A stretch of 64,000 bases of DNA, from assembly GCF_029955155.1 (NCBI RefSeq), contig NZ_JAPNOZ010000011.1:434001-498000 (forward strand), read 5' to 3'. Position numbers and translations under genes: made by a program. This document shows, in pieces, positions 1 through 64,000 of the stretch (the first letter of the stretch is position 1; each line of letters begins with the position of its first letter). A model generated the notes under the pieces. The model was not told the origin of the DNA. It made no database searches and worked only from the letters and a program-made list of their open reading frames with translations. Source of the stretch: Psychrobacillus sp. NEAU-3TGS. Lineage in GTDB: Bacteria > Bacillota > Bacilli > Bacillales_A > Planococcaceae.

Positions 1-215
1 AATGATAAAAAGCTTTGAACGTATTTTCATTTGTTTTTCCCCTTTGATAAAATTATAAGCAATACATGGTAGTCCTTCTATTGCATCAAAATCTCAACAA
101 TTGTATGTATTTTTCGACTACAAGTAATTTATCGACAAAAAAATATAATCTTTAATACCTAACTCATAGTAAATGTAACCTATACAATTTTCCAGTTGAT
201 TTACAAATTTCAAAC

Positions 216-256
216 AAAAGAGATCATCCCTATTTAAAGGAAATGATCTCTTTTTT
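216..256. terminator. bidirectional intrinsic terminator
   Basis: An 8-bp perfect stem (GAGATCAT at 220-227 with ATGATCTC at 243-250) is flanked by A-rich sequence on the left and T6 on the right. It lies just beyond the stop of the dioxygenase gene on the minus strand. The sequence from 1 to 215 shows no gene. Confidence 0.8.
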
Positions 257-261
257 CACTC

Positions 262-1239
262 TTATTCTTTTACAAAATCAATTGTACTTCTTACCGTATC
301 GATTGGACGAACTAAGCTTTCTATTTGTGCACGCTTTGGTTCTAAAAACGGTGGTAACGATAACTTTTCTCCAAGCGTTTCATAAGGTTCATCTCCCATA
401 AACCCTGGACCATCTGTTGCAAATTCAAACAAAATGCCATTTGCAACTCTTGCATATAAACTTTGGAAGAAGAAACGATCCACAAAACCAGATGTTTGGA
501 ATCCAAAGCTCTCCATTCGATTCGTCCATTCATCTAAAACTGAACGATCTTCTACACGGAATGCTGCATGATGGACTGTTCCAAAACCTTGTCTACCAGG
601 AGGGAGAATAATATTTTTCTCCACAATTACTTGAGCACCGTTTCCTCCTTCTCCAACTTCAAATAAATGCAAAGATCCTTCCTGTGCAATTTCTTTAAAT
701 AGCATTACTTTTTCTAACACTTCTTTCATATAATCGAACTCAGCAATTCGAATATGAATCGGTCCTAGTCCTGTAATAGCATACTCTAAAGGAATTGGTC
801 CCTTTTGCCATGGTGTTCCAGATGCAATTCCTTCATTATTTTCATCTGACACTAATTGATATTGTTGGTCATCAAAGTCTACAAAAGAAAGAACCTTTAC
901 ACCGAATTGTTCTTGAATTCCAGTATGCTTCACTTCTAACCGATCAAAACGCTTTACCCAGTAGTCTAGGGCAGCATCACTTGGCACGCGGAAACCTGTT
1001 TTATATATTTCATTTGTTCCATGAGTTCCTTTTGGGATACCTGGGAAATCGAAAAATGTCATATCTGTTCCTGCTCCACCTACATCATCGGCAAAAAACA
1101 GGTGGTATGTTTGAATATCATCTTGATTTACTGTTTTTTTAACTAAACGCATACCTAATGTATATGTGAAAAATTTATAGTTTTCTTCTGCACTACTTGT
1201 AATTGCAGTTACATGGTGCATACCTTTTAAATGATTCAT
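262..1239 (-). CDS. ring-cleaving dioxygenase, glyoxalase/VOC superfamily (MhqA/MhqO type)
   Basis: A 325-residue protein of two tandem VOC modules. The N-terminal module opens with KGMHHVTAI, which carries the metal-ligand His of this family; the second contains GTVHHAAFRV. Bacillus relatives are thiol-dependent hydroquinone/catechol ring-cleaving dioxygenases made under quinone stress; that role is inferred here from family. The longest frame starts at 1254, but GGAGGA lies inside it 7 nt before ATG 1239 (MNHLKG), so 1239 is the likely start. It is a single-gene unit with terminators on both sides. The exact substrate cannot be read from sequence. Confidence 0.85.
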   Translation of the reverse strand: MNHLKGMHHVTAITSSAEENYKFFTYTLGMRLVKKTVNQDDIQTYHLFFADDVGGAGTDMTFFDFPGIPKGTHGTNEIYKTGFRVPSDAALDYWVKRFDRLEVKHTGIQEQFGVKVLSFVDFDDQQYQLVSDENNEGIASGTPWQKGPIPLEYAITGLGPIHIRIAEFDYMKEVLEKVMLFKEIAQEGSLHLFEVGEGGNGAQVIVEKNIILPPGRQGFGTVHHAAFRVEDRSVLDEWTNRMESFGFQTSGFVDRFFFQSLYARVANGILFEFATDGPGFMGDEPYETLGEKLSLPPFLEPKRAQIESLVRPIDTVRSTIDFVKE

Positions 1240-1329
1240 ATTAAATTCCTCCATTTTATATTACCTTTAATTAAAACTTCTCTAATTCGAAGTAATTTTA
1301 ACATGATAAAAAATCCATGTCAAACAAAT

Positions 1330-1370
1330 AGAAACTGTCCTCAAAACTTTAAAGCATTGGGACAGTTTCT
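1330..1370 (-). terminator. intrinsic terminator after the ornithine cyclodeaminase-like gene
   Basis: A perfect 11-bp stem (AGAAACTGTCC at 1330-1340, GGACAGTTTCT at 1360-1370) is followed on the minus strand by a T-rich stretch. Confidence 0.8.
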
Positions 1371-1401
1371 AATGTTATTATGGTCATATTTATTAGAAAC
1401 A

Positions 1402-2385
1402 TTACACGTCTATTTCTGTTCCTATTTGTTGTTCTTTTGCTTTTGCATATACACCTTTTGCAACTGCCAAATCAAAATAAGCAGCTCCTACTGATTTGAA
1501 AAAGGTGATTTCTTCCTTATTCTCTCTACCTTTTATAGCACCAACGACAAGCTGACTAATTTCTCCATAGACTTGTTCAAAAGACCATTTACCTCGTTCT
1601 TCTGCATCTATAAGCTCTCCTGCTTCCTCTTTAACACCCGCTAAGTCATCCACAACAATTTTAGCTGCACGAGTTATTGTTGTGAGATCCACTTCATGCA
1701 TATGCGGTAAATAGGAGCCAACACCATTCACATGGGCGCCAGCTTTCAAATCATCTCCATCAAAAACAGGTTCAATGGCACGAGTCGCACAGTTAATAAT
1801 ATCGGCTTGGCGAACAGCAGCTGCTACATCTTCTATTACCTCATAGGCTGTTTGCACTCCAAACGCTTTGAGTTTTTCGCCAAATGCTTTTGCTTTTTCT
1901 AAGTTTCGGTTCACGAGTAGAATGCGTTCGATTGGACGGACAGCAAGTACACCAAGCACCTGTTCAAATGCCATCGCACCTGTACCAATTACTGCCAGCA
2001 CTTTTGCATCTTTTTTCGCTAAATAATTTGTTGCTATTCCACTTAATGCCCCTGTCCGAAGTCTTGTTAAATAAGAGGCATTTAACATAGCTAAATGTTC
2101 TCCATTGGAAGCATCTGAGAGTAAAATGACCCCTTGGGTTGTCGCTTTTCCGTTCGCCGGATTATGCGGAAAAATAGTAACAACCTTTACCGCCGCTACT
2201 TCTCCTACTAAGTCAGCACTTGGCATATATAACGCCGAGGCTTCATATGGCGGAAATTCGATTACTGTACGATGAGGGCTTGCAATCTTTTTGGCTTCCT
2301 TCCCTTTTAATACTTCCGTAACATCTTGAATGGCATCTTTCATAAGATATGTATTGATAATTTGTTGTTCATTTACTATTAACAT
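1402..2385 (-). CDS. ornithine cyclodeaminase / mu-crystallin family dehydrogenase
   Basis: 327 residues with the family layout: an N-terminal half containing the active-site Lys region VKVVTIFP (about residue 67), then a Rossmann segment with GTGAMAFEQ (about residue 136) for NAD(P). The family covers ornithine cyclodeaminase, alanine dehydrogenase-like and imino-acid reductases, so the substrate stays open. Start ATG has GGAGG 7 nt upstream. The gene lies downstream of an MHS-type transporter on the same strand, but a strong terminator separates them. A link to amino-acid or imino-acid uptake is suggestive only. Confidence 0.85.
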   Translation of the reverse strand: MLIVNEQQIINTYLMKDAIQDVTEVLKGKEAKKIASPHRTVIEFPPYEASALYMPSADLVGEVAAVKVVTIFPHNPANGKATTQGVILLSDASNGEHLAMLNASYLTRLRTGALSGIATNYLAKKDAKVLAVIGTGAMAFEQVLGVLAVRPIERILLVNRNLEKAKAFGEKLKAFGVQTAYEVIEDVAAAVRQADIINCATRAIEPVFDGDDLKAGAHVNGVGSYLPHMHEVDLTTITRAAKIVVDDLAGVKEEAGELIDAEERGKWSFEQVYGEISQLVVGAIKGRENKEEITFFKSVGAAYFDLAVAKGVYAKAKEQQIGTEIDV

Positions 2386-2403
2386 GCAAAAACCTCCATT
2401 AAT

Positions 2404-2442
2404 AAAAAAACTCGTCTTTCATTAACACGAGCGAAAGACGAG
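2404..2442 (-). terminator. intrinsic terminator after the MHS transporter
   Basis: A perfect 10-bp stem (CTCGTCTTTC at 2411-2420, GAAAGACGAG at 2433-2442) is followed on the minus strand by T7. Confidence 0.9.
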
Positions 2443-2464
2443 ATATTTTCTATTATCGCTTTAT

Positions 2465-3811
2465 TTATTGTGCTTTGCCCAATGTATTGGAAACCTTAGA
2501 CTGTTCTTTTGTGCTTTCTGTATCTACTTTGCTAATGTCATCTAAATGCTCTTGACTACGATCTTTTACTGCCCATATTGCTAACAAAGAAATAACAGCA
2601 GTGAATATAATGTAGCAGGCAACTGGAATATATGAATCATTAAACTTCAACAGTAAACTTGCCGCAACGAGCGGTGCAGTACCACCAGCCACCGCTGCAC
2701 CAATTTGGTACCCAAGCGTAATTCCTGTATATCGCACTTTTGCATCAAAAATCTCGGAAAACATCGTCCCTAATACTGCAGTAATCGGTGACCAAATGAT
2801 ACCTAATCCAATAATCGTCGCAATAACTAATAGTGCAACTGATTGCTGATGTAACATCCAGAAGTATGGGAAAGCAAATACAATCATTCCAATAGTTCCA
2901 GCGACGTATAGCTTTTTACGGCCTATTTTATCAGAAAGACTTCCCATAATCGGTATTAAAATCGTAGTAACTATTGTAGCTATCATAACGGAATTTAACA
3001 CGGCTGTTCTTGAGAAACCTAGATTTGTTGTCCCGTAAGATACAACAAACGTACCGAATATATAGAATGGTGCTGTTTCTACTACTTTTGCACCGATTGC
3101 GATTAGTACTTCGCGCCAATGATACTTTAACGTATCTACTATTGGCAGTTTAGGAATTTCTCCTGATTGTTGTACCTTTTTGAAGGATGGTGTTTCGTCA
3201 ATTCCTTTACGAATCCATAACCCAAAAACAACTAATAATGCACTAAAGATGAATGGAATACGCCAACCCCAAGTCATAAATGAACCTTCAGGCAGCAAGG
3301 TCATGATCGATAATGCAACAGTCCCTAGAACCATCCCTATAGTTACACCCATTTGAGGAATAGCGCCATATAATCCGCGTTTTTCTTTCGGCGCATACTC
3401 TACTGCAAGAAGTAAAGCTCCTCCCCATTCTCCTCCAATACCTAAGCCTTGAACGAGACGTAGCGTTATTAAAAGAATTGGAGCCCAAACACCTATCGCT
3501 TGATATGTAGGAAGTAATCCCATCCCAAATGTTGCAATCCCCATTAGACTTAACGTAAGAACAAGCGTCTTCTTCCGTCCAATTCTGTCGCCAATATGAC
3601 TGAAGATAACTCCTCCGAATGGACGTATAAAGAAAGCCAGTGCAAATGATGCATAAGCAAGAATAGTTCCAACCGATGGATCTTCCGTAACAAAGAATAA
3701 TTGGTTAAATACAAGGGCTGCTACCGTTCCATACAAAAAGTAATCAAACCATTCAATCGAACTTCCTACTAAACTAGCAATCCACACTTTCCTCATTTGT
3801 TTTGAATCCAT
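2465..3811 (-). CDS. MFS transporter, metabolite:H+ symporter (MHS) family
   Basis: 448 residues with about 12 hydrophobic segments. The signature SSIEWFDYFLYG at the N terminus and GDRIGRKKTL in the first cytoplasmic loop are characteristic of MHS symporters (shikimate, proline/betaine, citrate and related organic acids). The second-half loop repeats the pattern as SDKIGRKKLY. The C-terminal tail of about 35 residues is charged. Start ATG has GGGGAG 7 nt upstream. It is divergently arranged with an XRE-cupin regulator, the usual geometry for a local regulator and its target. The substrate is not identifiable. Confidence 0.88.
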   Translation of the reverse strand: MDSKQMRKVWIASLVGSSIEWFDYFLYGTVAALVFNQLFFVTEDPSVGTILAYASFALAFFIRPFGGVIFSHIGDRIGRKKTLVLTLSLMGIATFGMGLLPTYQAIGVWAPILLITLRLVQGLGIGGEWGGALLLAVEYAPKEKRGLYGAIPQMGVTIGMVLGTVALSIMTLLPEGSFMTWGWRIPFIFSALLVVFGLWIRKGIDETPSFKKVQQSGEIPKLPIVDTLKYHWREVLIAIGAKVVETAPFYIFGTFVVSYGTTNLGFSRTAVLNSVMIATIVTTILIPIMGSLSDKIGRKKLYVAGTIGMIVFAFPYFWMLHQQSVALLVIATIIGLGIIWSPITAVLGTMFSEIFDAKVRYTGITLGYQIGAAVAGGTAPLVAASLLLKFNDSYIPVACYIIFTAVISLLAIWAVKDRSQEHLDDISKVDTESTKEQSKVSNTLGKAQ

Positions 3812-3910
3812 TTTAACTCTCCCCTTTATTAAAATTGAAGTGACACTTTAATTCTCCCATTTTCATTGTAAGTAGTTTGAAATTTTCTGTCAATATACGT
3901 TACAAATTAT

Positions 3911-3940
3911 TTGCAATGGGCGTTCCGTAAAAAGTAATGT
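3911..3940 (+). promoter_or_regulatory. possible promoter of the XRE-cupin regulator
   Basis: TTGCAA at 3911-3916 and TAATGT at 3935-3940 with an 18-nt spacer, 38 nt before the chosen start codon. The -10 element is only a fair match. Confidence 0.35.
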
Positions 3941-3978
3941 ATGATTTACTTAAGAGTATTATAAAAGGGGTATTAAAT

Positions 3979-4491
3979 ATGTCTTCACATTCAATAGGAC
4001 AGATATTAAAACAATTACGAAAAGAACGGAAGCTTACTTTAAAAAGTCTAGCAGAACTCACGGGTGTCTCAATTAGCTTCTTATCCCAAGTAGAGCGCGG
4101 TAAATCGAGCGTCACCTTAGAATCCTTGAAAAAGATTGCAGATGCATTACAAGTAAATCCTACTATATTTTTTACCGATCATTCACAGACAGATGATTTA
4201 AATTCCATCAGACAGCAATTTTTTTACCAAGATTTATCGAATGGGATTCTTGATGCTTCCTATTTACCTATCTTAGTCACACTGCAGCCAGGGGAAAATG
4301 AAGGAAATGCCTTTGCTCATAGTGGCCATGAATTTTTATATGTTATTGAAGGTACTCTAACTGTAGTAGTAGACGAGAAAAAAGAAGAATTAGGGGAGCA
4401 ACAATCTACCATGTTTGATGCAAACAAAACGCACTATTGGTATAACTTAACGAATAAACCGGTACGATTTTTAGTCGTATCCTCGAAGTAA
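3979..4491 (+). CDS. XRE-family transcriptional regulator with C-terminal cupin domain
   Basis: 170 residues from ATG 3979, chosen because GGGG sits 8 nt upstream; the longer frame from 3937 has no ribosome site. Residues about 8-62 form a Cro/C1-type HTH (ILKQLRKERKLTLKSLAE, then SISFLSQVERGK). Residues about 100-165 form a cupin_2 barrel (HSGHEFLYVIEGTL). Regulators of this architecture sense small metabolites and commonly control a neighbouring transporter or amine/amino-acid catabolic gene. Divergent placement to the MHS transporter makes that the best candidate target (inference). Confidence 0.88.
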   Translation: MSSHSIGQILKQLRKERKLTLKSLAELTGVSISFLSQVERGKSSVTLESLKKIADALQVNPTIFFTDHSQTDDLNSIRQQFFYQDLSNGILDASYLPILVTLQPGENEGNAFAHSGHEFLYVIEGTLTVVVDEKKEELGEQQSTMFDANKTHYWYNLTNKPVRFLVVSSK

Positions 4492-4502
4492 CATACATGC
4501 AA

Positions 4503-4531
4503 AAGGAGTGAGTACAAGAAACTCACTCCTT
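4503..4531. terminator. terminator hairpin between convergent genes
   Basis: A perfect 11-bp stem (AAGGAGTGAGT at 4503-4513, ACTCACTCCTT at 4521-4531) lies between the convergent XRE-cupin and acyl-CoA ligase genes. T-tracts on either side are short. Confidence 0.65.
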
Positions 4532-4580
4532 CTTAATATTTCAGTTTAACTAAGTTTCTTTACTCTGGGCAGTACACTTT

Positions 4581-6175
4581 TCAATTTACTTTTTTAACCC
4601 CATTCCAGTACATTTCTCGCAATAAGAATTTTTGGAGCTTCCCAGTTGCTGTTTTTGGTAATGTCTCTACGAATTCAAATGATTTTGGAACTTTGAAATG
4701 TGCCATAACGGATCTGCAATAGTCGATCATCTCTTGCTCCGTCACATTCTTTTCTTCACGAAGCACAACAATCGCTTTAGGGACCTCTCCCCATTTTTCA
4801 TCTGGTACAGCATAACAGCTGTCTCTAAAACATCCGGATGCTTATATAATACCCCTTCAATTTCCGTAGATGAGATATTCTCCCCACCAGAAATAATCAT
4901 GTCCTTTATACGATCTTGAATTTCGATATACCCATCTGGATGTGTTACTGCCAAATCACCCGTATGGAACCAACCGTCTACGATAGCTTCTGCTGTTTTT
5001 TCCGGATCTTTGTAATAGCCTTCCATGACGACATTCCCACGCGTGATTATTTCACCAATTTCCTTCCCATTCCAAGCAACTTCTTTTCCATCTTCCTGAC
5101 TGACCACTTTTGTTTCCCCATTAAATGCTAGTTCAATACCTTGTCTAGCTTTTATCGTTGCTTGTTCATCCGGTGATTTATCATCGAATTCTTTTTTCCA
5201 TTCGCTATATAGAATGAATGGAGATGTTTCGGTCAGTCCATAAACATGCATCATATTTAGTCCAAGAATCTCTTGCGCTTTCCCTATAAGTGCTGCCGCT
5301 GGTGGCGCTCCTGCAGTGCCCATTCGAGGATTTGTTGTAATCTTCACTTCTTTTGCTTTTGGTTCATTCACTAGCATATTTACAACGGTAGGTGCACCAC
5401 ATAATAAGCTTATTTTATGTTTTTCAAATAAATCCAAAATAAGCGGTGGATCTACCTTACGTAAGCACACATGTGTTGCTCCAGTGGCGGTAATTGCCCA
5501 CACCCCACCCCAACCATTCGCATGGAACATCGGCAATGTATGAAGATACACATCATCATGCTTTACACTTAGATGATACATAAAGTTCGCTGCATTTAAA
5601 TAATTACCTCGATGTGTTAGCATAACCCCTTTTGGTTTGGAAGTCGTACCACTTGTATAATTTAAAGTGAGCAATTGATTTTCATCTATATCCACTTTAG
5701 GAAGTGAAGCATCTCCAAAGTCCTGATTGATAAATTCTTCATAATAAATACCTTCCAATAAATTCGTATACCCTTCCACTGCAACGACTATTATTTGTTC
5801 TAATGACAAGCTATGGCGGATTCCTTCTATTAAATGACTATATTCTTCATCCACAATGAGTATTTTAGAATCACTATGTTTGATAATGTATTCTAAGTCT
5901 TCTGCATTTAATCGATAATTTAAAGGGACATGTACAGCGCCGAGCTGACAAATCCCATAAAAACTTTCTAACATATAATGGGTATTTGGCAACATGACTG
6001 CAATATGATCTCCTTTTTGAACTCCAGCCTTTGCTAAAGCAATAGATAGTCTATCCGTCCGTTCCCCAAACTCTTCATATGTAAACTTTTTCTCTCCATC
6101 GATTACCGCAGTTTTTTTCGGATAATATTTGATTGCTCTTCTTTTCCAATCTAATGGTGTTAATGCAGCAAACAT
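4581..6175 (-). pseudogene. acyl-CoA synthetase (AMP-forming), interrupted by a one-base frameshift
   Basis: An ANL-superfamily ligase of 531 residues if repaired. The P-loop is YTSGTTSKPKGVML, the A5-type segment is YGLTETSP, and the adenylate-binding segment is GWFHTGDLAV. The C-terminal catalytic Lys segment LPKTATGKLQKF is in another frame. At about 4811-4818 the reading frame shifts: GTTATGCTG where GTTATTGCTG would read through as AVIAVPDEKWGEVPKAIVVL. One missing base accounts for it, and the remainder is clean coding sequence. Start ATG 6175 has GAGGAG 9 nt upstream; the TTG at 6184 touches that site. It follows the CoA-transferase gene in the same operon. Confidence 0.85.
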
Positions 6176-6192
6176 TCCAACCAACTCCTCTT

Positions 6193-7401
6193 TTAGAATG
6201 AAATTTCTTTTTGTACGATTGATCCAAAGATCCCTTTTTGCTTAAGTGTGTCTATCGTATCTTTGTTATGACCCATTTCCTTTAAAATTTCTTCCGTGTC
6301 ATTTCCTGTGTTCCCCCCTGCAAAACGGTAGTTTGCTTGTTGCGTGGAAAATTTAATAGGAAAAGCAATTTGACTCTGCGTACCTCCTTCTTTCTTCGGT
6401 ACAGCAACTATCATTTCTCTTGCTTTTATTTGTGGATGATTAACAGCTTCCGAGAAACTCAATACTGGTTCAATGCACCCATCAAAGCCCTCTTCTAGAA
6501 TACTTACCCATTCATATAAAGTTTTTTTCTTAATAGCTTTTACTAGAATTTCTTTAAAAGCCTGCTGTTCTTCTTTACGTATACTACTGCTTAATTTTAT
6601 TAAACTAGGGTCGCCGATTAACTCACACAGCATCGCTTGAAATGGTGGCTCTAAACTACCAATAGAAAGATAACGTTTATCTTTCGTTTCATAGTAATCA
6701 TAGAAAGAGCCTCCATTTAATAATAAGGATTCAGGCTCCGGCTCTTCCTTACCTACTAGATATCCAGGGCCATACATTGCATTCAGTGAAAAAGATACAT
6801 CTGTAATGCTTATATCAATCCGCTGACCTTCTCCAGTTTTTTCACGGTGATAGACAGCCGCTAAAATCCCTATTACAGCAGGCATGGAACCTCCTGCAAT
6901 GTCTGCTACCTGCACTCCTGCTGGTACAGGAAGCTGATCTTTTCTAAAGGAATAACTCGAAAGACCAGCCAATGATAAATAGTTAATGTCATGTCCTGCA
7001 CGATTACGTAGAGGACCAGTTTGTCCGTATCCAGTAATGGAGCAAAAAATAATTTTAGGATTGGTTTCTTTTAACTTTTCATACCCTATTCCCAATTTGT
7101 CCATTACTCCTGGACGAAATTGTTCGATAATAATATCGTATTCTTGTATCAGTTGATAGATGATTTCTTTCGCTTCACTCTGTTTTAGATCCAATGCTAA
7201 AGAACGTTTAGAACGATTTAAATGTCCAAAAGTAGCGGATACTTCCCCATCGATTGGACCCAAATATTTTACTAAGTCCTCTCTATTTGGGGCCTCAACT
7301 TTCAACACTTCTGCTCCCATATCTGCTAACATCATAGTGGCAAATGGTCCAGGCAATAAGGTCGAAAAGTCTAAAACTTTCAACCCATTTAAGATTCCCA
7401 A
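6193..7401 (-). CDS. CaiB/BaiF family (class III) CoA-transferase
   Basis: 402 residues. The N terminus GLKVLDFSTLLPGPFATMML followed by DMGAEVLKVEAP is the family signature, and the conserved Asp region lies in SLAGLSSYSF/VQVADIAGG. Class III enzymes move CoA between carboxylic acids (formyl-, carnitinyl-, bile-acid-CoA and others). The best start is TTG 7401, with GGAGG 9 nt upstream; a TTG at 7419 overlaps the ribosome site. It is first gene of a two-gene operon with the acyl-CoA ligase 17 nt downstream, suggesting activation of an unidentified carboxylate. Confidence 0.87.
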   Translation of the reverse strand: MGILNGLKVLDFSTLLPGPFATMMLADMGAEVLKVEAPNREDLVKYLGPIDGEVSATFGHLNRSKRSLALDLKQSEAKEIIYQLIQEYDIIIEQFRPGVMDKLGIGYEKLKETNPKIIFCSITGYGQTGPLRNRAGHDINYLSLAGLSSYSFRKDQLPVPAGVQVADIAGGSMPAVIGILAAVYHREKTGEGQRIDISITDVSFSLNAMYGPGYLVGKEEPEPESLLLNGGSFYDYYETKDKRYLSIGSLEPPFQAMLCELIGDPSLIKLSSSIRKEEQQAFKEILVKAIKKKTLYEWVSILEEGFDGCIEPVLSFSEAVNHPQIKAREMIVAVPKKEGGTQSQIAFPIKFSTQQANYRFAGGNTGNDTEEILKEMGHNKDTIDTLKQKGIFGSIVQKEISF

Positions 7402-7581
7402 GTACTCACACCTCCGCAATGTTTAATTTTTAGAAATTTACAAATTTTCTTTCTATTATTATATTGTAGTGATTATTGTATCCGTTTTCAATAGTCGTTG
7501 TATTAAAATTCTCTGATTGTTTTCTTTCTCTTATTTTCGGGAATATATATGTGGAAATGATGCAAGTAGGAGGAAACAAAG

Positions 7582-9018
7582 ATGGTTAAAAAGCAAAAGA
7601 AGGGGATATTTATCGGATTTCTTTGTCTGTTCGCTCTTATCTATATAGCGGTTATTTTATGGCATACGTATAAACCTCTGCCAGAAGGGGTTTCCTTCGA
7701 AGGGAATATACATAAAACGAATCATGTAGAATTTATAACAGACCTTACCTATGCACAAGATCGGGAAGGAACTGGAATGATACATGAAAATCATATTTTT
7801 GAGGAAGTAAATACAATGATTAACGAGGCAAAAGAATTTGTCGTCGTCGATTTTTTCTTGTTTGATGGTTATTATGATGAAGATGAAGACTTCCCCAAAA
7901 TTGCAGACAACTTATCTACTACCCTCGCGAATAAGAAAGAAGAGAATCCTAATATGCCAGTAGTATTCATTACTGATCCGCTCAATCGTGGTTACGGATC
8001 TTATGAAAATGAATGGTTCAAAAAAATGAGAGATGCTGGTGTAGAAATAGTATATACCGACTTGGATCCATTGCGAGACTCCACTCCAATTTACTCAGGC
8101 ATTTATCGAATATTTTTTCAGTGGTTTGATATTGGCGGAAAGGGCTGGATAGCAAACGCGATGGCAAGTGATGCACCTAAAATGACAATTGCTTCGTATA
8201 TGACATTACTGAATGTGAAGGCAAATCATCGAAAAGCAGTCATAACAGAAAAGGAAGCAATGGTGACGTCTTCCAATCCACATGATGCGAGCGGCTTTCA
8301 TGGAAATATTGCATTAACAGTAGATGGTCCTATCATTAATGATATTTTAAAGTCAGAAGAGGTAGTATCTTTGTTCTCTGGTGGTCCTAAACTTCCGCGC
8401 ATCGAAGCAGAAGAAGTAAAGGGAGAATATGAAGTGCAATATTTAACAGAGAAAAAGATTTTAGATAAGTTACTTGCAGATGTAGCAGTTACCAAAAAAG
8501 GAGACAAAATTTGGCTTGGTATGTTTTTTGTAGCAAAGCGGGATATTGTCAATGCATTAATCGATGCTGCAAACCGCGGAGTAGAAGTAAATCTAATACT
8601 TGATCCAAATGAAAACTCCTTTGGCCAAGAAAAATCAGGTTTACCAAATCGTCCCGTCGTCCAAGAAATGGTGGAAGATACAGATGGAAAAATGAACATC
8701 AGGTGGTATAACACCGTTATCGGCCAATATCACACGAAAGCAATTTGGATTCAAACGAAAGAGCACACAATCATTTCAAACGGGTCTGCTAACTACACAG
8801 AACGCACATTGGACAATTATAATTTAGAAAATAACTTGCGAGTTCTTGCACCAAATGATAGTGAGCTTGTCTTACAAATGGAAGATTATTTCGAACGACT
8901 TTGGAATAATGAAGACGCTATGTATACAGTAGATTTAGAGGAATTTCAGGATGAATTTACTTGGTGGCAACGATGGATATACTCACTACAAAAGCTATTA
9001 AAAATTACAACCTATTAA
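7582..9018 (+). CDS. membrane-anchored phospholipase D-like protein (cardiolipin synthase-like)
   Basis: 478 residues with one N-terminal membrane helix (about residues 9-27), then two PLD half-domains. The first carries NHRKAVITEKEAMVTSSNPH and the second YHTKAIWIQ with SNGSANYTERTLDNYNLENN. Both HxK pairs are present, but the Asp of HKD is replaced by neighbouring acidic residues, as happens in divergent members. Family enzymes act on phosphodiesters at the membrane. It is 478 aa, close to cardiolipin synthases, but it has only one clear TM helix and so may not be a true ClsA. Start ATG has GGAGG. Monocistronic. Confidence 0.8.
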   Translation: MVKKQKKGIFIGFLCLFALIYIAVILWHTYKPLPEGVSFEGNIHKTNHVEFITDLTYAQDREGTGMIHENHIFEEVNTMINEAKEFVVVDFFLFDGYYDEDEDFPKIADNLSTTLANKKEENPNMPVVFITDPLNRGYGSYENEWFKKMRDAGVEIVYTDLDPLRDSTPIYSGIYRIFFQWFDIGGKGWIANAMASDAPKMTIASYMTLLNVKANHRKAVITEKEAMVTSSNPHDASGFHGNIALTVDGPIINDILKSEEVVSLFSGGPKLPRIEAEEVKGEYEVQYLTEKKILDKLLADVAVTKKGDKIWLGMFFVAKRDIVNALIDAANRGVEVNLILDPNENSFGQEKSGLPNRPVVQEMVEDTDGKMNIRWYNTVIGQYHTKAIWIQTKEHTIISNGSANYTERTLDNYNLENNLRVLAPNDSELVLQMEDYFERLWNNEDAMYTVDLEEFQDEFTWWQRWIYSLQKLLKITTY

Positions 9019-9026
9019 AGTAATAA

Positions 9027-9075
9027 CCCCGAATCTAGCATTTATCATTACGCCTAAGATTCGGGGCTTTATTTG
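9027..9075 (+). terminator. intrinsic terminator after the PLD-like gene
   Basis: A GC-rich 10-bp stem (CCCCGAATCT at 9027-9036, AGATTCGGGG at 9057-9066) followed by CTTTATTTG. Confidence 0.85.
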
Positions 9076-9834
9076 TTAGTCCTTCAGAGCAGGAAATAAA
9101 AACTTAATACTATTCGGAAAGTATTGAAGGAAGAAAGAGTCTTCATGCGTACCAAGTGGATTCGTTTCAAACTTTATGCTTTTGTTTGGATCTGAACTCA
9201 CTTCCTGCAAAATATGATAAGCAATCTTATTGTTTGGAACCATACATTTCTGAGCATTAGACTTTTTCATACCTTCTCGTTCTCCAACGTACATATAAAT
9301 ATTCAAATCATCCGCCAACAGAGAGTCTTTCATGAATGGGATAAAATCTTTAAACCAGAGAGAAGCCGAGATTAATATAAAGTTTTTAAATATGTTTTCT
9401 GTCCTATACATTGCGTAAAGAGAGATTAATCCACCTAAAGACACACCACCCAACGCCATATTTCTAGCCTCCGACGAGATGCGAAAATGCTTTTGCACAT
9501 ATGGAACTATCGTTTGATAAATAGATTCCAAATACGCATCTCCTTTACCACCGAATGACCAGTTTCCGAATAGTGCTTCTTGTTCCCAAGGTGTATACTC
9601 ATCATTTCTTTTTTCAGACTCTATTCCAACAAAAACAACCGGCTCCGTCACACCTGCTCTTACATTTTGTTCAATTACATTGATTGACTCTCTAAATAAA
9701 AAGTCTCCATCATGTAAAAAAACAACTGGAAAAATGCGTTCAGCACCTAACTTGTATTCAATAGGCAAGTACATAACTATTCTACGTTCCGTTACTTCTA
9801 ACTCGATAAACTCTCCTTCAACCTTCGAAGTCAC
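9076..9834 (-). CDS. alpha/beta-hydrolase esterase (siderophore esterase-like)
   Basis: 252 residues of the esterase-D/Fes type. The nucleophile elbow is GGVSLGGLIS (G-x-S-x-G) near residue 128, FLHDGDFLF precedes it, and a C-terminal His (GTHEDSFF) probably completes the triad. GTG start with GGAGG 7 nt upstream. It is the last gene of the siderophore-import operon, 12 nt after another esterase. Relatives hydrolyse trilactone or acylated siderophores after uptake to release iron. Role inferred from position and fold. Confidence 0.8.
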   Translation of the reverse strand: MTSKVEGEFIELEVTERRIVMYLPIEYKLGAERIFPVVFLHDGDFLFRESINVIEQNVRAGVTEPVVFVGIESEKRNDEYTPWEQEALFGNWSFGGKGDAYLESIYQTIVPYVQKHFRISSEARNMALGGVSLGGLISLYAMYRTENIFKNFILISASLWFKDFIPFMKDSLLADDLNIYMYVGEREGMKKSNAQKCMVPNNKIAYHILQEVSSDPNKSIKFETNPLGTHEDSFFLQYFPNSIKFLFPALKD

Positions 9835-9846
9835 TAGCCTTCCTCC

Positions 9847-10641
9847 TTATTTATTCATATAGCGAAAGGCTCTACTCATAATGGTTGGAACCACAGAGGC
9901 ATGGTTTTCATCTTCTGCAATATACAACTCAACTTCCAATTGTTCTGTTTTGTGCTCGCTCATTTTTGCATACAATTGCTTGGCATCATCGACCATAAAA
10001 TCCTCTTCACTGCCAACCAACATTAACAACTTTCTATGGGCATGTGGCAAGCCTTCCTGAAAATATTGTTCTGCATGCATGAATAACTCATGCTCATTCC
10101 ACCAAATAGAAGGACTAGTTGCTACATAATAAGGGAACAAATCTGGACGTTTAAATAAAGCCCAAACTACAAATAATCCACTTAATGAATGACCAAATAG
10201 TGTCTGTTTATCCCTATTAACCGCATATTTTTCATTAATAATCGGCATCAATTCTTGCTCGATAAACGCTAGAAGCTTTTCTGCTCCGCCATGATCCCAA
10301 ATTTGTGTTCCATTGAAACGTTCTGGGTATTTATATGTTTCAGCGAAAGGTGTAAACTCATAAAATCTTCTTTTTCCTACGTCTTCTTTCGTACCTTTAT
10401 GTCCGATTCCTACAACAATTGCAGGAGAGATGAGCGTTTTTGGACCATTTCCTGCTTGCAATCGTACAACATCGCGCCCCATCTGGAAATACCAATTCCC
10501 ATCTAACATATAATAGATTGGAAACCCATTTTCTGGCGCTTCTTCCTTGGGAATGGACACTTTTATGTCATACGTATAATCCATTATGTTTGATTTCATT
10601 TCCCAAAACTCTGTGTCTTCTAGCCAAACTTTATCCATCAT
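9847..10641 (-). CDS. alpha/beta-hydrolase esterase (ferric-siderophore hydrolase-like, BesA/IroE type)
   Basis: 264 residues from ATG 10641, preceded by GGAGG at 10650-10654 with 8-nt spacing. The open frame continues to 10764, but that would overlap the ATPase gene. The N-terminal part has IYYMLDGNWYF, the nucleophile elbow is FGHSLSGLFV, an acidic residue follows in LVGSEEDFMVD, and the His is in DENHASVV. It sits between the importer ATPase and a second esterase, fitting intracellular hydrolysis of an imported ferric siderophore. Confidence 0.83.
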   Translation of the reverse strand: MMDKVWLEDTEFWEMKSNIMDYTYDIKVSIPKEEAPENGFPIYYMLDGNWYFQMGRDVVRLQAGNGPKTLISPAIVVGIGHKGTKEDVGKRRFYEFTPFAETYKYPERFNGTQIWDHGGAEKLLAFIEQELMPIINEKYAVNRDKQTLFGHSLSGLFVVWALFKRPDLFPYYVATSPSIWWNEHELFMHAEQYFQEGLPHAHRKLLMLVGSEEDFMVDDAKQLYAKMSEHKTEQLEVELYIAEDENHASVVPTIMSRAFRYMNK

Positions 10642-10720
10642 TTCTTCATCCTCCATTTTATCCCGCATTACGGGCAATACGACGCCCTGTGTGCCCTTCC
10701 CCACTGTTTGAAGTTTAACC

Positions 10721-11506
10721 TTAAATGTCATAGCCATAGCAAACAGGCGAGCCGTTCTCTTCATCTATCATTATTTTGGCGTCAATTTGAAAGACGCGCT
10801 TCATTACATCCTTCGTTAAAATTTCTGACGGTGTTCCAACTGTAATAATTTCTCCGCCTTTCATAGCAATAAGCTCATCTGAAAAGCGAGCAGCATGATT
10901 AATATCATGCAGTACCATCACAATTGTACATTGATGTTTTTTATTTAAATCGTCTACAATTTTAAGCATTTCCAATTGATGTGCCATATCTAAGTAAGTG
11001 GTAGGTTCATCAAGCAACAGAATGTCAGTCTCTTGTGCTAATGCCATAGCTAGCCATACTTTTTGGCGTTGCCCGCCTGACAACTGACTGATTTCTCTTT
11101 TTCGAAATTGGGTTGTCTTCGTCACTTCCATTGCCCATTCAATTACTTCGATGTCTTTTTTGGAAAGAGCTCCAACATTTTTTCGATGGGGATAACGACC
11201 ATATGATATAAGCTCTTCCACTTTTAGTTGTGCAGGTGCTTCTGGATTTTGTGACAGCAGTGCAAGCTGCTTTGCTATTTCTTTTGTGGAGATTGCTTGC
11301 ATATTTTGCTCTTGTAAATAGACGTTTCCGCTAGTCTGTTTTAAAATTCTTCCGATTGTCTTTAAAAGCGTAGATTTTCCGCATCCGTTTGGTCCGATAA
11401 TCGTTGTGATCTTTCCTTCTTGAATAGATGTGCTCAAATTAGTAAAAACGGTTTGCTTTTCGTAACCTGAACATAAATCCTCTACTCGTAGTACACTGTT
11501 TACCAT
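10721..11506 (-). CDS. iron-siderophore ABC transporter, ATP-binding protein
   Basis: 261 residues with Walker A GPNGCGKSTLLK, the ABC signature LSGGQRQKVW, Walker B ILLLDEPTTYLD and the H-loop in VLHDINHAARF. The FecE/FhuC-type sequence and downstream esterases mark it as the motor of a siderophore importer. Start ATG has AGGAGG. It follows the second permease gene by 10 nt in the same operon. Closest recognisable Bacillus counterpart by feel is YusV (hydroxamate siderophores), not proven here. Confidence 0.92.
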   Translation of the reverse strand: MVNSVLRVEDLCSGYEKQTVFTNLSTSIQEGKITTIIGPNGCGKSTLLKTIGRILKQTSGNVYLQEQNMQAISTKEIAKQLALLSQNPEAPAQLKVEELISYGRYPHRKNVGALSKKDIEVIEWAMEVTKTTQFRKREISQLSGGQRQKVWLAMALAQETDILLLDEPTTYLDMAHQLEMLKIVDDLNKKHQCTIVMVLHDINHAARFSDELIAMKGGEIITVGTPSEILTKDVMKRVFQIDAKIMIDEENGSPVCYGYDI

Positions 11507-11516
11507 AAGAATCCTC

Positions 11517-12548
11517 CTATGCTTTAGATTTTACTAACAAATATAAAAAGTACGGAATTCCAATGATAGACACTACAATTCCTACTGGTAATTCGGAAGG
11601 CTCAAATACTGTCTTTGCAATATAATCCGAAAAAATGAGCAAAAACATACCAATCATTGCACTCATCGGTAGGACAAAACGATGTTGAATACCGACAAGT
11701 CGTTTGGCAATATGCGGTGCCATCAAACCGATAAATCCAATGCCTCCAGAAACGGAAACACAAGCACTAACTATACCAACACTGCTTAATAATAAAATAG
11801 ACTTTTCCTTCTCTACAGAAATTCCAAGACTCTTTGCACTTGCCTCTTCTAGTTGAAAATAATCTAACAAATGACTTTTTCGATAAATGACATATCCCAA
11901 AATAACAATCCACGGTAACATCGATAAAACAAACGACCAGTTTGCACTATAAATACTACCTGCTATCCAAACTGCTGCCATCTCATAATCACTGGCATTC
12001 ATTTTAAGTGATATATAGAGAGACAACGCGCCAAACCCACTACTTATCGCTATACCAGTTAAAATAAGCCGTTGCATATCCAATACGCCATTTCGCCAAG
12101 AAAAAAGATAGATTAAACCCGCTGCTACCGCCCCTCCAACAAAGCCAAAAAGTGGCATCATTAAAATAGAAGACCAACTATCATCCGTCAAGTTATTAGA
12201 AGACATTTGAAAAAAGAACATAAAAATAACTATAGATGCCCCAGCTCCTGCATTAATACCTAAAATACCCGGATCTGCTAAGCCATTTCTCGTTACTCCT
12301 TGAATAACAGTCCCTGCCATTCCTAAACCGATTCCTACTAATGCGGCAATAACAATACGGGGTAACCGAAACTCAAAAATAACTAAGTCATGTTTCTCAT
12401 TGGGATCTATTCGTAGCATTGTCTTCACCACATCCATGACAGACATGTCAAATGCTCCATTTGTAATATGAAAATAAAAAGCAACGAATGTTAGCCCTAT
12501 AAAAATGAGCATCAATGTTAAGAAGTGACCAAACTGCTCTTTACGCAC
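11517..12548 (-). CDS. iron-siderophore ABC transporter permease (FecCD family)
   Basis: 343 residues with about nine or ten TM helices. FecCD landmarks are FRLPRIVIAALVGIGLGMAG, RNGLADPGILGINAGAGASI and the ATPase-coupling region GFIGLMAPHIAKRLVG. GTG start with GGAGGAG upstream. It overlaps the end of the first permease gene by 8 nt, indicating translational coupling. It resembles B. subtilis YfhA more than FeuC. Confidence 0.92.
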   Translation of the reverse strand: MRKEQFGHFLTLMLIFIGLTFVAFYFHITNGAFDMSVMDVVKTMLRIDPNEKHDLVIFEFRLPRIVIAALVGIGLGMAGTVIQGVTRNGLADPGILGINAGAGASIVIFMFFFQMSSNNLTDDSWSSILMMPLFGFVGGAVAAGLIYLFSWRNGVLDMQRLILTGIAISSGFGALSLYISLKMNASDYEMAAVWIAGSIYSANWSFVLSMLPWIVILGYVIYRKSHLLDYFQLEEASAKSLGISVEKEKSILLLSSVGIVSACVSVSGGIGFIGLMAPHIAKRLVGIQHRFVLPMSAMIGMFLLIFSDYIAKTVFEPSELPVGIVVSIIGIPYFLYLLVKSKA

Positions 12549-13548
12549 GCTGTTCTCCTCCTCTCGTCCGAATTAAATAAAGGAAGAAAGGAACACCGAT
12601 AATCGCTGTTACTACCCCAACAGGCGTTTCAAACGGAAAGTTAATAAATCTACTGATAACATCACAAAACGCTAAAAAAACTGCGCCAATAACGGCAGAG
12701 CAGGGGATGACAAAACGATAGTCCACTCCAACGATAAAGCGAGTTATATGTGGAATAACTAGACCAACAAATGCAATTTTTCCGACTAGTGCAACTGCAG
12801 TTCCCGTTAAACACACCACCGATAAAATACTAATCGCCTTCACCCATTTTGTTCGCTGTCCTAAATTGACTGCTATATCTTCTCCTAACGAAGAAATCGT
12901 TACCGATTTGGCGATACTCAGAGCAAGTATTAGCCCAACTAAACCAAAAGGAATGGATAGCACTAGCATATCGGGATTTACTGTATGTATTTTTGCGTTA
13001 TACCAAACGCTGACACTTTGCGAAACTTGAAAATACATTGCTACCGCTGATGCTATGCTGCTAAGGAACGTTCCAATAACTGTCCCAATAATCGCTAGCC
13101 TAACTGGTGATAATCCACCTTTTATAAGCGATCCAAAGCCGAATACTAAACCTGCTCCAATGGCAGAACCAACCATTGATAGTAAAATCATTTGATAATT
13201 CGGTAATCCTGGAAAAAACACCATCGCCAACGTAATAACAAATGCCGAACCGTCATTTATACCCATAATGGAAGGGGATGCAAGATAATTTCGTGTGATG
13301 CCTTGCATCACAGAACCAGCAACTGCTAAAAATGCGCCAACTAATAAAGCAGCGATTACGCGCGGTAATCGAGATGTTCTAATAATGTTGTGATCCACAT
13401 TATTAGCGTCGAATTGCGTAATCGCTTGCCATACAGTTAATGCACTAATATCCTTTGCACCATATAAAACGGATAAGACAATTGCTAGTACGATGAACAC
13501 GGGAGAGGTTACCAGAATAGTAGTAGCTATCAAATTTGTCTTGTTCAT
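12541..13548 (-). CDS. iron-siderophore ABC transporter permease (FecCD family)
   Basis: 335 residues with about nine or ten TM helices. TSRLPRVIAALLVGAFLAVA, RNYLASPSIMGINDGSAF and FVGLVIPHITRFIVG are the conserved blocks. It forms the heterodimeric channel with the next gene, whose start overlaps its stop. It resembles YfiZ-type hydroxamate-siderophore permeases. The ribosome site is weak (AAGGTG 12 nt upstream), so translation may depend partly on the preceding lipoprotein gene 23 nt away. Confidence 0.9.
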   Translation of the reverse strand: MNKTNLIATTILVTSPVFIVLAIVLSVLYGAKDISALTVWQAITQFDANNVDHNIIRTSRLPRVIAALLVGAFLAVAGSVMQGITRNYLASPSIMGINDGSAFVITLAMVFFPGLPNYQMILLSMVGSAIGAGLVFGFGSLIKGGLSPVRLAIIGTVIGTFLSSIASAVAMYFQVSQSVSVWYNAKIHTVNPDMLVLSIPFGLVGLILALSIAKSVTISSLGEDIAVNLGQRTKWVKAISILSVVCLTGTAVALVGKIAFVGLVIPHITRFIVGVDYRFVIPCSAVIGAVFLAFCDVISRFINFPFETPVGVVTAIIGVPFFLYLIRTRGGEQRA

Positions 13549-13571
13549 TTACATTCATCGCACCTTATCTT

Positions 13572-14576
13572 TTACTTCAGTAAGTCTTCAATTGCCGCGT
13601 CTAAAAATTTCACTTTCGACCATGCAGTTCCACCTTGCGCTAATGGATCTACAGCATTCACAAATACATGGTTGTTTTTAGCAGCTTCTACGCTTTTGAA
13701 AATAGGGTTATTTAATAAATCGTCAAGCGCAGTTGCATTATCTGTATTTTCGCTCGTTTCAAATTGTAAGAAGATATAATCTGGATTAATCTCCGCTAAA
13801 GCTTCCAGTGAAAGTTCAGCCTGTGCCTCCGTTTTTGTAATTACTTCTGGAATAGTTACACCTAAATCTTCATAAATTACTGGGTTTAAATAAACGCCTG
13901 CTGGATAAACACACATGCTTCCTTGACGAATACGAACAACTAAAACACTTTTATCTTTTAAAGATTCTTGAATTTTCCCTTTCGCTTCAGAAGCCTTTGC
14001 ATCATAATCTGTAATAATATTTTCTGCTTCAGCATCTTTTCCTGTTAATTGACCTAGTAATCTTAAATTTTCTTTCCAGTTAGTTGAAATATGAGAATAA
14101 GGAATCATTGTTTGGATTTTGTTTAAGGATGATACGACATCCTCACCATGTTTAGAGGAGCCTAAAATAACATCAGGATCTAACGCTAAAATCGACTCAT
14201 TGTTGGGAGCAAATTTATCCCCAACTAATGATGCACCTTCTAGTTCTTTTGCTAAATAACCTGGAATTTCACCGGCAATTTCCAATACTCCCACTGGCTT
14301 TACCCCTAAAATTGCAGCGTCTTCCATTGACTCAAGACTAGCGGCCACAATATTATTCACCTGTGCTGGTAAGACATAATCTTCCCCTAAATATGTAATC
14401 GTTTGTTCTGTCGCAGCTTCTTCTTTAACCTCTGTTTTCGCTTCTTGTTCTACATCCGCAACCTCTTCCGTTTTCTCTTCTTTTGCAGTTGCTTCCCTTT
14501 CTTGATCACCGCATGCAGCTAAAGTTAAAGCTAGTAGTGCCGATGCACCAATAAACCAATACTTTCTCATTGTCAT
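13572..14576 (-). CDS. iron-siderophore ABC transporter substrate-binding lipoprotein
   Basis: 334 residues. A signal peptide ends in lipobox LTLAAC (Cys about 21), followed by an unusually acidic Glu/Lys-rich linker (about residues 23-58) that tethers the domain away from the membrane. The class III binding-protein fold follows, with VNNIVAASLESMEDAAILG, LDPDVILGS and LSLEALAEINPDYIFLQ. First gene of the six-gene operon and directly downstream of a Fur box. YfiY/FeuA-like; the siderophore is not determinable. Confidence 0.92.
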   Translation of the reverse strand: MTMRKYWFIGASALLALTLAACGDQEREATAKEEKTEEVADVEQEAKTEVKEEAATEQTITYLGEDYVLPAQVNNIVAASLESMEDAAILGVKPVGVLEIAGEIPGYLAKELEGASLVGDKFAPNNESILALDPDVILGSSKHGEDVVSSLNKIQTMIPYSHISTNWKENLRLLGQLTGKDAEAENIITDYDAKASEAKGKIQESLKDKSVLVVRIRQGSMCVYPAGVYLNPVIYEDLGVTIPEVITKTEAQAELSLEALAEINPDYIFLQFETSENTDNATALDDLLNNPIFKSVEAAKNNHVFVNAVDPLAQGGTAWSKVKFLDAAIEDLLK

Positions 14577-14624
14577 TTTATAACTAACTCCTTTTCATAT
14601 TTATTAAACTAGGCCGAGTTTAAT

Positions 14625-14644
14625 TGATAACGATTATCATTATC
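14625..14644 (-). promoter_or_regulatory. Fur box upstream of the siderophore operon
   Basis: 14626-14644 matches 17 of 19 positions of the classical GATAATGATAATCATTATC Fur site, and 14625-14639 matches the Bacillus 7-1-7 form (TGATAAC-G-ATTATCA). It lies 49 nt before the lipoprotein start and predicts iron-repressed transcription of the operon. Confidence 0.88.
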
Positions 14645-14799
14645 ATGATACGTCATTAAAAAATAGAATTACAATACTATTTTTAAAAAAATTAGTACAT
14701 TAAGAATAGATATTTTTTATTGAACAAAAGTGCTACTGAGTATATCTCAGCCGCGATATGGCGAATGGAAATGAGCAATAATATTGGGATGCCGCACAT

Positions 14800-15290
14800 T
14801 ATAGAGAAACTGTGCGGTAGTGAGTTGAATGAAGTGTCCGCTAGGATTTCCGCTACAGGGCGTACGCTTTCCGCCGGCTTGGCTGGAGTCCACGCCCTTT
14901 CGCTCCAATCCATCATAATAGCTAACAACTCAACTTTAACTCTTTCCATTAAAGGCAACAAACTAGTCGCTGAAAGTAACTAAATTAGCAGGAAAGCAAT
15001 CAAATCGAAAAAGAACAAGTTTACTTCTAAAAGCGATAATTATTAAGCGATGCTATCCCAATAAATGGTTGAGGAATTCGAGCTTTATCCTGCTAAATGC
15101 GGATACTAAATGAGCAAGAAATTCCCATTGATTGTAGCGCAAGGCGGCGACACCTGCGGGATCAGCGGGACAGGTGAGACCCCGCAGGAGCGTGCAACGA
15201 GGAGGCTCACCGCCCGCCCCGCGGTAAGCGTCCTCCTGGAGCGGAAATCAATTGCCTTTGCCGTATCTCTTACGTCGCAGTTTCCCTATA
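14800..15290. repeat. GC-rich paired-module repeat element, copy A
   Basis: A 491-bp intergenic element bounded by imperfect terminal inverted repeats (TATAGAGAAACTGTGCGGTA at 14800; its complement-like end at 15271-15290). Inside are two GC-rich modules in opposite orientation, about 14815-14912 and 15132-15255, separated by an AT-rich spacer holding a 21-bp-periodic array. The same boundary sequence and module pair recur at 42951 and 49532. Open frames across it (for example 15110-15319) are not gene-like. The flanks of the wider 14645-15330 gap contain nothing else recognisable. Confidence 0.8.
14954..15003. repeat. 21-bp-periodic GTTG-core array, 3 units (array 1)
   Basis: GGCAACAA, AGTAACTAA and AGCAATCAA begin at 14954, 14975 and 14995 (spacings 21 and 20). 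On the minus strand the core reads TTNGTTGCT. It lies in the spacer of repeat copy A. Confidence 0.6.
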
Positions 15291-15332
15291 CTTATCGACA
15301 AGCCAAAGAGAGCTTATAATTCCCTAAGCCAT

Positions 15333-15381
15333 AAAAACACCTAGCTCTGACACAATTTAACATTGTATCGAACTAGGTGTT
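15333..15381 (-). terminator. intrinsic terminator after the GNAT gene
   Basis: AACACCTAG at 15336-15344 pairs with CTAGGTGTT at 15373-15381, followed on the minus strand by T5. Confidence 0.8.
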
Positions 15382-15396
15382 CATAAATATTACTTA

Positions 15397-15948
15397 TCAA
15401 TTAATAAGCTCTCTTTTAGTATATTCGATTAACCAGCAATCTCGATATTCACCTTCGTGGAGCTCGTTTTTAGGCAAGAGCTTTACTTTCTTAAATCCAC
15501 TTTTTTCATAACAGCGGATTGCTCTTTCATTCCATGTTTGAGGATCCATCACCACTCTGTCTGCTTGTTTTTGTTCAAGTAAAAACTTCACAGTAGAATT
15601 CACTAAGAGTGTTCCTATACCTTTATTCCAATAGGCAACTTCTCCAATGAATTGATCCATACCATATAAAACTTCAGTGATATCTGCATAACCATATAAT
15701 TTTCGCTCATCACGATCCACAGGATAAAATTGAATATATCCAATTGGAACTTTGTCAAACACGACAATACACCTGACTACTTCATTTTCTCGGTTGTAAA
15801 ATTTCTCCTGCACTTTATTGGTGTCAAAAGGGTTGTCTCTTCCCTCATAAAACTCAAGCACAGCTGGATCGGAAAGCCATTTGGCTAATAAAGAACTATC
15901 TTGTTGCTCTAATAATCGAACAGATAGCTTGTCATTTTGAAATAACAT
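15397..15948 (-). CDS. GNAT acetyltransferase, AAC(6')-like
   Basis: 183 residues. The acetyl-CoA site is YWNKGIGTLLV (a Q/R-x-x-G-x-A variant), preceded by beta-strand VPIGYIQFYPVD and followed by DPQTWNERAIRCYEKSGFKKV, the pattern of the AacA4-like aminoglycoside 6'-acetyltransferase branch (Acetyltransf_8). Many chromosomal members do not confer resistance, so the substrate is unassigned. ATG 15948 is chosen because GGGGGAG is 8 nt upstream; a GTG at 15957 abuts that site. It follows the UPF0060 gene by 21 nt. Confidence 0.82.
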   Translation of the reverse strand: MLFQNDKLSVRLLEQQDSSLLAKWLSDPAVLEFYEGRDNPFDTNKVQEKFYNRENEVVRCIVVFDKVPIGYIQFYPVDRDERKLYGYADITEVLYGMDQFIGEVAYWNKGIGTLLVNSTVKFLLEQKQADRVVMDPQTWNERAIRCYEKSGFKKVKLLPKNELHEGEYRDCWLIEYTKRELIN

Positions 15949-15969
15949 CTTCCACACTCCCCCTTTTAG

Positions 15970-16296
15970 TTAACTTCGAGGTGCAAACAGGATAACAGAC
16001 ACGCCAATTATGCATATGAAAGCCCCGATCCAATCATATGTATCTGGCACTTTTTTATCGACACCCCAGCCCCAAAGAACTGATAAAACAATAAATACGC
16101 CCCCATAGGCTGCATACACTCTACCGAAAGAAGGAAACATTTGAAATGTAGCGATCACACCATAAAGAGCCAATGCAATACCACCAATAAGCCCTAAATA
16201 TGCAGACTTGCCTTCTCTCAGCCATTGCCAAATAAGATAGCCACCTCCTATTTCAGCTAAACCAGCAATCAAAAATAGTGCAATTACGGAAAACAA
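15970..16296 (-). CDS. YnfA/UPF0060 family small membrane protein
   Basis: About 108 residues with four TM helices. Family blocks are [45 protein letters not shown] and [19 protein letters not shown]0060 proteins resemble half-size DMT/SMR transporters; function unknown. The only ATG (16329) has no ribosome site. GAGAGG sits 8 nt before ATT 16299 and 11 nt before TTG 16296, and a start there gives the usual family length; TTG is used here. It runs in a small-gene operon with NUDIX and YbaK genes. Confidence 0.85.
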
Positions 16297-16329
16297 AATA
16301 TACTCATCCTCTCGAACTAATACATACAA

Positions 16330-16806
16330 TTATTTTGTTTCTACAATATGATTTACACTCATTGGTAAATCTAATATTCTCTCTTTTAGAAATAGAGGAT
16401 ATAAGCTCATATCTTTTAATTCTTCCAAGGCAATCCAATAATATGTATGTATTTTTCCGTTTTCATTTATGGTAAATTCATTTCCTCTGGTTAATAAGTC
16501 CTCGTTTTGCAACTCTACTAAATAGAAAAAACAAATTTCATGAAATTTCTCCTTCGACGTAGATTCTATAAAAAAGTTTTCATTTACCCATAACAGTCGT
16601 TTTACATTCACCTCTATGGAAAGCTCTTCTTCCATTTCACGTGTTACTGCCCTTTCACTTGTTTCGTTCAACATTACCCTACCACCTGGAACATAATAAT
16701 ACGATTGGTTTTCATCTTTCATGATGAGTAATTTACTGTCATGTATTAATAACCCTGCTACCCGGTAATTGAATCTGCCTTCTACTGTTTGAAATGAGAT
16801 ATCCAT
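16330..16806 (-). CDS. NUDIX hydrolase
   Basis: 158 residues. The Nudix box starts at GGRVMLNETSERAVTREMEE and matches G-x5-E-x7-REUxEExGU except that a Leu-Ser replaces the final Gly-U. NUDIX enzymes hydrolyse nucleoside diphosphates linked to another group; the substrate is not predictable. ATG 16806 (MDISFQ) has AAAGGA 11 nt upstream; an ATG at 16818 lies on that site and would overlap the previous gene. Possibly translationally coupled to the YbaK gene, whose stop is only 2 nt upstream. Confidence 0.85.
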   Translation of the reverse strand: MDISFQTVEGRFNYRVAGLLIHDSKLLIMKDENQSYYYVPGGRVMLNETSERAVTREMEEELSIEVNVKRLLWVNENFFIESTSKEKFHEICFFYLVELQNEDLLTRGNEFTINENGKIHTYYWIALEELKDMSLYPLFLKERILDLPMSVNHIVETK

Positions 16807-16808
16807 GT

Positions 16809-17279
16809 TTATACCCATCCTTTACAAACGTCTACCCATACCTGCCCGTTTGCATATGTAAATATCTCTTCACAAGTAAGTTCTATAGCACTATTACTGC
16901 TGCCACAAGCAGGAAAAACAGTTTCAAAACGTTTTAAGGACTCATCTAAATACACAGCTACATCGTTTGGAACACCAAACGGACAAACACCACCTACTGC
17001 ATGTCCTACGTGTTCGAGTACTTCATCTGGAGTTAGCATTTTTGCTTTTACTCCAAAAGTCGCTTTGAATTTAGCATTATCGATTTTAGCGTCGCCTGCC
17101 GCTACTACCAAAATACATTTATCTTCTTTTTTAAAGGATAATGTTTTGGCTATACGTGCTCCTTCTACATTTAGAGCTTGAGCGGCTAACTCAACCGTTG
17201 CACTAGATGCCTCGTATTCCAAGATTCTTTCTTCGATTCCAAATTGTTTAAAATGATCTCTTACTACCTCAATTGCCAT
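16809..17279 (-). CDS. YbaK/EbsC family aminoacyl-tRNA deacylase
   Basis: 156 residues. Conserved blocks include ARIAKTLSFKKEDKCILVVAAGDAKID (with the catalytic Lys region), GHAVGGVCPFG and FPACGSSNSAIEL. The family clears mischarged tRNA (Cys-tRNAPro, Ala-tRNAPro) in trans. ATG start with GAGGTG 6 nt upstream. First gene of the run YbaK-NUDIX-UPF0060-GNAT. Confidence 0.88.
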   Translation of the reverse strand: MAIEVVRDHFKQFGIEERILEYEASSATVELAAQALNVEGARIAKTLSFKKEDKCILVVAAGDAKIDNAKFKATFGVKAKMLTPDEVLEHVGHAVGGVCPFGVPNDVAVYLDESLKRFETVFPACGSSNSAIELTCEEIFTYANGQVWVDVCKGWV

Positions 17280-17339
17280 TAGTTACACCTCGTTTTTTTA
17301 ATAGTTAAACTTCTCCTCTAATAGTACCATTAAATAAAA

Positions 17340-17363
17340 GGACAACCAAAAAGATGGTTGTCC
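17340..17363 (-). terminator. intrinsic terminator after the DUF1540 gene
   Basis: A 9-bp perfect stem (GGACAACCA at 17340-17348, TGGTTGTCC at 17355-17363) with CTTTTATTT following on the minus strand. Confidence 0.8.
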
Positions 17364-17371
17364 TAGGTGTA

Positions 17372-17527
17372 CTACGCTTCTGGTTCAAATGTTTTACAAT
17401 CTGTTTCTTCACTATTGGAAGCTTGTTTCCCTTTATTACTTACAACATAAATAGCAGTAGCATTACACTTGTTTCCAGATCCCCAATACGTACAGTTGTT
17501 TACTTCACAAAGAACATCTTGAGCCAT
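17372..17527 (-). CDS. DUF1540 small Cys-rich protein
   Basis: 51 residues, MAQDVLCEVNNCTYW onward, with Cys at 7, 12, 20 and 44 in the DUF1540 pattern, likely a small metal-binding fold. Unknown function, common in Firmicutes. ATG 17527 has a perfect GGAGG 9 nt upstream within the longer frame. Confidence 0.83.
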   Translation of the reverse strand: MAQDVLCEVNNCTYWGSGNKCNATAIYVVSNKGKQASNSEETDCKTFEPEA

Positions 17528-17646
17528 AGTTTCACACCTCCTCATTGCTAGCATGAACAATAGGATTATGATTAATACTAGTACAAACGAAGTGCGTATT
17601 AGTAGATGTGTTAAAATGAAATTATTTATATTGGGGGAATGAGTTA

Positions 17647-18024
17647 ATGCAAAAGCTTATATTTGAATCAGCATGGGATAAAACGATATCCAATAAGGAC
17701 CGCAAAGAAATTGAAGCAATCTTTCTCGAAACAAGCCAATCCGACAATCAAGGTATTCAGCTTACACCACTATGGCAAGCTTTCAATCATAAAGGTGAAT
17801 TATTAGTAACCGTACTTATCCATAACTTCACCATGCATGCTTTTTCCTTTCAAAACACAAAACTAAGATATATTGAAGTAAATGATGTTCTCATCGAGCA
17901 TTCCTTCACAATACCTTCGATTAGCATTCAAGCGAAAAGTAGTATGCCATGGACGTTTATTTTTCCAAATGAAAACTTAGACAAAAAAATTACCCTTGAA
18001 AATGGTCATTTAGAGATTGTTTAA
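17647..18024 (+). CDS. SLAP domain-containing protein
   Basis: 125 residues consisting of one SLAP domain: FESAWDKTISNKDRKEIEAI, NHKGELLVTVLIHN, and the end SSMPWTFIFP. This domain was named from accessory-Sec/S-layer assembly loci; free-standing copies are frequent in Bacillaceae and unassigned. No signal peptide is visible. ATG start with GGGGGA 8-10 nt upstream. Monocistronic. Confidence 0.85.
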   Translation: MQKLIFESAWDKTISNKDRKEIEAIFLETSQSDNQGIQLTPLWQAFNHKGELLVTVLIHNFTMHAFSFQNTKLRYIEVNDVLIEHSFTIPSISIQAKSSMPWTFIFPNENLDKKITLENGHLEIV

Positions 18025-18106
18025 TGCTAATTTACAGTTGTAGGAATATGCTAACAAGCAAATTCTAAACAGTTCTTCGACTGTGTAAATCCAGTTAATA
18101 GCTAAG

Positions 18107-18198
18107 AGCAACCAACCAGTCGTTGAAAGCAATCAATTCTACTTGAAAAGCAACTAAATGAGCAGGAGAGCAACCAAATTACTAGTGAAAGCAACCAT
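18107..18198. repeat. 21-bp-periodic GTTG-core array, 5 units (array 2)
   Basis: AGCAACCAA-like units begin at 18107, 18128, 18149, 18169 and 18190 (spacings 21, 21, 20, 21). Read on the minus strand each is TTNGTTGCT. Between units the sequence is poorly conserved except a frequent GAAA before each unit. It lies between the convergent SLAP and GGDEF-EAL genes. Confidence 0.75.
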
Positions 18199-18260
18199 TT
18201 CTTAAAATAAAAAGTTTACTTGATGTGAGACGCCGATGATTATAACCAGTTATTTATAAT

Positions 18261-18365
18261 CATTGCGCAATTGGATTACGGTGTTGCGAGTTTGAAGGGA
18301 AATGTTGTGCATTTTGCCTACCTCTTATTTCGCACTATCCCTATTATGCGCAACATCTCTTCTCA
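18261..18365. repeat. 21-bp-periodic GTTGCGC array, about 5 units (array 3)
   Basis: Cut into 21-mers from 18261, the units begin CATTGCGCAATT, TGTTGCGAGTTT, TGTTGTGCATTT, then (shifted 2 nt) ATTTCGCACT, then TATGCGCAACAT. The core is TGTTGCGCA, on the plus strand, only 60 bp from array 2. No gene is visible in 18025-18452. Confidence 0.65.
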
Positions 18366-18452
18366 TTTTCATACTAAAATAAAAAAGAAGTGCAGTTCCA
18401 TCATTTGGTCTACCTTCTTTTTGATCTACAACTATTCATTCATACTGGTACG

Positions 18453-20834
18453 TTACGAAGGTTGTTCTAAAAGATTAACGATCTCTTTATAGCTCACTGG
18501 CTTACTTATATAATATCCTTGAATCAACTCACAATTATAGCTTTGGAGCATATCATATTGTTCCTTATGCTCCACACCTTCTGCCACAACACGTAAGCCT
18601 ATTGTATGCGCTAGCTTAATAATCGTCTCTATAAATTTAGCGTCTTTTTCAGATTGAAGCATTCCGTCTACAAAGCTTTTATCAATCTTTACATGATTGA
18701 TTGGTAAGCTATTTAAGTAGCTTAAAGAAGAATAGCCGGTTCCAAAATCATCAAGATGAATAGAAAATCCAAGTTTCTTTAGTTCCACTAGCTTTTGCTT
18801 GTTTAAATCAAATGATTTCATCATAGCAGTTTCTGTAATTTCGAGTTCTATCCAGTTAGGAGAAACGCCCGAAGATTCTACTATTTCTCTTATATTATCG
18901 ACAAAATCTTGTTGCATAATATGCACTGGAGAAATGTTGACGGCTATGCTCACTGGACGTTTCCTATCTTTATTGATATCTTGAATTGTTCTACATGCTT
19001 GCTTTAATACCCATTTATCTATCTCTACTATTTGACCAGTCATTTCAGCGACTTGAATTATTTGTAAAATATTATAATTAGAAAGCGCTGGTGCGTTTGT
19101 TCTTAAAAGTGCTTCTATGCTAGCAATTCTTTCTTCATCCGGTTTAAATAATGGTTGGAAAAACAACTCAAATACATCTTTATCGAGACATTCTCGAATT
19201 CCATTTTCTATTTTAAATTTATCTTCTAGCTGCTTTTTCATTCCTTCATCAAATATTCTATATCCGTTTTTCCCTAAGCTTTTCGCTTGATACATTGCCA
19301 TATCAGCAAGCTTTAATAATTCTTCCGACGTATTAGCATGAAGTGGATATAAGGAAACGCCAACACTTGCGGTAACATTTAAGATTCTAGAATCTACCAT
19401 AAAAGGTATATCAAACTGATGGATGATTTCCTCCGCCAAGCTTTTTGCTTGTTCTACTGACTCCAAATCATGCATAACAACGATAAACTCATCACCACTT
19501 ATGCGCGCAACTTCTTTATTTGCAGCTGATAATTCATTTAGCTTTTTGGCTATCTCTGCAATTAGCTTATCTCCAAAAGAGTGTCCAAGGGTATCGTTCA
19601 CTGTTTTAAAATTATCTAAATCAACAAAAATAATTGCTTTTAAGTGCTCACTTAGATTGTTTTGTAAGGCTGCAGTTAGCGATTCTTGTAGGCTTCTTCT
19701 ATTTAATAAACCCGTGAGCGAATCATAGGATGCTAAATGTTTTATCTTGTCCTCTCTCGTTTTTATAGCCAAAATCATACTGTTAAAGCCATTCGCAAGA
19801 CGCTCTATTTCCTCATAATCATGTACTTTTGCCTGCACATCATAGTTTCCATTTTCAACGAAAATCATTAGTTTTCCAAGTTTTTTTAATGGTCGAACGC
19901 CTCTTAACGTAGCAAAATAAGCAATAACACCAAATAGTAGAAGACAAAATAGTCCGATCGCCAGTATAGGTTGATGCCTTTTTATAAGATTTCGAATTAT
20001 TTCTTCTTTGCTTATCACGGTGACAATACTCATGTCATTTTCCACAATTGGATGAGACCGTACTATATAGTCCTTATTTTGTATAGTGTATGGAACATAA
20101 CTTTTTTCTGTTTCTTTTACAATTTTGGCGTGTTCATTTCCAAAAAGCGTTTCACCAATCATATGATTATCACGATTAGCTAATATGGTGCCATTACTAC
20201 TTAGTAATAAAACGAATCCATCTTCTCCAATTTTCGAATTACTTATTTGACTACTCATTTTTGGGAGATTCATATCTATCGCAATAACCCCTAGCGTTCC
20301 CCTCGGACTTTCGATAGACTTGGAAGCTGTAATTATAATCTCTTGTGTCACATAGTCCAGGTAAGGCTCCGTCCAACATACTTCTCCTGGATTTTGCATA
20401 GCAAGCTTGTACCAAAGCTGTTCTGCTGGATGATAATCGTCCGGAATTTCCTTATATTCTCCTCTGTAAAATTCACCATTCGCTAGGCCATACATCATTT
20501 TTCCATTCACAACAGAATTTTTTTGATATTCTTCTAACATGGATGCAATCTCAGCTTGACTACTAGAATAGTCATTTAACATTAGCAAGGAATGACTAAG
20601 CTGATTCAACGTATTCTCCACTGTTAAAAATTGATAACCAAAAGATAAAAAGGTTTGCATAAGGACAGATTCTGCTTCCTTTTTATACAGTTCTTCCAAA
20701 CTTTCATTTAAATTTTTATATGACAATAAAATAAATAGAGACATTGTCACAATACACATTGACACAATCAAAGTTGTTATCCAAAATTTAATACTTCTTA
20801 TTTTCAAAAGGTCCACCCATCTCCTGCAACCCAT
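18453..20834 (-). CDS. dCache-HAMP-GGDEF-EAL c-di-GMP enzyme
   Basis: 793 residues if started at 20834. Order: TM helix (about 17-38), extracellular dCache-like sensor (about 40-290), second TM (about 292-312), HAMP (about 313-365), GGDEF domain (signature RISGDEF, so Ser replaces the first Gly), EAL domain with IEALLR, LEITE, LDDFGTGYSS, KIDKSF and AEGVEH/QGYYISKP, all residues expected of an active phosphodiesterase. The Ser variant leaves cyclase activity uncertain. It begins 5 nt after the end of a PhnD-like lipoprotein gene, so the two are probably coupled. No good ribosome site precedes ATG 20834; TTG 20807 is an alternative. Confidence 0.92.
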   Translation of the reverse strand: MGCRRWVDLLKIRSIKFWITTLIVSMCIVTMSLFILLSYKNLNESLEELYKKEAESVLMQTFLSFGYQFLTVENTLNQLSHSLLMLNDYSSSQAEIASMLEEYQKNSVVNGKMMYGLANGEFYRGEYKEIPDDYHPAEQLWYKLAMQNPGEVCWTEPYLDYVTQEIIITASKSIESPRGTLGVIAIDMNLPKMSSQISNSKIGEDGFVLLLSSNGTILANRDNHMIGETLFGNEHAKIVKETEKSYVPYTIQNKDYIVRSHPIVENDMSIVTVISKEEIIRNLIKRHQPILAIGLFCLLLFGVIAYFATLRGVRPLKKLGKLMIFVENGNYDVQAKVHDYEEIERLANGFNSMILAIKTREDKIKHLASYDSLTGLLNRRSLQESLTAALQNNLSEHLKAIIFVDLDNFKTVNDTLGHSFGDKLIAEIAKKLNELSAANKEVARISGDEFIVVMHDLESVEQAKSLAEEIIHQFDIPFMVDSRILNVTASVGVSLYPLHANTSEELLKLADMAMYQAKSLGKNGYRIFDEGMKKQLEDKFKIENGIRECLDKDVFELFFQPLFKPDEERIASIEALLRTNAPALSNYNILQIIQVAEMTGQIVEIDKWVLKQACRTIQDINKDRKRPVSIAVNISPVHIMQQDFVDNIREIVESSGVSPNWIELEITETAMMKSFDLNKQKLVELKKLGFSIHLDDFGTGYSSLSYLNSLPINHVKIDKSFVDGMLQSEKDAKFIETIIKLAHTIGLRVVAEGVEHKEQYDMLQSYNCELIQGYYISKPVSYKEIVNLLEQPS

Positions 20835-20839
20835 GTCTA

Positions 20840-21729
20840 TTATTCGCCTTTTAAGAAATACTCGTACATATACTCTTTACCAAGAATGTTCGCTATATTT
20901 CTTATAGAGTGATAATATTTATTGTCTACTTCTATGTATTTCTCAATTGTATTATCAAAGCTATTCAAAGCATCTGGTTTTTCTGTATGTATTTCTAACA
21001 TAGCTTTTGAAAAACGTTTTTGTATTTTCTTGTCTAAATCACTTCTTGCAACGTAGGGAGCTCCTGGAATATTTTCCGATTTCCAATGATGATCACATCT
21101 TCCGATCTTACTTCCCCTTTTGCTATTAAGTTTTCATACTGAACACTACTAATAGCTCCGGCATCTACTTCTTTTGAAAGAATTTTAGCTAGCACTTGAT
21201 CATGTGAACCTGCATACTGGGTTTCGTTGAAGTACGTTTCGTATGCTATATTTCTACTCTTTAACAATGCGTAAGGAAGTACAAATCCACTTGTTGAACC
21301 AGAGTCAACGAATGCAAACTTCTTTTCTTTTAGTTCCTTAATGCTGCTAATACCTGAATCTTTCCTTGCTATAATTAGTGAATTATAGTAAATGTCTGTA
21401 CCTTTTCTTTGTTGAACAATTAAAGGGGTAAGCTCCATTTCACTTTCAGCCGCAACATAAGAAAATGCTCCATACCATCCTATATCGATTGTTTCTTTTT
21501 TCATTCCTTCTATTAAGCTAACATAACTATCGGTTGCGTATACTTCGATAGGAATACCCAATTGTTCTTCTAGATACAGTCGAATAGGTTCAAACTCCAT
21601 TTCCATTTCATTTACATTTTTTACAGGAATCATTCCGATTGTTAATTTTTTTGGAGTAGTAGCACAACTTGTTAAGATGAAGCTTATTACAAGAATACTT
21701 ATTAAAAACGTGAATTTTCTCCTACTCAT
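20840..21729 (-). pseudogene. PhnD-like periplasmic substrate-binding lipoprotein, frameshifted
   Basis: Repaired length 296 residues. Signal peptide with lipobox FILTSC (Cys 22), then LTIGMIPVKNVNEMEMEFEP, IDIGWYGAFSYV and DSGSTSGFVLPY, characteristic of phosphate/phosphonate PhnD-type binding proteins. The frame breaks at about 21066-21075; the other frame continues as PGAPYVARSDLDKK and ends at 20840. One missing base restores it. It abuts the dCache-GGDEF-EAL gene, with no ABC permease or ATPase nearby. It may therefore feed ligand to the sensor rather than to transport (inference). Start ATG 21729 has GGGGTG about 9 nt upstream. Confidence 0.85.
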
Positions 21730-21958
21730 CGATATAAGCACCCCATCATAATAGTCCCGTTATTGTTAGTTACTATTATACTATAGCTGTGTTAAGTATT
21801 TGTTAATTTCTTATATAATTATGTATTTGAATGTCCTTCAATCGTCAGCATCAAAATATTTTTTATTATCCAGAAAAGAATAGGTAGTAGTTTATACATA
21901 TGTGTTTTTTATTGAATAGCTTATAAGAGGTAAAAAATAATCAAAGGAGGTTATAAGA

Positions 21959-22243
21959 TTGACACGTAGAAGAAATCCTCGTTTTTGTATATTTCCAGGA
22001 TATAATTGGTGTGGACCTGGTTGTAGCGGCCCCGGTGCACCTATAAATGAAGTAGATGCAGCATGTAAAGCCCATGATGAATGTTATAGTAGAGGTAGAA
22101 ATCGATGTGAATGTGACCGCGAGTTTCTCGAGCGTCTACGTCCAAATATAAACCCTTATACACAACAAGGAAGACATGCTCGACTTCTTTATAATTATAT
22201 GAAATTGCAAGCAAGCTTTACTTGTAACTCTTTTAGAATATAA
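21959..22243 (+). CDS. phospholipase A2-like small protein
   Basis: 94 residues. The calcium-loop-like segment YNWCGPGCSGPG (15-26) and the catalytic dyad His39-Asp40 in CKAHDECY are seen; nine Cys are present. This is the parvovirus VP1-type/bacterial PLA2 pattern. No signal peptide: the N terminus is MTRRRNPRF. TTG start with an ideal AAAGGAGG 8 nt upstream. Monocistronic between terminators and the minus-strand PhnD gene. Related Bacillus proteins are often labelled parvovirus coat protein VP1-like; activity is untested here. Confidence 0.82.
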   Translation: MTRRRNPRFCIFPGYNWCGPGCSGPGAPINEVDAACKAHDECYSRGRNRCECDREFLERLRPNINPYTQQGRHARLLYNYMKLQASFTCNSFRI

Positions 22244-22264
22244 GATTAATCAAATTCTCTATAG

Positions 22265-22306
22265 AAAAAAATCTGAATACCACCGAAAACGGCATTCAGA
22301 TTTTTT
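22265..22306. terminator. bidirectional terminator
   Basis: A 13-bp perfect stem, AAAAAATCTGAAT (22265-22277) with ATTCAGATTTTTT (22294-22306), serves the PLA2-like gene and overlaps the stop codon of the convergent CWC gene. Confidence 0.88.
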
Positions 22307-22493
22307 GCACTTCCTCTTTATATTTCGTTACGCAATTTTGACAAATACAATGCTTTCTTATACTTTCTTCGGGGACTAATTCAAAAATCCCTTTTGGAAA
22401 TTTCTCTATCGTACACCAACATCCATTTGGCTCGGTTGCATCTACCATGCATTTGTTTTCCTCTCCGCAAAGCGGGCAATGGGTATTAGCCAT
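22296..22493 (-). CDS. cysteine-rich CWC family protein
   Basis: 65 residues. CPLCGEENKC near the N terminus, the namesake CWC at 26-28, and CICQNC near the C terminus form a probable zinc-binding mini-protein. Function unknown. It follows the GGDEF gene by 10 nt on the same strand and ends within the terminator stem. Confidence 0.82.
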   Translation of the reverse strand: MANTHCPLCGEENKCMVDATEPNGCWCTIEKFPKGIFELVPEESIRKHCICQNCVTKYKEEVQKI

Positions 22494-22503
22494 TTCAATC
22501 CTC

Positions 22504-23097
22504 CTATTTTACATAAATCTTTAGTTGGTTCAGTCCGTTTATTTTTGCGTTATTTAACTCTTCACCAGCCATTACATACATACCATCCAAGCTATCAAAC
22601 TGGTTGCACTGGCCCCATGCTCCCCCTACACTAATCGTTACAGTGTAAGCGTGTTGTTCCGAACAATAGAGTAAAGACATTTCCTCTACCGCAGTCCTCA
22701 ATTCTTCTGCAATATGTTTTATTTCACTTTGTCTAATATGCTTCAAAAAAACAACGAACTCATCACCACCAAATCTTCCTACTACTCCTCCATGCTTTTC
22801 AATAATTTTCTTCATGCAAGCTGCTATTTGCTGTAAAGCACGGTCCCCTTCTATAGAACCATGAAAATCATTATATCGTTTAAAATAATCAAGATCTATA
22901 ATTAGTAGAGCCACCCAGATATCTGCACTGCCTTCATCATTCCACAATTGTGAAAGAGTTTCGGTAAAATATTTCCGATTTGCTAGCTTTGTCAAATCAT
23001 CGTAGAACTCTTCCACATTTAAATTTACATTCATTTGGTCCAGATTCTCTATTACTTTCTTTTGCTTAGTAAACTCTTTTTTCAAATGGTCACTCAT
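22504..23097 (-). CDS. GGDEF diguanylate cyclase
   Basis: 197 residues: a short N-terminal helix (about 1-30) and a full GGDEF domain with DDLTKLANRKYF, IDLDYFKRYND and canonical RFGGDEF. No sensory or membrane domain, so it is a soluble cyclase presumably regulated by partner or expression. ATG 23097 (MSDHLK) is preferred because GGGGGATAGGTAG lies just upstream; the longer frame starts at 23118. Likely operon with the CWC gene. Confidence 0.88.
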   Translation of the reverse strand: MSDHLKKEFTKQKKVIENLDQMNVNLNVEEFYDDLTKLANRKYFTETLSQLWNDEGSADIWVALLIIDLDYFKRYNDFHGSIEGDRALQQIAACMKKIIEKHGGVVGRFGGDEFVVFLKHIRQSEIKHIAEELRTAVEEMSLLYCSEQHAYTVTISVGGAWGQCNQFDSLDGMYVMAGEELNNAKINGLNQLKIYVK

Positions 23098-23182
23098 TCT
23101 ACCTATCCCCCATTTCATTCCAAATGAAAATTAGTTATCTTAATTGTATAACATTATATTCAGAGTATTCAATTAAAATAAG

Positions 23183-23224
23183 AAAGGTATCGGATTCTAA
23201 TAAATTTCAGAATCTGATACCTTT
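23183..23224 (-). terminator. intrinsic terminator after the alpha-CTD-like gene
   Basis: A 16-bp stem with one G-T pair (23183-23198 with 23209-23224) followed on the minus strand by CTTATTTTAATT. Confidence 0.8.
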
Positions 23225-23231
23225 AAATACT

Positions 23232-23525
23232 TCATTTTTTAAATGATAAGCCTTCCGCGTTTAGCGCAACTCTTAGCTTTGGTAAAGATGCCGGTCCCAT
23301 ACCGTGAAACTTTAGAATGTCTTTTTCGCTAAAGCTTGATAGTTGCTCCAATGAGGTGATTCCATTGTTTTCTAATGCACGTCTTGCAGGGGCGGAAAGT
23401 AGAGAAAGAAACCCAGTTGCAGGTTTTCGTTCCTGTTCACAAGTCGGACATGTAGGACAGTCGCTACTTTTGTAGTATTCGTGTCCTTTTTCGCATTTTC
23501 TTAAAGTTTTTGGGTTATTATTGAT
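23232..23525 (-). CDS. RNA polymerase alpha-CTD-like helix-hairpin-helix protein, apparent ATC start
   Basis: 97 residues. The N-terminal zinc-ribbon-like part has CEKGHEYYKSSDCPTCPTC; the rest, LSAPARRALENNGITSLEQL then FHGMGPASLPKLRVAL, is a helix-hairpin-helix fold like the alpha-subunit C-terminal domain. Homologous Bacillales proteins of about the same length are familiar. No ATG, GTG or TTG exists in frame near the expected N terminus; the codon at 23525-23523 is ATC, with AAGGAG 9 nt upstream. So either a rare AUC start or a start-codon mutation/base error. A 21-bp-periodic array lies 50-120 nt upstream. Confidence 0.8.
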   Translation of the reverse strand: MNNNPKTLRKCEKGHEYYKSSDCPTCPTCEQERKPATGFLSLLSAPARRALENNGITSLEQLSSFSEKDILKFHGMGPASLPKLRVALNAEGLSFKK

Positions 23526-23571
23526 GGCTGATTTCTCCTTTTCTAAATATTTTTTCCGTAAAAAAACTATT

Positions 23572-23642
23572 ACAACTATTCGTTCATATTTTACAACTAA
23601 CTTTCCCTTTTCTCCAACTAAATCTACCTACTATACAACTAA
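23572..23642. repeat. 21-bp-periodic TTAGTTG array, 4 units (array 4)
   Basis: ACAACTAT, ACAACTAA, CCAACTAA and ACAACTAA begin at 23572, 23593, 23614 and 23635, exactly 21 bp apart each time. On the minus strand the core is TTAGTTG. It sits between the GNAT terminator and the alpha-CTD-like gene. Confidence 0.75.
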
Positions 23643-23697
23643 ACTTTTTTCTGATTCATTTACGAGTAAATCTAGATAGAGTGGATTCATACATAAT

Positions 23698-23738
23698 AAA
23701 AACCAGCTATAGTGACCCATAAGTCGTTGTAGCCGGTT
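23698..23738 (-). terminator. intrinsic terminator after the GNAT gene
   Basis: A 16-bp imperfect stem (AACCAGCTATAGTGAC at 23701-23716 with GTCGTTGTAGCCGGTT at 23723-23738), with TTTTTATTAT following on the minus strand. Confidence 0.8.
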
Positions 23739-23755
23739 CTTTTGAAAATGTTTCA

Positions 23756-24259
23756 CTAAAAACGAATGCGAAAAGCTTTTACGATAATACCATCATTTGC
23801 TGGTTCAAAGTCAAACTGAGGCAACCGTTCAAAACCTAAATGTTCATATAATTTTAAGGCATTTTCCATAAAATCTGCAGTATGAAGACCCATTTCCGAG
23901 AAACCCTTCTCCTTTGCTCGTTTAATACATTCATTAATGAGCAATGTTGCCACACCTTTTCCTCTAGCTTTAGAAGAGGTAGCAAGCATTCGTAACTCGG
24001 GATATCCAAGTTCGTCTTCCAAGAGACCTTCATATGCTTTTATATCAGGAGAAAACAAAGCAACACTTCCTAAAATTTCTCCGTCATCTTCTACTACTAT
24101 TCGTTCCACACCAGTTTCAATATCTCCATCCGATAAGATGGATTTTCTTAAAGCCTGCCAATGGGCTTCTGGTATTTTTGCTGCATGCTCCTCATATGCA
24201 GCTAATCTTAGCTCTCTAATTGTAGAGAGCTCTGCTGGTACAGCATCTCGGATAATCAC
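23756..24259 (-). CDS. GNAT N-acetyltransferase
   Basis: 167 residues with the complete GNAT core: ELRMLATSSKARGKGVATLL contains the acetyl-CoA loop R-x-x-G-x-G/A, and YEHLGFERLPQFD closes the fold. GTG start with GGAG 5 nt upstream. It follows the glutathione-transferase-like gene by 22 nt, probably one operon. Substrate unknown. Confidence 0.85.
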   Translation of the reverse strand: MIIRDAVPAELSTIRELRLAAYEEHAAKIPEAHWQALRKSILSDGDIETGVERIVVEDDGEILGSVALFSPDIKAYEGLLEDELGYPELRMLATSSKARGKGVATLLINECIKRAKEKGFSEMGLHTADFMENALKLYEHLGFERLPQFDFEPANDGIIVKAFRIRF

Positions 24260-24281
24260 TGATTCTCCATCTCCTTACATC

Positions 24282-25286
24282 TTATTTACTTTCGTGAATG
24301 AGAAACTTTTCTTTATTTCCACTTAAATCTTCGCGGTTATGTGCAGAATGGAAGTTAGAAGTATCCGGACCTTTTGGTAAAATATTTAGGCTTTTTTGAT
24401 CATCACTCGCGATATGATTAGATAAATGATAATGTATTTTAATCGCCTCAAAATCCGTTGTATCTCCAAAACCAGGTGTTTGGTATAAATCTCTTAAATA
24501 TCCCCATAAATTCGGGAAGTCTACAATACGATTTCGATTCGTTTTAAAAGCAGAATAATACGCAACATCAAAGCGGACAAGCGTTGCATACAAACGAACA
24601 TCAGAATCAGTTATAAAGTCTCCAAATAAAAAGCGCTCCGTGGATAAACGTTGTTCTAATTCATCCAATCGCTCAAACAACACATCATATGCCTCTTCAT
24701 ACGCTTCTTGTGAACGAGCAAATCCACATTTGTACACACCATTATTTACTTCATGGAAAATAACGTCACTTAATGCGTCGATTTCTTCGCGTAAATGCTC
24801 CGGATATAAATCTGGTGCATATTCCTTATGAAATGGAGCCCAAGCAGTTTCCAAATGATTGGTTAATCTAAAATAATCGTTATTCACTGCTTTTCCTTCT
24901 TTAATATCCACAATGACGGGCACAGTTGGTCTCCCCACATACTCTGGGTCTGCCTTTTTATATACTTCGCTTATATATTGAATACCTAAAACAGGGTCTA
25001 CTCCGTCTTTATCTAAAGAAAATTCCCAATCTACGCGTTCGATATTAGGACGCATTGGACTTGCTGTACCTAAACTAATGACATTCTCTAAACCTAGTAA
25101 GCTTCTCACAATGACAGAGCGATGCGCCCATGGACAAACAGCAGCCCATAGAAGACGATATCGTCCTGCTTCTACCGGAAGTTCACCAGCGTTATTTCCA
25201 AAAGGGGTATTAAAGCGATTTTGTTGGCGATTAAATTTTCCTTTTTCATCCACTTCAGTTGGTGCTTTTTTCTGTTGCTTTTCCAT
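24282..25286 (-). CDS. glutathionyl-hydroquinone reductase-like (YqjG/ECM4) protein
   Basis: 334 residues. The thioredoxin-like domain carries the signature Cys in AAVCPWAHRS (about residue 57), followed by the long insertion VISLGTASPMRPN and a helical C-terminal domain with FITDSDVRLYATLVRFD. Members of this GST class (omega-like/xi) reduce glutathionyl-hydroquinones. ATG 25286 has GAGG 9 nt upstream; the longer frame begins at 25301. Bacillales generally use bacillithiol, so the physiological thiol is open. Confidence 0.88.
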   Translation of the reverse strand: MEKQQKKAPTEVDEKGKFNRQQNRFNTPFGNNAGELPVEAGRYRLLWAAVCPWAHRSVIVRSLLGLENVISLGTASPMRPNIERVDWEFSLDKDGVDPVLGIQYISEVYKKADPEYVGRPTVPVIVDIKEGKAVNNDYFRLTNHLETAWAPFHKEYAPDLYPEHLREEIDALSDVIFHEVNNGVYKCGFARSQEAYEEAYDVLFERLDELEQRLSTERFLFGDFITDSDVRLYATLVRFDVAYYSAFKTNRNRIVDFPNLWGYLRDLYQTPGFGDTTDFEAIKIHYHLSNHIASDDQKSLNILPKGPDTSNFHSAHNREDLSGNKEKFLIHESK

Positions 25287-25524
25287 TTTTATCATCCTCA
25301 TCTATTTAATAATTTTTAAATACATAGTTTTCTTCTTGGTTTAATTAAGTTTATTGTGTTTTTATCTTGAAGTCAAGGTAATGATTTTAATTAAAATAGA
25401 AGCAGCATTTCGTTGCCAACTACAATCCAAATTTTTTTTACATAAGCTTTATATTTCAATCAAATTTCACAACCGTTTTATAAAATAAAATTCAGAACGC
25501 AAATTCAAATATGGGAGAACAAAT

Positions 25525-26890
25525 TTGAAGAATAAAAAGCGCTTTTATAATATATTTTGGCGGTGGCATTTTTACGCGGGGATATTTATTGCCCCATTAC
25601 TGATAACGTTAACAATTAGTGGTATCGGATATTTATTTTATACAAATGTGGAAAATCAATTGTATGATCATTTATTTTTTGGTAACAGCAACAAAGATGA
25701 AAGTGTCTCTATAGACAGAGCGATAGAAAATGCAGAAAGCAACTTTAACGGGTATAGTGTAGCAAAGATTAGCGTTTTGAATGATGATTATAATACAAGA
25801 TTTACAATGACTAATACAGAAGGCGATCAGAAATATGTCTTTATTGATGATCATAATCAGATCGTAGGGAGTCAGAATACAGCAACTACTTATTCGAATG
25901 TGATGAGAGGTTTACATAGTTCTTTATTTGTAGGTGGCACCGTTGTAAACTATTTGGTTGAATTAGCAGCATGTTGGGCTATATTTTTACTTATTTCAGG
26001 AGTTTATATGTCATTTAAAGGAAAGGTCTTTAAAAGACAGAAAGGAACCAAAAATAAGAGACAAAAGCATAAAAAACTTCATGCTATTACTGGTACAATA
26101 ATAGCCATTCCAATGGTTATTTTAATCTTTACTGGTTTACCTTGGTCAGCTCTTATGGGTGATGTCATATACTCAACGGCACAATCACATCCATCCATTG
26201 GTATTCCAGAATTACAACAAGTTCCACCCATATCAGAGATAAACGAAATCCCTTGGGCTACTCGTAAAAATGAAGCTCCTACTTCAGCCGATGCTCACGC
26301 TCACCATCATGGTATGGCTAGTAATATGGCCGATAACGAAAATATGATCAGCTTGCAACAACTGATGGAGAAAATTGACGAATCACATATCTCTAAACCA
26401 TACTCTATCGTTTATCCAATGAGTGAAGATGGTGTATATACCGTTTCGAAAGGGAGCAATACGGGTGTCACTGGTCTAGATGTTAGTCCAAATGAAGAAG
26501 TGACTAGCTATTTTGATCAATAGTAGCGGCAAGTTGATATCAAAAGTTGGTTACGAAGATTATGGTATCTTAGGAAAATGGTATACTTGGGGTATCCCAT
26601 TACATGAAGGACATTTATTTGGATGGCCAAATAAAATAATTAATCTACTCGTTTGTTTGGCATTTTTAACTATTATTATTTGGGGCTACAGGATGTGGGG
26701 AGATAGAAAAGTAAAAGGTCAATTATCAGCTCCACCCAAAACACCGATGGGTAAAAGTTTTGGAGGATTCATTGTTCTGTTAGTAATTCTCGGTATAATA
26801 ATGCCACTCTTCGGCTTGTCGTTAATAGTGATTGCTTTAATTGAATTAATAGTTTCTCTACTTCAAAAGAATAAAAATAGTAGTGTGTAA
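25525..26890 (+). pseudogene. PepSY-associated TM helix protein, frameshifted
   Basis: Repaired length about 454 residues, usual for the family. TM helices occur at about 12-36, 150-172 and 195-217 and two more in the C-terminal part. The N terminus FWRWHFYAGIFIAPLL and HKKLHAITGTI are hallmarks, and HAHHHG is a His-rich loop. At about 26521-26526 the sequence CAATAGTAGCGG stops the frame; removing one base gives FDQYSGKLISKVGYED and reads to 26890. These proteins often accompany iron/siderophore reductive uptake; no Fur box is evident here. TTG start with GGGAGA upstream. Confidence 0.85.
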
Positions 26891-26897
26891 AACATTT

Positions 26898-26943
26898 AAA
26901 AATAGTAGTACAAATCATTAATAAGATTTGTACTACTATTTTT
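26898..26943. terminator. bidirectional terminator
   Basis: A perfect 19-bp stem (26898-26916 with 26925-26943) between the convergent PepSY and Pnkp genes, A/T-rich at its base on both sides. Confidence 0.92.
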
Positions 26944-26962
26944 ATTCAATCCGATGATTTCT

Positions 26963-29548
26963 TTAAAGCCTAGGATCTACCGGATCTGATTCCAATGCCA
27001 GTGTGGCGAGTACACATTCATGTACACGTTCTATGGATTCGCCGTCAACAAAACGTCTTATACCTTCCAGCCCTAAGGAAAATTCTTTTAAAGCAAGCTT
27101 TTGTTTTTTGCCTGTATTTCTATTTTTTAAACGCTTCAAGTTTTCCGGGCTTAAATAATCCATTCCATAAATGATATGCAAATATTTGCGGCCTCTTACT
27201 TTAATGGCAGGTTGGATTAGCCTCCCTTTAAATGTAGAAGTGAAAATTTCAGGCTTGATGACAATTCCTTCATGCCCTTCTTTTGTCATTTCTTCCCACC
27301 ATGCGATGACTTCCTTCTCACTATTACTATCCGAAATAATTTTAAATTCGGTTGTCACGAAAAGAGAGGAATCCTTTGCAAATTCCTTATTCATTTCCAT
27401 ATGCCAAGTGTGCGGTTTATGAAAGAATGTTTCTTCACTATGAGCCATTACGTGAAAAGGTGCAATTTGAATGGCCTCTGTTTCTTCTATATCCCAGCAA
27501 TATTTTTGGAAAACTTCTTTAAAGATCTCTGCGTTATTTAATTTTTCATCATACTCCCTTATCCAATTCTCTACATTTATATCATTTGCAGACTTTAGCT
27601 TTTCCACGATTTTTTTCCGGTCTAACAATGCATTTTCCGATACATGTGCGTACTGGCTACTAATCAATTCTTTCGCTTTTAAATTCCATGGCATGATTTC
27701 AGCATCTAAAAGCACATAATCTGTTTGATATTTTTCAAAATAGCGTTTATGTGTGAGTTCTTCCGTTAACTTTCGTACCACTTCTTGCTCTGTTAATCTA
27801 TCAAAAAATCTTCTGCCTGTTCTTGTATATATAACCCCATCTATTTCGAAGCCAATTTCTTTTTTAGCGACTGCTTGATTTTTAAATAGAAGTAGAACTG
27901 CTCGACTACCCATATGCTTTTTCTCGGCAACCATCGTTTCAACCCCATGATTCCGATAATATTCAATCGCTTCTTTTGGGTGTTCTAAGTAATCCAAAAG
28001 CGCAGATACCGATGGAGTCGGGCTCATTGTAGGTGGAATATAAAGTAACTGTTCAATCGGAACGGTGTAATGAGAAACCGTATCGATAGCAGATTTTGCA
28101 ATATTTCCGTGAATCTTTACTTCCCCTAGTTGTTCCGTTTGTACAGAATATCCGTTTATAAACTTTTCAATATTAGGGGGAATTAGACGCTCTATTTCCC
28201 ACTTTTTCAGCGGATTATCTGATGTTCCTGAATAATCTTTTAGAGCTTTGACAGAGACAAATTGTTGTTCCGGATACCTCATCGCCGTGAGCCTACCTCC
28301 AAAAGCAACCCCTTGATCAATATTAATCGTGTTATTTATACGAAGCGGCTGCGGCTTTGGATCATGCCCCCATACAATGGTTAAGCTACCTTTATGGTGA
28401 ACATACCAGTCTTTACGAATCGGTTTTCCATCAGTATTTATTTCTTCCGTATCACCGTACCGACAGAAATCTTGAATAGTAGTAGATTGCTTCCCAATAT
28501 ACTCGTCCTTTATGCCGGCATGGGTGCAAACGGCTGTCTTTACCCCGTTTTTTTCTAGCACGTAATGGGAAGGAGCTTTAAGAAGAAATTTTTTTAATGT
28601 TTCTTTCAATTCTTCCACTTTAGATGAACCATGCTCTTTCTCGTACTGTTCAAACTCCTGCGCAACTTTCTCGTCCCCATGCTTTAGCTCAACATTCCGT
28701 CCATCCAGCCACCTAGCAATTTTCCAACCATGATTGCTGTCCGTCATATATGCTAAGCCCTGCTCCACATGTCGTTGAAAAAATTGCATCGTTTTTAATG
28801 ACTCCGGTCCTCTGCTCATGATATCCCCAACAGACATAAACTTTCTGCCTTCTGGATGGATATAAAGTTCCTCCTCATTTTGTTCATACCCCATTTGTAA
28901 TAAAAGAGACATCAATTCATCATAGCAGCCATGTACATCTCCTATAATATCAATCCCTTTTCCAACCTCCACAAGAAGCGGATTTTCTTTTCTTATCAGG
29001 TCAATATCATCGTCTTCCCGAATGAAATAAACAGATTTAAAGCCTTCTTTCTTAATAAATCGTAATTCCCTTTTCCAATTTTGAAACTGTTGCTTTACTC
29101 TTTTTTTCCCACGAGGATTCTTACGTAGTGCATCTCTTTCAAGAAGTATTTCTTGTGGGATATCTAACACAATTGCTGTAATCGGAACATGGTGTCTTTT
29201 GGCTAGTCCAATATAATGTTTTCGGTCTTCCGCATAAAGATGAGTTGCATCTACAAATGTTAATTTATTCAACCTACATCTTGCTTCTAAAGCATAATCT
29301 AACAAGCGAAAGGCTTCACGAGATAGCGCATGGTAATCATCTGAAAGACTATCCGCTTCATCTCTTGGCCGCTCCGCCCATTGTATAAATTCTGTATCTC
29401 CAACGACTGCACGATACTCGTCCGAACTAATGACTTCAGATGATAATATCAGCTGCTCATCTATCCACTTATTCAGAAGCGTAGTCTTACCACTATTGGA
29501 TACACCAACGAGCAAAACAATTCCAGCGTTTGGTAGCGTAATTTTCAT
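26963..29548 (-). CDS. pnkp: bacterial Pnkp: polynucleotide kinase-phosphatase-ligase of RNA repair
   Basis: 861 residues. Kinase: P-loop GVSNSGKTT (15-23). Phosphatase: GDVHGC (203-208), GDIMSRGP (241-248), SNH (271-273), THAG (His 343) and GH (His 395), so the metal ligands are kept although the usual GDxxDRG Asp is Ser. Ligase: KHMG with the nucleotidyl Lys at about 544 and motif IKVRGRKYLHIIYG near 825. In characterised orthologues Pnkp with Hen1 heals, seals and 2'-O-methylates cleaved RNA. ATG 29548 has AAGGAG upstream and overlaps the Hen1 stop as ATGA, so the pair is translationally coupled. Confidence 0.93.
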   Translation of the reverse strand: MKITLPNAGIVLLVGVSNSGKTTLLNKWIDEQLILSSEVISSDEYRAVVGDTEFIQWAERPRDEADSLSDDYHALSREAFRLLDYALEARCRLNKLTFVDATHLYAEDRKHYIGLAKRHHVPITAIVLDIPQEILLERDALRKNPRGKKRVKQQFQNWKRELRFIKKEGFKSVYFIREDDDIDLIRKENPLLVEVGKGIDIIGDVHGCYDELMSLLLQMGYEQNEEELYIHPEGRKFMSVGDIMSRGPESLKTMQFFQRHVEQGLAYMTDSNHGWKIARWLDGRNVELKHGDEKVAQEFEQYEKEHGSSKVEELKETLKKFLLKAPSHYVLEKNGVKTAVCTHAGIKDEYIGKQSTTIQDFCRYGDTEEINTDGKPIRKDWYVHHKGSLTIVWGHDPKPQPLRINNTINIDQGVAFGGRLTAMRYPEQQFVSVKALKDYSGTSDNPLKKWEIERLIPPNIEKFINGYSVQTEQLGEVKIHGNIAKSAIDTVSHYTVPIEQLLYIPPTMSPTPSVSALLDYLEHPKEAIEYYRNHGVETMVAEKKHMGSRAVLLLFKNQAVAKKEIGFEIDGVIYTRTGRRFFDRLTEQEVVRKLTEELTHKRYFEKYQTDYVLLDAEIMPWNLKAKELISSQYAHVSENALLDRKKIVEKLKSANDINVENWIREYDEKLNNAEIFKEVFQKYCWDIEETEAIQIAPFHVMAHSEETFFHKPHTWHMEMNKEFAKDSSLFVTTEFKIISDSNSEKEVIAWWEEMTKEGHEGIVIKPEIFTSTFKGRLIQPAIKVRGRKYLHIIYGMDYLSPENLKRLKNRNTGKKQKLALKEFSLGLEGIRRFVDGESIERVHECVLATLALESDPVDPRL

Positions 29549-30897
29549 AGCTGATTCTCCTTCCTGATAAACGTGCACATTTGGGTTGGAGAACCGTACT
29601 GCATGTCTTCTTCCCCTATCCCTTCGAACGCTATCTCATATTGACCTGAGTGATTCATTTGCTCACACCACTCTCTAAACGCATGCCTTGTCCATTCAAA
29701 ACGATGATCGCTATGTCGCATTTCATCTGACATTGCATATACACGATTATATTCTTTGTTTGGAGTAGTCACGATTAAGGCACTAGGTTGATAGTATGCT
29801 AGTATAAGCGCCATTATTTTAGGTAGTCTTTCTTCATCTATATGCTCAATCACTTCACATAAAATAATGACATCTTTGTTTTTCAAACGTTCATCAAAAT
29901 AAAACAGGGATCCCCAAATCATAGTTGGCATGGTGAAGTCTTTTTGTTCCTTTAGCTTTTCAAAACGTTTCACCGCTTTTAACGTTTCAGATTCGGAAGG
30001 CTCCACTGCTAGTATTTCTTCTACCCCATTCACAAAGCCTAATTTAGCGGATAACTTTCCTTCTCCCGAACCAAAATCGACTACTTTACGTTTCTTTGGA
30101 AGAGCTGACACCTTGTCGACTATTTTTTCATAGCGCAACTCGTTTAACGGTAATTGCTTCGTACGAATTGGCTGCAGGTTTTCTTCTGGTTTTTCAAACT
30201 GATCATATAATTCTTTGAATCTTAATGCCTTGCGAATAATGAATTCTTTTTCTGGATGCGTATCGAGCCAGCCCTCTCCGTATCGTTTCAACTTTTCAAT
30301 TTCTGTATCATCAATAAAATAATGCTTGTAGTTATCCAATACCGGGATGAGGACGAATAACTGGTGAAGTCCTTTTTGAAGCGTGCTCATTCCTGAGAGT
30401 GTAATATAGCAGGCTGAGCTTTTCTCTTTTATTTGAAATGAATAGTCCGTTTCTCCAAACTCGATGTTAACCTCATAGCCTAACGGTTCAAAAAGATTGC
30501 GAATCTCCTGTTCACTTAACTCCGTTGCCACAGGACCAAAACTAAAATGGAAAGAAAAAGAGTGCTCTACCCATTTTTCATAAGCTTCTTTTGGCTTGCC
30601 ATTTAATGCAGTACTCAAAGCAGGACGAATAAGCGAAGTGAAAATACTACTCACCGCAAATTCCCTGTCATTTATGTAATGTGTGATGTCATAAGCACCA
30701 GACGACTGATTGATAAGAGAAAGTGGGTCAGGCGTAACAAAGATTGTCATCTCCATCTGTTTATCTGTAAATGTAGAAAAAAAGAGCCGTATTGCATGAT
30801 CTTTATGTGTTCGCTCATATAAATTACTCGGATTTTTAGCAAGCAGATGGGAGAGAACTTGTACATTTTCACCTGTCGCTCTAATCGTTAGTTGCAC
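29545..30897 (-). CDS. hen1: Hen1: 3'-terminal RNA ribose 2'-O-methyltransferase
   Basis: 450 residues. The N-terminal Hen1_L domain (about 1-240) stimulates ligation in the characterised system; the methyltransferase domain has DFGSGEG (SAM, about 274-280) and metal-binding EVIEH (348-352) with His in RHSDHRFEWT (about 395-398). It adds the 2'-O-methyl mark at the repair site. The GTG codon at 30897 (VQLTIRATG) fits family N termini and has AAAGGG 8 nt upstream, preferred over GTG 30906. It overlaps Pnkp by 4 nt and lies 22 nt after the DUF421 gene. Confidence 0.93.
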   Translation of the reverse strand: MQLTIRATGENVQVLSHLLAKNPSNLYERTHKDHAIRLFFSTFTDKQMEMTIFVTPDPLSLINQSSGAYDITHYINDREFAVSSIFTSLIRPALSTALNGKPKEAYEKWVEHSFSFHFSFGPVATELSEQEIRNLFEPLGYEVNIEFGETDYSFQIKEKSSACYITLSGMSTLQKGLHQLFVLIPVLDNYKHYFIDDTEIEKLKRYGEGWLDTHPEKEFIIRKALRFKELYDQFEKPEENLQPIRTKQLPLNELRYEKIVDKVSALPKKRKVVDFGSGEGKLSAKLGFVNGVEEILAVEPSESETLKAVKRFEKLKEQKDFTMPTMIWGSLFYFDERLKNKDVIILCEVIEHIDEERLPKIMALILAYYQPSALIVTTPNKEYNRVYAMSDEMRHSDHRFEWTRHAFREWCEQMNHSGQYEIAFEGIGEEDMQYGSPTQMCTFIRKENQL

Positions 30898-30919
30898 TAT
30901 ATCCACCCTTTCCTGTTTT

Positions 30920-31615
30920 TCATTTTCTATCTAAATGAGAAGGCGTATCGCGAAGAAGTTGGACAAAAAGCCCATCTCCTTCTAACCATTCAGCGATGAG
31001 AATATCTTTATCGCTTGTAATCCCTTTCGCATGAAGCTGATCGGTTAGCCATGCCTCGTCAAAACCTAAGTCTTCTATTTCATCCCATAAAACTTTGCCA
31101 TCTCTTATTAAGGTTACCGGCGCATAAACTGTTTTAGAAACTAGATTAAGATCCTCTTGAGTTGTTTTTTGATACTTGGATTTCTTTAAAATGCTTAACG
31201 ATCCATTTGCTTCTAAATAACAATATGCGACCTCTCGAATAGAAAAGGTTTCACTTTGTCTAAGTAAGCTTTGAAGCTGATTCAAATTCATTCGGTTTTT
31301 CTTTAATTGTTCTCGGTCCACCACGCCATTTTTGATCAATGCGGATGGTTTCCCTTCAAAGATTCCACGTATAGCTAAAAACTTTTGTCCAAGAAATTCA
31401 ACGATGAAAAGTAAAATACTCCATAATGCCATCGTATAGATAATATAAAATAACCCTTCATCATTATGATACAATCCATTTCCAAGTAATTCACCTAATA
31501 CTATCGCAGCAATGAATGTAAAAGGGCTTATTTGTTTAATAATTTTCTTCCCTACAAACTTAACAATTAAAAAAAGAAGAAAAAAACCGACAATCAATTC
31601 TATAGTAATATTCAT
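30920..31615 (-). CDS. DUF421/YetF-type membrane protein
   Basis: About 231 residues: three N-terminal TM helices, then a cytosolic DUF421 domain with LVKNG-like SALIKNGVVDREQLKKNRMN and LRQSETFSIREVAYCYLEANG. Function unknown; Bacillus has several paralogues (YetF, YrbG, YkjA), some linked to sporulation membrane biology. ATG 31615 and GTG 31624 are both possible; neither has a strong ribosome site. Its position directly before hen1-pnkp makes it the possible first gene of that operon, but a functional link is not evident. Confidence 0.85.
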   Translation of the reverse strand: MNITIELIVGFFLLFLIVKFVGKKIIKQISPFTFIAAIVLGELLGNGLYHNDEGLFYIIYTMALWSILLFIVEFLGQKFLAIRGIFEGKPSALIKNGVVDREQLKKNRMNLNQLQSLLRQSETFSIREVAYCYLEANGSLSILKKSKYQKTTQEDLNLVSKTVYAPVTLIRDGKVLWDEIEDLGFDEAWLTDQLHAKGITSDKDILIAEWLEGDGLFVQLLRDTPSHLDRK

Positions 31616-31754
31616 AATGTGCACTTACTTACAACCCCGTTCCACCTATTCTCCTATCAGTTATCTCCCAATGCCTGAAGATATAAAACTCCACTGAAGA
31701 AACTTGATGTTACTGGATTGTTCGTCACAATTTCACTTCCATAAAATTACTATT

Positions 31755-31846
31755 ACAACTAAACCGATGATTTTTACAACTAAAAGCTCCATTTTTCTAA
31801 CCAACTCTTCCATTATTCCAACTAAGCCCTCTAGTTTTCCAACTAA
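31755..31846. repeat. 21-bp-periodic TTAGTTG array, 5 units (array 5)
   Basis: ACAACTAA at 31755 and 31776, a degenerate unit at 31797-31807 (in-phase CTAACCAACTC), CCAACTAA at 31818 and 31839. All fit a 21-bp register. It lies between the terminator of the catabolic operon and the DUF421 gene. The two ends nearest the downstream gene in this array and array 4 share TTAGTTGTAATAGT or a close variant on the minus strand. Confidence 0.75.
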
Positions 31847-31855
31847 AAATTTCAG

Positions 31856-31895
31856 AAAAAAATAACCACCATTCCCTTAAGGATTGGCGGCTATT
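31856..31895 (-). terminator. intrinsic terminator of the acyl-CoA catabolic operon
   Basis: A 15-bp stem with wobble pairs (31861-31875 with 31881-31895), followed on the minus strand by T7. Confidence 0.8.
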
Positions 31896-31909
31896 TCTAA
31901 ATTTGATTC

Positions 31910-33367
31910 TTAAACAAGTCCAGTCAATAAATACACACCAATGACAAAGAAACAAGCTACTGTCTTAATAATCGTAATAGCAAAGATATCTTTATATGAT
32001 TGGCGATGAGTGAGTCCACAAACCATTAGTAATGTAAGAACTGCTCCATTATGTGGTAAAGTATCCATCCCACCCGCTGCCATCGCAATAACACGGTGCA
32101 TAACTTCTAAAGGAATACCGGCAGCATTTGCGGCCTCCACATACTTTTCCGCCATAATACCTAGCGAAATAGTTATCCCACCGGAACCAGATCCCGTCAT
32201 CCCGGCAAGTGCATTTGTAAGCACAGCACCGTTGACTAGTGGATGCGTAAAGGTGTTAGCTAAGAAATTCTGAACGACAGCAAAGCCTGGCAAAGCTGCA
32301 ATAACTCCTCCGAAACCAAACTCTGAAGCTGTATTCATAGTAGCAAGCAAAGCACCACTTATGCCGACACTTAAACTATCCTTGAAACTCAATTTTACTG
32401 CTTGGAAGTTCAAAGCAATTGCCGTAAAAATACCTACGAGAAGTGCAAGTTCCACTGACCAAAGTGAAAGCTGCTGATTCATATTAACGGTTCCGTATTG
32501 TTCTAGATTAATATTGGCAAAATCGAACCCATCTGCATACCATTTCGGAATATAAGTAGTAAATAGTTTGTTCATTACTCCAACTAGTATAAGTGGAAGA
32601 AACGCTAACCAATCTTTCACATCTATTTTAGCGTTTAGCATAGTAGTGCTAGGAGCAATCATCGCTTCGCTCGTAGCAGCCATTTCGCCAGCAGCCGGCG
32701 ACTCACTAATCGCATTTTTCCCTATACCATAATAACCTTCACCATTCTTCGCTGCTTTTCGGCGACGGCTCTCTAGGTACAGCATACCTACTACAAAAAT
32801 AAATAATGCACCGACTAAACCAAGATATTTTGCTGCATAGACACTTGTATTAAAAAAAGTAGTTGGAATAACATTTTGAATCTGTGGCGATCCAGGAATC
32901 GCATCCATCGAAAAAGTAAAAGCACTAAATGCAATGGTAGCCGGAATCAGTCGTTTCGGAATATTCGCTTCACGGAACAACTGATTAGCAAACGGATAAA
33001 TCGCAAATACGGCTACGAATAAACTTACTCCGCTATAAGTTAAAATAACTCCCAATAACACGACAGTAAGAATGGCTTGTCTAACACCGATAAATCGAAT
33101 AATTACTTTTGCAATTCTTGCTGCAATCCCAGACATCTCAATTACTTTACCGAAAATCGCTCCAAGTAAAAAAACAGGAAAATAAGATTTTATGAAGCCA
33201 ACCATTTTTTCCATAAATATATTAGAAAAGAATGGCAAGACATGGCTCGGATCTGTCAAAAATACAGCGAGTAAAGCACATATCGGAGCAATGATAATAA
33301 CGGAAAATCCTCGATAAGCTAAAAACATAAGTAGTCCTAGTGCTAATAGTATAATAATTAGATCCAT
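31910..33367 (-). CDS. GntP family permease
   Basis: 485 residues with about 12-14 hydrophobic segments. Family landmarks include SFPVFLLGAIFGKVIE-like YFPVFLLGAIFGKV, IPGSPQIQN, GMTGSGSGGITISLG and AAGGMDTLPHNGAVLTLL. GntP/IT-superfamily members import gluconate, hydroxybutyrate or other small carboxylates. Its place at the end of an acyl-CoA degradation operon suggests uptake of a short organic acid that the operon oxidises (inference). Start ATG has GGGAGA. Confidence 0.87.
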   Translation of the reverse strand: MDLIIILLALGLLMFLAYRGFSVIIIAPICALLAVFLTDPSHVLPFFSNIFMEKMVGFIKSYFPVFLLGAIFGKVIEMSGIAARIAKVIIRFIGVRQAILTVVLLGVILTYSGVSLFVAVFAIYPFANQLFREANIPKRLIPATIAFSAFTFSMDAIPGSPQIQNVIPTTFFNTSVYAAKYLGLVGALFIFVVGMLYLESRRRKAAKNGEGYYGIGKNAISESPAAGEMAATSEAMIAPSTTMLNAKIDVKDWLAFLPLILVGVMNKLFTTYIPKWYADGFDFANINLEQYGTVNMNQQLSLWSVELALLVGIFTAIALNFQAVKLSFKDSLSVGISGALLATMNTASEFGFGGVIAALPGFAVVQNFLANTFTHPLVNGAVLTNALAGMTGSGSGGITISLGIMAEKYVEAANAAGIPLEVMHRVIAMAAGGMDTLPHNGAVLTLLMVCGLTHRQSYKDIFAITIIKTVACFFVIGVYLLTGLV

Positions 33368-33383
33368 AAATGTTCTCCCTTAT

Positions 33384-33824
33384 TTAGTCTAAAGTTTTTT
33401 GATTCACTAAGAGCTTCATTTCAAAAACTGCCACTATCTCATCCGTTTGTTTCCTAACTTCTTGTAATACCGTTACAACCCCTTGGTTCGATCCTTTACT
33501 CTTCAAATCAATTACTTTCCCTGTGAGATGAATAGTATCTCCAATGAAAGTCGGAGCTGTAAATCTTACCTTATCCATTCCATAAAATGCCACAACAACC
33601 CCTGGTTCAAAATGTACCAATCCGGTCGTAATAGAAAGTACTAACATTCCATGAGCAATTCGTTGTTTATATTGAGTTTCTTTCGCATACTCAATATTCG
33701 TATGAAGAGGAAACCAATCCCCACTTAAAGCGGAGAACATAACGATATCGGATTCCGTTATCGTTCTTCCTTTCGACTCCCAAACATCCCCAAGTTGATA
33801 CTTTTCAAAGTATTTATCGAACAT
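33384..33824 (-). CDS. MaoC-like hotdog dehydratase
   Basis: 146 residues. The hydratase-2 signature is present as SGDWFPLHTNIEYAKE followed by RIAHGMLVLS, containing the Asp/His catalytic pair. MaoC proteins hydrate enoyl-CoA in (R)-specific fashion. Third-to-last in the catabolic operon, 16 nt before GntP; separated from the carboxyltransferase gene by a 150-nt structured gap. ATG has AAGGGG upstream. Confidence 0.87.
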   Translation of the reverse strand: MFDKYFEKYQLGDVWESKGRTITESDIVMFSALSGDWFPLHTNIEYAKETQYKQRIAHGMLVLSITTGLVHFEPGVVVAFYGMDKVRFTAPTFIGDTIHLTGKVIDLKSKGSNQGVVTVLQEVRKQTDEIVAVFEMKLLVNQKTLD

Positions 33825-33866
33825 TTCTACATCCCCTTTGCTTATAAATACTACTTGAATAATTAT

Positions 33867-33937
33867 GCCTCAGCGGAGTTGCGTCCAGATTTGAATTGAA
33901 CCTGTGCAATTCAAAATCTGTGTCATCCGCTGGAGGC
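33867..33937. repeat. two-arm palindromic element inside the operon
   Basis: Outer stem 33867-33877 (GCCTCAGCGGA) with 33926-33937 (one-base bulge), inner stem 33886-33897 with 33908-33920 (CAGATTTGAATT-type), apical loop of about 10 nt. A second hairpin (CAGCAGA/TCTGCTG) spans about 33949-33970. There is no T-tract on the minus strand, so it is not a simple terminator. It lies between the carboxyltransferase and MaoC genes and may be a dispersed Bacillales palindrome or an RNA processing/attenuation hairpin. Confidence 0.65.
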
Positions 33938-33976
33938 TAACATGGCTCAGCAGAATGTTTTATCTGCTGGTCCAAG

Positions 33977-35515
33977 TTAAACTGGATACACCCCGTGCTT
34001 GCGATCAGTGAAAACTAAATACTTAGACATGTAAACATCTAAACGTGATGCAAGTTCTTCACGTAAACGATTCGGCTCGACCACATCGTCAATGATTAAA
34101 TCAGATGCTAGACGATAAATATCAATGTCCTCGCGATATTCTTCACGCTTTTCAGCAATGAAAGCAGCTCTCTCTTCTTCTGGAAGAGAAGCAATTTTGT
34201 TTGCATATACTGCGTTTACTGCAGCTTCTGGTCCCATTACCGCAATGGAAGCTGTTGGAAGTGCAATACAGCAATCTGGTTCAAATGCTGGACCTGCCAT
34301 TGCATACAACCCAGCACCATAAGCTTTGCGTACGATTACTGTCATTTTAGGAACAGTCGCTTCACTCATTGCCGAAATCATTTTAGCACCATGTCTAATG
34401 ATCCCTGCTCTTTCTACATTCGTTCCAATCATGAAGCCCGGTACGTCTGCAAGGAATAGTAGTGGAATATGATAAGCGTCACAAAGATTAATGAATTTCG
34501 CTGCTTTATCCGCACTATCATGGAATAGTACCCCACCTTTAACGCGTGGTTGATTCGCAATAATTCCGACTGGTTGTCCGTTAATTCGTCCAAGACAAGT
34601 GATCAGTTCAGGGGCAAAAAGCTTCTTAATTTCACACATAGAATCTTCGTCGATAAGACGTTCGATCAGTTGATACATATCAAATGGCGCATTTTGGTTT
34701 TTCGGTATTAACTGCTCAATGCTTTTTTCAAAGAAAGCTGGTTCTTTCGCTTCTGCTTTAGCTGGTTTTTCCGTATAGTTTTCCGGAAAATACGTTAAAT
34801 ATTTGCGAGCGTACGCGATCGCTTCTTCTTCATTTGGAACGAGGACGTCTCCACATCCAGAAACGGAACAATGCATTTTCGCGCCGCCCATTTCTTCAAG
34901 AGACACTTTTTCACCGATAACCATTTCTGCCATACGAGGTGAGCCTAAATACATGGAAGCATTGCCATCCACCATTACAACGACGTCACAGAATGCAGGA
35001 ATATATGCTCCGCCAGCCGCCGATGGTCCAAATAGAAGACAAATTTGTGGAACTTTACCTGACATTTTAACTTGGTTATAGAAAATTCGTCCCGCTCCTC
35101 TACGACCAGGGAACATTTCTAATTGATCTGTTATGCGAGCACCAGCAGAGTCAACAAGATACAACATTGGACAGCGTAGCTTTTCAGCTGTTTCTTGAAT
35201 GCGGATAATTTTTTCTACAGTACGTTGTCCCCAAGAACCTGCTTTAATAGTAGAATCATTAGCCATCACACAAACCGTACGACCATGAATTTTACCAATA
35301 CCAGTAACTACTCCATCAGCTGGAAGATCTCCTGCCAGTAAATTCGCAAACATTCCATCTTCTGCTTTTAAGCCATCGTCAAACAGCAAATTCAATCTAT
35401 CACGAACAAACATTTTCGCCTGCTCTTGATTTTTCTTATGATATTTTTCCTGTCCACCTTGCAAGATGGCATCTTTTTTGATCTGATAATCTGTTTGTGA
35501 AACTGTCGACGTCAT
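33977..35515 (-). CDS. yngE: acyl-CoA carboxylase, carboxyltransferase subunit (YngE type)
   Basis: 512 residues, a full-length propionyl/methylcrotonyl-CoA carboxylase beta chain. Crotonase-fold oxyanion blocks are FGPSAAGGAYIPAFCD, DSAGARITDQLEMFPGRRGAGR and KAYGAGLYAMAGPAFEPD. Partnered with the biotin carboxylase and biotinyl protein of this operon it carboxylates an acyl-CoA, most likely methylcrotonyl-CoA given the HMG-CoA lyase neighbour. ATG has GGAGG 8 nt upstream. Confidence 0.92.
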   Translation of the reverse strand: MTSTVSQTDYQIKKDAILQGGQEKYHKKNQEQAKMFVRDRLNLLFDDGLKAEDGMFANLLAGDLPADGVVTGIGKIHGRTVCVMANDSTIKAGSWGQRTVEKIIRIQETAEKLRCPMLYLVDSAGARITDQLEMFPGRRGAGRIFYNQVKMSGKVPQICLLFGPSAAGGAYIPAFCDVVVMVDGNASMYLGSPRMAEMVIGEKVSLEEMGGAKMHCSVSGCGDVLVPNEEEAIAYARKYLTYFPENYTEKPAKAEAKEPAFFEKSIEQLIPKNQNAPFDMYQLIERLIDEDSMCEIKKLFAPELITCLGRINGQPVGIIANQPRVKGGVLFHDSADKAAKFINLCDAYHIPLLFLADVPGFMIGTNVERAGIIRHGAKMISAMSEATVPKMTVIVRKAYGAGLYAMAGPAFEPDCCIALPTASIAVMGPEAAVNAVYANKIASLPEEERAAFIAEKREEYREDIDIYRLASDLIIDDVVEPNRLREELASRLDVYMSKYLVFTDRKHGVYPV

Positions 35516-35527
35516 GTTGTTTCCTCC

Positions 35528-36322
35528 TTATTTGCCCGTATATTGTGGTGCGCGTTTTTCCGCAAATGCACGTAAGCCTTCTAATCTATCTTCCGTGGGC
35601 AGTAATTCGTTGTATGCAAGTTCTTCTATTTTCAGCCCTGTGTTTAGGTCTACTTCAATTCCATTATTAATGGCCGCTTTTGCTTGAATTAATGCAAGTG
35701 GGGCATTTTTCGCCATCGATGTAGCTATTTCGAGCGCTTTGTCTAGTAAATTTTCACGAGGGACTACATATTCTATTATCCCAAGTGCTTCTGCTTCCTC
35801 AGCTGTCAGTCGCTTGGCGCTATAAATGAGTTCTTTTGCCTTTCCAAGACCGATTAAACGAGGTAAACGCTGTGTTCCTCCTGCTCCAGGAATAATACCT
35901 AAGGAAGTTTCCGTTAAGCCTACTTTTGTTTCTAGGGCTCCAATACGGATATCACATGCCAAAGCTAATTCAAGCCCACCTCCAAACGCTACTCCATTTA
36001 GAGCAGCGATAACCGGTTGTGGAAGTGCAGCAACTTCGTTTACAACAGCTCCTATAGATCGAACAGCTTGTCTAACTTCATTTTCTGACATTGTCTTTCG
36101 CTCTTTTAAATCAGCACCTGCGCAAAAAGCTTTTTCTCCGGCACCGGTTAAAATGATCACACGGACTTCCCGATTATTTCTTAACTCAATAGCAACCGTT
36201 TTCAAATCATGAAGCATCTGCTTTGATAAAGCATTTGCTGCATCTGTTCTATTTAAAGTGATAATTGCTATTCCATCGCTGCGCTTTTCTACTTGTACAT
36301 TAGTTAATACGTTTTCAACCAT
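35528..36322 (-). CDS. yngF: enoyl-CoA hydratase/isomerase (methylglutaconyl-CoA hydratase-like, YngF type)
   Basis: 264 residues, crotonase fold: GAGEKAFCAGADLKER, ALNGVAFGGGLELALACD, ETSLGIIPGAGGTQRLPRL with both catalytic Glu positions. ATG 36322 has AAGGGG 9 nt upstream inside the 3' end of the HMG-CoA lyase gene, giving an 8-nt overlap. Position between HMG-CoA lyase and carboxyltransferase matches yngF, the expected methylglutaconyl-CoA hydratase of leucine breakdown. Confidence 0.9.
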   Translation of the reverse strand: MVENVLTNVQVEKRSDGIAIITLNRTDAANALSKQMLHDLKTVAIELRNNREVRVIILTGAGEKAFCAGADLKERKTMSENEVRQAVRSIGAVVNEVAALPQPVIAALNGVAFGGGLELALACDIRIGALETKVGLTETSLGIIPGAGGTQRLPRLIGLGKAKELIYSAKRLTAEEAEALGIIEYVVPRENLLDKALEIATSMAKNAPLALIQAKAAINNGIEVDLNTGLKIEELAYNELLPTEDRLEGLRAFAEKRAPQYTGK

Positions 36323-37235
36323 TGTAAACAGCCCCTTCTTCCGCATTCAAAATATCCATTTGGCGACTATTCAGCTTTTGCCCTCTTACTTTTTCAATAA
36401 GCTTGGCAGATTTCATTACCGCATTTATATCGATACCAGTTTCAATTCCCATCTCATGGAGCATATACAATAAATCCTCGGTCGCCACATTTCCAGATGC
36501 TCCTTTGGCGTAAGGACAGCCTCCTAATCCACCAAGCGCACTATCAAAGATAGTGATTCCCATTTCAAGTGATTTCACAATATTTGCAAGAGCAGTCCCT
36601 CTTGTATCATGGAAATGCATAGCTAACTTGCTAGCTTCAAAATGTGGTAGTAGTTCCTCTAGCAAACGTTCTACTTGATTTGGGACGCCAACGCCGATTG
36701 TGTCACCCAACGATAATTCATCTATTCCCATGGAAAATAAATGATCGCTCACTTTTCTTACTTGTGATGTCGCAATTGGCCCTTCATACGGACATGCAAT
36801 CACAGTAGATATATAACCTCTTACCGTTTTTCCAGCTGCTTTCGCTTCCTTAACAACTTCACTTAAAATCGGGTATGTTTCTTCTATTGATTTATTAATA
36901 TTATTTTTATTATGCGCTTCACTTGCTGACATGAAGACGCTCACTTCATCTACATTTGCTTCTAATGCACGCTCAAGTCCTCTTAAGTTAGGAACAAGGG
37001 CCGCATAAGTGACCCCTTTTTCCCGCTGAATTTTCCCAAGTACTTCCGATGCGTCTGCTAACTGCGGAATCCATTTCGGATGGACAAAAGAGCTCACTTC
37101 AATATAGGACAGACCCGTTTTAGATAGTGAGTCAATCCAAGTAATTTTATCTTCTGTTGAAATAGTTTGTTTTTCATTTTGTAACCCGTCTCTTGGTCCA
37201 ACTTCTTTTATCTTTACACTTTTTGGCAGTTTCAA
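36315..37235 (-). CDS. yngG: hydroxymethylglutaryl-CoA lyase (YngG type)
   Basis: 306 residues. TIM-barrel HMGL signatures: KEVGPRDGLQNEK near the N terminus, LHFHDTRGTA-like MHFHDTRGTALANI, and the catalytic Cys loop GGLGGCPYAKGASGNVATED. It splits HMG-CoA into acetoacetate and acetyl-CoA. TTG start with GGAGG 8 nt upstream. Twelve nt after the biotinyl protein gene. Confidence 0.93.
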   Translation of the reverse strand: MKLPKSVKIKEVGPRDGLQNEKQTISTEDKITWIDSLSKTGLSYIEVSSFVHPKWIPQLADASEVLGKIQREKGVTYAALVPNLRGLERALEANVDEVSVFMSASEAHNKNNINKSIEETYPILSEVVKEAKAAGKTVRGYISTVIACPYEGPIATSQVRKVSDHLFSMGIDELSLGDTIGVGVPNQVERLLEELLPHFEASKLAMHFHDTRGTALANIVKSLEMGITIFDSALGGLGGCPYAKGASGNVATEDLLYMLHEMGIETGIDINAVMKSAKLIEKVRGQKLNSRQMDILNAEEGAVYNG

Positions 37236-37247
37236 AGATTTAACCTC

Positions 37248-37460
37248 CTATTCAACCTCGAGTAATACATCGTCATCATTAACGAAATCGCCTTCATTAA
37301 TATGAATTTTCTTTACAACGCCAGTTGTCTCAGCTGCAATCGGAATTTCCATTTTCATTGATTCAAGAATTACTACATCTTGCCCTTCTTTTACTTCTTC
37401 CCCTTCTGCCACTAATACTTTCCATACACTACCTGCCATACTTGCTACGATGTTTGTCAT
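37248..37460 (-). CDS. biotin/lipoyl attachment protein (biotinyl carrier, YngHB type)
   Basis: 70 residues, a free-standing biotinyl domain with the biotinylation motif ESMKME (Ser instead of the more usual Ala), flanked by the expected Gly/Val turns. It accepts carboxy-biotin from the biotin carboxylase. ATG 37460 has GGAGG at 8 nt; the ATG two codons upstream is only 2 nt from it. Seven nt downstream of the biotin carboxylase gene. Confidence 0.9.
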   Translation of the reverse strand: MTNIVASMAGSVWKVLVAEGEEVKEGQDVVILESMKMEIPIAAETTGVVKKIHINEGDFVNDDDVLLEVE

Positions 37461-37473
37461 ATTCATTTCCTCC

Positions 37474-38829
37474 TTAGTTGGTTGCTTTTTCAGCTAAATA
37501 ATATTTATTTACAAAATCAGTTGTTGTATAACCGCTTAAAAATTGTTCGTGGCTGACTGTTTCGATAAGCATTGGGATATTCGTTTTAATACCTTCTACT
37601 TTGTAATTCTCAAGTGCTTCTTTCATTCTGGCGCATGCCTCACTACGAGTTTCTCCCCAAGTGATTAGTTTGCCAATCATTGGATCGTAGAATGGCGTCA
37701 CTTGTGAGCCAGCTTCTATCGCACATTCGTTACGGACACCTTCTCCTTGCGGCAACTGAAACTCTGTTATCTTGCCAGGTGAAGGGAAAAATGTTTTAGG
37801 ATCTTCTGCATAGATACGCACTTCAATCGCATGTCCTTTTCGCTCGACGTTTTCTCGTTTAATAGACAAACGTTCTCCATACGCTACTTTCAACTGTTGT
37901 TCTACTAGGTCGAGTCCCGTGATTTCTTCTGTAACTGGGTGCTCTACTTGTAGTCTTGTATTCATCTCTAAGAAGTAGAAATTTTGCTCACGATCCACTA
38001 AAAACTCAATCGTCCCAGCATTGGAATATCCGATATGTTTTGCCGCTTGAACTGCTGCATCGAGCATTTTTTGTCGCGTTTCTTCACTGATAAATGGAGA
38101 AGGTGCTTCTTCCACTACTTTTTGGTTTCGACGTTGGATAGAGCATTCTCTTTCCCAAAGTGGAATGACATTTCCATGCGTGTCGGCTAATATTTGTACT
38201 TCAATATGGTGAGGTTCTGCGATATATTTTTCTAAGAACATCGTTCCATCGCCGAAAAATGATTCTGCTCGTTTTTTATTTCCTTCGAAAGCTTTTACTA
38301 ATTCTTCCTCAGAATTAACGAGTTGCATTCCGATTCCCCCGCCTCCAGCAGATGCCTTAAGCATAAGTGGATAGCCGATTTTTTTTCCTGCTTCTTTTGC
38401 TTGCTCTTCATTGTCTAAAGCAGTATCAATACCTTCAACAACCGGTACACCAGCTTCTTTCATCATTTTACGTGCCTCGATTTTACTTCCCATGGAAGCG
38501 ATAATATCCGAGGAAGGTCCGATAAATACAAGCCCCGCCTCTACACATCTACGCGCAAATCCTGCGTTTTCTGATAAAAGTCCGTAGCCTGGATGCACAG
38601 CCTCTGCTCCACTTTCTTTTGCGATACGAATAATTTCGTCGATATTCAAATAACTTTGATTGACCGGTGGCTTTCCAACGCAGTACGCTTCATCAGCTTG
38701 TCGAACAAACAAAGAGTCAGCATCCGCTTCTGAATAGATGGCAACTGTTTGAATACCAAGGTTTTTACAAGTTCGGATAACTCTTAAAGCAATTTCTCCA
38801 CGATTGGCAATTAATATTTTAGAAAACAT
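37474..38829 (-). CDS. yngH: biotin carboxylase subunit of acyl-CoA carboxylase (YngH type)
   Basis: 451 residues with the complete BC/ATP-grasp set: FSKILIANRGEIALRVIRTC, KASAGGGGIGMQLV (glycine-rich ATP loop), RECSIQRRNQKVVEEAPSP, and FLEMNTRLQVEHPVTE (catalytic Arg region). It carboxylates the separate biotinyl protein. ATG has GGAG 8 nt upstream. Strand and order match the yng cluster. Confidence 0.93.
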   Translation of the reverse strand: MFSKILIANRGEIALRVIRTCKNLGIQTVAIYSEADADSLFVRQADEAYCVGKPPVNQSYLNIDEIIRIAKESGAEAVHPGYGLLSENAGFARRCVEAGLVFIGPSSDIIASMGSKIEARKMMKEAGVPVVEGIDTALDNEEQAKEAGKKIGYPLMLKASAGGGGIGMQLVNSEEELVKAFEGNKKRAESFFGDGTMFLEKYIAEPHHIEVQILADTHGNVIPLWERECSIQRRNQKVVEEAPSPFISEETRQKMLDAAVQAAKHIGYSNAGTIEFLVDREQNFYFLEMNTRLQVEHPVTEEITGLDLVEQQLKVAYGERLSIKRENVERKGHAIEVRIYAEDPKTFFPSPGKITEFQLPQGEGVRNECAIEAGSQVTPFYDPMIGKLITWGETRSEACARMKEALENYKVEGIKTNIPMLIETVSHEQFLSGYTTTDFVNKYYLAEKATN

Positions 38830-38868
38830 ATATCTCGCTCCTTCTTTAAAAAGTCTTTATAAAAACTC

Positions 38869-39660
38869 TTATTGATCTTGAAAATTAGGTTTCCTTTTTT
38901 GAATAAAAGCTTCCACGCCTTCTTGAACATCTTCCGTTTGAAAAACATGACCAAAATAGCTAGCTTCGATAACTAGTCCTTCATTAAGTGGTTGTTCATA
39001 ACCTTCATCAATCGAATGCTTCGCAAAAGAAACTGGAATGGAGGAATGGTTACAAATTTTACTTGCAATCTCCAGTGCTTTTTCTAACGATTTTCCCTTT
39101 GGAACTACATGATTCACTAATCCAATTCTTTCTGCCTCTGCTGCTGATATAGATTCGCCAGTGAAAATCATTTCTTTCGCTCTTGCTTTGCCTATTAAGC
39201 GCGGTAGCCTTTGCGTTCCACCAGCCCCCGGAAATAATCCCAATTTAACTTCTGGAAGACCGATTTCTACATGTTCCTCCGCAACGCGGATATCACAGCT
39301 TAACGCTAGTTCGCAGCCTCCACCTAGAGCTAGGCCATTAATGGCTACAATAGTCGGGTGAGTTAGCTGTTCTATCTTATTCAGGGGCTCTTGAAGCCAA
39401 AGTGACTTTTGCTTCGCTTCTTCAACTCCTTTTCCAATCCATTCTGGAAATCCTTTAATATCCCCGCCTGCTACAAAAGCCTTTTCGCCTGCACCTGTTA
39501 AAACTACTACTTTTACTTTTGAATCTTTTTCGATTTCATCCACGGCTGTGTTCAACTGTTCAATAACATCTGCGCTTAAGACATTCACAGGTGGATTGTC
39601 GATGACAATTTGTGCAATGTTCTGTTGTAATGACCATGAAACTACTTGAACCTTCTGCAT
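38869..39660 (-). CDS. enoyl-CoA hydratase/isomerase family protein
   Basis: 263 residues, second crotonase of the operon: GAGEKAFVAGGDIKGF, INGLALGGGCELALSCD and EVKLGLFPGAGGTQRLPRL. It is paralogous to the yngF-type gene 2.5 kb away but clearly diverged. ATG 39660 has AAGGGGG upstream; a GTG at 39669 lies on that site. A role in beta-oxidation of the acyl-CoA produced by the neighbouring ligase is likely. Confidence 0.9.
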   Translation of the reverse strand: MQKVQVVSWSLQQNIAQIVIDNPPVNVLSADVIEQLNTAVDEIEKDSKVKVVVLTGAGEKAFVAGGDIKGFPEWIGKGVEEAKQKSLWLQEPLNKIEQLTHPTIVAINGLALGGGCELALSCDIRVAEEHVEIGLPEVKLGLFPGAGGTQRLPRLIGKARAKEMIFTGESISAAEAERIGLVNHVVPKGKSLEKALEIASKICNHSSIPVSFAKHSIDEGYEQPLNEGLVIEASYFGHVFQTEDVQEGVEAFIQKRKPNFQDQ

Positions 39661-39676
39661 CCTTCCCACCCCCTTC

Positions 39677-41233
39677 TTATATTTTCACTTCGCTATAATC
39701 TTGTCTTAAAACAAATTTTTGTATTTTCCCAGAAGGTGTTCTTGGTAATTCATCGACGAAAATAACTTTTCTAGGCTTTTTATAGCTTGCTAGATTATTC
39801 ACACAATGATTAATTACGTCCTCTTCTGTTAAGTTCGATCCTTCTTTTTTTACAACCACAGCACAAACAGCTTCGATGAATTTTGCATCCGGTATACCAA
39901 TGATGGAAACTTCCTTTATCTCTTCATGACGGTATAAAACATCTTCAATTTCAGCGGAGTAAATATTTTCCCCACCACTACGAATCATGTCTTTCTTTCT
40001 GCCTGCAATCTTTAAGTAACCTTCTTGATCGAATACGCCTAAATCGCCAGTTTTACACCAACCATTTACAAACGTCTCCATTGTCGCTTCTGGTTTTCTC
40101 CAATAACCTACTGAAACAGCAGGACTTTTAATAGCAATTTCCCCTATTTCACCTACTGGTAGTGGAAGACCATCATCATCCAAAATGCTGATCTCGGTTA
40201 GTGGCATTGGTTTTCCGACAGTCTGTCCTTTAGTAAAAGCATCCTGTGGATCGAGAGAAGCTGCGATTGGTGTGCCTTCTGTCAATCCATATACTTGAAC
40301 AACACCAACATTCGGGTATTTCTTCTTTAACTGTTCTAGTGCAGATGGCAATAATGGATCGCCCCCTGTATAAATAGTTTTTAAGTTTTTCAATTGATAG
40401 GAATCTAAGTCATCGTAATTCAACATTTCGTAAATCATAAATGGGAATAAGAAACAATCGGTCACATTTTCCTGTTCAATGACCGATAGGATTCTTCCAA
40501 TTTGGAATCCTTGGCTTTTTGTGATGATCAGTGTTCCACCCATCAAAAGTATTGGAAGCCCTATGTCTTCCATCGCACCTACATGATAAAGGGGGCCTGT
40601 CGTCATGCCAATTTCCTGTCCCGTAAACTTCCATTTCAACGATTGCATAGAGGAAAACCAAAGTGTCATGTCATGTGTCCAAATAGCGCCTTTTGGTCTA
40701 CCAGTTGTACCTGACGTATACATCAGCATGACAGGATCACTCAATTTAATATTATTATCTGGTACTTCATCCACAGCGCCACTTGCCAATAGGCTCCAAG
40801 GTTTAGACCAATCCGGAATTATGGCATCCTCATTTTCCAGGCATATGTACTGTTCAACGGAAACATGTGGGCGAACCTCCTCCAGTTCATTTGCCAAATT
40901 GGAATGGAAGCATAATATTTTCGTTTCGGAATCCTTTAATGCATATTCCAGTTCTGCACTCGAAAGTCGGAAATTAAGACGAACTGCAATTGCCCCGATT
41001 TTCGCAACAGCAAAATATACAGCGAAATATTCTAGGCAATTGTATAGCAGTACGCCAACTCGATCTCCTTTTTGGACTCCTAATTCAAGAAGCTTATTTG
41101 CATATGCATTTGATATTGTATGAAGCTCTTTATACGTCCAAGCTTTTCCCATTTCTTCTTGTATTGCTATTTTTTCTTGATGATTGTCATTTAACACATT
41201 TGCCATTTTCCTAGTAATAAGTCCAACGTCCAA
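39677..41233 (-). CDS. acyl-CoA synthetase (AMP-forming)
   Basis: 518 residues. P-loop MYTSGTTGRPKGAIW, YGLTEGTPIAAS, GWCKTGDLGVFD, and catalytic Lys segment LPRTPSGKIQKF, all in one frame. First gene of the catabolic operon and directly downstream of a sigma-54 promoter. It probably activates a free acid for the following enzymes. TTG start with GGAGG 8 nt upstream. No acyl-CoA dehydrogenase gene (yngJ) is present in the cluster. Confidence 0.92.
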   Translation of the reverse strand: MDVGLITRKMANVLNDNHQEKIAIQEEMGKAWTYKELHTISNAYANKLLELGVQKGDRVGVLLYNCLEYFAVYFAVAKIGAIAVRLNFRLSSAELEYALKDSETKILCFHSNLANELEEVRPHVSVEQYICLENEDAIIPDWSKPWSLLASGAVDEVPDNNIKLSDPVMLMYTSGTTGRPKGAIWTHDMTLWFSSMQSLKWKFTGQEIGMTTGPLYHVGAMEDIGLPILLMGGTLIITKSQGFQIGRILSVIEQENVTDCFLFPFMIYEMLNYDDLDSYQLKNLKTIYTGGDPLLPSALEQLKKKYPNVGVVQVYGLTEGTPIAASLDPQDAFTKGQTVGKPMPLTEISILDDDGLPLPVGEIGEIAIKSPAVSVGYWRKPEATMETFVNGWCKTGDLGVFDQEGYLKIAGRKKDMIRSGGENIYSAEIEDVLYRHEEIKEVSIIGIPDAKFIEAVCAVVVKKEGSNLTEEDVINHCVNNLASYKKPRKVIFVDELPRTPSGKIQKFVLRQDYSEVKI

Positions 41234-41267
41234 TTAAAGTTCCTCCTTTCGTTTCTCCTCTCTATAT

Positions 41268-41285
41268 AAGCAAGATTCATGCCAA
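41268..41285 (-). promoter_or_regulatory. sigma-54 (SigL) -24/-12 promoter of the catabolic operon
   Basis: The minus strand reads TTGGCATGAATCTTGCTT, matching TGGCAYR-N4-TTGCW with the correct GG-to-GC spacing. It lies about 35 nt before the first gene and 175 nt after the sigma-54 activator gene. Two copies of TTTTTTCCG at 41345-41353 and 41370-41378 upstream could be part of the activator site (weak). Confidence 0.88.
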
Positions 41286-41411
41286 GTTTGAGATTCAAGA
41301 ACTTTCAAGGCATTACTGTCTATTGAGCAATTTTTTATTATCTATTTTTTCCGAAGTATAGGAAGACCCTTTTTTCCGTTGTTTTAAAATAGTGCCATAT
41401 TAGGCAAAATA

Positions 41412-41453
41412 AAAATCCAGAATTGCGGAGACTATTCCGATATTCTGGATTTT
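41412..41453 (-). terminator. terminator after the sigma-54 activator
   Basis: AAAATCCAGAAT at 41412-41423 pairs with ATTCTGGATTTT at 41442-41453, with an inner CGGA/TCCG stem; the minus strand continues in T-rich sequence. Confidence 0.82.
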
Positions 41454-41459
41454 CTATAC

Positions 41460-42820
41460 TTAAATAATATTATATTTTTTAATCTTCTCATATATGGTTG
41501 AATTGCTAATTCCAAGCGCTTCTGCGGCCATATTTTTATCGAATTTACAGTTCATGAGCATTTTTTCTATTTCTTTTTTTTCCGTTTCTTCTATTATTTC
41601 TTTTAACGTTTTCTTTTTGTTTTTTCCCGAATCTCTTTTAATATATTCCGGCAGATCTTCGATTTCCAATATATTCTCGTTTGCTAAATGTACACCTGCA
41701 TCTATTACATTCTCCAATTCTCTTATGTTTCCAGGCCATTCATATTTGTTTAGAAGAGCGTAGACATCATCATGTATGGAATTGACTCGTTTGCCAATCC
41801 GTGCTTTCGATCTTTCAAAAAATGATGGATTAGAAGCGGGATATCCTCTGTTCTTTCCCTTAAAGGAGGACTGACTAATTGAATTGCGTTTATCCTATAA
41901 TATAGGTCTTCTCGAAATTCCCTATTTTCCATCATTTTTTCTAATGGTCGATTAGTTGCCGCAATTACACGAACATTCACCTTTTTAGGGTGTGCTGCCC
42001 CTACAGGTTCGTATTCTCTCTCCTGCAAGACCCTTAGTAATTTGACTTGCATATGCTGGGGCATGTCTCCAATTTCATCTAGAAAAATAGTTCCACCTTC
42101 TGCACTTTGAAACTTCCCTACTTTCCCACCCTTTTTAGCACCCGTAAAGGCACCCTCTTCATAGCCGAACAGTTCCGACTCGATTAGATGCTCTGGAATC
42201 GACCCGCAATTTACACTAACAAATGGTTTAGTACTACGAGGACTCAGTTGATGAATACTTTGTGCGATTATTTCCTTCCCAGTTCCACTTTCGCCCCTTA
42301 TCAATACAGAAATATCTCCACCAGCAACTCTTTTCACACGCGCTTTTAACTCATTCATTGCATGCGAGTCCCCGATCAAGTCATGTAAAGAGTATCTTGC
42401 CCCATTTCCTTGATCACCGTCGGGTGTATACAAATTATTTCGTGCTAATAAGTCTTTAATATGGCTATTCATTTTCTTCCAATCATCTAAATCTCTAAAA
42501 ATAATGGTTCCTATTGCACCGATAATTTCTTTGTCATCGAAAATTGGGATACGATTTGTAATGACAAAGCTTCCTCTTAGAAACTGTAAATCTCCCATTT
42601 CTGATTTTCCTGTTTGAACAACAAGGTGTAATCTTGTATTTTCAATATAATCAACAATATATCCTCCTATCAAGGTTTCTCTTTTCACTTCCAAAAACTC
42701 GCAATACTTGTTGCTAATATATTGTATTTTTCCATTATTATCGATAATGATTGTCCCATAATTTGCATTTTCAAATACGACATCGAGTAATTTATGATTG
42801 AACAATTGTCCAGATACCAT
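41460..42820 (-). pseudogene. sigma-54-dependent activator (PAS-AAA+-Fis), frameshifted in an A6 tract
   Basis: Repaired length 453 residues. PAS domain about 10-125; AAA+ with Walker A RGESGTGKEIIA, GAFTGA loop as YEEGAFTGAKKGG, and Walker B TIFLDEIGDM; then NIRELENVIDAG and the HTH AAEALGISNSTIYEKIKKY. At 41816-41821 a run of six A on the plus strand (six T in the gene) leaves the frame one base short; seven would continue as HHFFERSKARIGKRVN. Start ATG 42820 has AAGGGG 9 nt upstream. It is the obvious activator of the sigma-54 promoter downstream; if the shift is real the DNA-binding domain is lost. Confidence 0.88.
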
Positions 42821-42950
42821 ATTTAGATCCCCTTTCTCCCTTTTATCCCCTATCTTATATGATAACGGAATTTTCAAGAAACAGGTGTTTCATTTTTTAT
42901 TTGGAGTTATTTAATAGAAAACTGCCAATGTAAATGAATGGTTCGTGCAA

Positions 42951-43584
42951 TATAGGGAAGCTGCGCGGTAGTGAGTTGAATGAAGTGGACGCTTTCCGCG
43001 GGCACGGCTTCAATCTCCTCGGAGCTCCGAAAACAATGCTCCTGCGATTACTTGTCGCAAAGACATTGGTCAAACAAAGTTCTACCAATGTCTTTCCTGC
43101 GGGGCTTTCAGCTCGTACTGTTCCCGCCGGAGTCGCCACCCCTTCGCTACAATCCAATAGAGTTTGCTATTTACTCCATAAGGAGACACTAAATTTAGTA
43201 CTAAGTTGCATTTTCTATGGGTGAATACCTTTGATTAGTGGAATAAGATAGACTATCTAGAGATTGTGATCAATTATTGGGAGCTACCATTGCTTGAATG
43301 GCTAATAGCAACCTTTCCTATAATTTATCCTGTACATAAAATGATTCTAAATAAGAAACTGCTGGACAGTTGTAAATAAATTAAATAGCATTTTGCATTT
43401 GTTTATGGATTAGTCAGCAAGTTCTATTGATTGAAGCGCAAGGCGGCGACACCTGCGGGGACAGGTGAGACCCCGCAGGAGCGTGCGACGAGGAGGCTCA
43501 CCGCCCGCCCCGCGGTAAGCGTCCGCCTGGAGTGTGGAAATCAATTGCCTTTACAGTATCTCTATACTATGCAGTTTCCCTATA
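42951..43584. repeat. GC-rich paired-module repeat element, copy B
   Basis: 634 bp between TATAGGGAAGCTGCGCGGTA (42951) and the complementary end finishing at 43584. Two inverted GC-rich modules flank an AT-rich spacer. From about 43149 to 43450 it is nearly identical to copy C. The left module carries an extra insertion with a 12-bp hairpin (AAAGACATTGGT at about 43059, ACCAATGTCTTT at about 43084). No gene is visible in 42821-43767. Confidence 0.82.
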
Positions 43585-43720
43585 CGGTGAAGTATTTCTT
43601 TGTGACGATAACAAATTATACACATTATTCCTTCGATGCTCTGAATAAAACAGTGATCTACTATTGTGGAGAGAATGATTTACAAACAACACAAATTTAA
43701 TAATTTCTTCCATAGAACAT

Positions 43721-43759
43721 AAAAAAACAGGATAAAGATTATTAATCTTACCTGTTTTT
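43721..43759. terminator. terminator after the DUF1456 gene
   Basis: AAAAACAGG (43723-43731) pairs with CCTGTTTTT (43751-43759), with an inner AGAT/ATCT stem. Confidence 0.8.
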
Positions 43760-43767
43760 CCGCTTGC

Positions 43768-44274
43768 TTATTCTCGATGTTTCACAGCTAGTCCTCTTAA
43801 AAATTTACGTGCAAAATTATCACCGCACACTTTATAATTTCGATGTCCTTCTTTACGTAAAATAGCTCCTAACTCACCCTTTGAAACGACAATGCCACCT
43901 TCATCTAATATTTCTATCATATCTTCGGTTGTTAATTGTAACGCTACTTTCAATTTCTTAAGTAGCATGTTATTAGCGCTTCTTTCGGGAGGTGCAGGAT
44001 TTTCAGGTTGACCAGGTTTTGGGTCTTGTTTACCTCGTTTAAAAGTAATAAAACCATTTAAAAAGGAATCCAACATCTTATGCGTACATTTTATTTGATC
44101 ATCGGTTTCTTCCACATCTATGTCATCATAGAATTCATCTTTTGATTTTGTCAGTATTTTTGATAGTTCTTCTTTCGATACTTCTATACCACCAAGATTA
44201 AAAATCTCCATCATATCTTTGTCTTTTATATCTAAAGCATACCTTAGTCGTATTAATATATCGTTATTATCCAT
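43768..44274 (-). CDS. DUF1456 (YehS-like) protein
   Basis: 168 residues made of two copies of the DUF1456 unit: ILIRLRYALDIKDKDMMEIF at 6-25 and LLKKLKVALQLTTEDMIEIL at about 104-123, each followed by a GG-x-V-SK-x-EL turn, joined by a Pro-rich linker. Function unknown in any species I know. ATG with ribosome site AGGAGG upstream. Monocistronic, divergent from the ykuD-type gene. Confidence 0.85.
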   Translation of the reverse strand: MDNNDILIRLRYALDIKDKDMMEIFNLGGIEVSKEELSKILTKSKDEFYDDIDVEETDDQIKCTHKMLDSFLNGFITFKRGKQDPKPGQPENPAPPERSANNMLLKKLKVALQLTTEDMIEILDEGGIVVSKGELGAILRKEGHRNYKVCGDNFARKFLRGLAVKHRE

Positions 44275-44513
44275 TTAAAAGCCTCCTACTATTATGACCA
44301 GCCATCTCATGTTGTGTTACTTGCTGAGTTGTTAGTTAATAAATTATAGCAGAGAAACTGTAAATACAGCTATTAAAACAGCTGAAACATGAATACAGTA
44401 ATCAGCGGGAAGTTCTTCCTCCTACAGCAACTGACCTCCACCTTCTACAGATAAAGCACTTTTGATAATTAGCATATACTGTATTACTTCAACTAATAAT
44501 AACGGAGGTGTTT

Positions 44514-45010
44514 ATTCTGATTCATACTGTTCAACTAGGTGAAACACTGAGTCAAATAGCCAGAGACTATCGTACACCTCTATCCAAAATCATTAGTGCT
44601 AATCAATCCATAAATCCGAATGTACTTTTAATAGGTCAATCCATTGTTATACCTGGCTATCCAGACCCGAATACGCTTCCATATCGTATAGAGGTTTCCA
44701 TAAACAATCGTCGACTACGATTACTAAGAGACGGTATTTTACAAAAAGAGTACCCGATTGCTGTTGAAGAATAGTATACAATACACCTGTAGGGGATTTT
44801 ATCATTATTAATAAAGCGCCTAATCCTGGTGGACCATTCGGTACAATGTGGATGAGTTTATCAAAAGAGCACTACGGGATCCATGGCACCAATGATCCCA
44901 GTTCCATTGGTAAAGCAGTCTCACATGGCTGTATTCGCATGCACAATAAAGACGTGGAGGAATTAGCACGTATTATTCCAATAGGAACTCCGGTTTCTAT
45001 CCGGCCATAA
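44514..45010 (+). pseudogene. ykuD: LysM-L,D-transpeptidase (YkuD), frameshifted, non-standard start
   Basis: Repaired length about 165 residues, matching B. subtilis YkuD. Lys[18 protein letters not shown] and GQSIVIPG. Catalytic domain: [20 protein letters not shown], with the catalytic Cys. At about 44767-44772, GCTGTTGAAGAA lacks one G; adding it gives [21 protein letters not shown] is followed by GTGTTTATTCTGATT. The GTG at 44508 overlaps the ribosome site; ATT 44514 (MLIHTVQ) aligns best with YkuD and CTG 44517 is also possible. The enzyme makes 3-3 crosslinks in peptidoglycan (family knowledge). Confidence 0.85.
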
Positions 45011-45013
45011 TAT

Positions 45014-45058
45014 AAAAAAACTGGAGGAGAAAATGATTCAGCTTCTACTCCAGTTTTT
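45014..45058. terminator. bidirectional terminator
   Basis: AAAAAAACTGGAG and CTCCAGTTTTT pair around a 20-nt loop between the convergent ykuD and phoU genes. Confidence 0.85.
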
Positions 45059-45075
45059 ATTCAGTTTCCTAAGTG

Positions 45076-45735
45076 CTAGGAGTTAAAATCGTATATTTGA
45101 CCTTTAATCAAATATGCTGTACTTTCAGCGATATTCGTTATATGGTCTGCTGTTCTTTCAAGAAAGCGATTAACAAATAATAATTGTACAAGCTGATTGG
45201 TTTCTTCTGGATGGTCACTTAGATAAGTGGTCAGTTTCTTATATGTTTCGCCACTATATTGATCCACTTCCTCCTCTAAGTCACCAACTTCTTTTGCATA
45301 GAGGATATTTTCCTCTAAAAAAGATTGTAGTGCTTTTCTAAGCATCTCAATCGATATATCTTTCATCTTCTCTAGATGCGTAATCTCCAATAAAGATGTT
45401 GTATTACCAATCTTAATAGTTGCTTTCGCAATGTTCACTGCAAAATCCGCAACTCGTTCAATTTCAGATGAAATTTTTAGGACACCAATAATTTCACGCA
45501 AATCTCTTGAAACAGGAGCTTCTTTAGCCATAAGCCATATGGCGAACTGATTAATATCCACTTCTAGATTATCAATAGTCGTATCTCCCTCAATAACTTT
45601 TAATGCAATCTCCACGTCTTGTGTTTTTAATGCAGTAAAAGCTCTTTCCAGAGCAACAACTGATAGTTTGCCCATTTCGGTGATTTTGCTTTTTAATTCC
45701 TCTAAATTATTCTCGAAGTTTACACGGACTCCCAT
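45076..45735 (-). CDS. phoU: phosphate transport regulator PhoU
   Basis: 219 residues, two PhoU helical repeats with VSRDLREIIGVLKISSEIERVADFAVN and FVNRFLERTADHITNIAEST, the metal-binding E/DxxxD motifs. It links Pst transport status to PhoR-type signalling. ATG with GGAGG 7 nt upstream, 12 nt after pstB. Last gene of the operon. Confidence 0.95.
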   Translation of the reverse strand: MGVRVNFENNLEELKSKITEMGKLSVVALERAFTALKTQDVEIALKVIEGDTTIDNLEVDINQFAIWLMAKEAPVSRDLREIIGVLKISSEIERVADFAVNIAKATIKIGNTTSLLEITHLEKMKDISIEMLRKALQSFLEENILYAKEVGDLEEEVDQYSGETYKKLTTYLSDHPEETNQLVQLLFVNRFLERTADHITNIAESTAYLIKGQIYDFNS

Positions 45736-45747
45736 TTGCTACCTCCA

Positions 45748-46518
45748 TTATCCAAATCGGCCTGTTACATAATCTTCAGTTCGTTGATCTTGTGGTGTAG
45801 AGAAAATATTATCGGTATCATCATATTCAATAACCTCTCCATTTAAGAAAAATGCTGTTTTATCGGATACTCTTGCTGCTTGCTGCATGTTATGCGTAAC
45901 TATAACAATCGTGTAATCTTTTTTCATATTAGTTATTAGTTCTTCTATTTTTAACGTAGAAATTGGGTCTAATGCCGATGTAGGCTCGTCCATTAATATA
46001 ATATCTGGCTTCATCGCAATAGCACGAGCAATACACACACGTTGCTGCTGTCCGCCTGACAAACCTAGCGCTGATGTTTTAAGACGATCTTGTACTTCAT
46101 CCCAAATAGCTGCACTGCGTAGACTCTCTTCCACAATTTTATTTAATTCTTTTTTATTTTTTATGCCTTGCATTCTTGGTCCGTAGGCAACATTGTCATA
46201 AATACTCATTGGGAATAAATTTGGTTTTTGAAATACCATTCCCACTTTTGTTCGTAGTTTGATCACATCATTCGTTTTATAAATATCTTCGTGGTCAATG
46301 ATGATATCACCTGTAATTTTCACACCATCTATTAAATCATTCATCCGATTTAATGTGCGTAAAAAAGTCGATTTACCACAACCTGAAGGACCGATTAAAG
46401 CAGTTACCTCTTTTTCTAGGATAGCAAGGTCGACTCCAAATAAAGCTTGTTTCTCGCCATAAAATAAATTTAAATCTCTTACATTAATTATCGATGTACC
46501 TTCTTTACGTTGCTCCAT
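45748..46518 (-). CDS. pstB: phosphate ABC transporter ATP-binding protein PstB
   Basis: 256 residues. Walker [41 protein letters not shown], signature [14 protein letters not shown] and Walker [16 protein letters not shown]. The sequence RMNDL after Walker A is PstB-specific. It follows pstA by 83 nt. The start has AAGG 11 nt upstream. Confidence 0.96.
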
Positions 46519-46601
46519 CTGCTATAATACCTTCCCTACTTGAATTTTTTTGGTCACTAGCACAACATGATCTAAAGACTCAATTATCCTTTAACATACG
46601 C

Positions 46602-47429
46602 TTATTTATTAGTCGCTTTGTTAAATTTTTTCGAGATATACGTTGCTGAAAGATTGATCGCTAAAATTATTACGATTAAGACAATACCAACTGCTGCCGC
46701 AAGCTCAATATCCCCAGACTCTTGTGTTACTAAATAAGAATGAACGGTTAGTGTTCTAGCTGATGATAGAATGCTTTCTGGCATAGCTGCTACTGTCCCA
46801 GCAGTTAAGAATATTGCAGCTGATTCTCCCACAATTCGACCAACAGAAAGGATAATACCGGATAAGATTCCGGGCATAGAACTCGGTAAAATTACTTTAT
46901 ATAATGTTTGTAGCTTTGTTGTTCCAAGCGCTAAGGAACCTTCACGATAGGAACGTGGCACTGTTTTTAATGCTTCCTCTGTGGTTCGAATGATTACTGG
47001 CAATACGATAATCGTTAAGGTTAAGGAAGCTGCTAGTATCGACATTCCTAATTTTAACGTCGTTACAAAGAATACAGCTCCAAACAAACCATAAATGATA
47101 GAAGGAATTCCTGTTAAACTTTCTGTTGCAAAGCGTATGAGTCTAACTAATCGTCCTTGTTTAGCATATTCCTGCAAATAAACAGCTGCTAATATCCCTA
47201 TAGGTGTTGCAATGACTAATGAAATAACGACTGTATATATAGTTGTGATAATCATTGGCCAAATACCACCATCACCAGATGGCGAATAATCTCCAAAGAT
47301 GAAATCAAAGCTTATCAAACCAATTCCTTTGTAAAAGATAAATCCAACGATCATTACGAGGATGGCAACCGATAAGAATGCTGATAACCATAATAGCGCT
47401 CGTAATAAGCTATCTTTGAAATGTCTCAT
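46602..47429 (-). CDS. pstA: phosphate ABC transporter permease PstA
   Basis: 275 residues with six TM helices and the coupling helix segment YREGSLALGTTKLQTLYKVILP. ATG 47429 (MRHFKD) has GGGAGG 8 nt upstream and begins one base after the pstC stop (TAAGATG), so the frame extending to 47450 is unlikely to be used. Confidence 0.94.
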   Translation of the reverse strand: MRHFKDSLLRALLWLSAFLSVAILVMIVGFIFYKGIGLISFDFIFGDYSPSGDGGIWPMIITTIYTVVISLVIATPIGILAAVYLQEYAKQGRLVRLIRFATESLTGIPSIIYGLFGAVFFVTTLKLGMSILAASLTLTIIVLPVIIRTTEEALKTVPRSYREGSLALGTTKLQTLYKVILPSSMPGILSGIILSVGRIVGESAAIFLTAGTVAAMPESILSSARTLTVHSYLVTQESGDIELAAAVGIVLIVIILAINLSATYISKKFNKATNK

Positions 47430-47430
47430 C

Positions 47431-48345
47431 TTAGTTGCCTCCCTTTGCACTTATTTTTGCTAGCACAAAATTCAAAATTAATATAAATGAGAATAAAACA
47501 ATTCCTGTTGCAAATAACATTTCTTGGTGTGTACCAAACGCATAACCCATTTCTAATGCGATGTTTGTCGTTAGTGGACGAACACTGTCCGTTAGGCTGG
47601 TTGGAACGATTAAACTATTTCCGGCTACTAAGATTACTGCCATTGTTTCCCCTATTGCTCGGCCTAAACCTAATACGATTGCTGTCATAATACCTGATTT
47701 GGCTGCTGGTACAATAACTTTAAAGATGGTCCCAATTTGTGATACTCCTAAAGCATACGATCCTTCGCGATATGTTTGGGGTACTGCTCGAATTGCTGTC
47801 TCTGCTACAGTCACAATAGTTGGTAACATCATGATCGCTAACACAAGAATCACAGCTATCAAGCTTTGCCCTTTCACTAGACCAAACGTATTTTGTAAAA
47901 ATGGAACGATGATCGCAAGTCCAAACACACCATATAATACGGATGGGATACCTGCTAGCAATTGAATTGCCGGTGAAATAATTTTGGCTAATCTTTTAGA
48001 GGCAATTTCCGCCAAGAAAATAGCTGTAAATAAGCCAATAGGAACGCCAATAATTAATGCTCCAATTGTTGCAAAAATGGATGCAACAATCATTGGGAAT
48101 ATACCGAATTTATCTTCACTCGGTACCCAGTCAGTACCAAATATAAAGTTTATAAAGCTATAGCCCTCAGCTACAAAAGGATGAGCTCCTTTATAAAATA
48201 CAAATCCAATGATTAACAATAAAGTTATTACGGAGAGAAGTGCACAAATCAAGAAAATCCTTGAAGATAGCTTCTCTAGCATATACTTCCTTTTATTTGC
48301 TTTGCCGATTTCTACGGTTTGCTTGTTAGTTGTTGGGATAGACAC
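47431..48345 (-). CDS. pstC: phosphate ABC transporter permease PstC
   Basis: 304 residues with six TM helices; YREGSYALGVSQIGTIFKVIVP is the EAA-type loop and GAHPFVAEGYSFINFIFGTDW the periplasmic segment typical of PstC. GTG start with GGAGG 6 nt upstream. Follows pstS. Confidence 0.95.
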   Translation of the reverse strand: MSIPTTNKQTVEIGKANKRKYMLEKLSSRIFLICALLSVITLLLIIGFVFYKGAHPFVAEGYSFINFIFGTDWVPSEDKFGIFPMIVASIFATIGALIIGVPIGLFTAIFLAEIASKRLAKIISPAIQLLAGIPSVLYGVFGLAIIVPFLQNTFGLVKGQSLIAVILVLAIMMLPTIVTVAETAIRAVPQTYREGSYALGVSQIGTIFKVIVPAAKSGIMTAIVLGLGRAIGETMAVILVAGNSLIVPTSLTDSVRPLTTNIALEMGYAFGTHQEMLFATGIVLFSFILILNFVLAKISAKGGN

Positions 48346-48402
48346 CTTATACCTCCAAATTTAAGTCAAAAATTATGTTGTTGTCTTCCTTTTAATTGTG
48401 TT

Positions 48403-49245
48403 TTATTTTACTGGGATAGCTCCGGCTTCTTCTGCAATGAGCTGTCCGTCTTCACTTAAGATAAAATCTATAAATCGTTGTCCAGCGTCTGTTAATTGTC
48501 CTTCTTTATAGACAAACAAGAAAGGTCTAGATAAGCTGTATTTTTCTTGCAAAACATTTGCTGCATTCGCTTCTACCCCATTGATATCAATGGTTGAAAT
48601 CGTTTCATCTATATATTCAAATGAAATAAAACCAACAGCATGTTTATTGTTCGCAACGGTTGTTTTAATATTTCCATTCCCACTTGCGATAATGGCGTTT
48701 CTTATTAATTCACCCGAGCTATAGTCAACGATTTCTTGAAATGCGTCACGTGAACCTGACCCATCCTCACGCGAGACAACTACGATTTCCATGTCATCTC
48801 CACCTAGTTCGCTCCAATTCGTTACTTCACCCGTAAAAATCTGTTTAACTTGCTCCATCGTAAGATTTTTCACTTTATTAGTGGGATGAGTCACGACTAC
48901 AATGCCATCGTAAGCAATAATAACTTCATTCAAACCACTTGCTATTTCCTCTTCTTTTAAATCCCGAGAGGACATCCCTATTTCCGACACTCCGCTAATT
49001 GCATTGGTAATTCCGGCAGAAGAACCAATTTGATTTATCTCAATATTTGTATTATCTGTCTCTGAGTATTTCGCTGCTAATTTCTCAGCTAGTGGCCCTA
49101 CAGATGTGGATCCTGAAATAGATACTGTAGCACCGCTCCCACCGTCTGACCCTGTTGAACCATTATCCTCATTTGTACATGCTGATAGGATCGTGAGTAT
49201 AGCAACTATTAATAACGCCATTTTTGTATGTTTCCACTTGATCAT
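48403..49245 (-). CDS. pstS: phosphate-binding lipoprotein PstS
   Basis: 280 residues. Lipobox ILSAC (Cys about 23), a Gly/Ser-rich linker, then ISGSTSVGPLAEKLA, SSAGITNAISG, IAYDGIVVVTHPTN and SREDGSGSRDAFQEI, the phosphate-contacting Thr/Ser and SGSRD residues of PstS. First gene of pstSCAB-phoU. ATG with GGAGG upstream; a Pho box lies 72-110 nt before the start. Confidence 0.95.
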   Translation of the reverse strand: MIKWKHTKMALLIVAILTILSACTNEDNGSTGSDGGSGATVSISGSTSVGPLAEKLAAKYSETDNTNIEINQIGSSAGITNAISGVSEIGMSSRDLKEEEIASGLNEVIIAYDGIVVVTHPTNKVKNLTMEQVKQIFTGEVTNWSELGGDDMEIVVVSREDGSGSRDAFQEIVDYSSGELIRNAIIASGNGNIKTTVANNKHAVGFISFEYIDETISTIDINGVEANAANVLQEKYSLSRPFLFVYKEGQLTDAGQRFIDFILSEDGQLIAEEAGAIPVK

Positions 49246-49316
49246 TTCATACCTCCAAGAAATAGGTTAAAAACTTTCTATGTCGTTTTTTGTCTAATAG
49301 TAGAATAAATGCACAG

Positions 49317-49355
49317 TGTAAATTTTGTACCTGTTATTTGTAAAGGTTTTGTAAA
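49317..49355 (-). promoter_or_regulatory. Pho box (PhoP-binding repeats) upstream of pstS
   Basis: On the minus strand TTTACA occurs at 49355-49350, 49344-49339 and 49322-49317, and GGTACA at 49331-49326. The first two are exactly 11 bp apart and the last 22 bp further, the direct-repeat spacing of Bacillus PhoP sites. Predicts induction under phosphate starvation. Confidence 0.82.
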
Positions 49356-49531
49356 TTTTATTAAAAACAACTTGTTTAATGTTAAATATTTTTAAAATTT
49401 TGTGAACGGTAGATATATTAGGATGAGTTTAAATTTTTCAGATATGAATTTCTATTTATTAACAAAAATTTTAACTATTAAGCTCAACAAGAACAAAAGT
49501 GCTAAATACGATAAAATGGAATAACACACAT

Positions 49532-50113
49532 TATAGGGAAACTGTGCGGTAGCAAGCTCTATTTAGGTGACCACTAGAATTTTCGCTGCAGGGCGGACGT
49601 TTTCCGCGGGCACGACTTCAATCTCCTCGGAGCTCCCGCTCCTGCGGGGCTTTCAGCTCGCGCTGTTCCCGCCGGAGTCGCCGCCCTTTCACTACAATCC
49701 AATAGAGTTTGCTATTTTCTCCATAATAAGACACTAAATTTAATACGATGTTGCATTTTCTATGGGTGAATACCTTTGATTAGTGGAATAAGATAGACTA
49801 TCTAGCGATTGTGATCAATTATTGGGAGCTACCATTGCTTGAATGGCTAATAGCAACTTCCCTATAATTTATACTGTACATAAAATGATTCTAAATATTA
49901 AACTACTTGACAGTTGTAAATAAATTAAATAGCTTTTTTGCATTTAATTATGGATTAGTCAGCAAGTTCTATAGATTGAAGCGCAAGGCGGCGATACCTG
50001 CGGGATCAGCGGGACAGGTGAGACCCCGTAGGAGCGTGCAACGAGGAGGCTCACCGCCTGGAGCGAAAATCAATTGCCTTTGCCGTATCTCTTTACCGCG
50101 CAGTTTACCTATA
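49532..50113. repeat. GC-rich paired-module repeat element, copy C
   Basis: 582 bp between TATAGGGAAACTGTGCGGTA (49532) and CTTTACCGCGCAGTTTACCTATA-like end (to 50113). Same architecture as copies A and B and nearly identical to B through the central spacer. Its right module lacks the roughly 24-bp CGCCCGCCCCGCGG segment present in A and B. It fills most of the gap between pstS and the isoprenoid-synthase gene. Confidence 0.82.
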
Positions 50114-50202
50114 CCTGGATGAAATTAAAGATGCCGTTCCTTATGCTACTTGAAAAAAGTTATCCACCTGTCTAAATCTTCCATAGTTTCCTAACCAATA
50201 AT

Positions 50203-50240
50203 AAAAGCTCGAAAATTCAAAGTTGAATTTTCGAGCTTTT
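50203..50240. terminator. bidirectional terminator
   Basis: A perfect 18-bp stem (50203-50220 with 50223-50240, ending GCTTTT), just after the stop of the isoprenoid-synthase gene. Confidence 0.9.
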
Positions 50241-50257
50241 AACGTTTTACTTTTCTC

Positions 50258-52615
50258 TTAATGATCACGATTTATTATATAGTCCAATAAATGTTTTAAG
50301 AATGGTACATTACGAGGTACTTCTTGCAAAGCTTCCATAGCTAGACAATAATTTTCCCACATCTCTTTTTCTGCATCTTCCTGCCCCAGTATCGATACGA
50401 AAGTAGAATTATTGTTTTCCGCGTCTTGGCCAACTGGTTTTCCGAGTATGCTAGTATCGCCATCTACGTCTAGGAGATCATCCTTTATCTGAAAAGCAAT
50501 ACCTGCATGACGGGCAAATTTTTTAAGAGCATCCATTTCCCCTTCATTTGCCTTTGAAAGAATTGCTGGCATGATCAACGAAGCTTCGAAGCCTATTCCT
50601 GTCTTATAAAAGCACATCATATTCAGCTGCTCCTGTGTCAATTGCTTCCCTTTAGATTCTAAGTCCATCGTTTGCCCTCTACACATATTTGCAGTAGTGT
50701 TGGCTGAATATTTTATGAGTTTTAGTACAGTACTCGAATCGAACTGTTGGAGAGAGGCTTGCTCCTCTACAGCCTTTTGGGTAAGAAATAGACCAGTTAA
50801 TTCAGCAACGGCAACGCTTTGCATCTCATGGAGTGTTCGACGTCCTCTACGTGTGGAAGCATTATCCTGGGATGGAAGATCGTCAAATATTAAGGATGCA
50901 GTATGCATATATTCTAGTGATTTTAATAATGGCTCGATTGCTGATTTATTTAATCCATAAGCGTTTACACCCATTAACCAAGCTAGTATTGGTCTTAAAC
51001 GCTTCCCTTCCCCATCTAGACTATAATTTGCACCATCGATAATTTGGTCTTCCATTATAAATATGTTTTCCTTTTTAGGAATATTTAGCATGTCATTTAT
51101 TTCATGACGTAAGCATTTGATCGTATTTATAAATTCTTCTTTTTCTATTCGTTCATTTTTCAAAATAGTAATCATGTGATCGCGCAGCAGCTTATCGAAG
51201 AAATCTACGTCATCTGCTTTTCGGACCATATTTTGAATAAGCTTATTGAATGTAGGGTCTCCACCAGCAAATATCCCCATCACTTCGTTGTATCTTTTAG
51301 TCCCTACTCGTTCTTTATAACGTTTTAGTCCATTTATAGCTCGGTCCAATATAACCTCACAAGTCTTTCTATCTGAGTTATACACATTATGAATCAAATT
51401 AGAAATAACCGTCCAGTACAGTTCAAATGGATTGATTAGATCCGAACGTGTCTCGTGATATTTCAAATAATAGGTATAGGGAGTTACCGCACCATCCTTC
51501 AAATCATCAAACATATCAGCAAAATCATCCGCAAGCTGATTATAAATGCCATAAAAGAATGTTCGGCTATCCAATTCCTTATCTTCAGAAGCACCGATTA
51601 CTGAACGAACAATTAATCGGGAAGAGGAAGATTTTAATATGACAGGTATATAAAGCTCTTCATTCGTATAATTTGGGTTGGATAAATCCTTTACTCGGTC
51701 TACTTCCTGGGAATGAAAAAACACATAGGATTGCTCAAAAAAACCTATTTTTGTCTCTTGTTGCTGATGGGCACTTATAAAGTCAAAGGCATCTCGAAGT
51801 TCCGAATGAATATACTTCATTAATTCTATATTGTTCCCAATCCACTTACCAAATTCTGGGACAATCCCAGTTGTAAGAGTGGTACGTATTAAATCCGTAT
51901 ATTGTTTTTCTTCTACATCCGATAATATCTTCGCATCGAGAAGATCATCAATAAATGGATAAGTTAGTCCATATGAGTAGCCAAGCCTAATAGCCTTATC
52001 AAGTCTTATAGTACGTTCCTTAGAGCTCGTATCCTCGTTCATCTCTTCTATTTCTTGCATAATTACACCAGCAATTATTTTAATAAGCTTTCTCTGGGCT
52101 TGCTCAGCATCCATCCCTTCAGGAATGTTCTCAGATACGGTCTTTAACTTGTTTAGTACCCAAATCAGTCCCGGTTCAACACCTTCTTTTTGGGCAAGGC
52201 GATACAGTCCTGCCATACTAAATGCCTTGTTTTTATTTTCTGTAGTAAGGTCAATCTTTAAATTATCTACTATGCTTTTGATTCTGTTTAGTGTATCAGG
52301 TGAATCAAGCGATTTGCCTAAATCACGCATAAAAATATAGGAAATGCTTCGATCGAGGTAATTTTCAAGTTTGCCTGTATAATTTAGCCATTGTATATAA
52401 GGATGATACTGACGAGGATCAGGTTTTCTTTTTCCACGTGAAAACAAGGAATAATAATGAATATGATTGCGTTTCCACAATCGAATATCTTCTGTTAAAG
52501 TTGAGACATAAATCTTTTGCTCCACTTGCTCATAAAGTGATTTAAAATAGTGTTCAGCTTTTTGCTCCGCCTGCCGATAGCAAGTATCAGCATTTATTAA
52601 TAATTCCTTGATCAT
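50258..52615 (-). CDS. large two-domain polyprenyl synthetase / putative bifunctional terpene synthase
   Basis: 785 residues. The C-terminal third (about 500-785) is a trans-prenyltransferase: GEGKRLRP (about 535-542), first Asp-rich motif FDDLPSQD (578-584), TRRGRRT, second motif KDDLLDVDGD (about 728-737). The N-terminal 500 residues are helical and carry two more Asp-rich segments, IDDLLD (Asp 223/224/227) and NQLADDFADMFDD (359-371), about 140 residues apart as expected of a second class I isoprenoid-synthase domain. Ordinary prenyl synthases are about 290-330 aa. ATG 52615 has AAGGTG 9 nt upstream. Monocistronic, product unknown. Confidence 0.85.
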   Translation of the reverse strand: MIKELLINADTCYRQAEQKAEHYFKSLYEQVEQKIYVSTLTEDIRLWKRNHIHYYSLFSRGKRKPDPRQYHPYIQWLNYTGKLENYLDRSISYIFMRDLGKSLDSPDTLNRIKSIVDNLKIDLTTENKNKAFSMAGLYRLAQKEGVEPGLIWVLNKLKTVSENIPEGMDAEQAQRKLIKIIAGVIMQEIEEMNEDTSSKERTIRLDKAIRLGYSYGLTYPFIDDLLDAKILSDVEEKQYTDLIRTTLTTGIVPEFGKWIGNNIELMKYIHSELRDAFDFISAHQQQETKIGFFEQSYVFFHSQEVDRVKDLSNPNYTNEELYIPVILKSSSSRLIVRSVIGASEDKELDSRTFFYGIYNQLADDFADMFDDLKDGAVTPYTYYLKYHETRSDLINPFELYWTVISNLIHNVYNSDRKTCEVILDRAINGLKRYKERVGTKRYNEVMGIFAGGDPTFNKLIQNMVRKADDVDFFDKLLRDHMITILKNERIEKEEFINTIKCLRHEINDMLNIPKKENIFIMEDQIIDGANYSLDGEGKRLRPILAWLMGVNAYGLNKSAIEPLLKSLEYMHTASLIFDDLPSQDNASTRRGRRTLHEMQSVAVAELTGLFLTQKAVEEQASLQQFDSSTVLKLIKYSANTTANMCRGQTMDLESKGKQLTQEQLNMMCFYKTGIGFEASLIMPAILSKANEGEMDALKKFARHAGIAFQIKDDLLDVDGDTSILGKPVGQDAENNNSTFVSILGQEDAEKEMWENYCLAMEALQEVPRNVPFLKHLLDYIINRDH

Positions 52616-52781
52616 TCCACAACACACCTTCACTTTATGTTCTCACTTAACTATCACGAAAAATAGTTGCTAATTAACAATCTATTCTTTTAAGAATCTC
52701 AGAATTCCTTTTTTATATATAAAAATGCAAGGCCTGACTCCATTTCAATAGAATCAAGCCCTTATCATTTATTATTTCAAC

Positions 52782-53843
52782 TTAAGACTTTCTTTGCTCT
52801 TCTGCTTCCCATCGCTCTATTTCACTTCGAACTAACGGTGCCACTTCTTTCCCAAGAAGTTCGATTGCTTTTAAAACTTCATGATGAGGCATTGATCCTA
52901 CCGGTACATGAAGCATAAAGCGTGTGATACCCACGTTCTTACGAAGAAAAATAATTTTTTCAGCGACCGTTTGCGCATCTCCTACATATAAAGCTCCTTC
53001 TAGGCTACGGGCATTATCAAACGTCGCACGAGTATAAGGACCCCATCCGCGTTCTCTACCTAAAACATTCATAGCAGCTTGGGTCGATGGGAAAAATTTA
53101 TCTGCTGCACTTTCGGTACTTTCTCCAACGAATCCATGTGAGTGCGACGCAACCGTCAGCTTTGAAACGTCGTGTCCTGCCTGCTCCGCCGCATTCTTAT
53201 AAAGTTGCACAAGTGGTGCGAACTGAAGTGGACTACCACCTATAATAGCTAGAACTAGCGGTAATCCTAGAACACCCGCACGAACAACAGATTGTGGAGT
53301 TCCACCACTAGCAATCCAAACCGGTAGAGGATTCTGTACAGGTCGTGGATACACGCCTCGATTTTGAATCGGCGCTCGATGCTCTCCGCTCCAAGTAATC
53401 ATTTCTGAATCTCGTATTTTCAACAATAAATCTAGCTTCTCATTGTATAATTCATCATAATCTTTTAAATCATACCCAAACAGAGGAAAAGATTCGATAA
53501 AAGAGCCACGTCCAGCCATAATCTCTGCACGACCATTGGAAATCGCATCTAACGTCGCAAATTCTTGGAATACTCGCACTGGATCGTCCGAGGACAAAAC
53601 TGTTACCGCACTTGTCAATCTAATACGGCTTGTTTGAGATGCTGCTGCAGCTAGTATGACGGCAGGCGCAGAAGCAGCGTAATCTTTCCGATGATGTTCA
53701 CCCACACCAAATACATCTAATCCAACTTGATCGGCCAATACAATTTCCTCTACTACTTCGCGAATACGTTCGGCATGACTAGATACTTTTCCTGTTTCCA
53801 CATCTGACGTCGTTTCTACAAATGTTGTAATTCCGATTTCCAT
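52782..53843 (-). CDS. LLM-class flavin-dependent oxidoreductase
   Basis: 353 residues, luciferase-like TIM barrel: FGVGEHHRKDYAASAP (with the EHH segment typical of the F420/FMN group), AVTVLSSDDPVRVFQEFA, NGRAEIMAGRGSF and IASGGTPQSVVRAG. It uses a reduced flavin; substrate unknown. It follows the TetR gene by 23 nt, so the TetR protein likely controls it. ATG with GGGAGA upstream. Confidence 0.9.
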   Translation of the reverse strand: MEIGITTFVETTSDVETGKVSSHAERIREVVEEIVLADQVGLDVFGVGEHHRKDYAASAPAVILAAAASQTSRIRLTSAVTVLSSDDPVRVFQEFATLDAISNGRAEIMAGRGSFIESFPLFGYDLKDYDELYNEKLDLLLKIRDSEMITWSGEHRAPIQNRGVYPRPVQNPLPVWIASGGTPQSVVRAGVLGLPLVLAIIGGSPLQFAPLVQLYKNAAEQAGHDVSKLTVASHSHGFVGESTESAADKFFPSTQAAMNVLGRERGWGPYTRATFDNARSLEGALYVGDAQTVAEKIIFLRKNVGITRFMLHVPVGSMPHHEVLKAIELLGKEVAPLVRSEIERWEAEEQRKS

Positions 53844-53866
53844 ATGACTTCTCTCCCTTTTACTTA

Positions 53867-54457
53867 CTAATCTTTCACATAAAAAATATCGGTTCCAGTA
53901 ATCATCAAAGCAATGATCTGCTCTGCCATATATACTGGGGATTCTTGAAAACCATCTTCAATCCAACGTAAAATAACTGCTGCTACCCCATTGGCTCTAT
54001 AAACGTACAACCATTTTTGTTCCAATTTAGTCTCTTCAGAAAACTCATATTGATACTCTGCTAAAAATAGCTTTTCAATTTGTTTCGCTAGCTTATACCG
54101 AAAATCTAAATGTATATTTTCACTAAGCAACGTATGAAAGAGTTCTTGGTTGTTCTTAAAATAATGAAATAAAGTAATGTTCTCTGCCTTCATTTCTCTC
54201 ATATTCACTTTATCATGATTCTTATATGGTTTACGAATATGCCGCGTCATTTCTTCTAAAGTATCTTGAATAATCTCATCAAGTAATTCTTCCTTTGAGG
54301 CATAATGTGAATAAAATGTTCCTCGATTGTAATTAGCATCTTTTACAATTTCCGAGACAGTAATTTGAAGAAAATCCTTATCCTTTAATAATTTCACTAA
54401 CGTTTCTTTCAGAGCTGTTTTGGAACGTTGTACACGCTTGTCTACGTATTCATGCAT
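53867..54457 (-). CDS. TetR-family transcriptional regulator
   Basis: 196 residues. HTH about residues 20-45 with ITVSEIVKDANYNRGTFYSHYASKEELL, then a ligand-binding domain with FELLHTLL-like ELFHTLLSENIHLDFRY (TetR_C_7/DhaS-like). ATG 54457 has GGGAG 8 nt upstream. Divergent from the SDR gene and cotranscribed with the LLM oxidoreductase; a palindrome lies between the divergent starts. Confidence 0.9.
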   Translation of the reverse strand: MHEYVDKRVQRSKTALKETLVKLLKDKDFLQITVSEIVKDANYNRGTFYSHYASKEELLDEIIQDTLEEMTRHIRKPYKNHDKVNMREMKAENITLFHYFKNNQELFHTLLSENIHLDFRYKLAKQIEKLFLAEYQYEFSEETKLEQKWLYVYRANGVAAVILRWIEDGFQESPVYMAEQIIALMITGTDIFYVKD

Positions 54458-54508
54458 ACCTTTTACTCCCAATGATTATTTAAATTTTATCGTACAAATT
54501 CAGACAGT

Positions 54509-54526
54509 TTGTTCAATATTGCACAA
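54509..54526. promoter_or_regulatory. candidate TetR operator
   Basis: TTGTTCAATATTGCACAA is an 18-bp inverted repeat with one mismatched pair (TTGTnCAATATTGnACAA), centred in the 154-bp gap between the divergent TetR and SDR genes. Confidence 0.6.
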
Positions 54527-54541
54527 TGCGATAACTGCTGT

Positions 54542-54570
54542 TTATTGTTTATTCTATTTTAAGATATACA
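54542..54570 (+). promoter_or_regulatory. candidate promoter of the SDR gene
   Basis: TTATTG (54542-54547), 17-nt spacer, TATACA (54565-54570), 41 nt before the SDR start. The candidate operator lies just upstream. Confidence 0.5.
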
Positions 54571-54611
54571 ATGAACTTATAACACAAATATGTATTATAG
54601 GAGGAATAAAT

Positions 54612-55382
54612 ATGACATTTCCAGTATTAGAAGGTAAAGTTGCTATTATCACAGGTGCTGCAATGGGAATGGGGAAAGCAACTGCTAAATTGTTTGCAGA
54701 AGCAAAGGCAAAAGTAGTTGTAGCCGACTTTAACGAAGAAAAAGGTCGCGAAGTTGTAGAAGAGATTAAAGCAAATGGTGGAGAAGCTACCTTCGTTAAA
54801 GTAGATATTTCAAACTCTGAATTAGTACAAAATATGATTAAAGAAACAGTTGCAACATATGGACGTTTAGATGTAGCTGTAAACAATGCTGCGCTTACAC
54901 CAGATGACAAATTAGCCGCTGAGTTTGATGAAGATTACTTCAATAAATTAATTTCAATCGATTTAACTGGTACTGCACTCTGCTTAAAATATGAGTTACA
55001 GCAAATGCTTGCACAAGGTGAAGGCGGATCGATTATTAATATTTCATCTGTGAGTGGCTTCCGCCCGCAACCTAAAAACATTGCATACGTTGCAGCGAAA
55101 CATGCAGTTGTTGGTATGACGAAAGTAGCTGCAATGGAAAATGGTCCACATAAGATTCGTGTTAACTCTGTTGCTCCAGGCGCAATTGATACACCAATGC
55201 TTCGAGGAGCATTAGAACAATTTGGTTTTACGGAAGAAGATTATGCTCCACAACTTAGCTTATTAAATCGTTTTGGACAACCAGAGGAAATTGCGCAAGC
55301 GTCTCTATGGTTAGCTTCCGATGCATCCAGTTATGTGACAGGTACTACTATTCACGCAGATGCAGGATATACATCTCGCTAA
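54612..55382 (+). CDS. short-chain dehydrogenase/reductase (SDR)
   Basis: 256 residues, classical SDR: cofactor loop TGAAMGMGKA, NNAA, catalytic Ser in SSVSGF, Y-x-x-x-K as YVAAK, and PGAIDTPM. Asp in VVADFNEE suggests NAD(H). The longest frame runs from 54420 but overlaps the divergent TetR gene; ATG 54612 has AGGAGG 7 nt upstream. Probably regulated by the adjacent TetR protein. Substrate unknown. Confidence 0.92.
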   Translation: MTFPVLEGKVAIITGAAMGMGKATAKLFAEAKAKVVVADFNEEKGREVVEEIKANGGEATFVKVDISNSELVQNMIKETVATYGRLDVAVNNAALTPDDKLAAEFDEDYFNKLISIDLTGTALCLKYELQQMLAQGEGGSIINISSVSGFRPQPKNIAYVAAKHAVVGMTKVAAMENGPHKIRVNSVAPGAIDTPMLRGALEQFGFTEEDYAPQLSLLNRFGQPEEIAQASLWLASDASSYVTGTTIHADAGYTSR

Positions 55383-55404
55383 TAATACAGTATTAAATGA
55401 GAGT

Positions 55405-55448
55405 AACCCCGATTGTTAGTTTCACGACTAGCAATCGGGGTTATTTTA
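55405..55448 (+). terminator. intrinsic terminator after the SDR gene
   Basis: A 16-bp stem (55405-55420 with 55427-55442, one G-T pair) followed by ATTTTA. Confidence 0.9.
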
Positions 55449-55504
55449 GGGTGAATATTCAATTACTGTTTTATATGAGTCGCTCATCGAACGAAATGTA
55501 AATA

Positions 55505-56791
55505 TTATCGTACCTCGTCAATGGATTTCACTACTGTGTGAGCAATTGGTTTCCATTCAACTTTCTTAAAAAGTGCAACGATAGAAATTGGAATATACGT
55601 AAACATAAAGAATGGAAAAGTGAAGGTATAAGCAATTTTTTTCCATGCTGAACAATGAATCTTTTTCCATTCCGTCACAGTTGTAATGAATCCAAGTGTA
55701 AACAGTATTCCATAATACCAACCAAAGGAGTTTAAGAAAACCTTGGTAGTAGTATGGATAATCTCTTTTCCGTCAAACACCCCCAGTATACCAGCTAAGT
55801 AAAATGATCCATTCACCATCATACTGACACTGGATATGAGCATGGCAGGCATAATCGTCATCGTCATATCAAAGCAAGAAAATTTGTTAAGTCTTCCTAG
55901 AAACATATTTCGTATCAGACCACTTCCATATTTAGCAAAGACTTGGTAAAACCCTTTTGCCCACCGTAATCTCTGATGCCAAGACTGTTCAAAAGTGACT
56001 GGTTGCTCATCATAGAACATGGCGTTTCTACAGTATCCAAACTTTTCCCCTTTAATAATCTGAGAAACAGAAAACTCAATGTCTTCTGTAAGAAGATGGT
56101 GAATCCATCCTCCATTTTCTTTGATCAAATTTGCATGTACTAGAAATCCAGTTCCAGAAACTGCACAACTAGAGTTAAGAACCATCCTTGGGAGATTGAG
56201 ATATTCAGCTTCATGTAGGAACCAAAGTGCATATCCTGCAGAAATCCAATTTTGGTCATAGTTTTTAGAGTTTCTATAGCTGGTAATTACTCTATATCCT
56301 TTATTGAAAGTTTTGTTCATCTCTTTTATATAGTTCTCATCTAGGAGATTGTCTGCATCAAACACAAAATATCCTTTATATTCTTTGGCTGAATATTCGC
56401 TTTCGATGACTTTGATCATATAGTCAAGAGCATACCCCTTTCCAACATGAACCTTATTGAAGCGTTCTCTAACGATTGCCCCGGCTCTTTCTGCAACTTT
56501 GGCTGTGTTGTCAGTACAGTTGTCTGCTACAACAAAAATATCAATCAAATCCATAGGGTATTTCTGGTTCTTTATGCTTTTGATCAATTGTCCAATAACG
56601 AGTTCTTCATTTCGAGCTGCGATGATTACCGCATATTTGTTAGGATGATTATTCTCTAACATAGGTTTTTTATTTTTTTTAGTCTTAAATGCAACAAACA
56701 TGTATACAATCTGATAGGAATACATTAATGCAAATAATAGAAACATAAACAAATTAAAATCATTAATAAAATTTAAGAGCTGCGATCCCAA
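55505..56791 (-). CDS. membrane glycosyltransferase, GT2 family (processive type)
   Basis: 428 residues. One N-terminal TM helix, catalytic domain with VIIAARNEE, FDADN (DxD-like), TED and QRLRWAKG (Q-x-x-RW), then three or four C-terminal TM helices. The D, DxD, TED, QxxRW set defines HasA/IcaA/BcsA-like polysaccharide synthases. No PilZ domain is visible. TTG start preceded by GGGGGGAT. Stands alone with a 620-bp gap upstream. The polymer is unknown. Confidence 0.88.
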   Translation of the reverse strand: MGSQLLNFINDFNLFMFLLFALMYSYQIVYMFVAFKTKKNKKPMLENNHPNKYAVIIAARNEELVIGQLIKSIKNQKYPMDLIDIFVVADNCTDNTAKVAERAGAIVRERFNKVHVGKGYALDYMIKVIESEYSAKEYKGYFVFDADNLLDENYIKEMNKTFNKGYRVITSYRNSKNYDQNWISAGYALWFLHEAEYLNLPRMVLNSSCAVSGTGFLVHANLIKENGGWIHHLLTEDIEFSVSQIIKGEKFGYCRNAMFYDEQPVTFEQSWHQRLRWAKGFYQVFAKYGSGLIRNMFLGRLNKFSCFDMTMTIMPAMLISSVSMMVNGSFYLAGILGVFDGKEIIHTTTKVFLNSFGWYYGILFTLGFITTVTEWKKIHCSAWKKIAYTFTFPFFMFTYIPISIVALFKKVEWKPIAHTVVKSIDEVR

Positions 56792-57339
56792 AAGCCGATC
56801 CCCCCAATGGTGTTGTCATTTTATTTTTAACTTTTTTCGGCTTCTTTCCGTAAATTTATGCATATTCAAAAGGCGTCAATCTTATTTGACTACCCTTTAA
56901 AAAATAAGTATATTACATCAATTTACATATCGAATGAAGACTATGTTAAGTCTTCGTAAACTTTTAGTATTTTTTTGTTAAATCCCCGATTCTAAAATTG
57001 ATGTTACTGTAAAATCTAGAAGCTAATATGATATACCCGACTACTTCATTTTATAAACAATTTGCAGAACGTTCAGTATATAGTTTATGGGTAGAATACA
57101 TTATTCTCGAAACAGTTCACGCTCTAAGGGATAACGAAAGATATTAATGACAGTGTTATCATAAAAAGCAAAAACTAGTCATTGTCCTCCCATTCAATTT
57201 GCATTTGCTTGAAGAAGAACCTGGGGATGTGTCAAGTAGATTAGTTAATGAAGAGGCAGCAATGTTATGAGGCGTTGGATAGCGAAGGAGAATTATTGTA
57301 TGCAGGAAGGAACGAAGCATTATAGTACATTGTTAAAAG
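56792..57339. other. AT-rich intergenic region without a recognised gene
   Basis: Neither strand shows a gene with a ribosome site and recognisable product. The 150 nt before the glycosyltransferase start could be a leader or promoter region, but no riboswitch consensus (for example the c-di-GMP aptamer) was identified. Confidence 0.5.
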
Positions 57340-57381
57340 AAAAAAGGTATCCGAGAGTTTATTAAAATCTCTCTGAATACC
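57340..57381 (-). terminator. intrinsic terminator after the VWA gene
   Basis: GGTATCCGAGAG (57346-57357) pairs imperfectly with CTCTCTGAATACC (57369-57381); the minus strand continues in T-rich sequence. Confidence 0.75.
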
Positions 57382-57411
57382 ATTTCTCACTAGGAAAACC
57401 TAAGTATGCGA

Positions 57412-58080
57412 TTATTTCAGTACCCTTTTTTCCCTAGCCTCCTTCAGCCACATCGGGAACTCATTTAGCAATTCATTATACAGATCATCATCAGACATTT
57501 TTTCTACTTCTAAAATGTGAAAGAAATTTGCATTATCAATAAAACGACCTTCCATTGCATCCAATTTTTTTAATACGTCAAAATTAGAATCCCCCACTCC
57601 GATGAATTGCCAGAATATCGGTTTGTCTGATGATTGCACGATTGGCTTTTTTATCCCTGGCTTACATCCTCCATCATTGATAAATACAAGGAATACTGGA
57701 TCCTCACTTGAATCTTCTCTGATATATTTTTGAATGACGTCCTCCATAACTTTTGGCTCATCGTTTCTGCCGAATTTATGCACTGATTCATTGTTTAATA
57801 TATATTGATCGACATATCCTTCAAAGTTCTTTTCCGTTGCTGCCGGAAGACGTGAAAATTCGTTGTCATACACCCAAACGTCTAATGCACCGTCATCATC
57901 GAATTGACTTGCTACCGCTAGTACACGTTCTACCACCTTTTGTACTTCCCCACTTTTATACAAGCTTCTCATCGAGCCTGATATATCTAAAACCAAGCCA
58001 ACTCTCGCCTTTTCATTCGCTAGCTTTTTCTTTTCAAGAATAATGCCTACTCTCTCTTTCCTTAATGATATAGATGACAT
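57412..58080 (-). CDS. VWA-domain protein (TerF/TerY-like)
   Basis: 222 residues, essentially one von Willebrand A domain: MIDAS motif DISGSM (about 31-36), a Thr/Asp-containing second loop, and INDGG (about 134). The segment PIFWQFIGVGDSNFDVLKKLD resembles VWA proteins of tellurite-resistance gene clusters. No ter neighbours here. ATG with GGAGG 10 nt upstream. Monocistronic. Confidence 0.83.
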   Translation of the reverse strand: MSSISLRKERVGIILEKKKLANEKARVGLVLDISGSMRSLYKSGEVQKVVERVLAVASQFDDDGALDVWVYDNEFSRLPAATEKNFEGYVDQYILNNESVHKFGRNDEPKVMEDVIQKYIREDSSEDPVFLVFINDGGCKPGIKKPIVQSSDKPIFWQFIGVGDSNFDVLKKLDAMEGRFIDNANFFHILEVEKMSDDDLYNELLNEFPMWLKEAREKRVLK

Positions 58081-58248
58081 GTTAAATTTCCTCCTTCTAT
58101 TTTTCTTAAAACAAATGTTTACATGGGCTTATTCCTTTTGCAATTATTATGAATATTACATCTATTAATCTTGTTTTAGTTTATCATAATATGAACTAGA
58201 GAACTGTTTGGAATACTCGTAATTCATTTTATTGATTACCTGTCGAAA

Positions 58249-58284
58249 TAAAAAAATTCCTGAAATCTATTTAGATCTCAGGAA
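58249..58284 (-). terminator. intrinsic terminator after nrnB
   Basis: TTCCTGAaATCT (58257-58268) pairs with AGATcTCAGGAA (58273-58284); T-run follows on the minus strand. Confidence 0.85.
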
Positions 58285-58333
58285 TAAATTAAATATTTTC
58301 TAGTTCAATTAAGTGGATGGATAGTAACATGTA

Positions 58334-59518
58334 TTAATACTTATCATGTTTTACTTCATTCATTAAATACTCGACAAACTGGTCATCTCTAACTAACCAC
58401 GCTTCATAATTTCGTTTAAGAAATTGCTCGCTTTCTTCAAAACTGGTAAAGATTTGTTCCATTAAGGTTTTATTTTTTTCAATCAACCAGTGCTGCTCAT
58501 TCGCTTGATATAGAAGAAAAATATCCTCCCTTCTATTTTTGTAAAGCGAACCAAACGAAGAATGCTTCAAATTATAACGGTTTCTTTTCGCGTCTTCTTG
58601 CATCGGCTCTAAATGGAAGGTGTCTAAGACAAACTGCTTATATGCTTCATCTGTTAATGAACAACCGGATGCTTTCTGATGTCCGCCACCACCAAAATAC
58701 CCTGCAATTTCAGATACATCTATATGATCATGAATCGTTCGCAACGATATTCGTTTTCCTCCCATATTTAATATAGCGATATAATCGACATGAGGATATT
58801 CTTTCCCTAGTTCATTGCCTAGCTCGGAATGATAGGATTCTGCATAAACAATACCAGCAATATAATCTCCAGCGTTTGACTGTACGATTTCCCTTTTTTT
58901 CCGTCGAATATAACGTTCTATTTTATCCTCTTCCATGTCCAACATTTTCTTTTCAAATTCATCAAAATCAAAATGCTCACTTGTAAGAAGTCGGTCGATC
59001 ATTTTTTCTTCAAAATCTTCAATAGATACTAAATAGAAGAGTGAATTTAGTGAATGAGCTTGATGATTTTCATTCTTTTCCCACTCCCAGGTATCATACT
59101 GTCGAACTAACTCTACAAATTCAGTAATAGCATCCTTTTCTTCCAAGAAGTTATGCTCAACGAGATATTGATAAAATAAGGACGTAGCTGAAGTAAGTTT
59201 GCCTTCCTCATCCTCCACTAACACAAAGCCCCACTCATACTCATTAAAATGTATAGCCGTTTTGTGATGATCAATTAATTGGACTTTCCCTTTCTTTTGA
59301 TAAAACTCATGAAGCTTTTTTTCATTATCTTGATTGGGAGATAAATCAGTAATAAATAAAAACGTTTCTGGATGATCATTTTCTAAAAAAAATTCAATTT
59401 CCCGATTAAGCGACCCTATCGAATTATATCGCACCCACATTTGCTTACCAAAAGCAAGTTTGGCTAAAATACCACATCCGACACCATCCAAATCATTATG
59501 GGACAATAATTTATACAT
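58334..59518 (-). CDS. nrnB: DHH-DHHA1 nanoRNase/oligoribonuclease NrnB
   Basis: 394 residues. DHH motifs SHNDLDGVGC (6-15), TDLSPN, LIDHHKTA and DTWEW; DHHA1 GGGGHQKASG. The length and motif order match B. subtilis NrnB (YngD), which degrades short RNA oligomers. ATG 59518 (MYKLLSHND) has GGAGG 8 nt upstream inside the longer frame. In B. subtilis this gene neighbours the yng catabolic genes; here it is 17 kb away. Confidence 0.9.
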   Translation of the reverse strand: MYKLLSHNDLDGVGCGILAKLAFGKQMWVRYNSIGSLNREIEFFLENDHPETFLFITDLSPNQDNEKKLHEFYQKKGKVQLIDHHKTAIHFNEYEWGFVLVEDEEGKLTSATSLFYQYLVEHNFLEEKDAITEFVELVRQYDTWEWEKNENHQAHSLNSLFYLVSIEDFEEKMIDRLLTSEHFDFDEFEKKMLDMEEDKIERYIRRKKREIVQSNAGDYIAGIVYAESYHSELGNELGKEYPHVDYIAILNMGGKRISLRTIHDHIDVSEIAGYFGGGGHQKASGCSLTDEAYKQFVLDTFHLEPMQEDAKRNRYNLKHSSFGSLYKNRREDIFLLYQANEQHWLIEKNKTLMEQIFTSFEESEQFLKRNYEAWLVRDDQFVEYLMNEVKHDKY

Positions 59519-59569
59519 CCTCTTCACCTCCATTGTAGTATGGTTTTTCCATCATTAATTTATAATAAG

Positions 59570-59610
59570 AAAAAGGAATCCTCATGTATTGATAACATGC
59601 AGATTCCCTT
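59570..59610 (-). terminator. intrinsic terminator after the DMT transporter
   Basis: AAGGAATC-CATGT pairs with ACATG-GATTCCCTT around a short loop; CCTTTTTCTTATTAT follows on the minus strand. Confidence 0.8.
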
Positions 59611-59722
59611 ATATCTTAACTAACTTAATAGCTTACACAAGCTTTTAACTAACTAGCTCAAACTGAGGCAGCCTCAATGTATATTGAGCACTTACGATTA
59701 CTTTTTTGTTCTAATCATTTCT

Positions 59723-60667
59723 TTACTTTTTTAGGTTTCCTGATACGAGGATAGAACCTAAAAGTACGATGATCGCTCCTAAGACAAATTGAAAATTAAC
59801 TGGGGTACCAATAAACACAATCTCGGTTACAATCGCCCAAAATACATACGTATTGTTCAGTGATTGCCCTCTAGCAGCACCGATTAAATTAATGGAGGAA
59901 TAGTATAAGGAATAATTAGCAGTTCCTAAAAAACCGGCTATAACAATAATCCATAAGATATTAGATGTCGCTGCTTCAAATACTAAAGGATAACCATGAA
60001 TAAACGGTATTATTATTATCCCATAACTAAGAGCAGAAGTTATTTGCCTTATATTAATTGCATATAGCGGAATGACATCTCTACCTCTCATTCCCCAAGC
60101 ACCGATTACTCCTTCAATTCCCCAAAATATGGCTGCCCCTAATGCAAACAAAATTCCAATGATAAAGTTACTTTCAGCGTCAAACTTGGTTGGCACATAA
60201 GCTAATACAATAACCCCTACGATACTTAAAGCAACACCAAACCAGGTTCTTTTGATCATTTTTTCCTTCAAAAAAAAGAAGGCAAGCACTGCCCCTATTC
60301 CCGGAAATATAGAAGCAATACTCGCTGCATAAGTTACTCCGGCATATTGAATACCAAGAAAATAAAAACTCATCGCCAAAGGCCCACCAGATAGTGCTCC
60401 TAATACTAAAATCGCTCCACTCTTTGTTTTAAATAGCTTTAAGACATTTATAAATTCGCCCTTTACAATCATAAGTAAAGAGATCCACAGTGAGGAGAAA
60501 AAATCATGCATGAATGCGGCAATAATGGGAGCAAGTAAAACTTCTTCTTTAAATGGTGTACTAGCTATGATAAAACCAATGATTACTGAATCTACTCCCC
60601 ATGCAATAGCGGAAGTGGCACCTAAGCCTATACCCTTCCTAACTTCTTTGACACTTTTATTAGTCAT
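59723..60667 (-). CDS. DMT-superfamily (EamA) transporter
   Basis: 314 residues with ten TM helices in two EamA halves; FPGIGAVLAFFFLKEKMIKRTW and LGAIIVLLGSILV are characteristic helix ends. Likely a metabolite exporter; substrate unassigned. ATG with AAGGTG 8 nt upstream. Monocistronic. Confidence 0.87.
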   Translation of the reverse strand: MTNKSVKEVRKGIGLGATSAIAWGVDSVIIGFIIASTPFKEEVLLAPIIAAFMHDFFSSLWISLLMIVKGEFINVLKLFKTKSGAILVLGALSGGPLAMSFYFLGIQYAGVTYAASIASIFPGIGAVLAFFFLKEKMIKRTWFGVALSIVGVIVLAYVPTKFDAESNFIIGILFALGAAIFWGIEGVIGAWGMRGRDVIPLYAINIRQITSALSYGIIIIPFIHGYPLVFEAATSNILWIIVIAGFLGTANYSLYYSSINLIGAARGQSLNNTYVFWAIVTEIVFIGTPVNFQFVLGAIIVLLGSILVSGNLKK

Positions 60668-60990
60668 TTATCTCACCTTTTTATGAATATCTGTTTTTTA
60701 AAATGTTGCTAACGAGGAAAGATGAAATAATGTGAGCAGTCATCCATGCCCAATAGAAATACATAATTTGTACCGTCTTATAATTACAATTTATTTTTAA
60801 TTTGCCTTTCTTGTGTAGAGATTATACGTCCAAACAAAATAGAATTAAATACACGCTCCCTCAATTTCCTTTTTCTCCTGACAGTTGAACAATGAAAGTA
60901 AATTTTCTTATTCATATTCATAATTAGAGATTGTACATAAAGGTAATTAAAATAGGGGCGAAACAGTTTATCTAATGCATTTTTCCAAAT

Positions 60991-61021
60991 AAAAAAAGCT
61001 AAGAGAATTTCTCTTAGCTTA
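60991..61021 (-). terminator. intrinsic terminator after the LysR gene
   Basis: A perfect 12-bp stem AAGCTAAGAGAA/TTCTCTTAGCTT (60997-61021) followed on the minus strand by T7. Confidence 0.9.
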
Positions 61022-61068
61022 ATCAAATGTTAGATTGATATCAATCACATTCTTCTAGTATTCTAAAA

Positions 61069-61968
61069 CTATTTCTCGGAAATAAAGTATCTTTCCATAA
61101 AACGCAAAAAAGCCTTAGCGCACGGTGAAAGATAGCGCCCTTCCACATAAAATACAGAAACCACACGGGATAGTGGCGGATCCAATTGTAAAATAGATAT
61201 AGTAGGACCTGGAGACTCCGCCATTAAACGTGGAAGCACTGAAACACCTAGCCCCTCTGCTACGAGAGTCCGCGGTGAGGCACACTCGTAGGTGATAAGT
61301 GGCTCGAATCCTTCCCTATTGCATGTCATGAGAAGTTGAGAACGAATTCCGGACCCCTCCTTAAAAGATACGAATGATTCATCTCTAAGCTCTCTGATAG
61401 AAATTGTTTTTCGCTTCTCCGATGAATGTCCTTGGGCGACGACCAGCACTAGTTCATCTTTATATAGTGGTTTTGAGTAAAGTCCCTTTGGTGGAATTAG
61501 CTCTGTATTTGAGTGAATAGCTTCCGAATGAGCCAGTGCAAGATCTAGTTCTCCCTTTTTAAGAGCATCCAACAATGGTTCAGTTGTATTCTCCCTTATA
61601 AACACTTTTATCCCGGGATGCTCCTTACTAAATGCCGTCAGTAAGCTTGGTAACCTAGTTTGTACTAAGGATTCTAATGCTCCTACCATAATTTTGCCCT
61701 GCGGGAAGTTTATAAATCCTTTAACAGAGTCCTTCGCCATTTGCGCCTCAGCTAGGGTCTTTTCAGCACCTATAAAGAATTGCTCTCCGGCCTCCGTCAG
61801 AGTTACGCCTCTTCCTGTTCGTTTAAAGAGCTTAATGCCGAGTTCTTGTTCTAATTTTCTTATCTGCTGAGAAAGCGCTGGTTGAGCTATTCTTAGCCGT
61901 TCTGCTGCTTTAGTAAAATTTTTTAGCCTTGCCACTTCAACAAAGTAAGCTAACTGTCTAAGCTCCAT
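61069..61968 (-). CDS. LysR-family transcriptional regulator
   Basis: 299 residues. HTH MELRQLAYFVEVARLKNFTKAAERLRIAQPALSQQIRKLE, then a periplasmic-binding-like effector domain. The sequence is of the CatR/CynR/CbbR-like group by appearance. ATG 61968 is the conserved family start; AGGTGG lies 11 nt upstream. Divergent from the thioesterase-MFS unit, which it probably regulates. Confidence 0.92.
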   Translation of the reverse strand: MELRQLAYFVEVARLKNFTKAAERLRIAQPALSQQIRKLEQELGIKLFKRTGRGVTLTEAGEQFFIGAEKTLAEAQMAKDSVKGFINFPQGKIMVGALESLVQTRLPSLLTAFSKEHPGIKVFIRENTTEPLLDALKKGELDLALAHSEAIHSNTELIPPKGLYSKPLYKDELVLVVAQGHSSEKRKTISIRELRDESFVSFKEGSGIRSQLLMTCNREGFEPLITYECASPRTLVAEGLGVSVLPRLMAESPGPTISILQLDPPLSRVVSVFYVEGRYLSPCAKAFLRFMERYFISEK

Positions 61969-61996
61969 AGATTCAACGACCACCTATTTTCATGAT

Positions 61997-62011
61997 ATAA
62001 GTAAATCTTAT
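61997..62011. promoter_or_regulatory. candidate LysR box (T-N11-A)
   Basis: ATAAG-TAAAT-CTTAT is a perfect 5-5-5 inverted repeat containing T-N11-A, located in the divergent LysR/thioesterase gap. A TATAAT -10-like element follows near 62055. Confidence 0.6.
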
Positions 62012-62121
62012 GAGTACGATAACATAAATATCTTTTTCTTATCAATTACACAGGGCTATAATTTAATCAAGAAAGAGCAAAGCAAGGGAAATTTCACTAT
62101 TTTAATTTAGGAGGTTTTTAT

Positions 62122-62610
62122 ATGGAGGAGAATGTAACGAAAGCAATTCAAGATGATTACCCAGATGATTTTGCATGGTGTTATGGTTGTGGTCGTTTAA
62201 ATGAAAATGGTTACCATCTTCGAACAGGGTGGATTGGGGAAAAAACGATAACAATTTATACACCACGTCCTGAGCATTCAGGAGGAATTCCTGGCTTCAT
62301 TTATGGTGGTTTACTAGCATCGTTAATCGATTGTCATGGAACTGGGTCAGCATCTATGTATCTGCACCGAAAGAATGGTCATGAAATTGGAGATGGGGTT
62401 AATCCTCCTAGATTTGTGACTGGCTCACTAAAAGTGGATTTCAAACATCCTACTCCTTTTGGAGAACCATTAAAAGCAATTGGTACAGTAGAAGAAATTC
62501 ATCCTAAAAAATATAAAGTCTACACGGATGTATTTGCAGGAGACAACCTTGTCGTTACCGGTGAAGTAGTAGCTGTATTAATGCCAAAGACATTCAGGCA
62601 GGAAGCGTAA
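62122..62610 (+). CDS. PaaI-type hotdog thioesterase
   Basis: 162 residues: FAWCYGCGRLNENGYHLR, then HSGGIPGFIYGGLLASLIDCHGTGSA, the thioesterase active-site helix with G-G and Asp/Gly residues, and FKHPTPFGEPL. Probable acyl-CoA thioesterase. ATG with GGAGG upstream. Followed by an MFS transporter after 149 nt. Confidence 0.87.
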   Translation: MEENVTKAIQDDYPDDFAWCYGCGRLNENGYHLRTGWIGEKTITIYTPRPEHSGGIPGFIYGGLLASLIDCHGTGSASMYLHRKNGHEIGDGVNPPRFVTGSLKVDFKHPTPFGEPLKAIGTVEEIHPKKYKVYTDVFAGDNLVVTGEVVAVLMPKTFRQEA

Positions 62611-62759
62611 TAAAAGTTATTCTGCGTTGTATTTTAGATGCTCTTAATACAAAAAGAGTTGGTTTTAAAGAGTGTCACCTATTAGTAGTAAGTATTTAAT
62701 TCTAATTCCGAATACGTTTTTAGTGGGAAGTTAAGTGCCATAGAAAGAGGGTACATTCA

Positions 62760-64000
62760 ATGATTCAAAAGCTTCGAGGTATTTATTTCGGTTGGTATAT
62801 TATTATTGTAAGCATGATCATTACCATGTTAACGGTAGGACTTCGTTTAGGAATAGGCCCGTTTGTATTACCTATGATGGAAGATTTAAGCTTAACCCGA
62901 ACATTTATATCCATGATAATTTCTGTGAGTATGATTATGTATGGAGTTGGCATGCCTTTAGCGGGATATCTATGTGGAAAATTTAGTACTAAATTTGTTC
63001 TCCTGCTAGGGCTTGTAATCATAGAGTTATCAGTTTTGGGAACGGTGTTAACTAACAATGTCTGGATTTTTTTCTTCATGTATGGTGTGTTACTATCGTT
63101 CGGTCTTGCATTTACTAGTCCAGTAGCAGTAACTCCACTTATTAGTCGTTGGTTTGTTCGTCAAAGGGGCAAGGCTTTATTTTCCCTATCAACTGGCTCG
63201 ATGGCCGGCATAGCTATATTTAATCCATTGGCTACTTTTATGATCGAGGCTATTGGCTGGCGAAGCACCCTGTCTATTTTTGCTTTCATTTTTATCATAA
63301 TAATAGTTCCTGCTGCAGTTCTCATTTTTAAAGAAGATGTTCCAGAGGGTGCTGATTTAAATGAAGATTCTTCAAGCGCTAAGTCCTCTACTGATGAGAT
63401 AACACCTAAACTTACTTTAAGAGATGCTATTCGAACAAAAGCATATTGGCAAATTGTAGCGGGATTATTTGCTTGCGGGTTCAGTATGAACTTACTAGGC
63501 TCCCATGCAGTTCCAATGTTAATAGATCACCATTTTGAACCTTCTACTGCATCATTTGGAGTTGGAATGATTGGGCTTGTTGCTATATTTAGCACCCTGA
63601 TTTTAGCCTCCATAGCCGATCGTTTTTCTAAACGTAAGCTGCTATTTATTATTTATTTTATACGTGGTTTAGGTTTTTTAGGCTTGGTATTTTCACAAAA
63701 CACTTGGCAACTTTATTTAGTGGCAGCGTTGGGTGGATTAGTATGGTCTGGGAGTATTGCAATCTCCTCCGCTATTTTAGGAGAGCTTTTTGGCGTAAAA
63801 CTACTTGGCGTGCTTTATGGTTGGGCATATCTTGGGCATCAAATAGGAGGTGCAATTTCTTCATTTCTTGGCGGGTGGGGCTATGAGGTCTTTGGAACAC
63901 ATGTTTTTTCATTCGGTTTAGCGTCATTCACCTTAATAATTGCAGGCATTATATCATACCTAATCCCTGAAAAAACCAACCTGCAAAATATAAAAGAATA
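62760..64000 (+). CDS. MFS transporter (oxalate:formate antiporter-like), stop codon at window edge
   Basis: 413 complete codons to position 63998, then TA at 63999-64000, which is probably the first two bases of the stop. About 12 TM helices; RWFVRQRGKALFSLSTGSMAG and GAISSFLGGWGYE are typical of monocarboxylate/OFA-type MFS. ATG 62760 has AGAGGG 8 nt upstream. The pair thioesterase-MFS under LysR control suggests release and export or import of a carboxylic acid (inference). Confidence 0.85.
   Translation, partial: MIQKLRGIYFGWYIIIVSMIITMLTVGLRLGIGPFVLPMMEDLSLTRTFISMIISVSMIMYGVGMPLAGYLCGKFSTKFVLLLGLVIIELSVLGTVLTNNVWIFFFMYGVLLSFGLAFTSPVAVTPLISRWFVRQRGKALFSLSTGSMAGIAIFNPLATFMIEAIGWRSTLSIFAFIFIIIIVPAAVLIFKEDVPEGADLNEDSSSAKSSTDEITPKLTLRDAIRTKAYWQIVAGLFACGFSMNLLGSHAVPMLIDHHFEPSTASFGVGMIGLVAIFSTLILASIADRFSKRKLLFIIYFIRGLGFLGLVFSQNTWQLYLVAALGGLVWSGSIAISSAILGELFGVKLLGVLYGWAYLGHQIGGAISSFLGGWGYEVFGTHVFSFGLASFTLIIAGIISYLIPEKTNLQNIKE

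Follow-up and report, generated by a model that had tools for sequence, protein, structure and literature searches.

The fusion of a prenyl synthase to a cyclase in one polypeptide is described as unique to fungi (PMC8307374). In the fungal prenyltransferase-terpene synthase chimeras (PTTSs), such as PaFS, MpMS and TvTS, an N-terminal class I domain and a C-terminal prenyl-diphosphate synthase share one chain that converts IPP and DMAPP into a terpene (PMC8307374, PMC8190136, PMC9177416). No paper on a bacterial prenyltransferase-terpene synthase chimera was among those listed in searches of the open-access PMC literature. A second point of comparison is provided by the non-canonical class I classes IB–IF (BalTS, AsR6, PeuTPS, SalTPS and NpsTPS), whose class I-like fold is hidden from sequence models and none of which is described as a prenyl-synthase fusion; PeuTPS is described as a solitary gene (PMC11234867). 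The motifs printed are DYLDNLXD and DY(F,L,W)IDXXED for class IB, and D(N/D), ND and RXXKD for class ID (PMC11234867).

The window, that is, the whole stretch of 64,000 nucleotides of Psychrobacillus sp. NEAU-3TGS that was analysed, encodes a protein that resembles both groups. Its reading frame runs on the minus strand from an ATG at 52615 to a stop at 50258–50260 and yields a product of 785 aa (Table 1). Like the fungal PTTSs, it joins an N-terminal class I-like domain to a C-terminal prenyl-diphosphate synthase, and like the non-canonical classes, its predicted class I-like fold is hidden from sequence models. We consider it best read, with a probability of roughly 0.58, as a bacterial counterpart of the PTTS chimeras carrying an unclassified class I-like N-terminal domain: a self-sufficient two-step isoprenoid enzyme in which a cyclase-like N-domain would use the product of the C-domain.

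Table 1. Positions in the window of the two-domain gene, its predicted domains and its motifs
Feature	Position	Strand	Details
Whole gene, two-domain isoprenoid synthase	50258..52615	minus	785 aa; full-length relatives in 80 named loci kept
Terminator-like hairpin 3' of gene	50202..50241	minus	18 pairs, loop 4
N-terminal helical extension, residues 1–130	52226..52615	minus	AlphaFold2 helices 9–33, 35–51, 70–79, 83–97, 106–124
N-terminal class I-like alpha domain, residues 131–469	51209..52225	minus	AlphaFold2; Foldseek matches
First Asp-rich motif DDLLD, residues 223–227	51935..51949	minus	D223, D224, D227 in 69/69
K328-S-S-S-S-R333-L-I-V-R337, candidate diphosphate-contacting segment	51605..51634	minus	K328, R333, R337 in 69/69
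Second Asp-rich motif DDFADMFDD, residues 363–371	51503..51529	minus	Q..DD..D in 69/69
Helix 470–509 joining both domains	51089..51208	minus	AlphaFold2 full-length model
Trans-prenyl-diphosphate synthase domain, residues 490–785	50261..51148	minus	PF00348 E 6.3e-51; Foldseek
GKRLRP, residues 537–542	50990..51007	minus	GKxxRP in 67/69 C-domains
A573, fifth residue before first Asp-rich motif of C-domain	50897..50899	minus	Ala in 69/69
DDLPSQD, residues 578–584, first Asp-rich motif of C-domain	50864..50884	minus	Motif conservation
RRG, residues 589–591	50843..50851	minus	RRG in 69/69 C-domains
DDLLD, residues 712–716, second Asp-rich motif of C-domain	50468..50482	minus	Motif conservation

The four motifs on which the original prediction was built are present, namely IDDLLD (residues 222–227), NQLADDFADMFDD (359–371), FDDLPSQD (577–584) and KDDLLDVDGD (711–720), and so is the complete C-terminal prenyltransferase that it had proposed. 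Residues 490–785 score 173.4 bits against PF00348, above its gathering score of 27; the NCBIfam FPPsyn model is matched at E 6.1e-62, but with 209 bits, below that model's cut-off of 275. In the 69 aligned sequences, which take in the window protein, D578/D579, the DDxxD motif and RRG are invariant in the C-domain, and the two Asp-rich motifs are always 134 residues apart; GKRLRP, which we take to be the isopentenyl-diphosphate-binding motif, completes the set. In a Foldseek search with the full-length AlphaFold2 model (pLDDT 85.0, pTM 0.81), the best 50 listed matches were FPP, GGPP and related synthases, with TM-target values of 0.80–0.90. Judged by sequence and predicted fold, the C-domain is thus a complete trans-prenyl-diphosphate synthase. 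It shares motifs and fold with IspA and CrtE, type II bacterial FPP/GGPP synthases of PF00348, from which it differs by sitting in a fusion. It also differs five residues ahead of the first Asp motif, where the FPP synthases have Tyr, Sy-CrtE has Met and the C-domain has Ala; the equivalent residue is Tyr in 1rtr, 5ayp, 3uca and the genome's own IspA-like enzyme. This Ala suggests a product longer than C15.

For the N-domain, AlphaFold2 predicts a confident all-helical fold (residues 1–489, pLDDT 86.5, pTM 0.86). The best 50 listed of 444 Foldseek matches in the PDB are all class I isoprenoid synthases, at probabilities of 0.95–1.00; they comprise prenyl-diphosphate synthases and one dehydrosqualene synthase (3vjd), and no terpene cyclase of bacterial, plant or fungal chimera origin is among them. 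Given E-values of 1.6e-3 or worse, TM-scores of 0.25–0.46 and an rmsd of 13.7–18.6 Å, global superposition is poor. The matches to solved structures thus agree in kind with a class I fold but are weak in score. Among the 50 matches listed from a viral library, two exceeded a probability of 0.5, both to uncharacterised proteins, from a Cedratvirus and a Pithovirus (TM-target 0.61 and 0.57).

HMM searches of this half, proposed as a further check, returned no curated family above threshold for residues 1–489. At E up to 10, the sole Pfam match of the window protein's N-terminal half was PF00348, at 11.6 bits against a gathering score of 27. Weak PF00348 matches occurred in 38 of the 69 sequences (best E 3.3e-4), which are not independent, as the sequences are about 70% identical. 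When ten orthologue N-domains were scanned singly, five matched PF00348 and five did not; in three of the ten, the match covered residues ~277–381 and closed at the second Asp motif, while in two of the five hits it was the first, not the second, Asp motif that lay near the profile's second motif. Terpene_syn_C_2 was reached by one of the 69 sequences (E 0.015). Considering that AvrM-A, a chance family, was touched by 15 of the 69 (best E 4.5e-4), such weak family matches carry little weight. A search for solved relatives by sequence gave five chance-level matches (best E 0.051), none of them to an isoprenoid enzyme. These results divide the earlier claim of a prenyl synthase fused to a class I cyclase: the fusion to a class I-like helical domain with both Asp motifs conserved is supported, whereas this domain is a candidate cyclase that no curated terpene-synthase model recognises at threshold.

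In the squalene/phytoene synthase family, Asp motifs lie ~140 residues apart. The N-terminal pair shows the spacing that had been noted, 140 residues in 64 of the 69 sequences and 141 in the other 5, and in 20,000 shuffles of residues 1–489, two or more DDxxD motifs arose in 2.2% and a pair 120–160 residues apart in 0.2%. This spacing, together with the presence of 3vjd among the 50 listed fold matches, would fit an N-domain that carries out a head-to-head condensation of two prenyl diphosphates, as squalene, phytoene or dehydrosqualene synthases do. We regard this as improbable, given that PF00348 is the one family to answer in Pfam and that SQS_PSY is absent among the 25 listed of the 54 families matched by the 69 sequences, even though the SQS_PSY model finds a separate gene elsewhere in the genome.

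The residues D223, D224, D227, D363, D364, D367 and D371 are identical in all 69 sequences. In the AlphaFold2 model, the first motif sits where helices 198–216 and 219–227 end; its DDLLD fits the DDxxD form of canonical class I terpene synthases, in which the NSE consensus has Ser/Thr and a closing Glu. The second motif keeps the NSE spacing, but Asp replaces Ser/Thr and the last Glu, so that a DDxxDxxxD stands here in place of the NSE of the fungal chimeras. A place in class IE or IF is conceivable; both motifs are unlike those printed for classes IB and ID (PMC11234867). Class IB identity (DUF2600/YtpB/BalTS) was rejected on this ground and because PF10776 found no match in the genome at E ≤ 0.001, where the B. 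subtilis control was detected. The segment K328–R337, a candidate for contacting diphosphate, lies near the place where prenyl synthases carry their KT motif.

Because Q360 precedes it, the second motif also has the prenyl-synthase form Q..DD..D, found in all 69 C-domains as well as in all N-domains, and the N-domain might accordingly be taken for a second chain-elongating prenyl synthase. That reading is highly improbable, since the IPP-binding features are missing: GKxxRP occurs in none of the 69 N-domains and RRG in 2, that is, it is absent in 67. With the diphosphate- and Mg-binding features kept and the isopentenyl-diphosphate-binding ones gone, the N-domain is probably an enzyme that ionises a prenyl diphosphate and not one that elongates it. 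No similarity between the two domains was found by hhalign or blastp, as an internal duplication would have left.

Small subunits of heterodimeric prenyl synthases set chain length or oligomer state, and the N-domain could partner the C-domain in this way, in a regulatory role or without catalysis of its own. The poor global superposition on solved enzymes would suit such a role, as would the predicted continuous helix that couples the domains, where PaFS has a flexible linker of ~70 residues. A silent domain would, however, be expected to lose its motifs, and the seven Asp residues plus K328, R333 and R337 are invariant in 69/69, which makes this explanation quite unlikely. A further difference from the fungal PTTSs is the additional N-terminal helices of ~130 residues, where 14.6% of columns are invariant vs 23.2% in residues 131–470.

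The persistence of both Asp-rich motifs in divergent stand-alone homologues of the N-domain (P0002 in G613, L148 and L151; ~400–419 aa) also counts against silence. In these three proteins, both motifs align with those of the fused N-domain, but the first takes the form DNxxDD, R333 is lost, R337 is aligned with Lys and there is no fused prenyl synthase. An hhalign comparison of the N-domain gave a probability of 94.6% (E 7e-8) with two stand-alone sequences and 17% (E 3e-4) with all three, so the relationship depends on the alignment used. The phylum sample contains eight fused proteins, of which a profile of two homologues picks up five (best E 6e-9); the protein of the window is one of the three that escape it. 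The stand-alone proteins have no Pfam matches and no NCBIfam matches above cut-off, and a profile of P0002 and L148 found no solved relatives by sequence. An N-domain profile search matched 10 of 398 genomes; the match in G402 (E 0.003, a 99-aa frame) looks like chance.

ComQ, a divergent member of the prenyl-synthase superfamily, prenylates the ComX pheromone. The N-domain could likewise transfer a prenyl group from a donor supplied by the C-domain to an acceptor other than IPP, be it a peptide or a small molecule, aromatic or otherwise. The N-domain search matched a ComQ-like protein of 288 aa in genome G047, itself a PF00348 protein (E 6.9e-15), over residues 303–391, which include the second Asp motif, and a pairwise alignment puts K328 and that motif in register. 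The ComQ-like protein stands alone and has NDxxD where the N-domain has DDxxD. The E-value of 6.6e-4, calculated for one genome, is unremarkable given that 261 genomes were searched; moreover, R333 and R337 are not shared, and no acceptor-making gene recurs beside the fusion among ORFs of at least 80 aa. Transfer to such an acceptor thus appears unlikely.

Of the 261 genomes from the window's family, 67 contain the fusion as an open frame of at least 786 aa. It is present as a full-length ORF of 783–834 aa in the 80 named loci kept, which belong to Bacillales, including Paenibacillus, and to Clostridium. One of the 19 genomes listed under the genus lacks it, so the gene looks dispensable. Each part is under purifying selection (dN/dS 0.06–0.21 in six pairs, with synonymous sites near saturation in several). 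The gene had been described as solitary, and the data agree: terminator-like hairpins flank it on both sides (50202–50241 and 52729–52762), and neighbour clustering of ORFs of at least 80 aa revealed no family in more than 21 of the 80 loci and no recurrent tailoring gene. The largest neighbour cluster, in 21 loci, consists of ABC-transporter ATPases by appearance. Upstream in the window lies an oxidoreductase-like gene that is found again in 8 of the 80 loci, in 5 of which, all Psychrobacillus, it is the nearest clustered upstream gene. The region contains four hairpins vs 1.7 in shuffles; a promoter scan gave 7 sites, compared with 10.7 in shuffles, and no site fell where the gene starts. 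As the genome already encodes IspA-like and HepT-like enzymes (assigned from motifs), the two-domain protein is its third prenyl synthase; a search for a squalene-hopene cyclase with PF13249 found nothing at E ≤ 0.001. A mobile-element origin was also considered and rejected: neither the N-domain nor P0002 matched the plasmid collection, or PHROGs at E 0.01, and the 20 listed of 34 matching phage records cover the C-domain region only (lowest query start 482).

The original prediction had held the domain layout to be the opposite of that in fungi. The order is in fact the same, a cyclase-like N-terminus followed by a prenyltransferase C-terminus (PMC8307374, PMC8190136). What separates the present protein from the fungal PTTSs is its bacterial origin and an N-domain that no known terpene synthase family recognises above threshold. 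If it works as a two-step enzyme, the C-domain, starting from an allylic substrate and IPP, would build by condensation an all-trans prenyl diphosphate of C20 or longer, a length proposed from the invariant Ala that replaces the Tyr of the compared FPP synthases. The N-domain, as a divergent class I isoprenoid-synthase bundle, would take up this product: D223/D224/D227 and D363/D364/D367/D371 would hold the Mg2+ that, together with K328/R333/R337, binds its diphosphate group. The domain would then ionise the prenyl diphosphate, and intramolecular quenching of the cation would give a terpene, either a cyclic hydrocarbon or an alcohol. More tentatively, and at somewhat below even odds, we propose that this chimera, conserved in Bacillales and passed to Clostridium, is the first prenyltransferase-terpene synthase of its kind from bacteria, that its N-domain establishes one more class among the non-canonical class I terpene synthases, with free-standing cousins in other Firmicutes, and that it makes a terpene of C20 or longer that is new for these bacteria.

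Should this proposal be right, an overlooked single-gene terpene pathway would exist in at least 80 sequenced genomes, most of them from Bacillales. The enzyme would add to the class I enzymes a class invisible to sequence models, and would offer an independent prenyltransferase-cyclase fusion in which to study substrate channelling. Bacteria carrying the fusion protein, many relatives of Psychrobacillus included, may use it to make unknown terpenes.

All four motifs quoted in the original prediction were found in the 785-residue ORF, and the gene is indeed solitary, with terminator-like hairpins flanking it on both sides. Its closest named relative is from Psychrobacillus lasiicapitis (92% identity). 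The window's genome (4.42 Mb) encodes two further prenyl synthases, which, judging from their motifs, appear to be IspA-like and HepT-like enzymes. Upstream of the gene lies a luciferase-like oxidoreductase gene, so named by reading of the sequence, which was found again in 8 of the 80 full-length loci kept from a named genome collection and lies at most ~650 bases from the synthase gene in five Psychrobacillus loci; in the window, a terminator-like hairpin stands between the two.

Coordinates of the synthase gene, its neighbour and related loci
Feature	Location	Strand	Remarks
Putative two-domain isoprenoid synthase gene	50258-52615	-	ATG 52615, stop 50258-50260, 785 residues
Luciferase-like oxidoreductase	52782-53843	-	upstream of the synthase gene
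P0002, stand-alone N-domain homologue	L121:3-1193	-	397 aa, reaches contig end
Stand-alone N-domain homologue	L148:1495-2754	+	419 aa
Stand-alone N-domain homologue	L151:1486-2721	-	411 aa
ComQ-like PF00348-type protein (G047, window's family)	L122:3809-4675	-	matches N-domain residues 294-392
40-residue remnant (G172)	L135:1983-2102		basis: N-domain match
Copy with residues 184-258 in a different frame (G224)	L136:1651-4014		main frame open

A complete prenyltransferase at the C terminus, as originally proposed, was borne out: residues 490–785 (the C-domain) match PF00348 with an E-value of 6.3e-51 and carry both Asp-rich motifs, along with the isopentenyl diphosphate (IPP)-binding features RRG (69 of 69 aligned orthologues, window protein included) and GKxxRP (67 of 69). 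The best match to solved FPP/GGPP synthases had an E-value of 1.2e-40, and Foldseek with the full-length model as query retrieved FPP/GGPP-type synthases with TM-target values of 0.80–0.90 among the 50 matches listed. Five residues before the first Asp motif, all 69 C-domains have Ala, as does the HepT-like enzyme of the window's genome; the position is occupied by Tyr in the solved 1rtr, 5ayp and 3uca and in the genome's own IspA-like enzyme, and by Met in the GGPP synthase Sy-CrtE (7mxz). In work on a Bacillus FPP synthase, a large aromatic residue at this position reportedly halts the chain at C15. Since Ala stands there instead, the C-domain product should, by this rule, be C20 or longer.

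The N-terminal half (residues 1–489, the N-domain), for which an HMM search had been proposed, matched no Pfam family above threshold, and Terpene_syn_C_2 was touched by a single sequence of the 69 (E 0.015). With the limit set at E 1, 38 of 69 N-domains gave weak PF00348 matches (the strongest at 3.3e-4), and AvrM-A, a chance family, was touched by 15 of 69 in the same scan. When ten N-domains were scanned individually, five matched PF00348; three of these matches spanned approximately residues 277–381, ending at the second Asp motif, and the other two covered the first Asp motif instead. A ComQ-like protein, picked up at E 6.6e-4 (a value for one genome), lines up with N-domain residues 294–392 both at K328 and at the second Asp motif. 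Direct comparison of the N-domain with the C-domain detected no similarity.

AlphaFold2, using the alignment of 69 sequences, predicted an N-domain of 22 helices (pLDDT 86.5, pTM 0.86), in which the helix order from residue 131 onward is similar to that of the C-domain in the predicted models. The first Asp motif ends helices 198–216/219–227, helices 233–249, 263–283, 286–307 and 318–340 follow, and the second motif lies within helices 346–366/368–373; the corresponding predicted C-domain helices are 557–578, 601–620, 627–654, 661–686 and 691–718. Foldseek against the PDB gave 444 matches at E up to 10, and all of the best 50 were class I isoprenoid synthases (probability 0.95–1.00), with E-values of 1.6e-3 to 5.8e-2, TM-scores of 0.25–0.46 and rmsd of 13.7–18.6 Å. 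The model is therefore consistent with a class I assignment, with a divergent fold. A search of viral models gave 192 matches; among the 50 listed, two exceeded a probability of 0.5, both uncharacterised proteins of about 300 aa, from a Cedratvirus (BFVD A0A6G8MX44, TM-target 0.61) and a Pithovirus (A0A481ZCB8, 0.57). Both score above every solved structure among the 50 PDB matches listed, whose maximum was 0.46.

N-domain residues D223, D224, D227, D363, D364, D367 and D371 do not vary among the 69 sequences, nor do K328, R333 and R337, and Q..DD..D is likewise present in all. GKxxRP occurs in none of the 69 N-domains, and RRG is absent from 67. Because the presumed diphosphate and metal sites are kept and the IPP site is missing, we infer that the N-domain should ionise a prenyl diphosphate rather than elongate one. 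Judging from the families named, cyclase-like chemistry would be the simplest outcome; the main rival is that the N-domain moves the prenyl group to another acceptor instead of cyclising it.

Three stand-alone proteins (P0002 and those of L148 and L151) have Asp-rich motifs at the two positions where the N-domain has them, the first reading DNxxDD, and had no Pfam match and nothing above cut-off in NCBIfam. A profile of P0002 and the L148 protein matched five of eight fused proteins of the phylum sample (E 6e-9 to 1.5e-3). These homologues therefore suggest that the N-domain comes from a broader unclassified family and became fused to a prenyl synthase in this lineage. The ~400-aa proteins, distant kin of the N-domain, make up another class I-like family of Firmicutes that is unclassified; near L148 and L151 lie ORFs that, by reading of the sequence, resemble transposases.

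In the window's family, 71 of 261 genomes had N-domain matches, 67 with an open frame of at least 786 aa, full-length matching being confirmed for those loci fetched. The other four were the ComQ-like match, the 40-residue remnant, the frame-split copy and a 660-aa frame (G247). The genome with the frame-split copy has a completeness of 83% and a contamination of 9%, and the split may therefore be an assembly error. Among the genus-mates listed, 18 of 19 genomes carry the gene, and the phylum sample of 398 genomes yielded nine matches, of which eight are long open frames and the ninth is a stand-alone homologue. Of 299 candidate stretches in the named genome collection, 282 code for relatives of some part of the query; the 80 loci kept have matches starting at or before residue 8 and ending at or after 781, with ORFs of 783–834 aa. 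In a quick tree, the three Clostridia-labelled copies cluster (support 89) inside Bacillaceae; since the forks nesting them there are weak (83–84), the tree suggests that transfer may have taken place. A copy on a contig titled Arthrobacter beigongshangensis (L073) falls among Sporosarcina; its title is probably wrong, because the identical protein is encoded in genome G166 (L032), which belongs to the window's own family. Six pairs gave dN/dS values of 0.06–0.21 for every part of the protein.

In passages of the articles concerned, fungal chimeras have the class I domain N-terminal and the prenyltransferase C-terminal and are termed unique to fungi (PMC8307374), the PaFS linker is flexible and about 70 residues long (PMC8190136), and C30 products also come from such chimeras (PMC9177416). 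Structure-based mining of actinomycetes uncovered the non-canonical class I synthases ID to IF; the article describes none of them as fused, and the motifs it prints are unlike those of the N-domain (PMC11234867). Part of the text of a survey from 2025, which covers the terpene genes of endospore-formers, mentions squalene-hopene cyclase, phytoene/squalene synthase and phytoene desaturase; the words bifunctional, chimeric and fusion are absent from it (PMC12654598). The phrase 'bacterial bifunctional terpene synthase' was absent from the open-access literature searched, outside which most subscription journals lie, and an earlier description is possible.

The gene product is real, conserved and unclassified. 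Most likely it is a bacterial fusion of a prenyltransferase to a terpene synthase, the class I domain being divergent, for which a cyclisation step, a chain length and a product can be proposed by inference.
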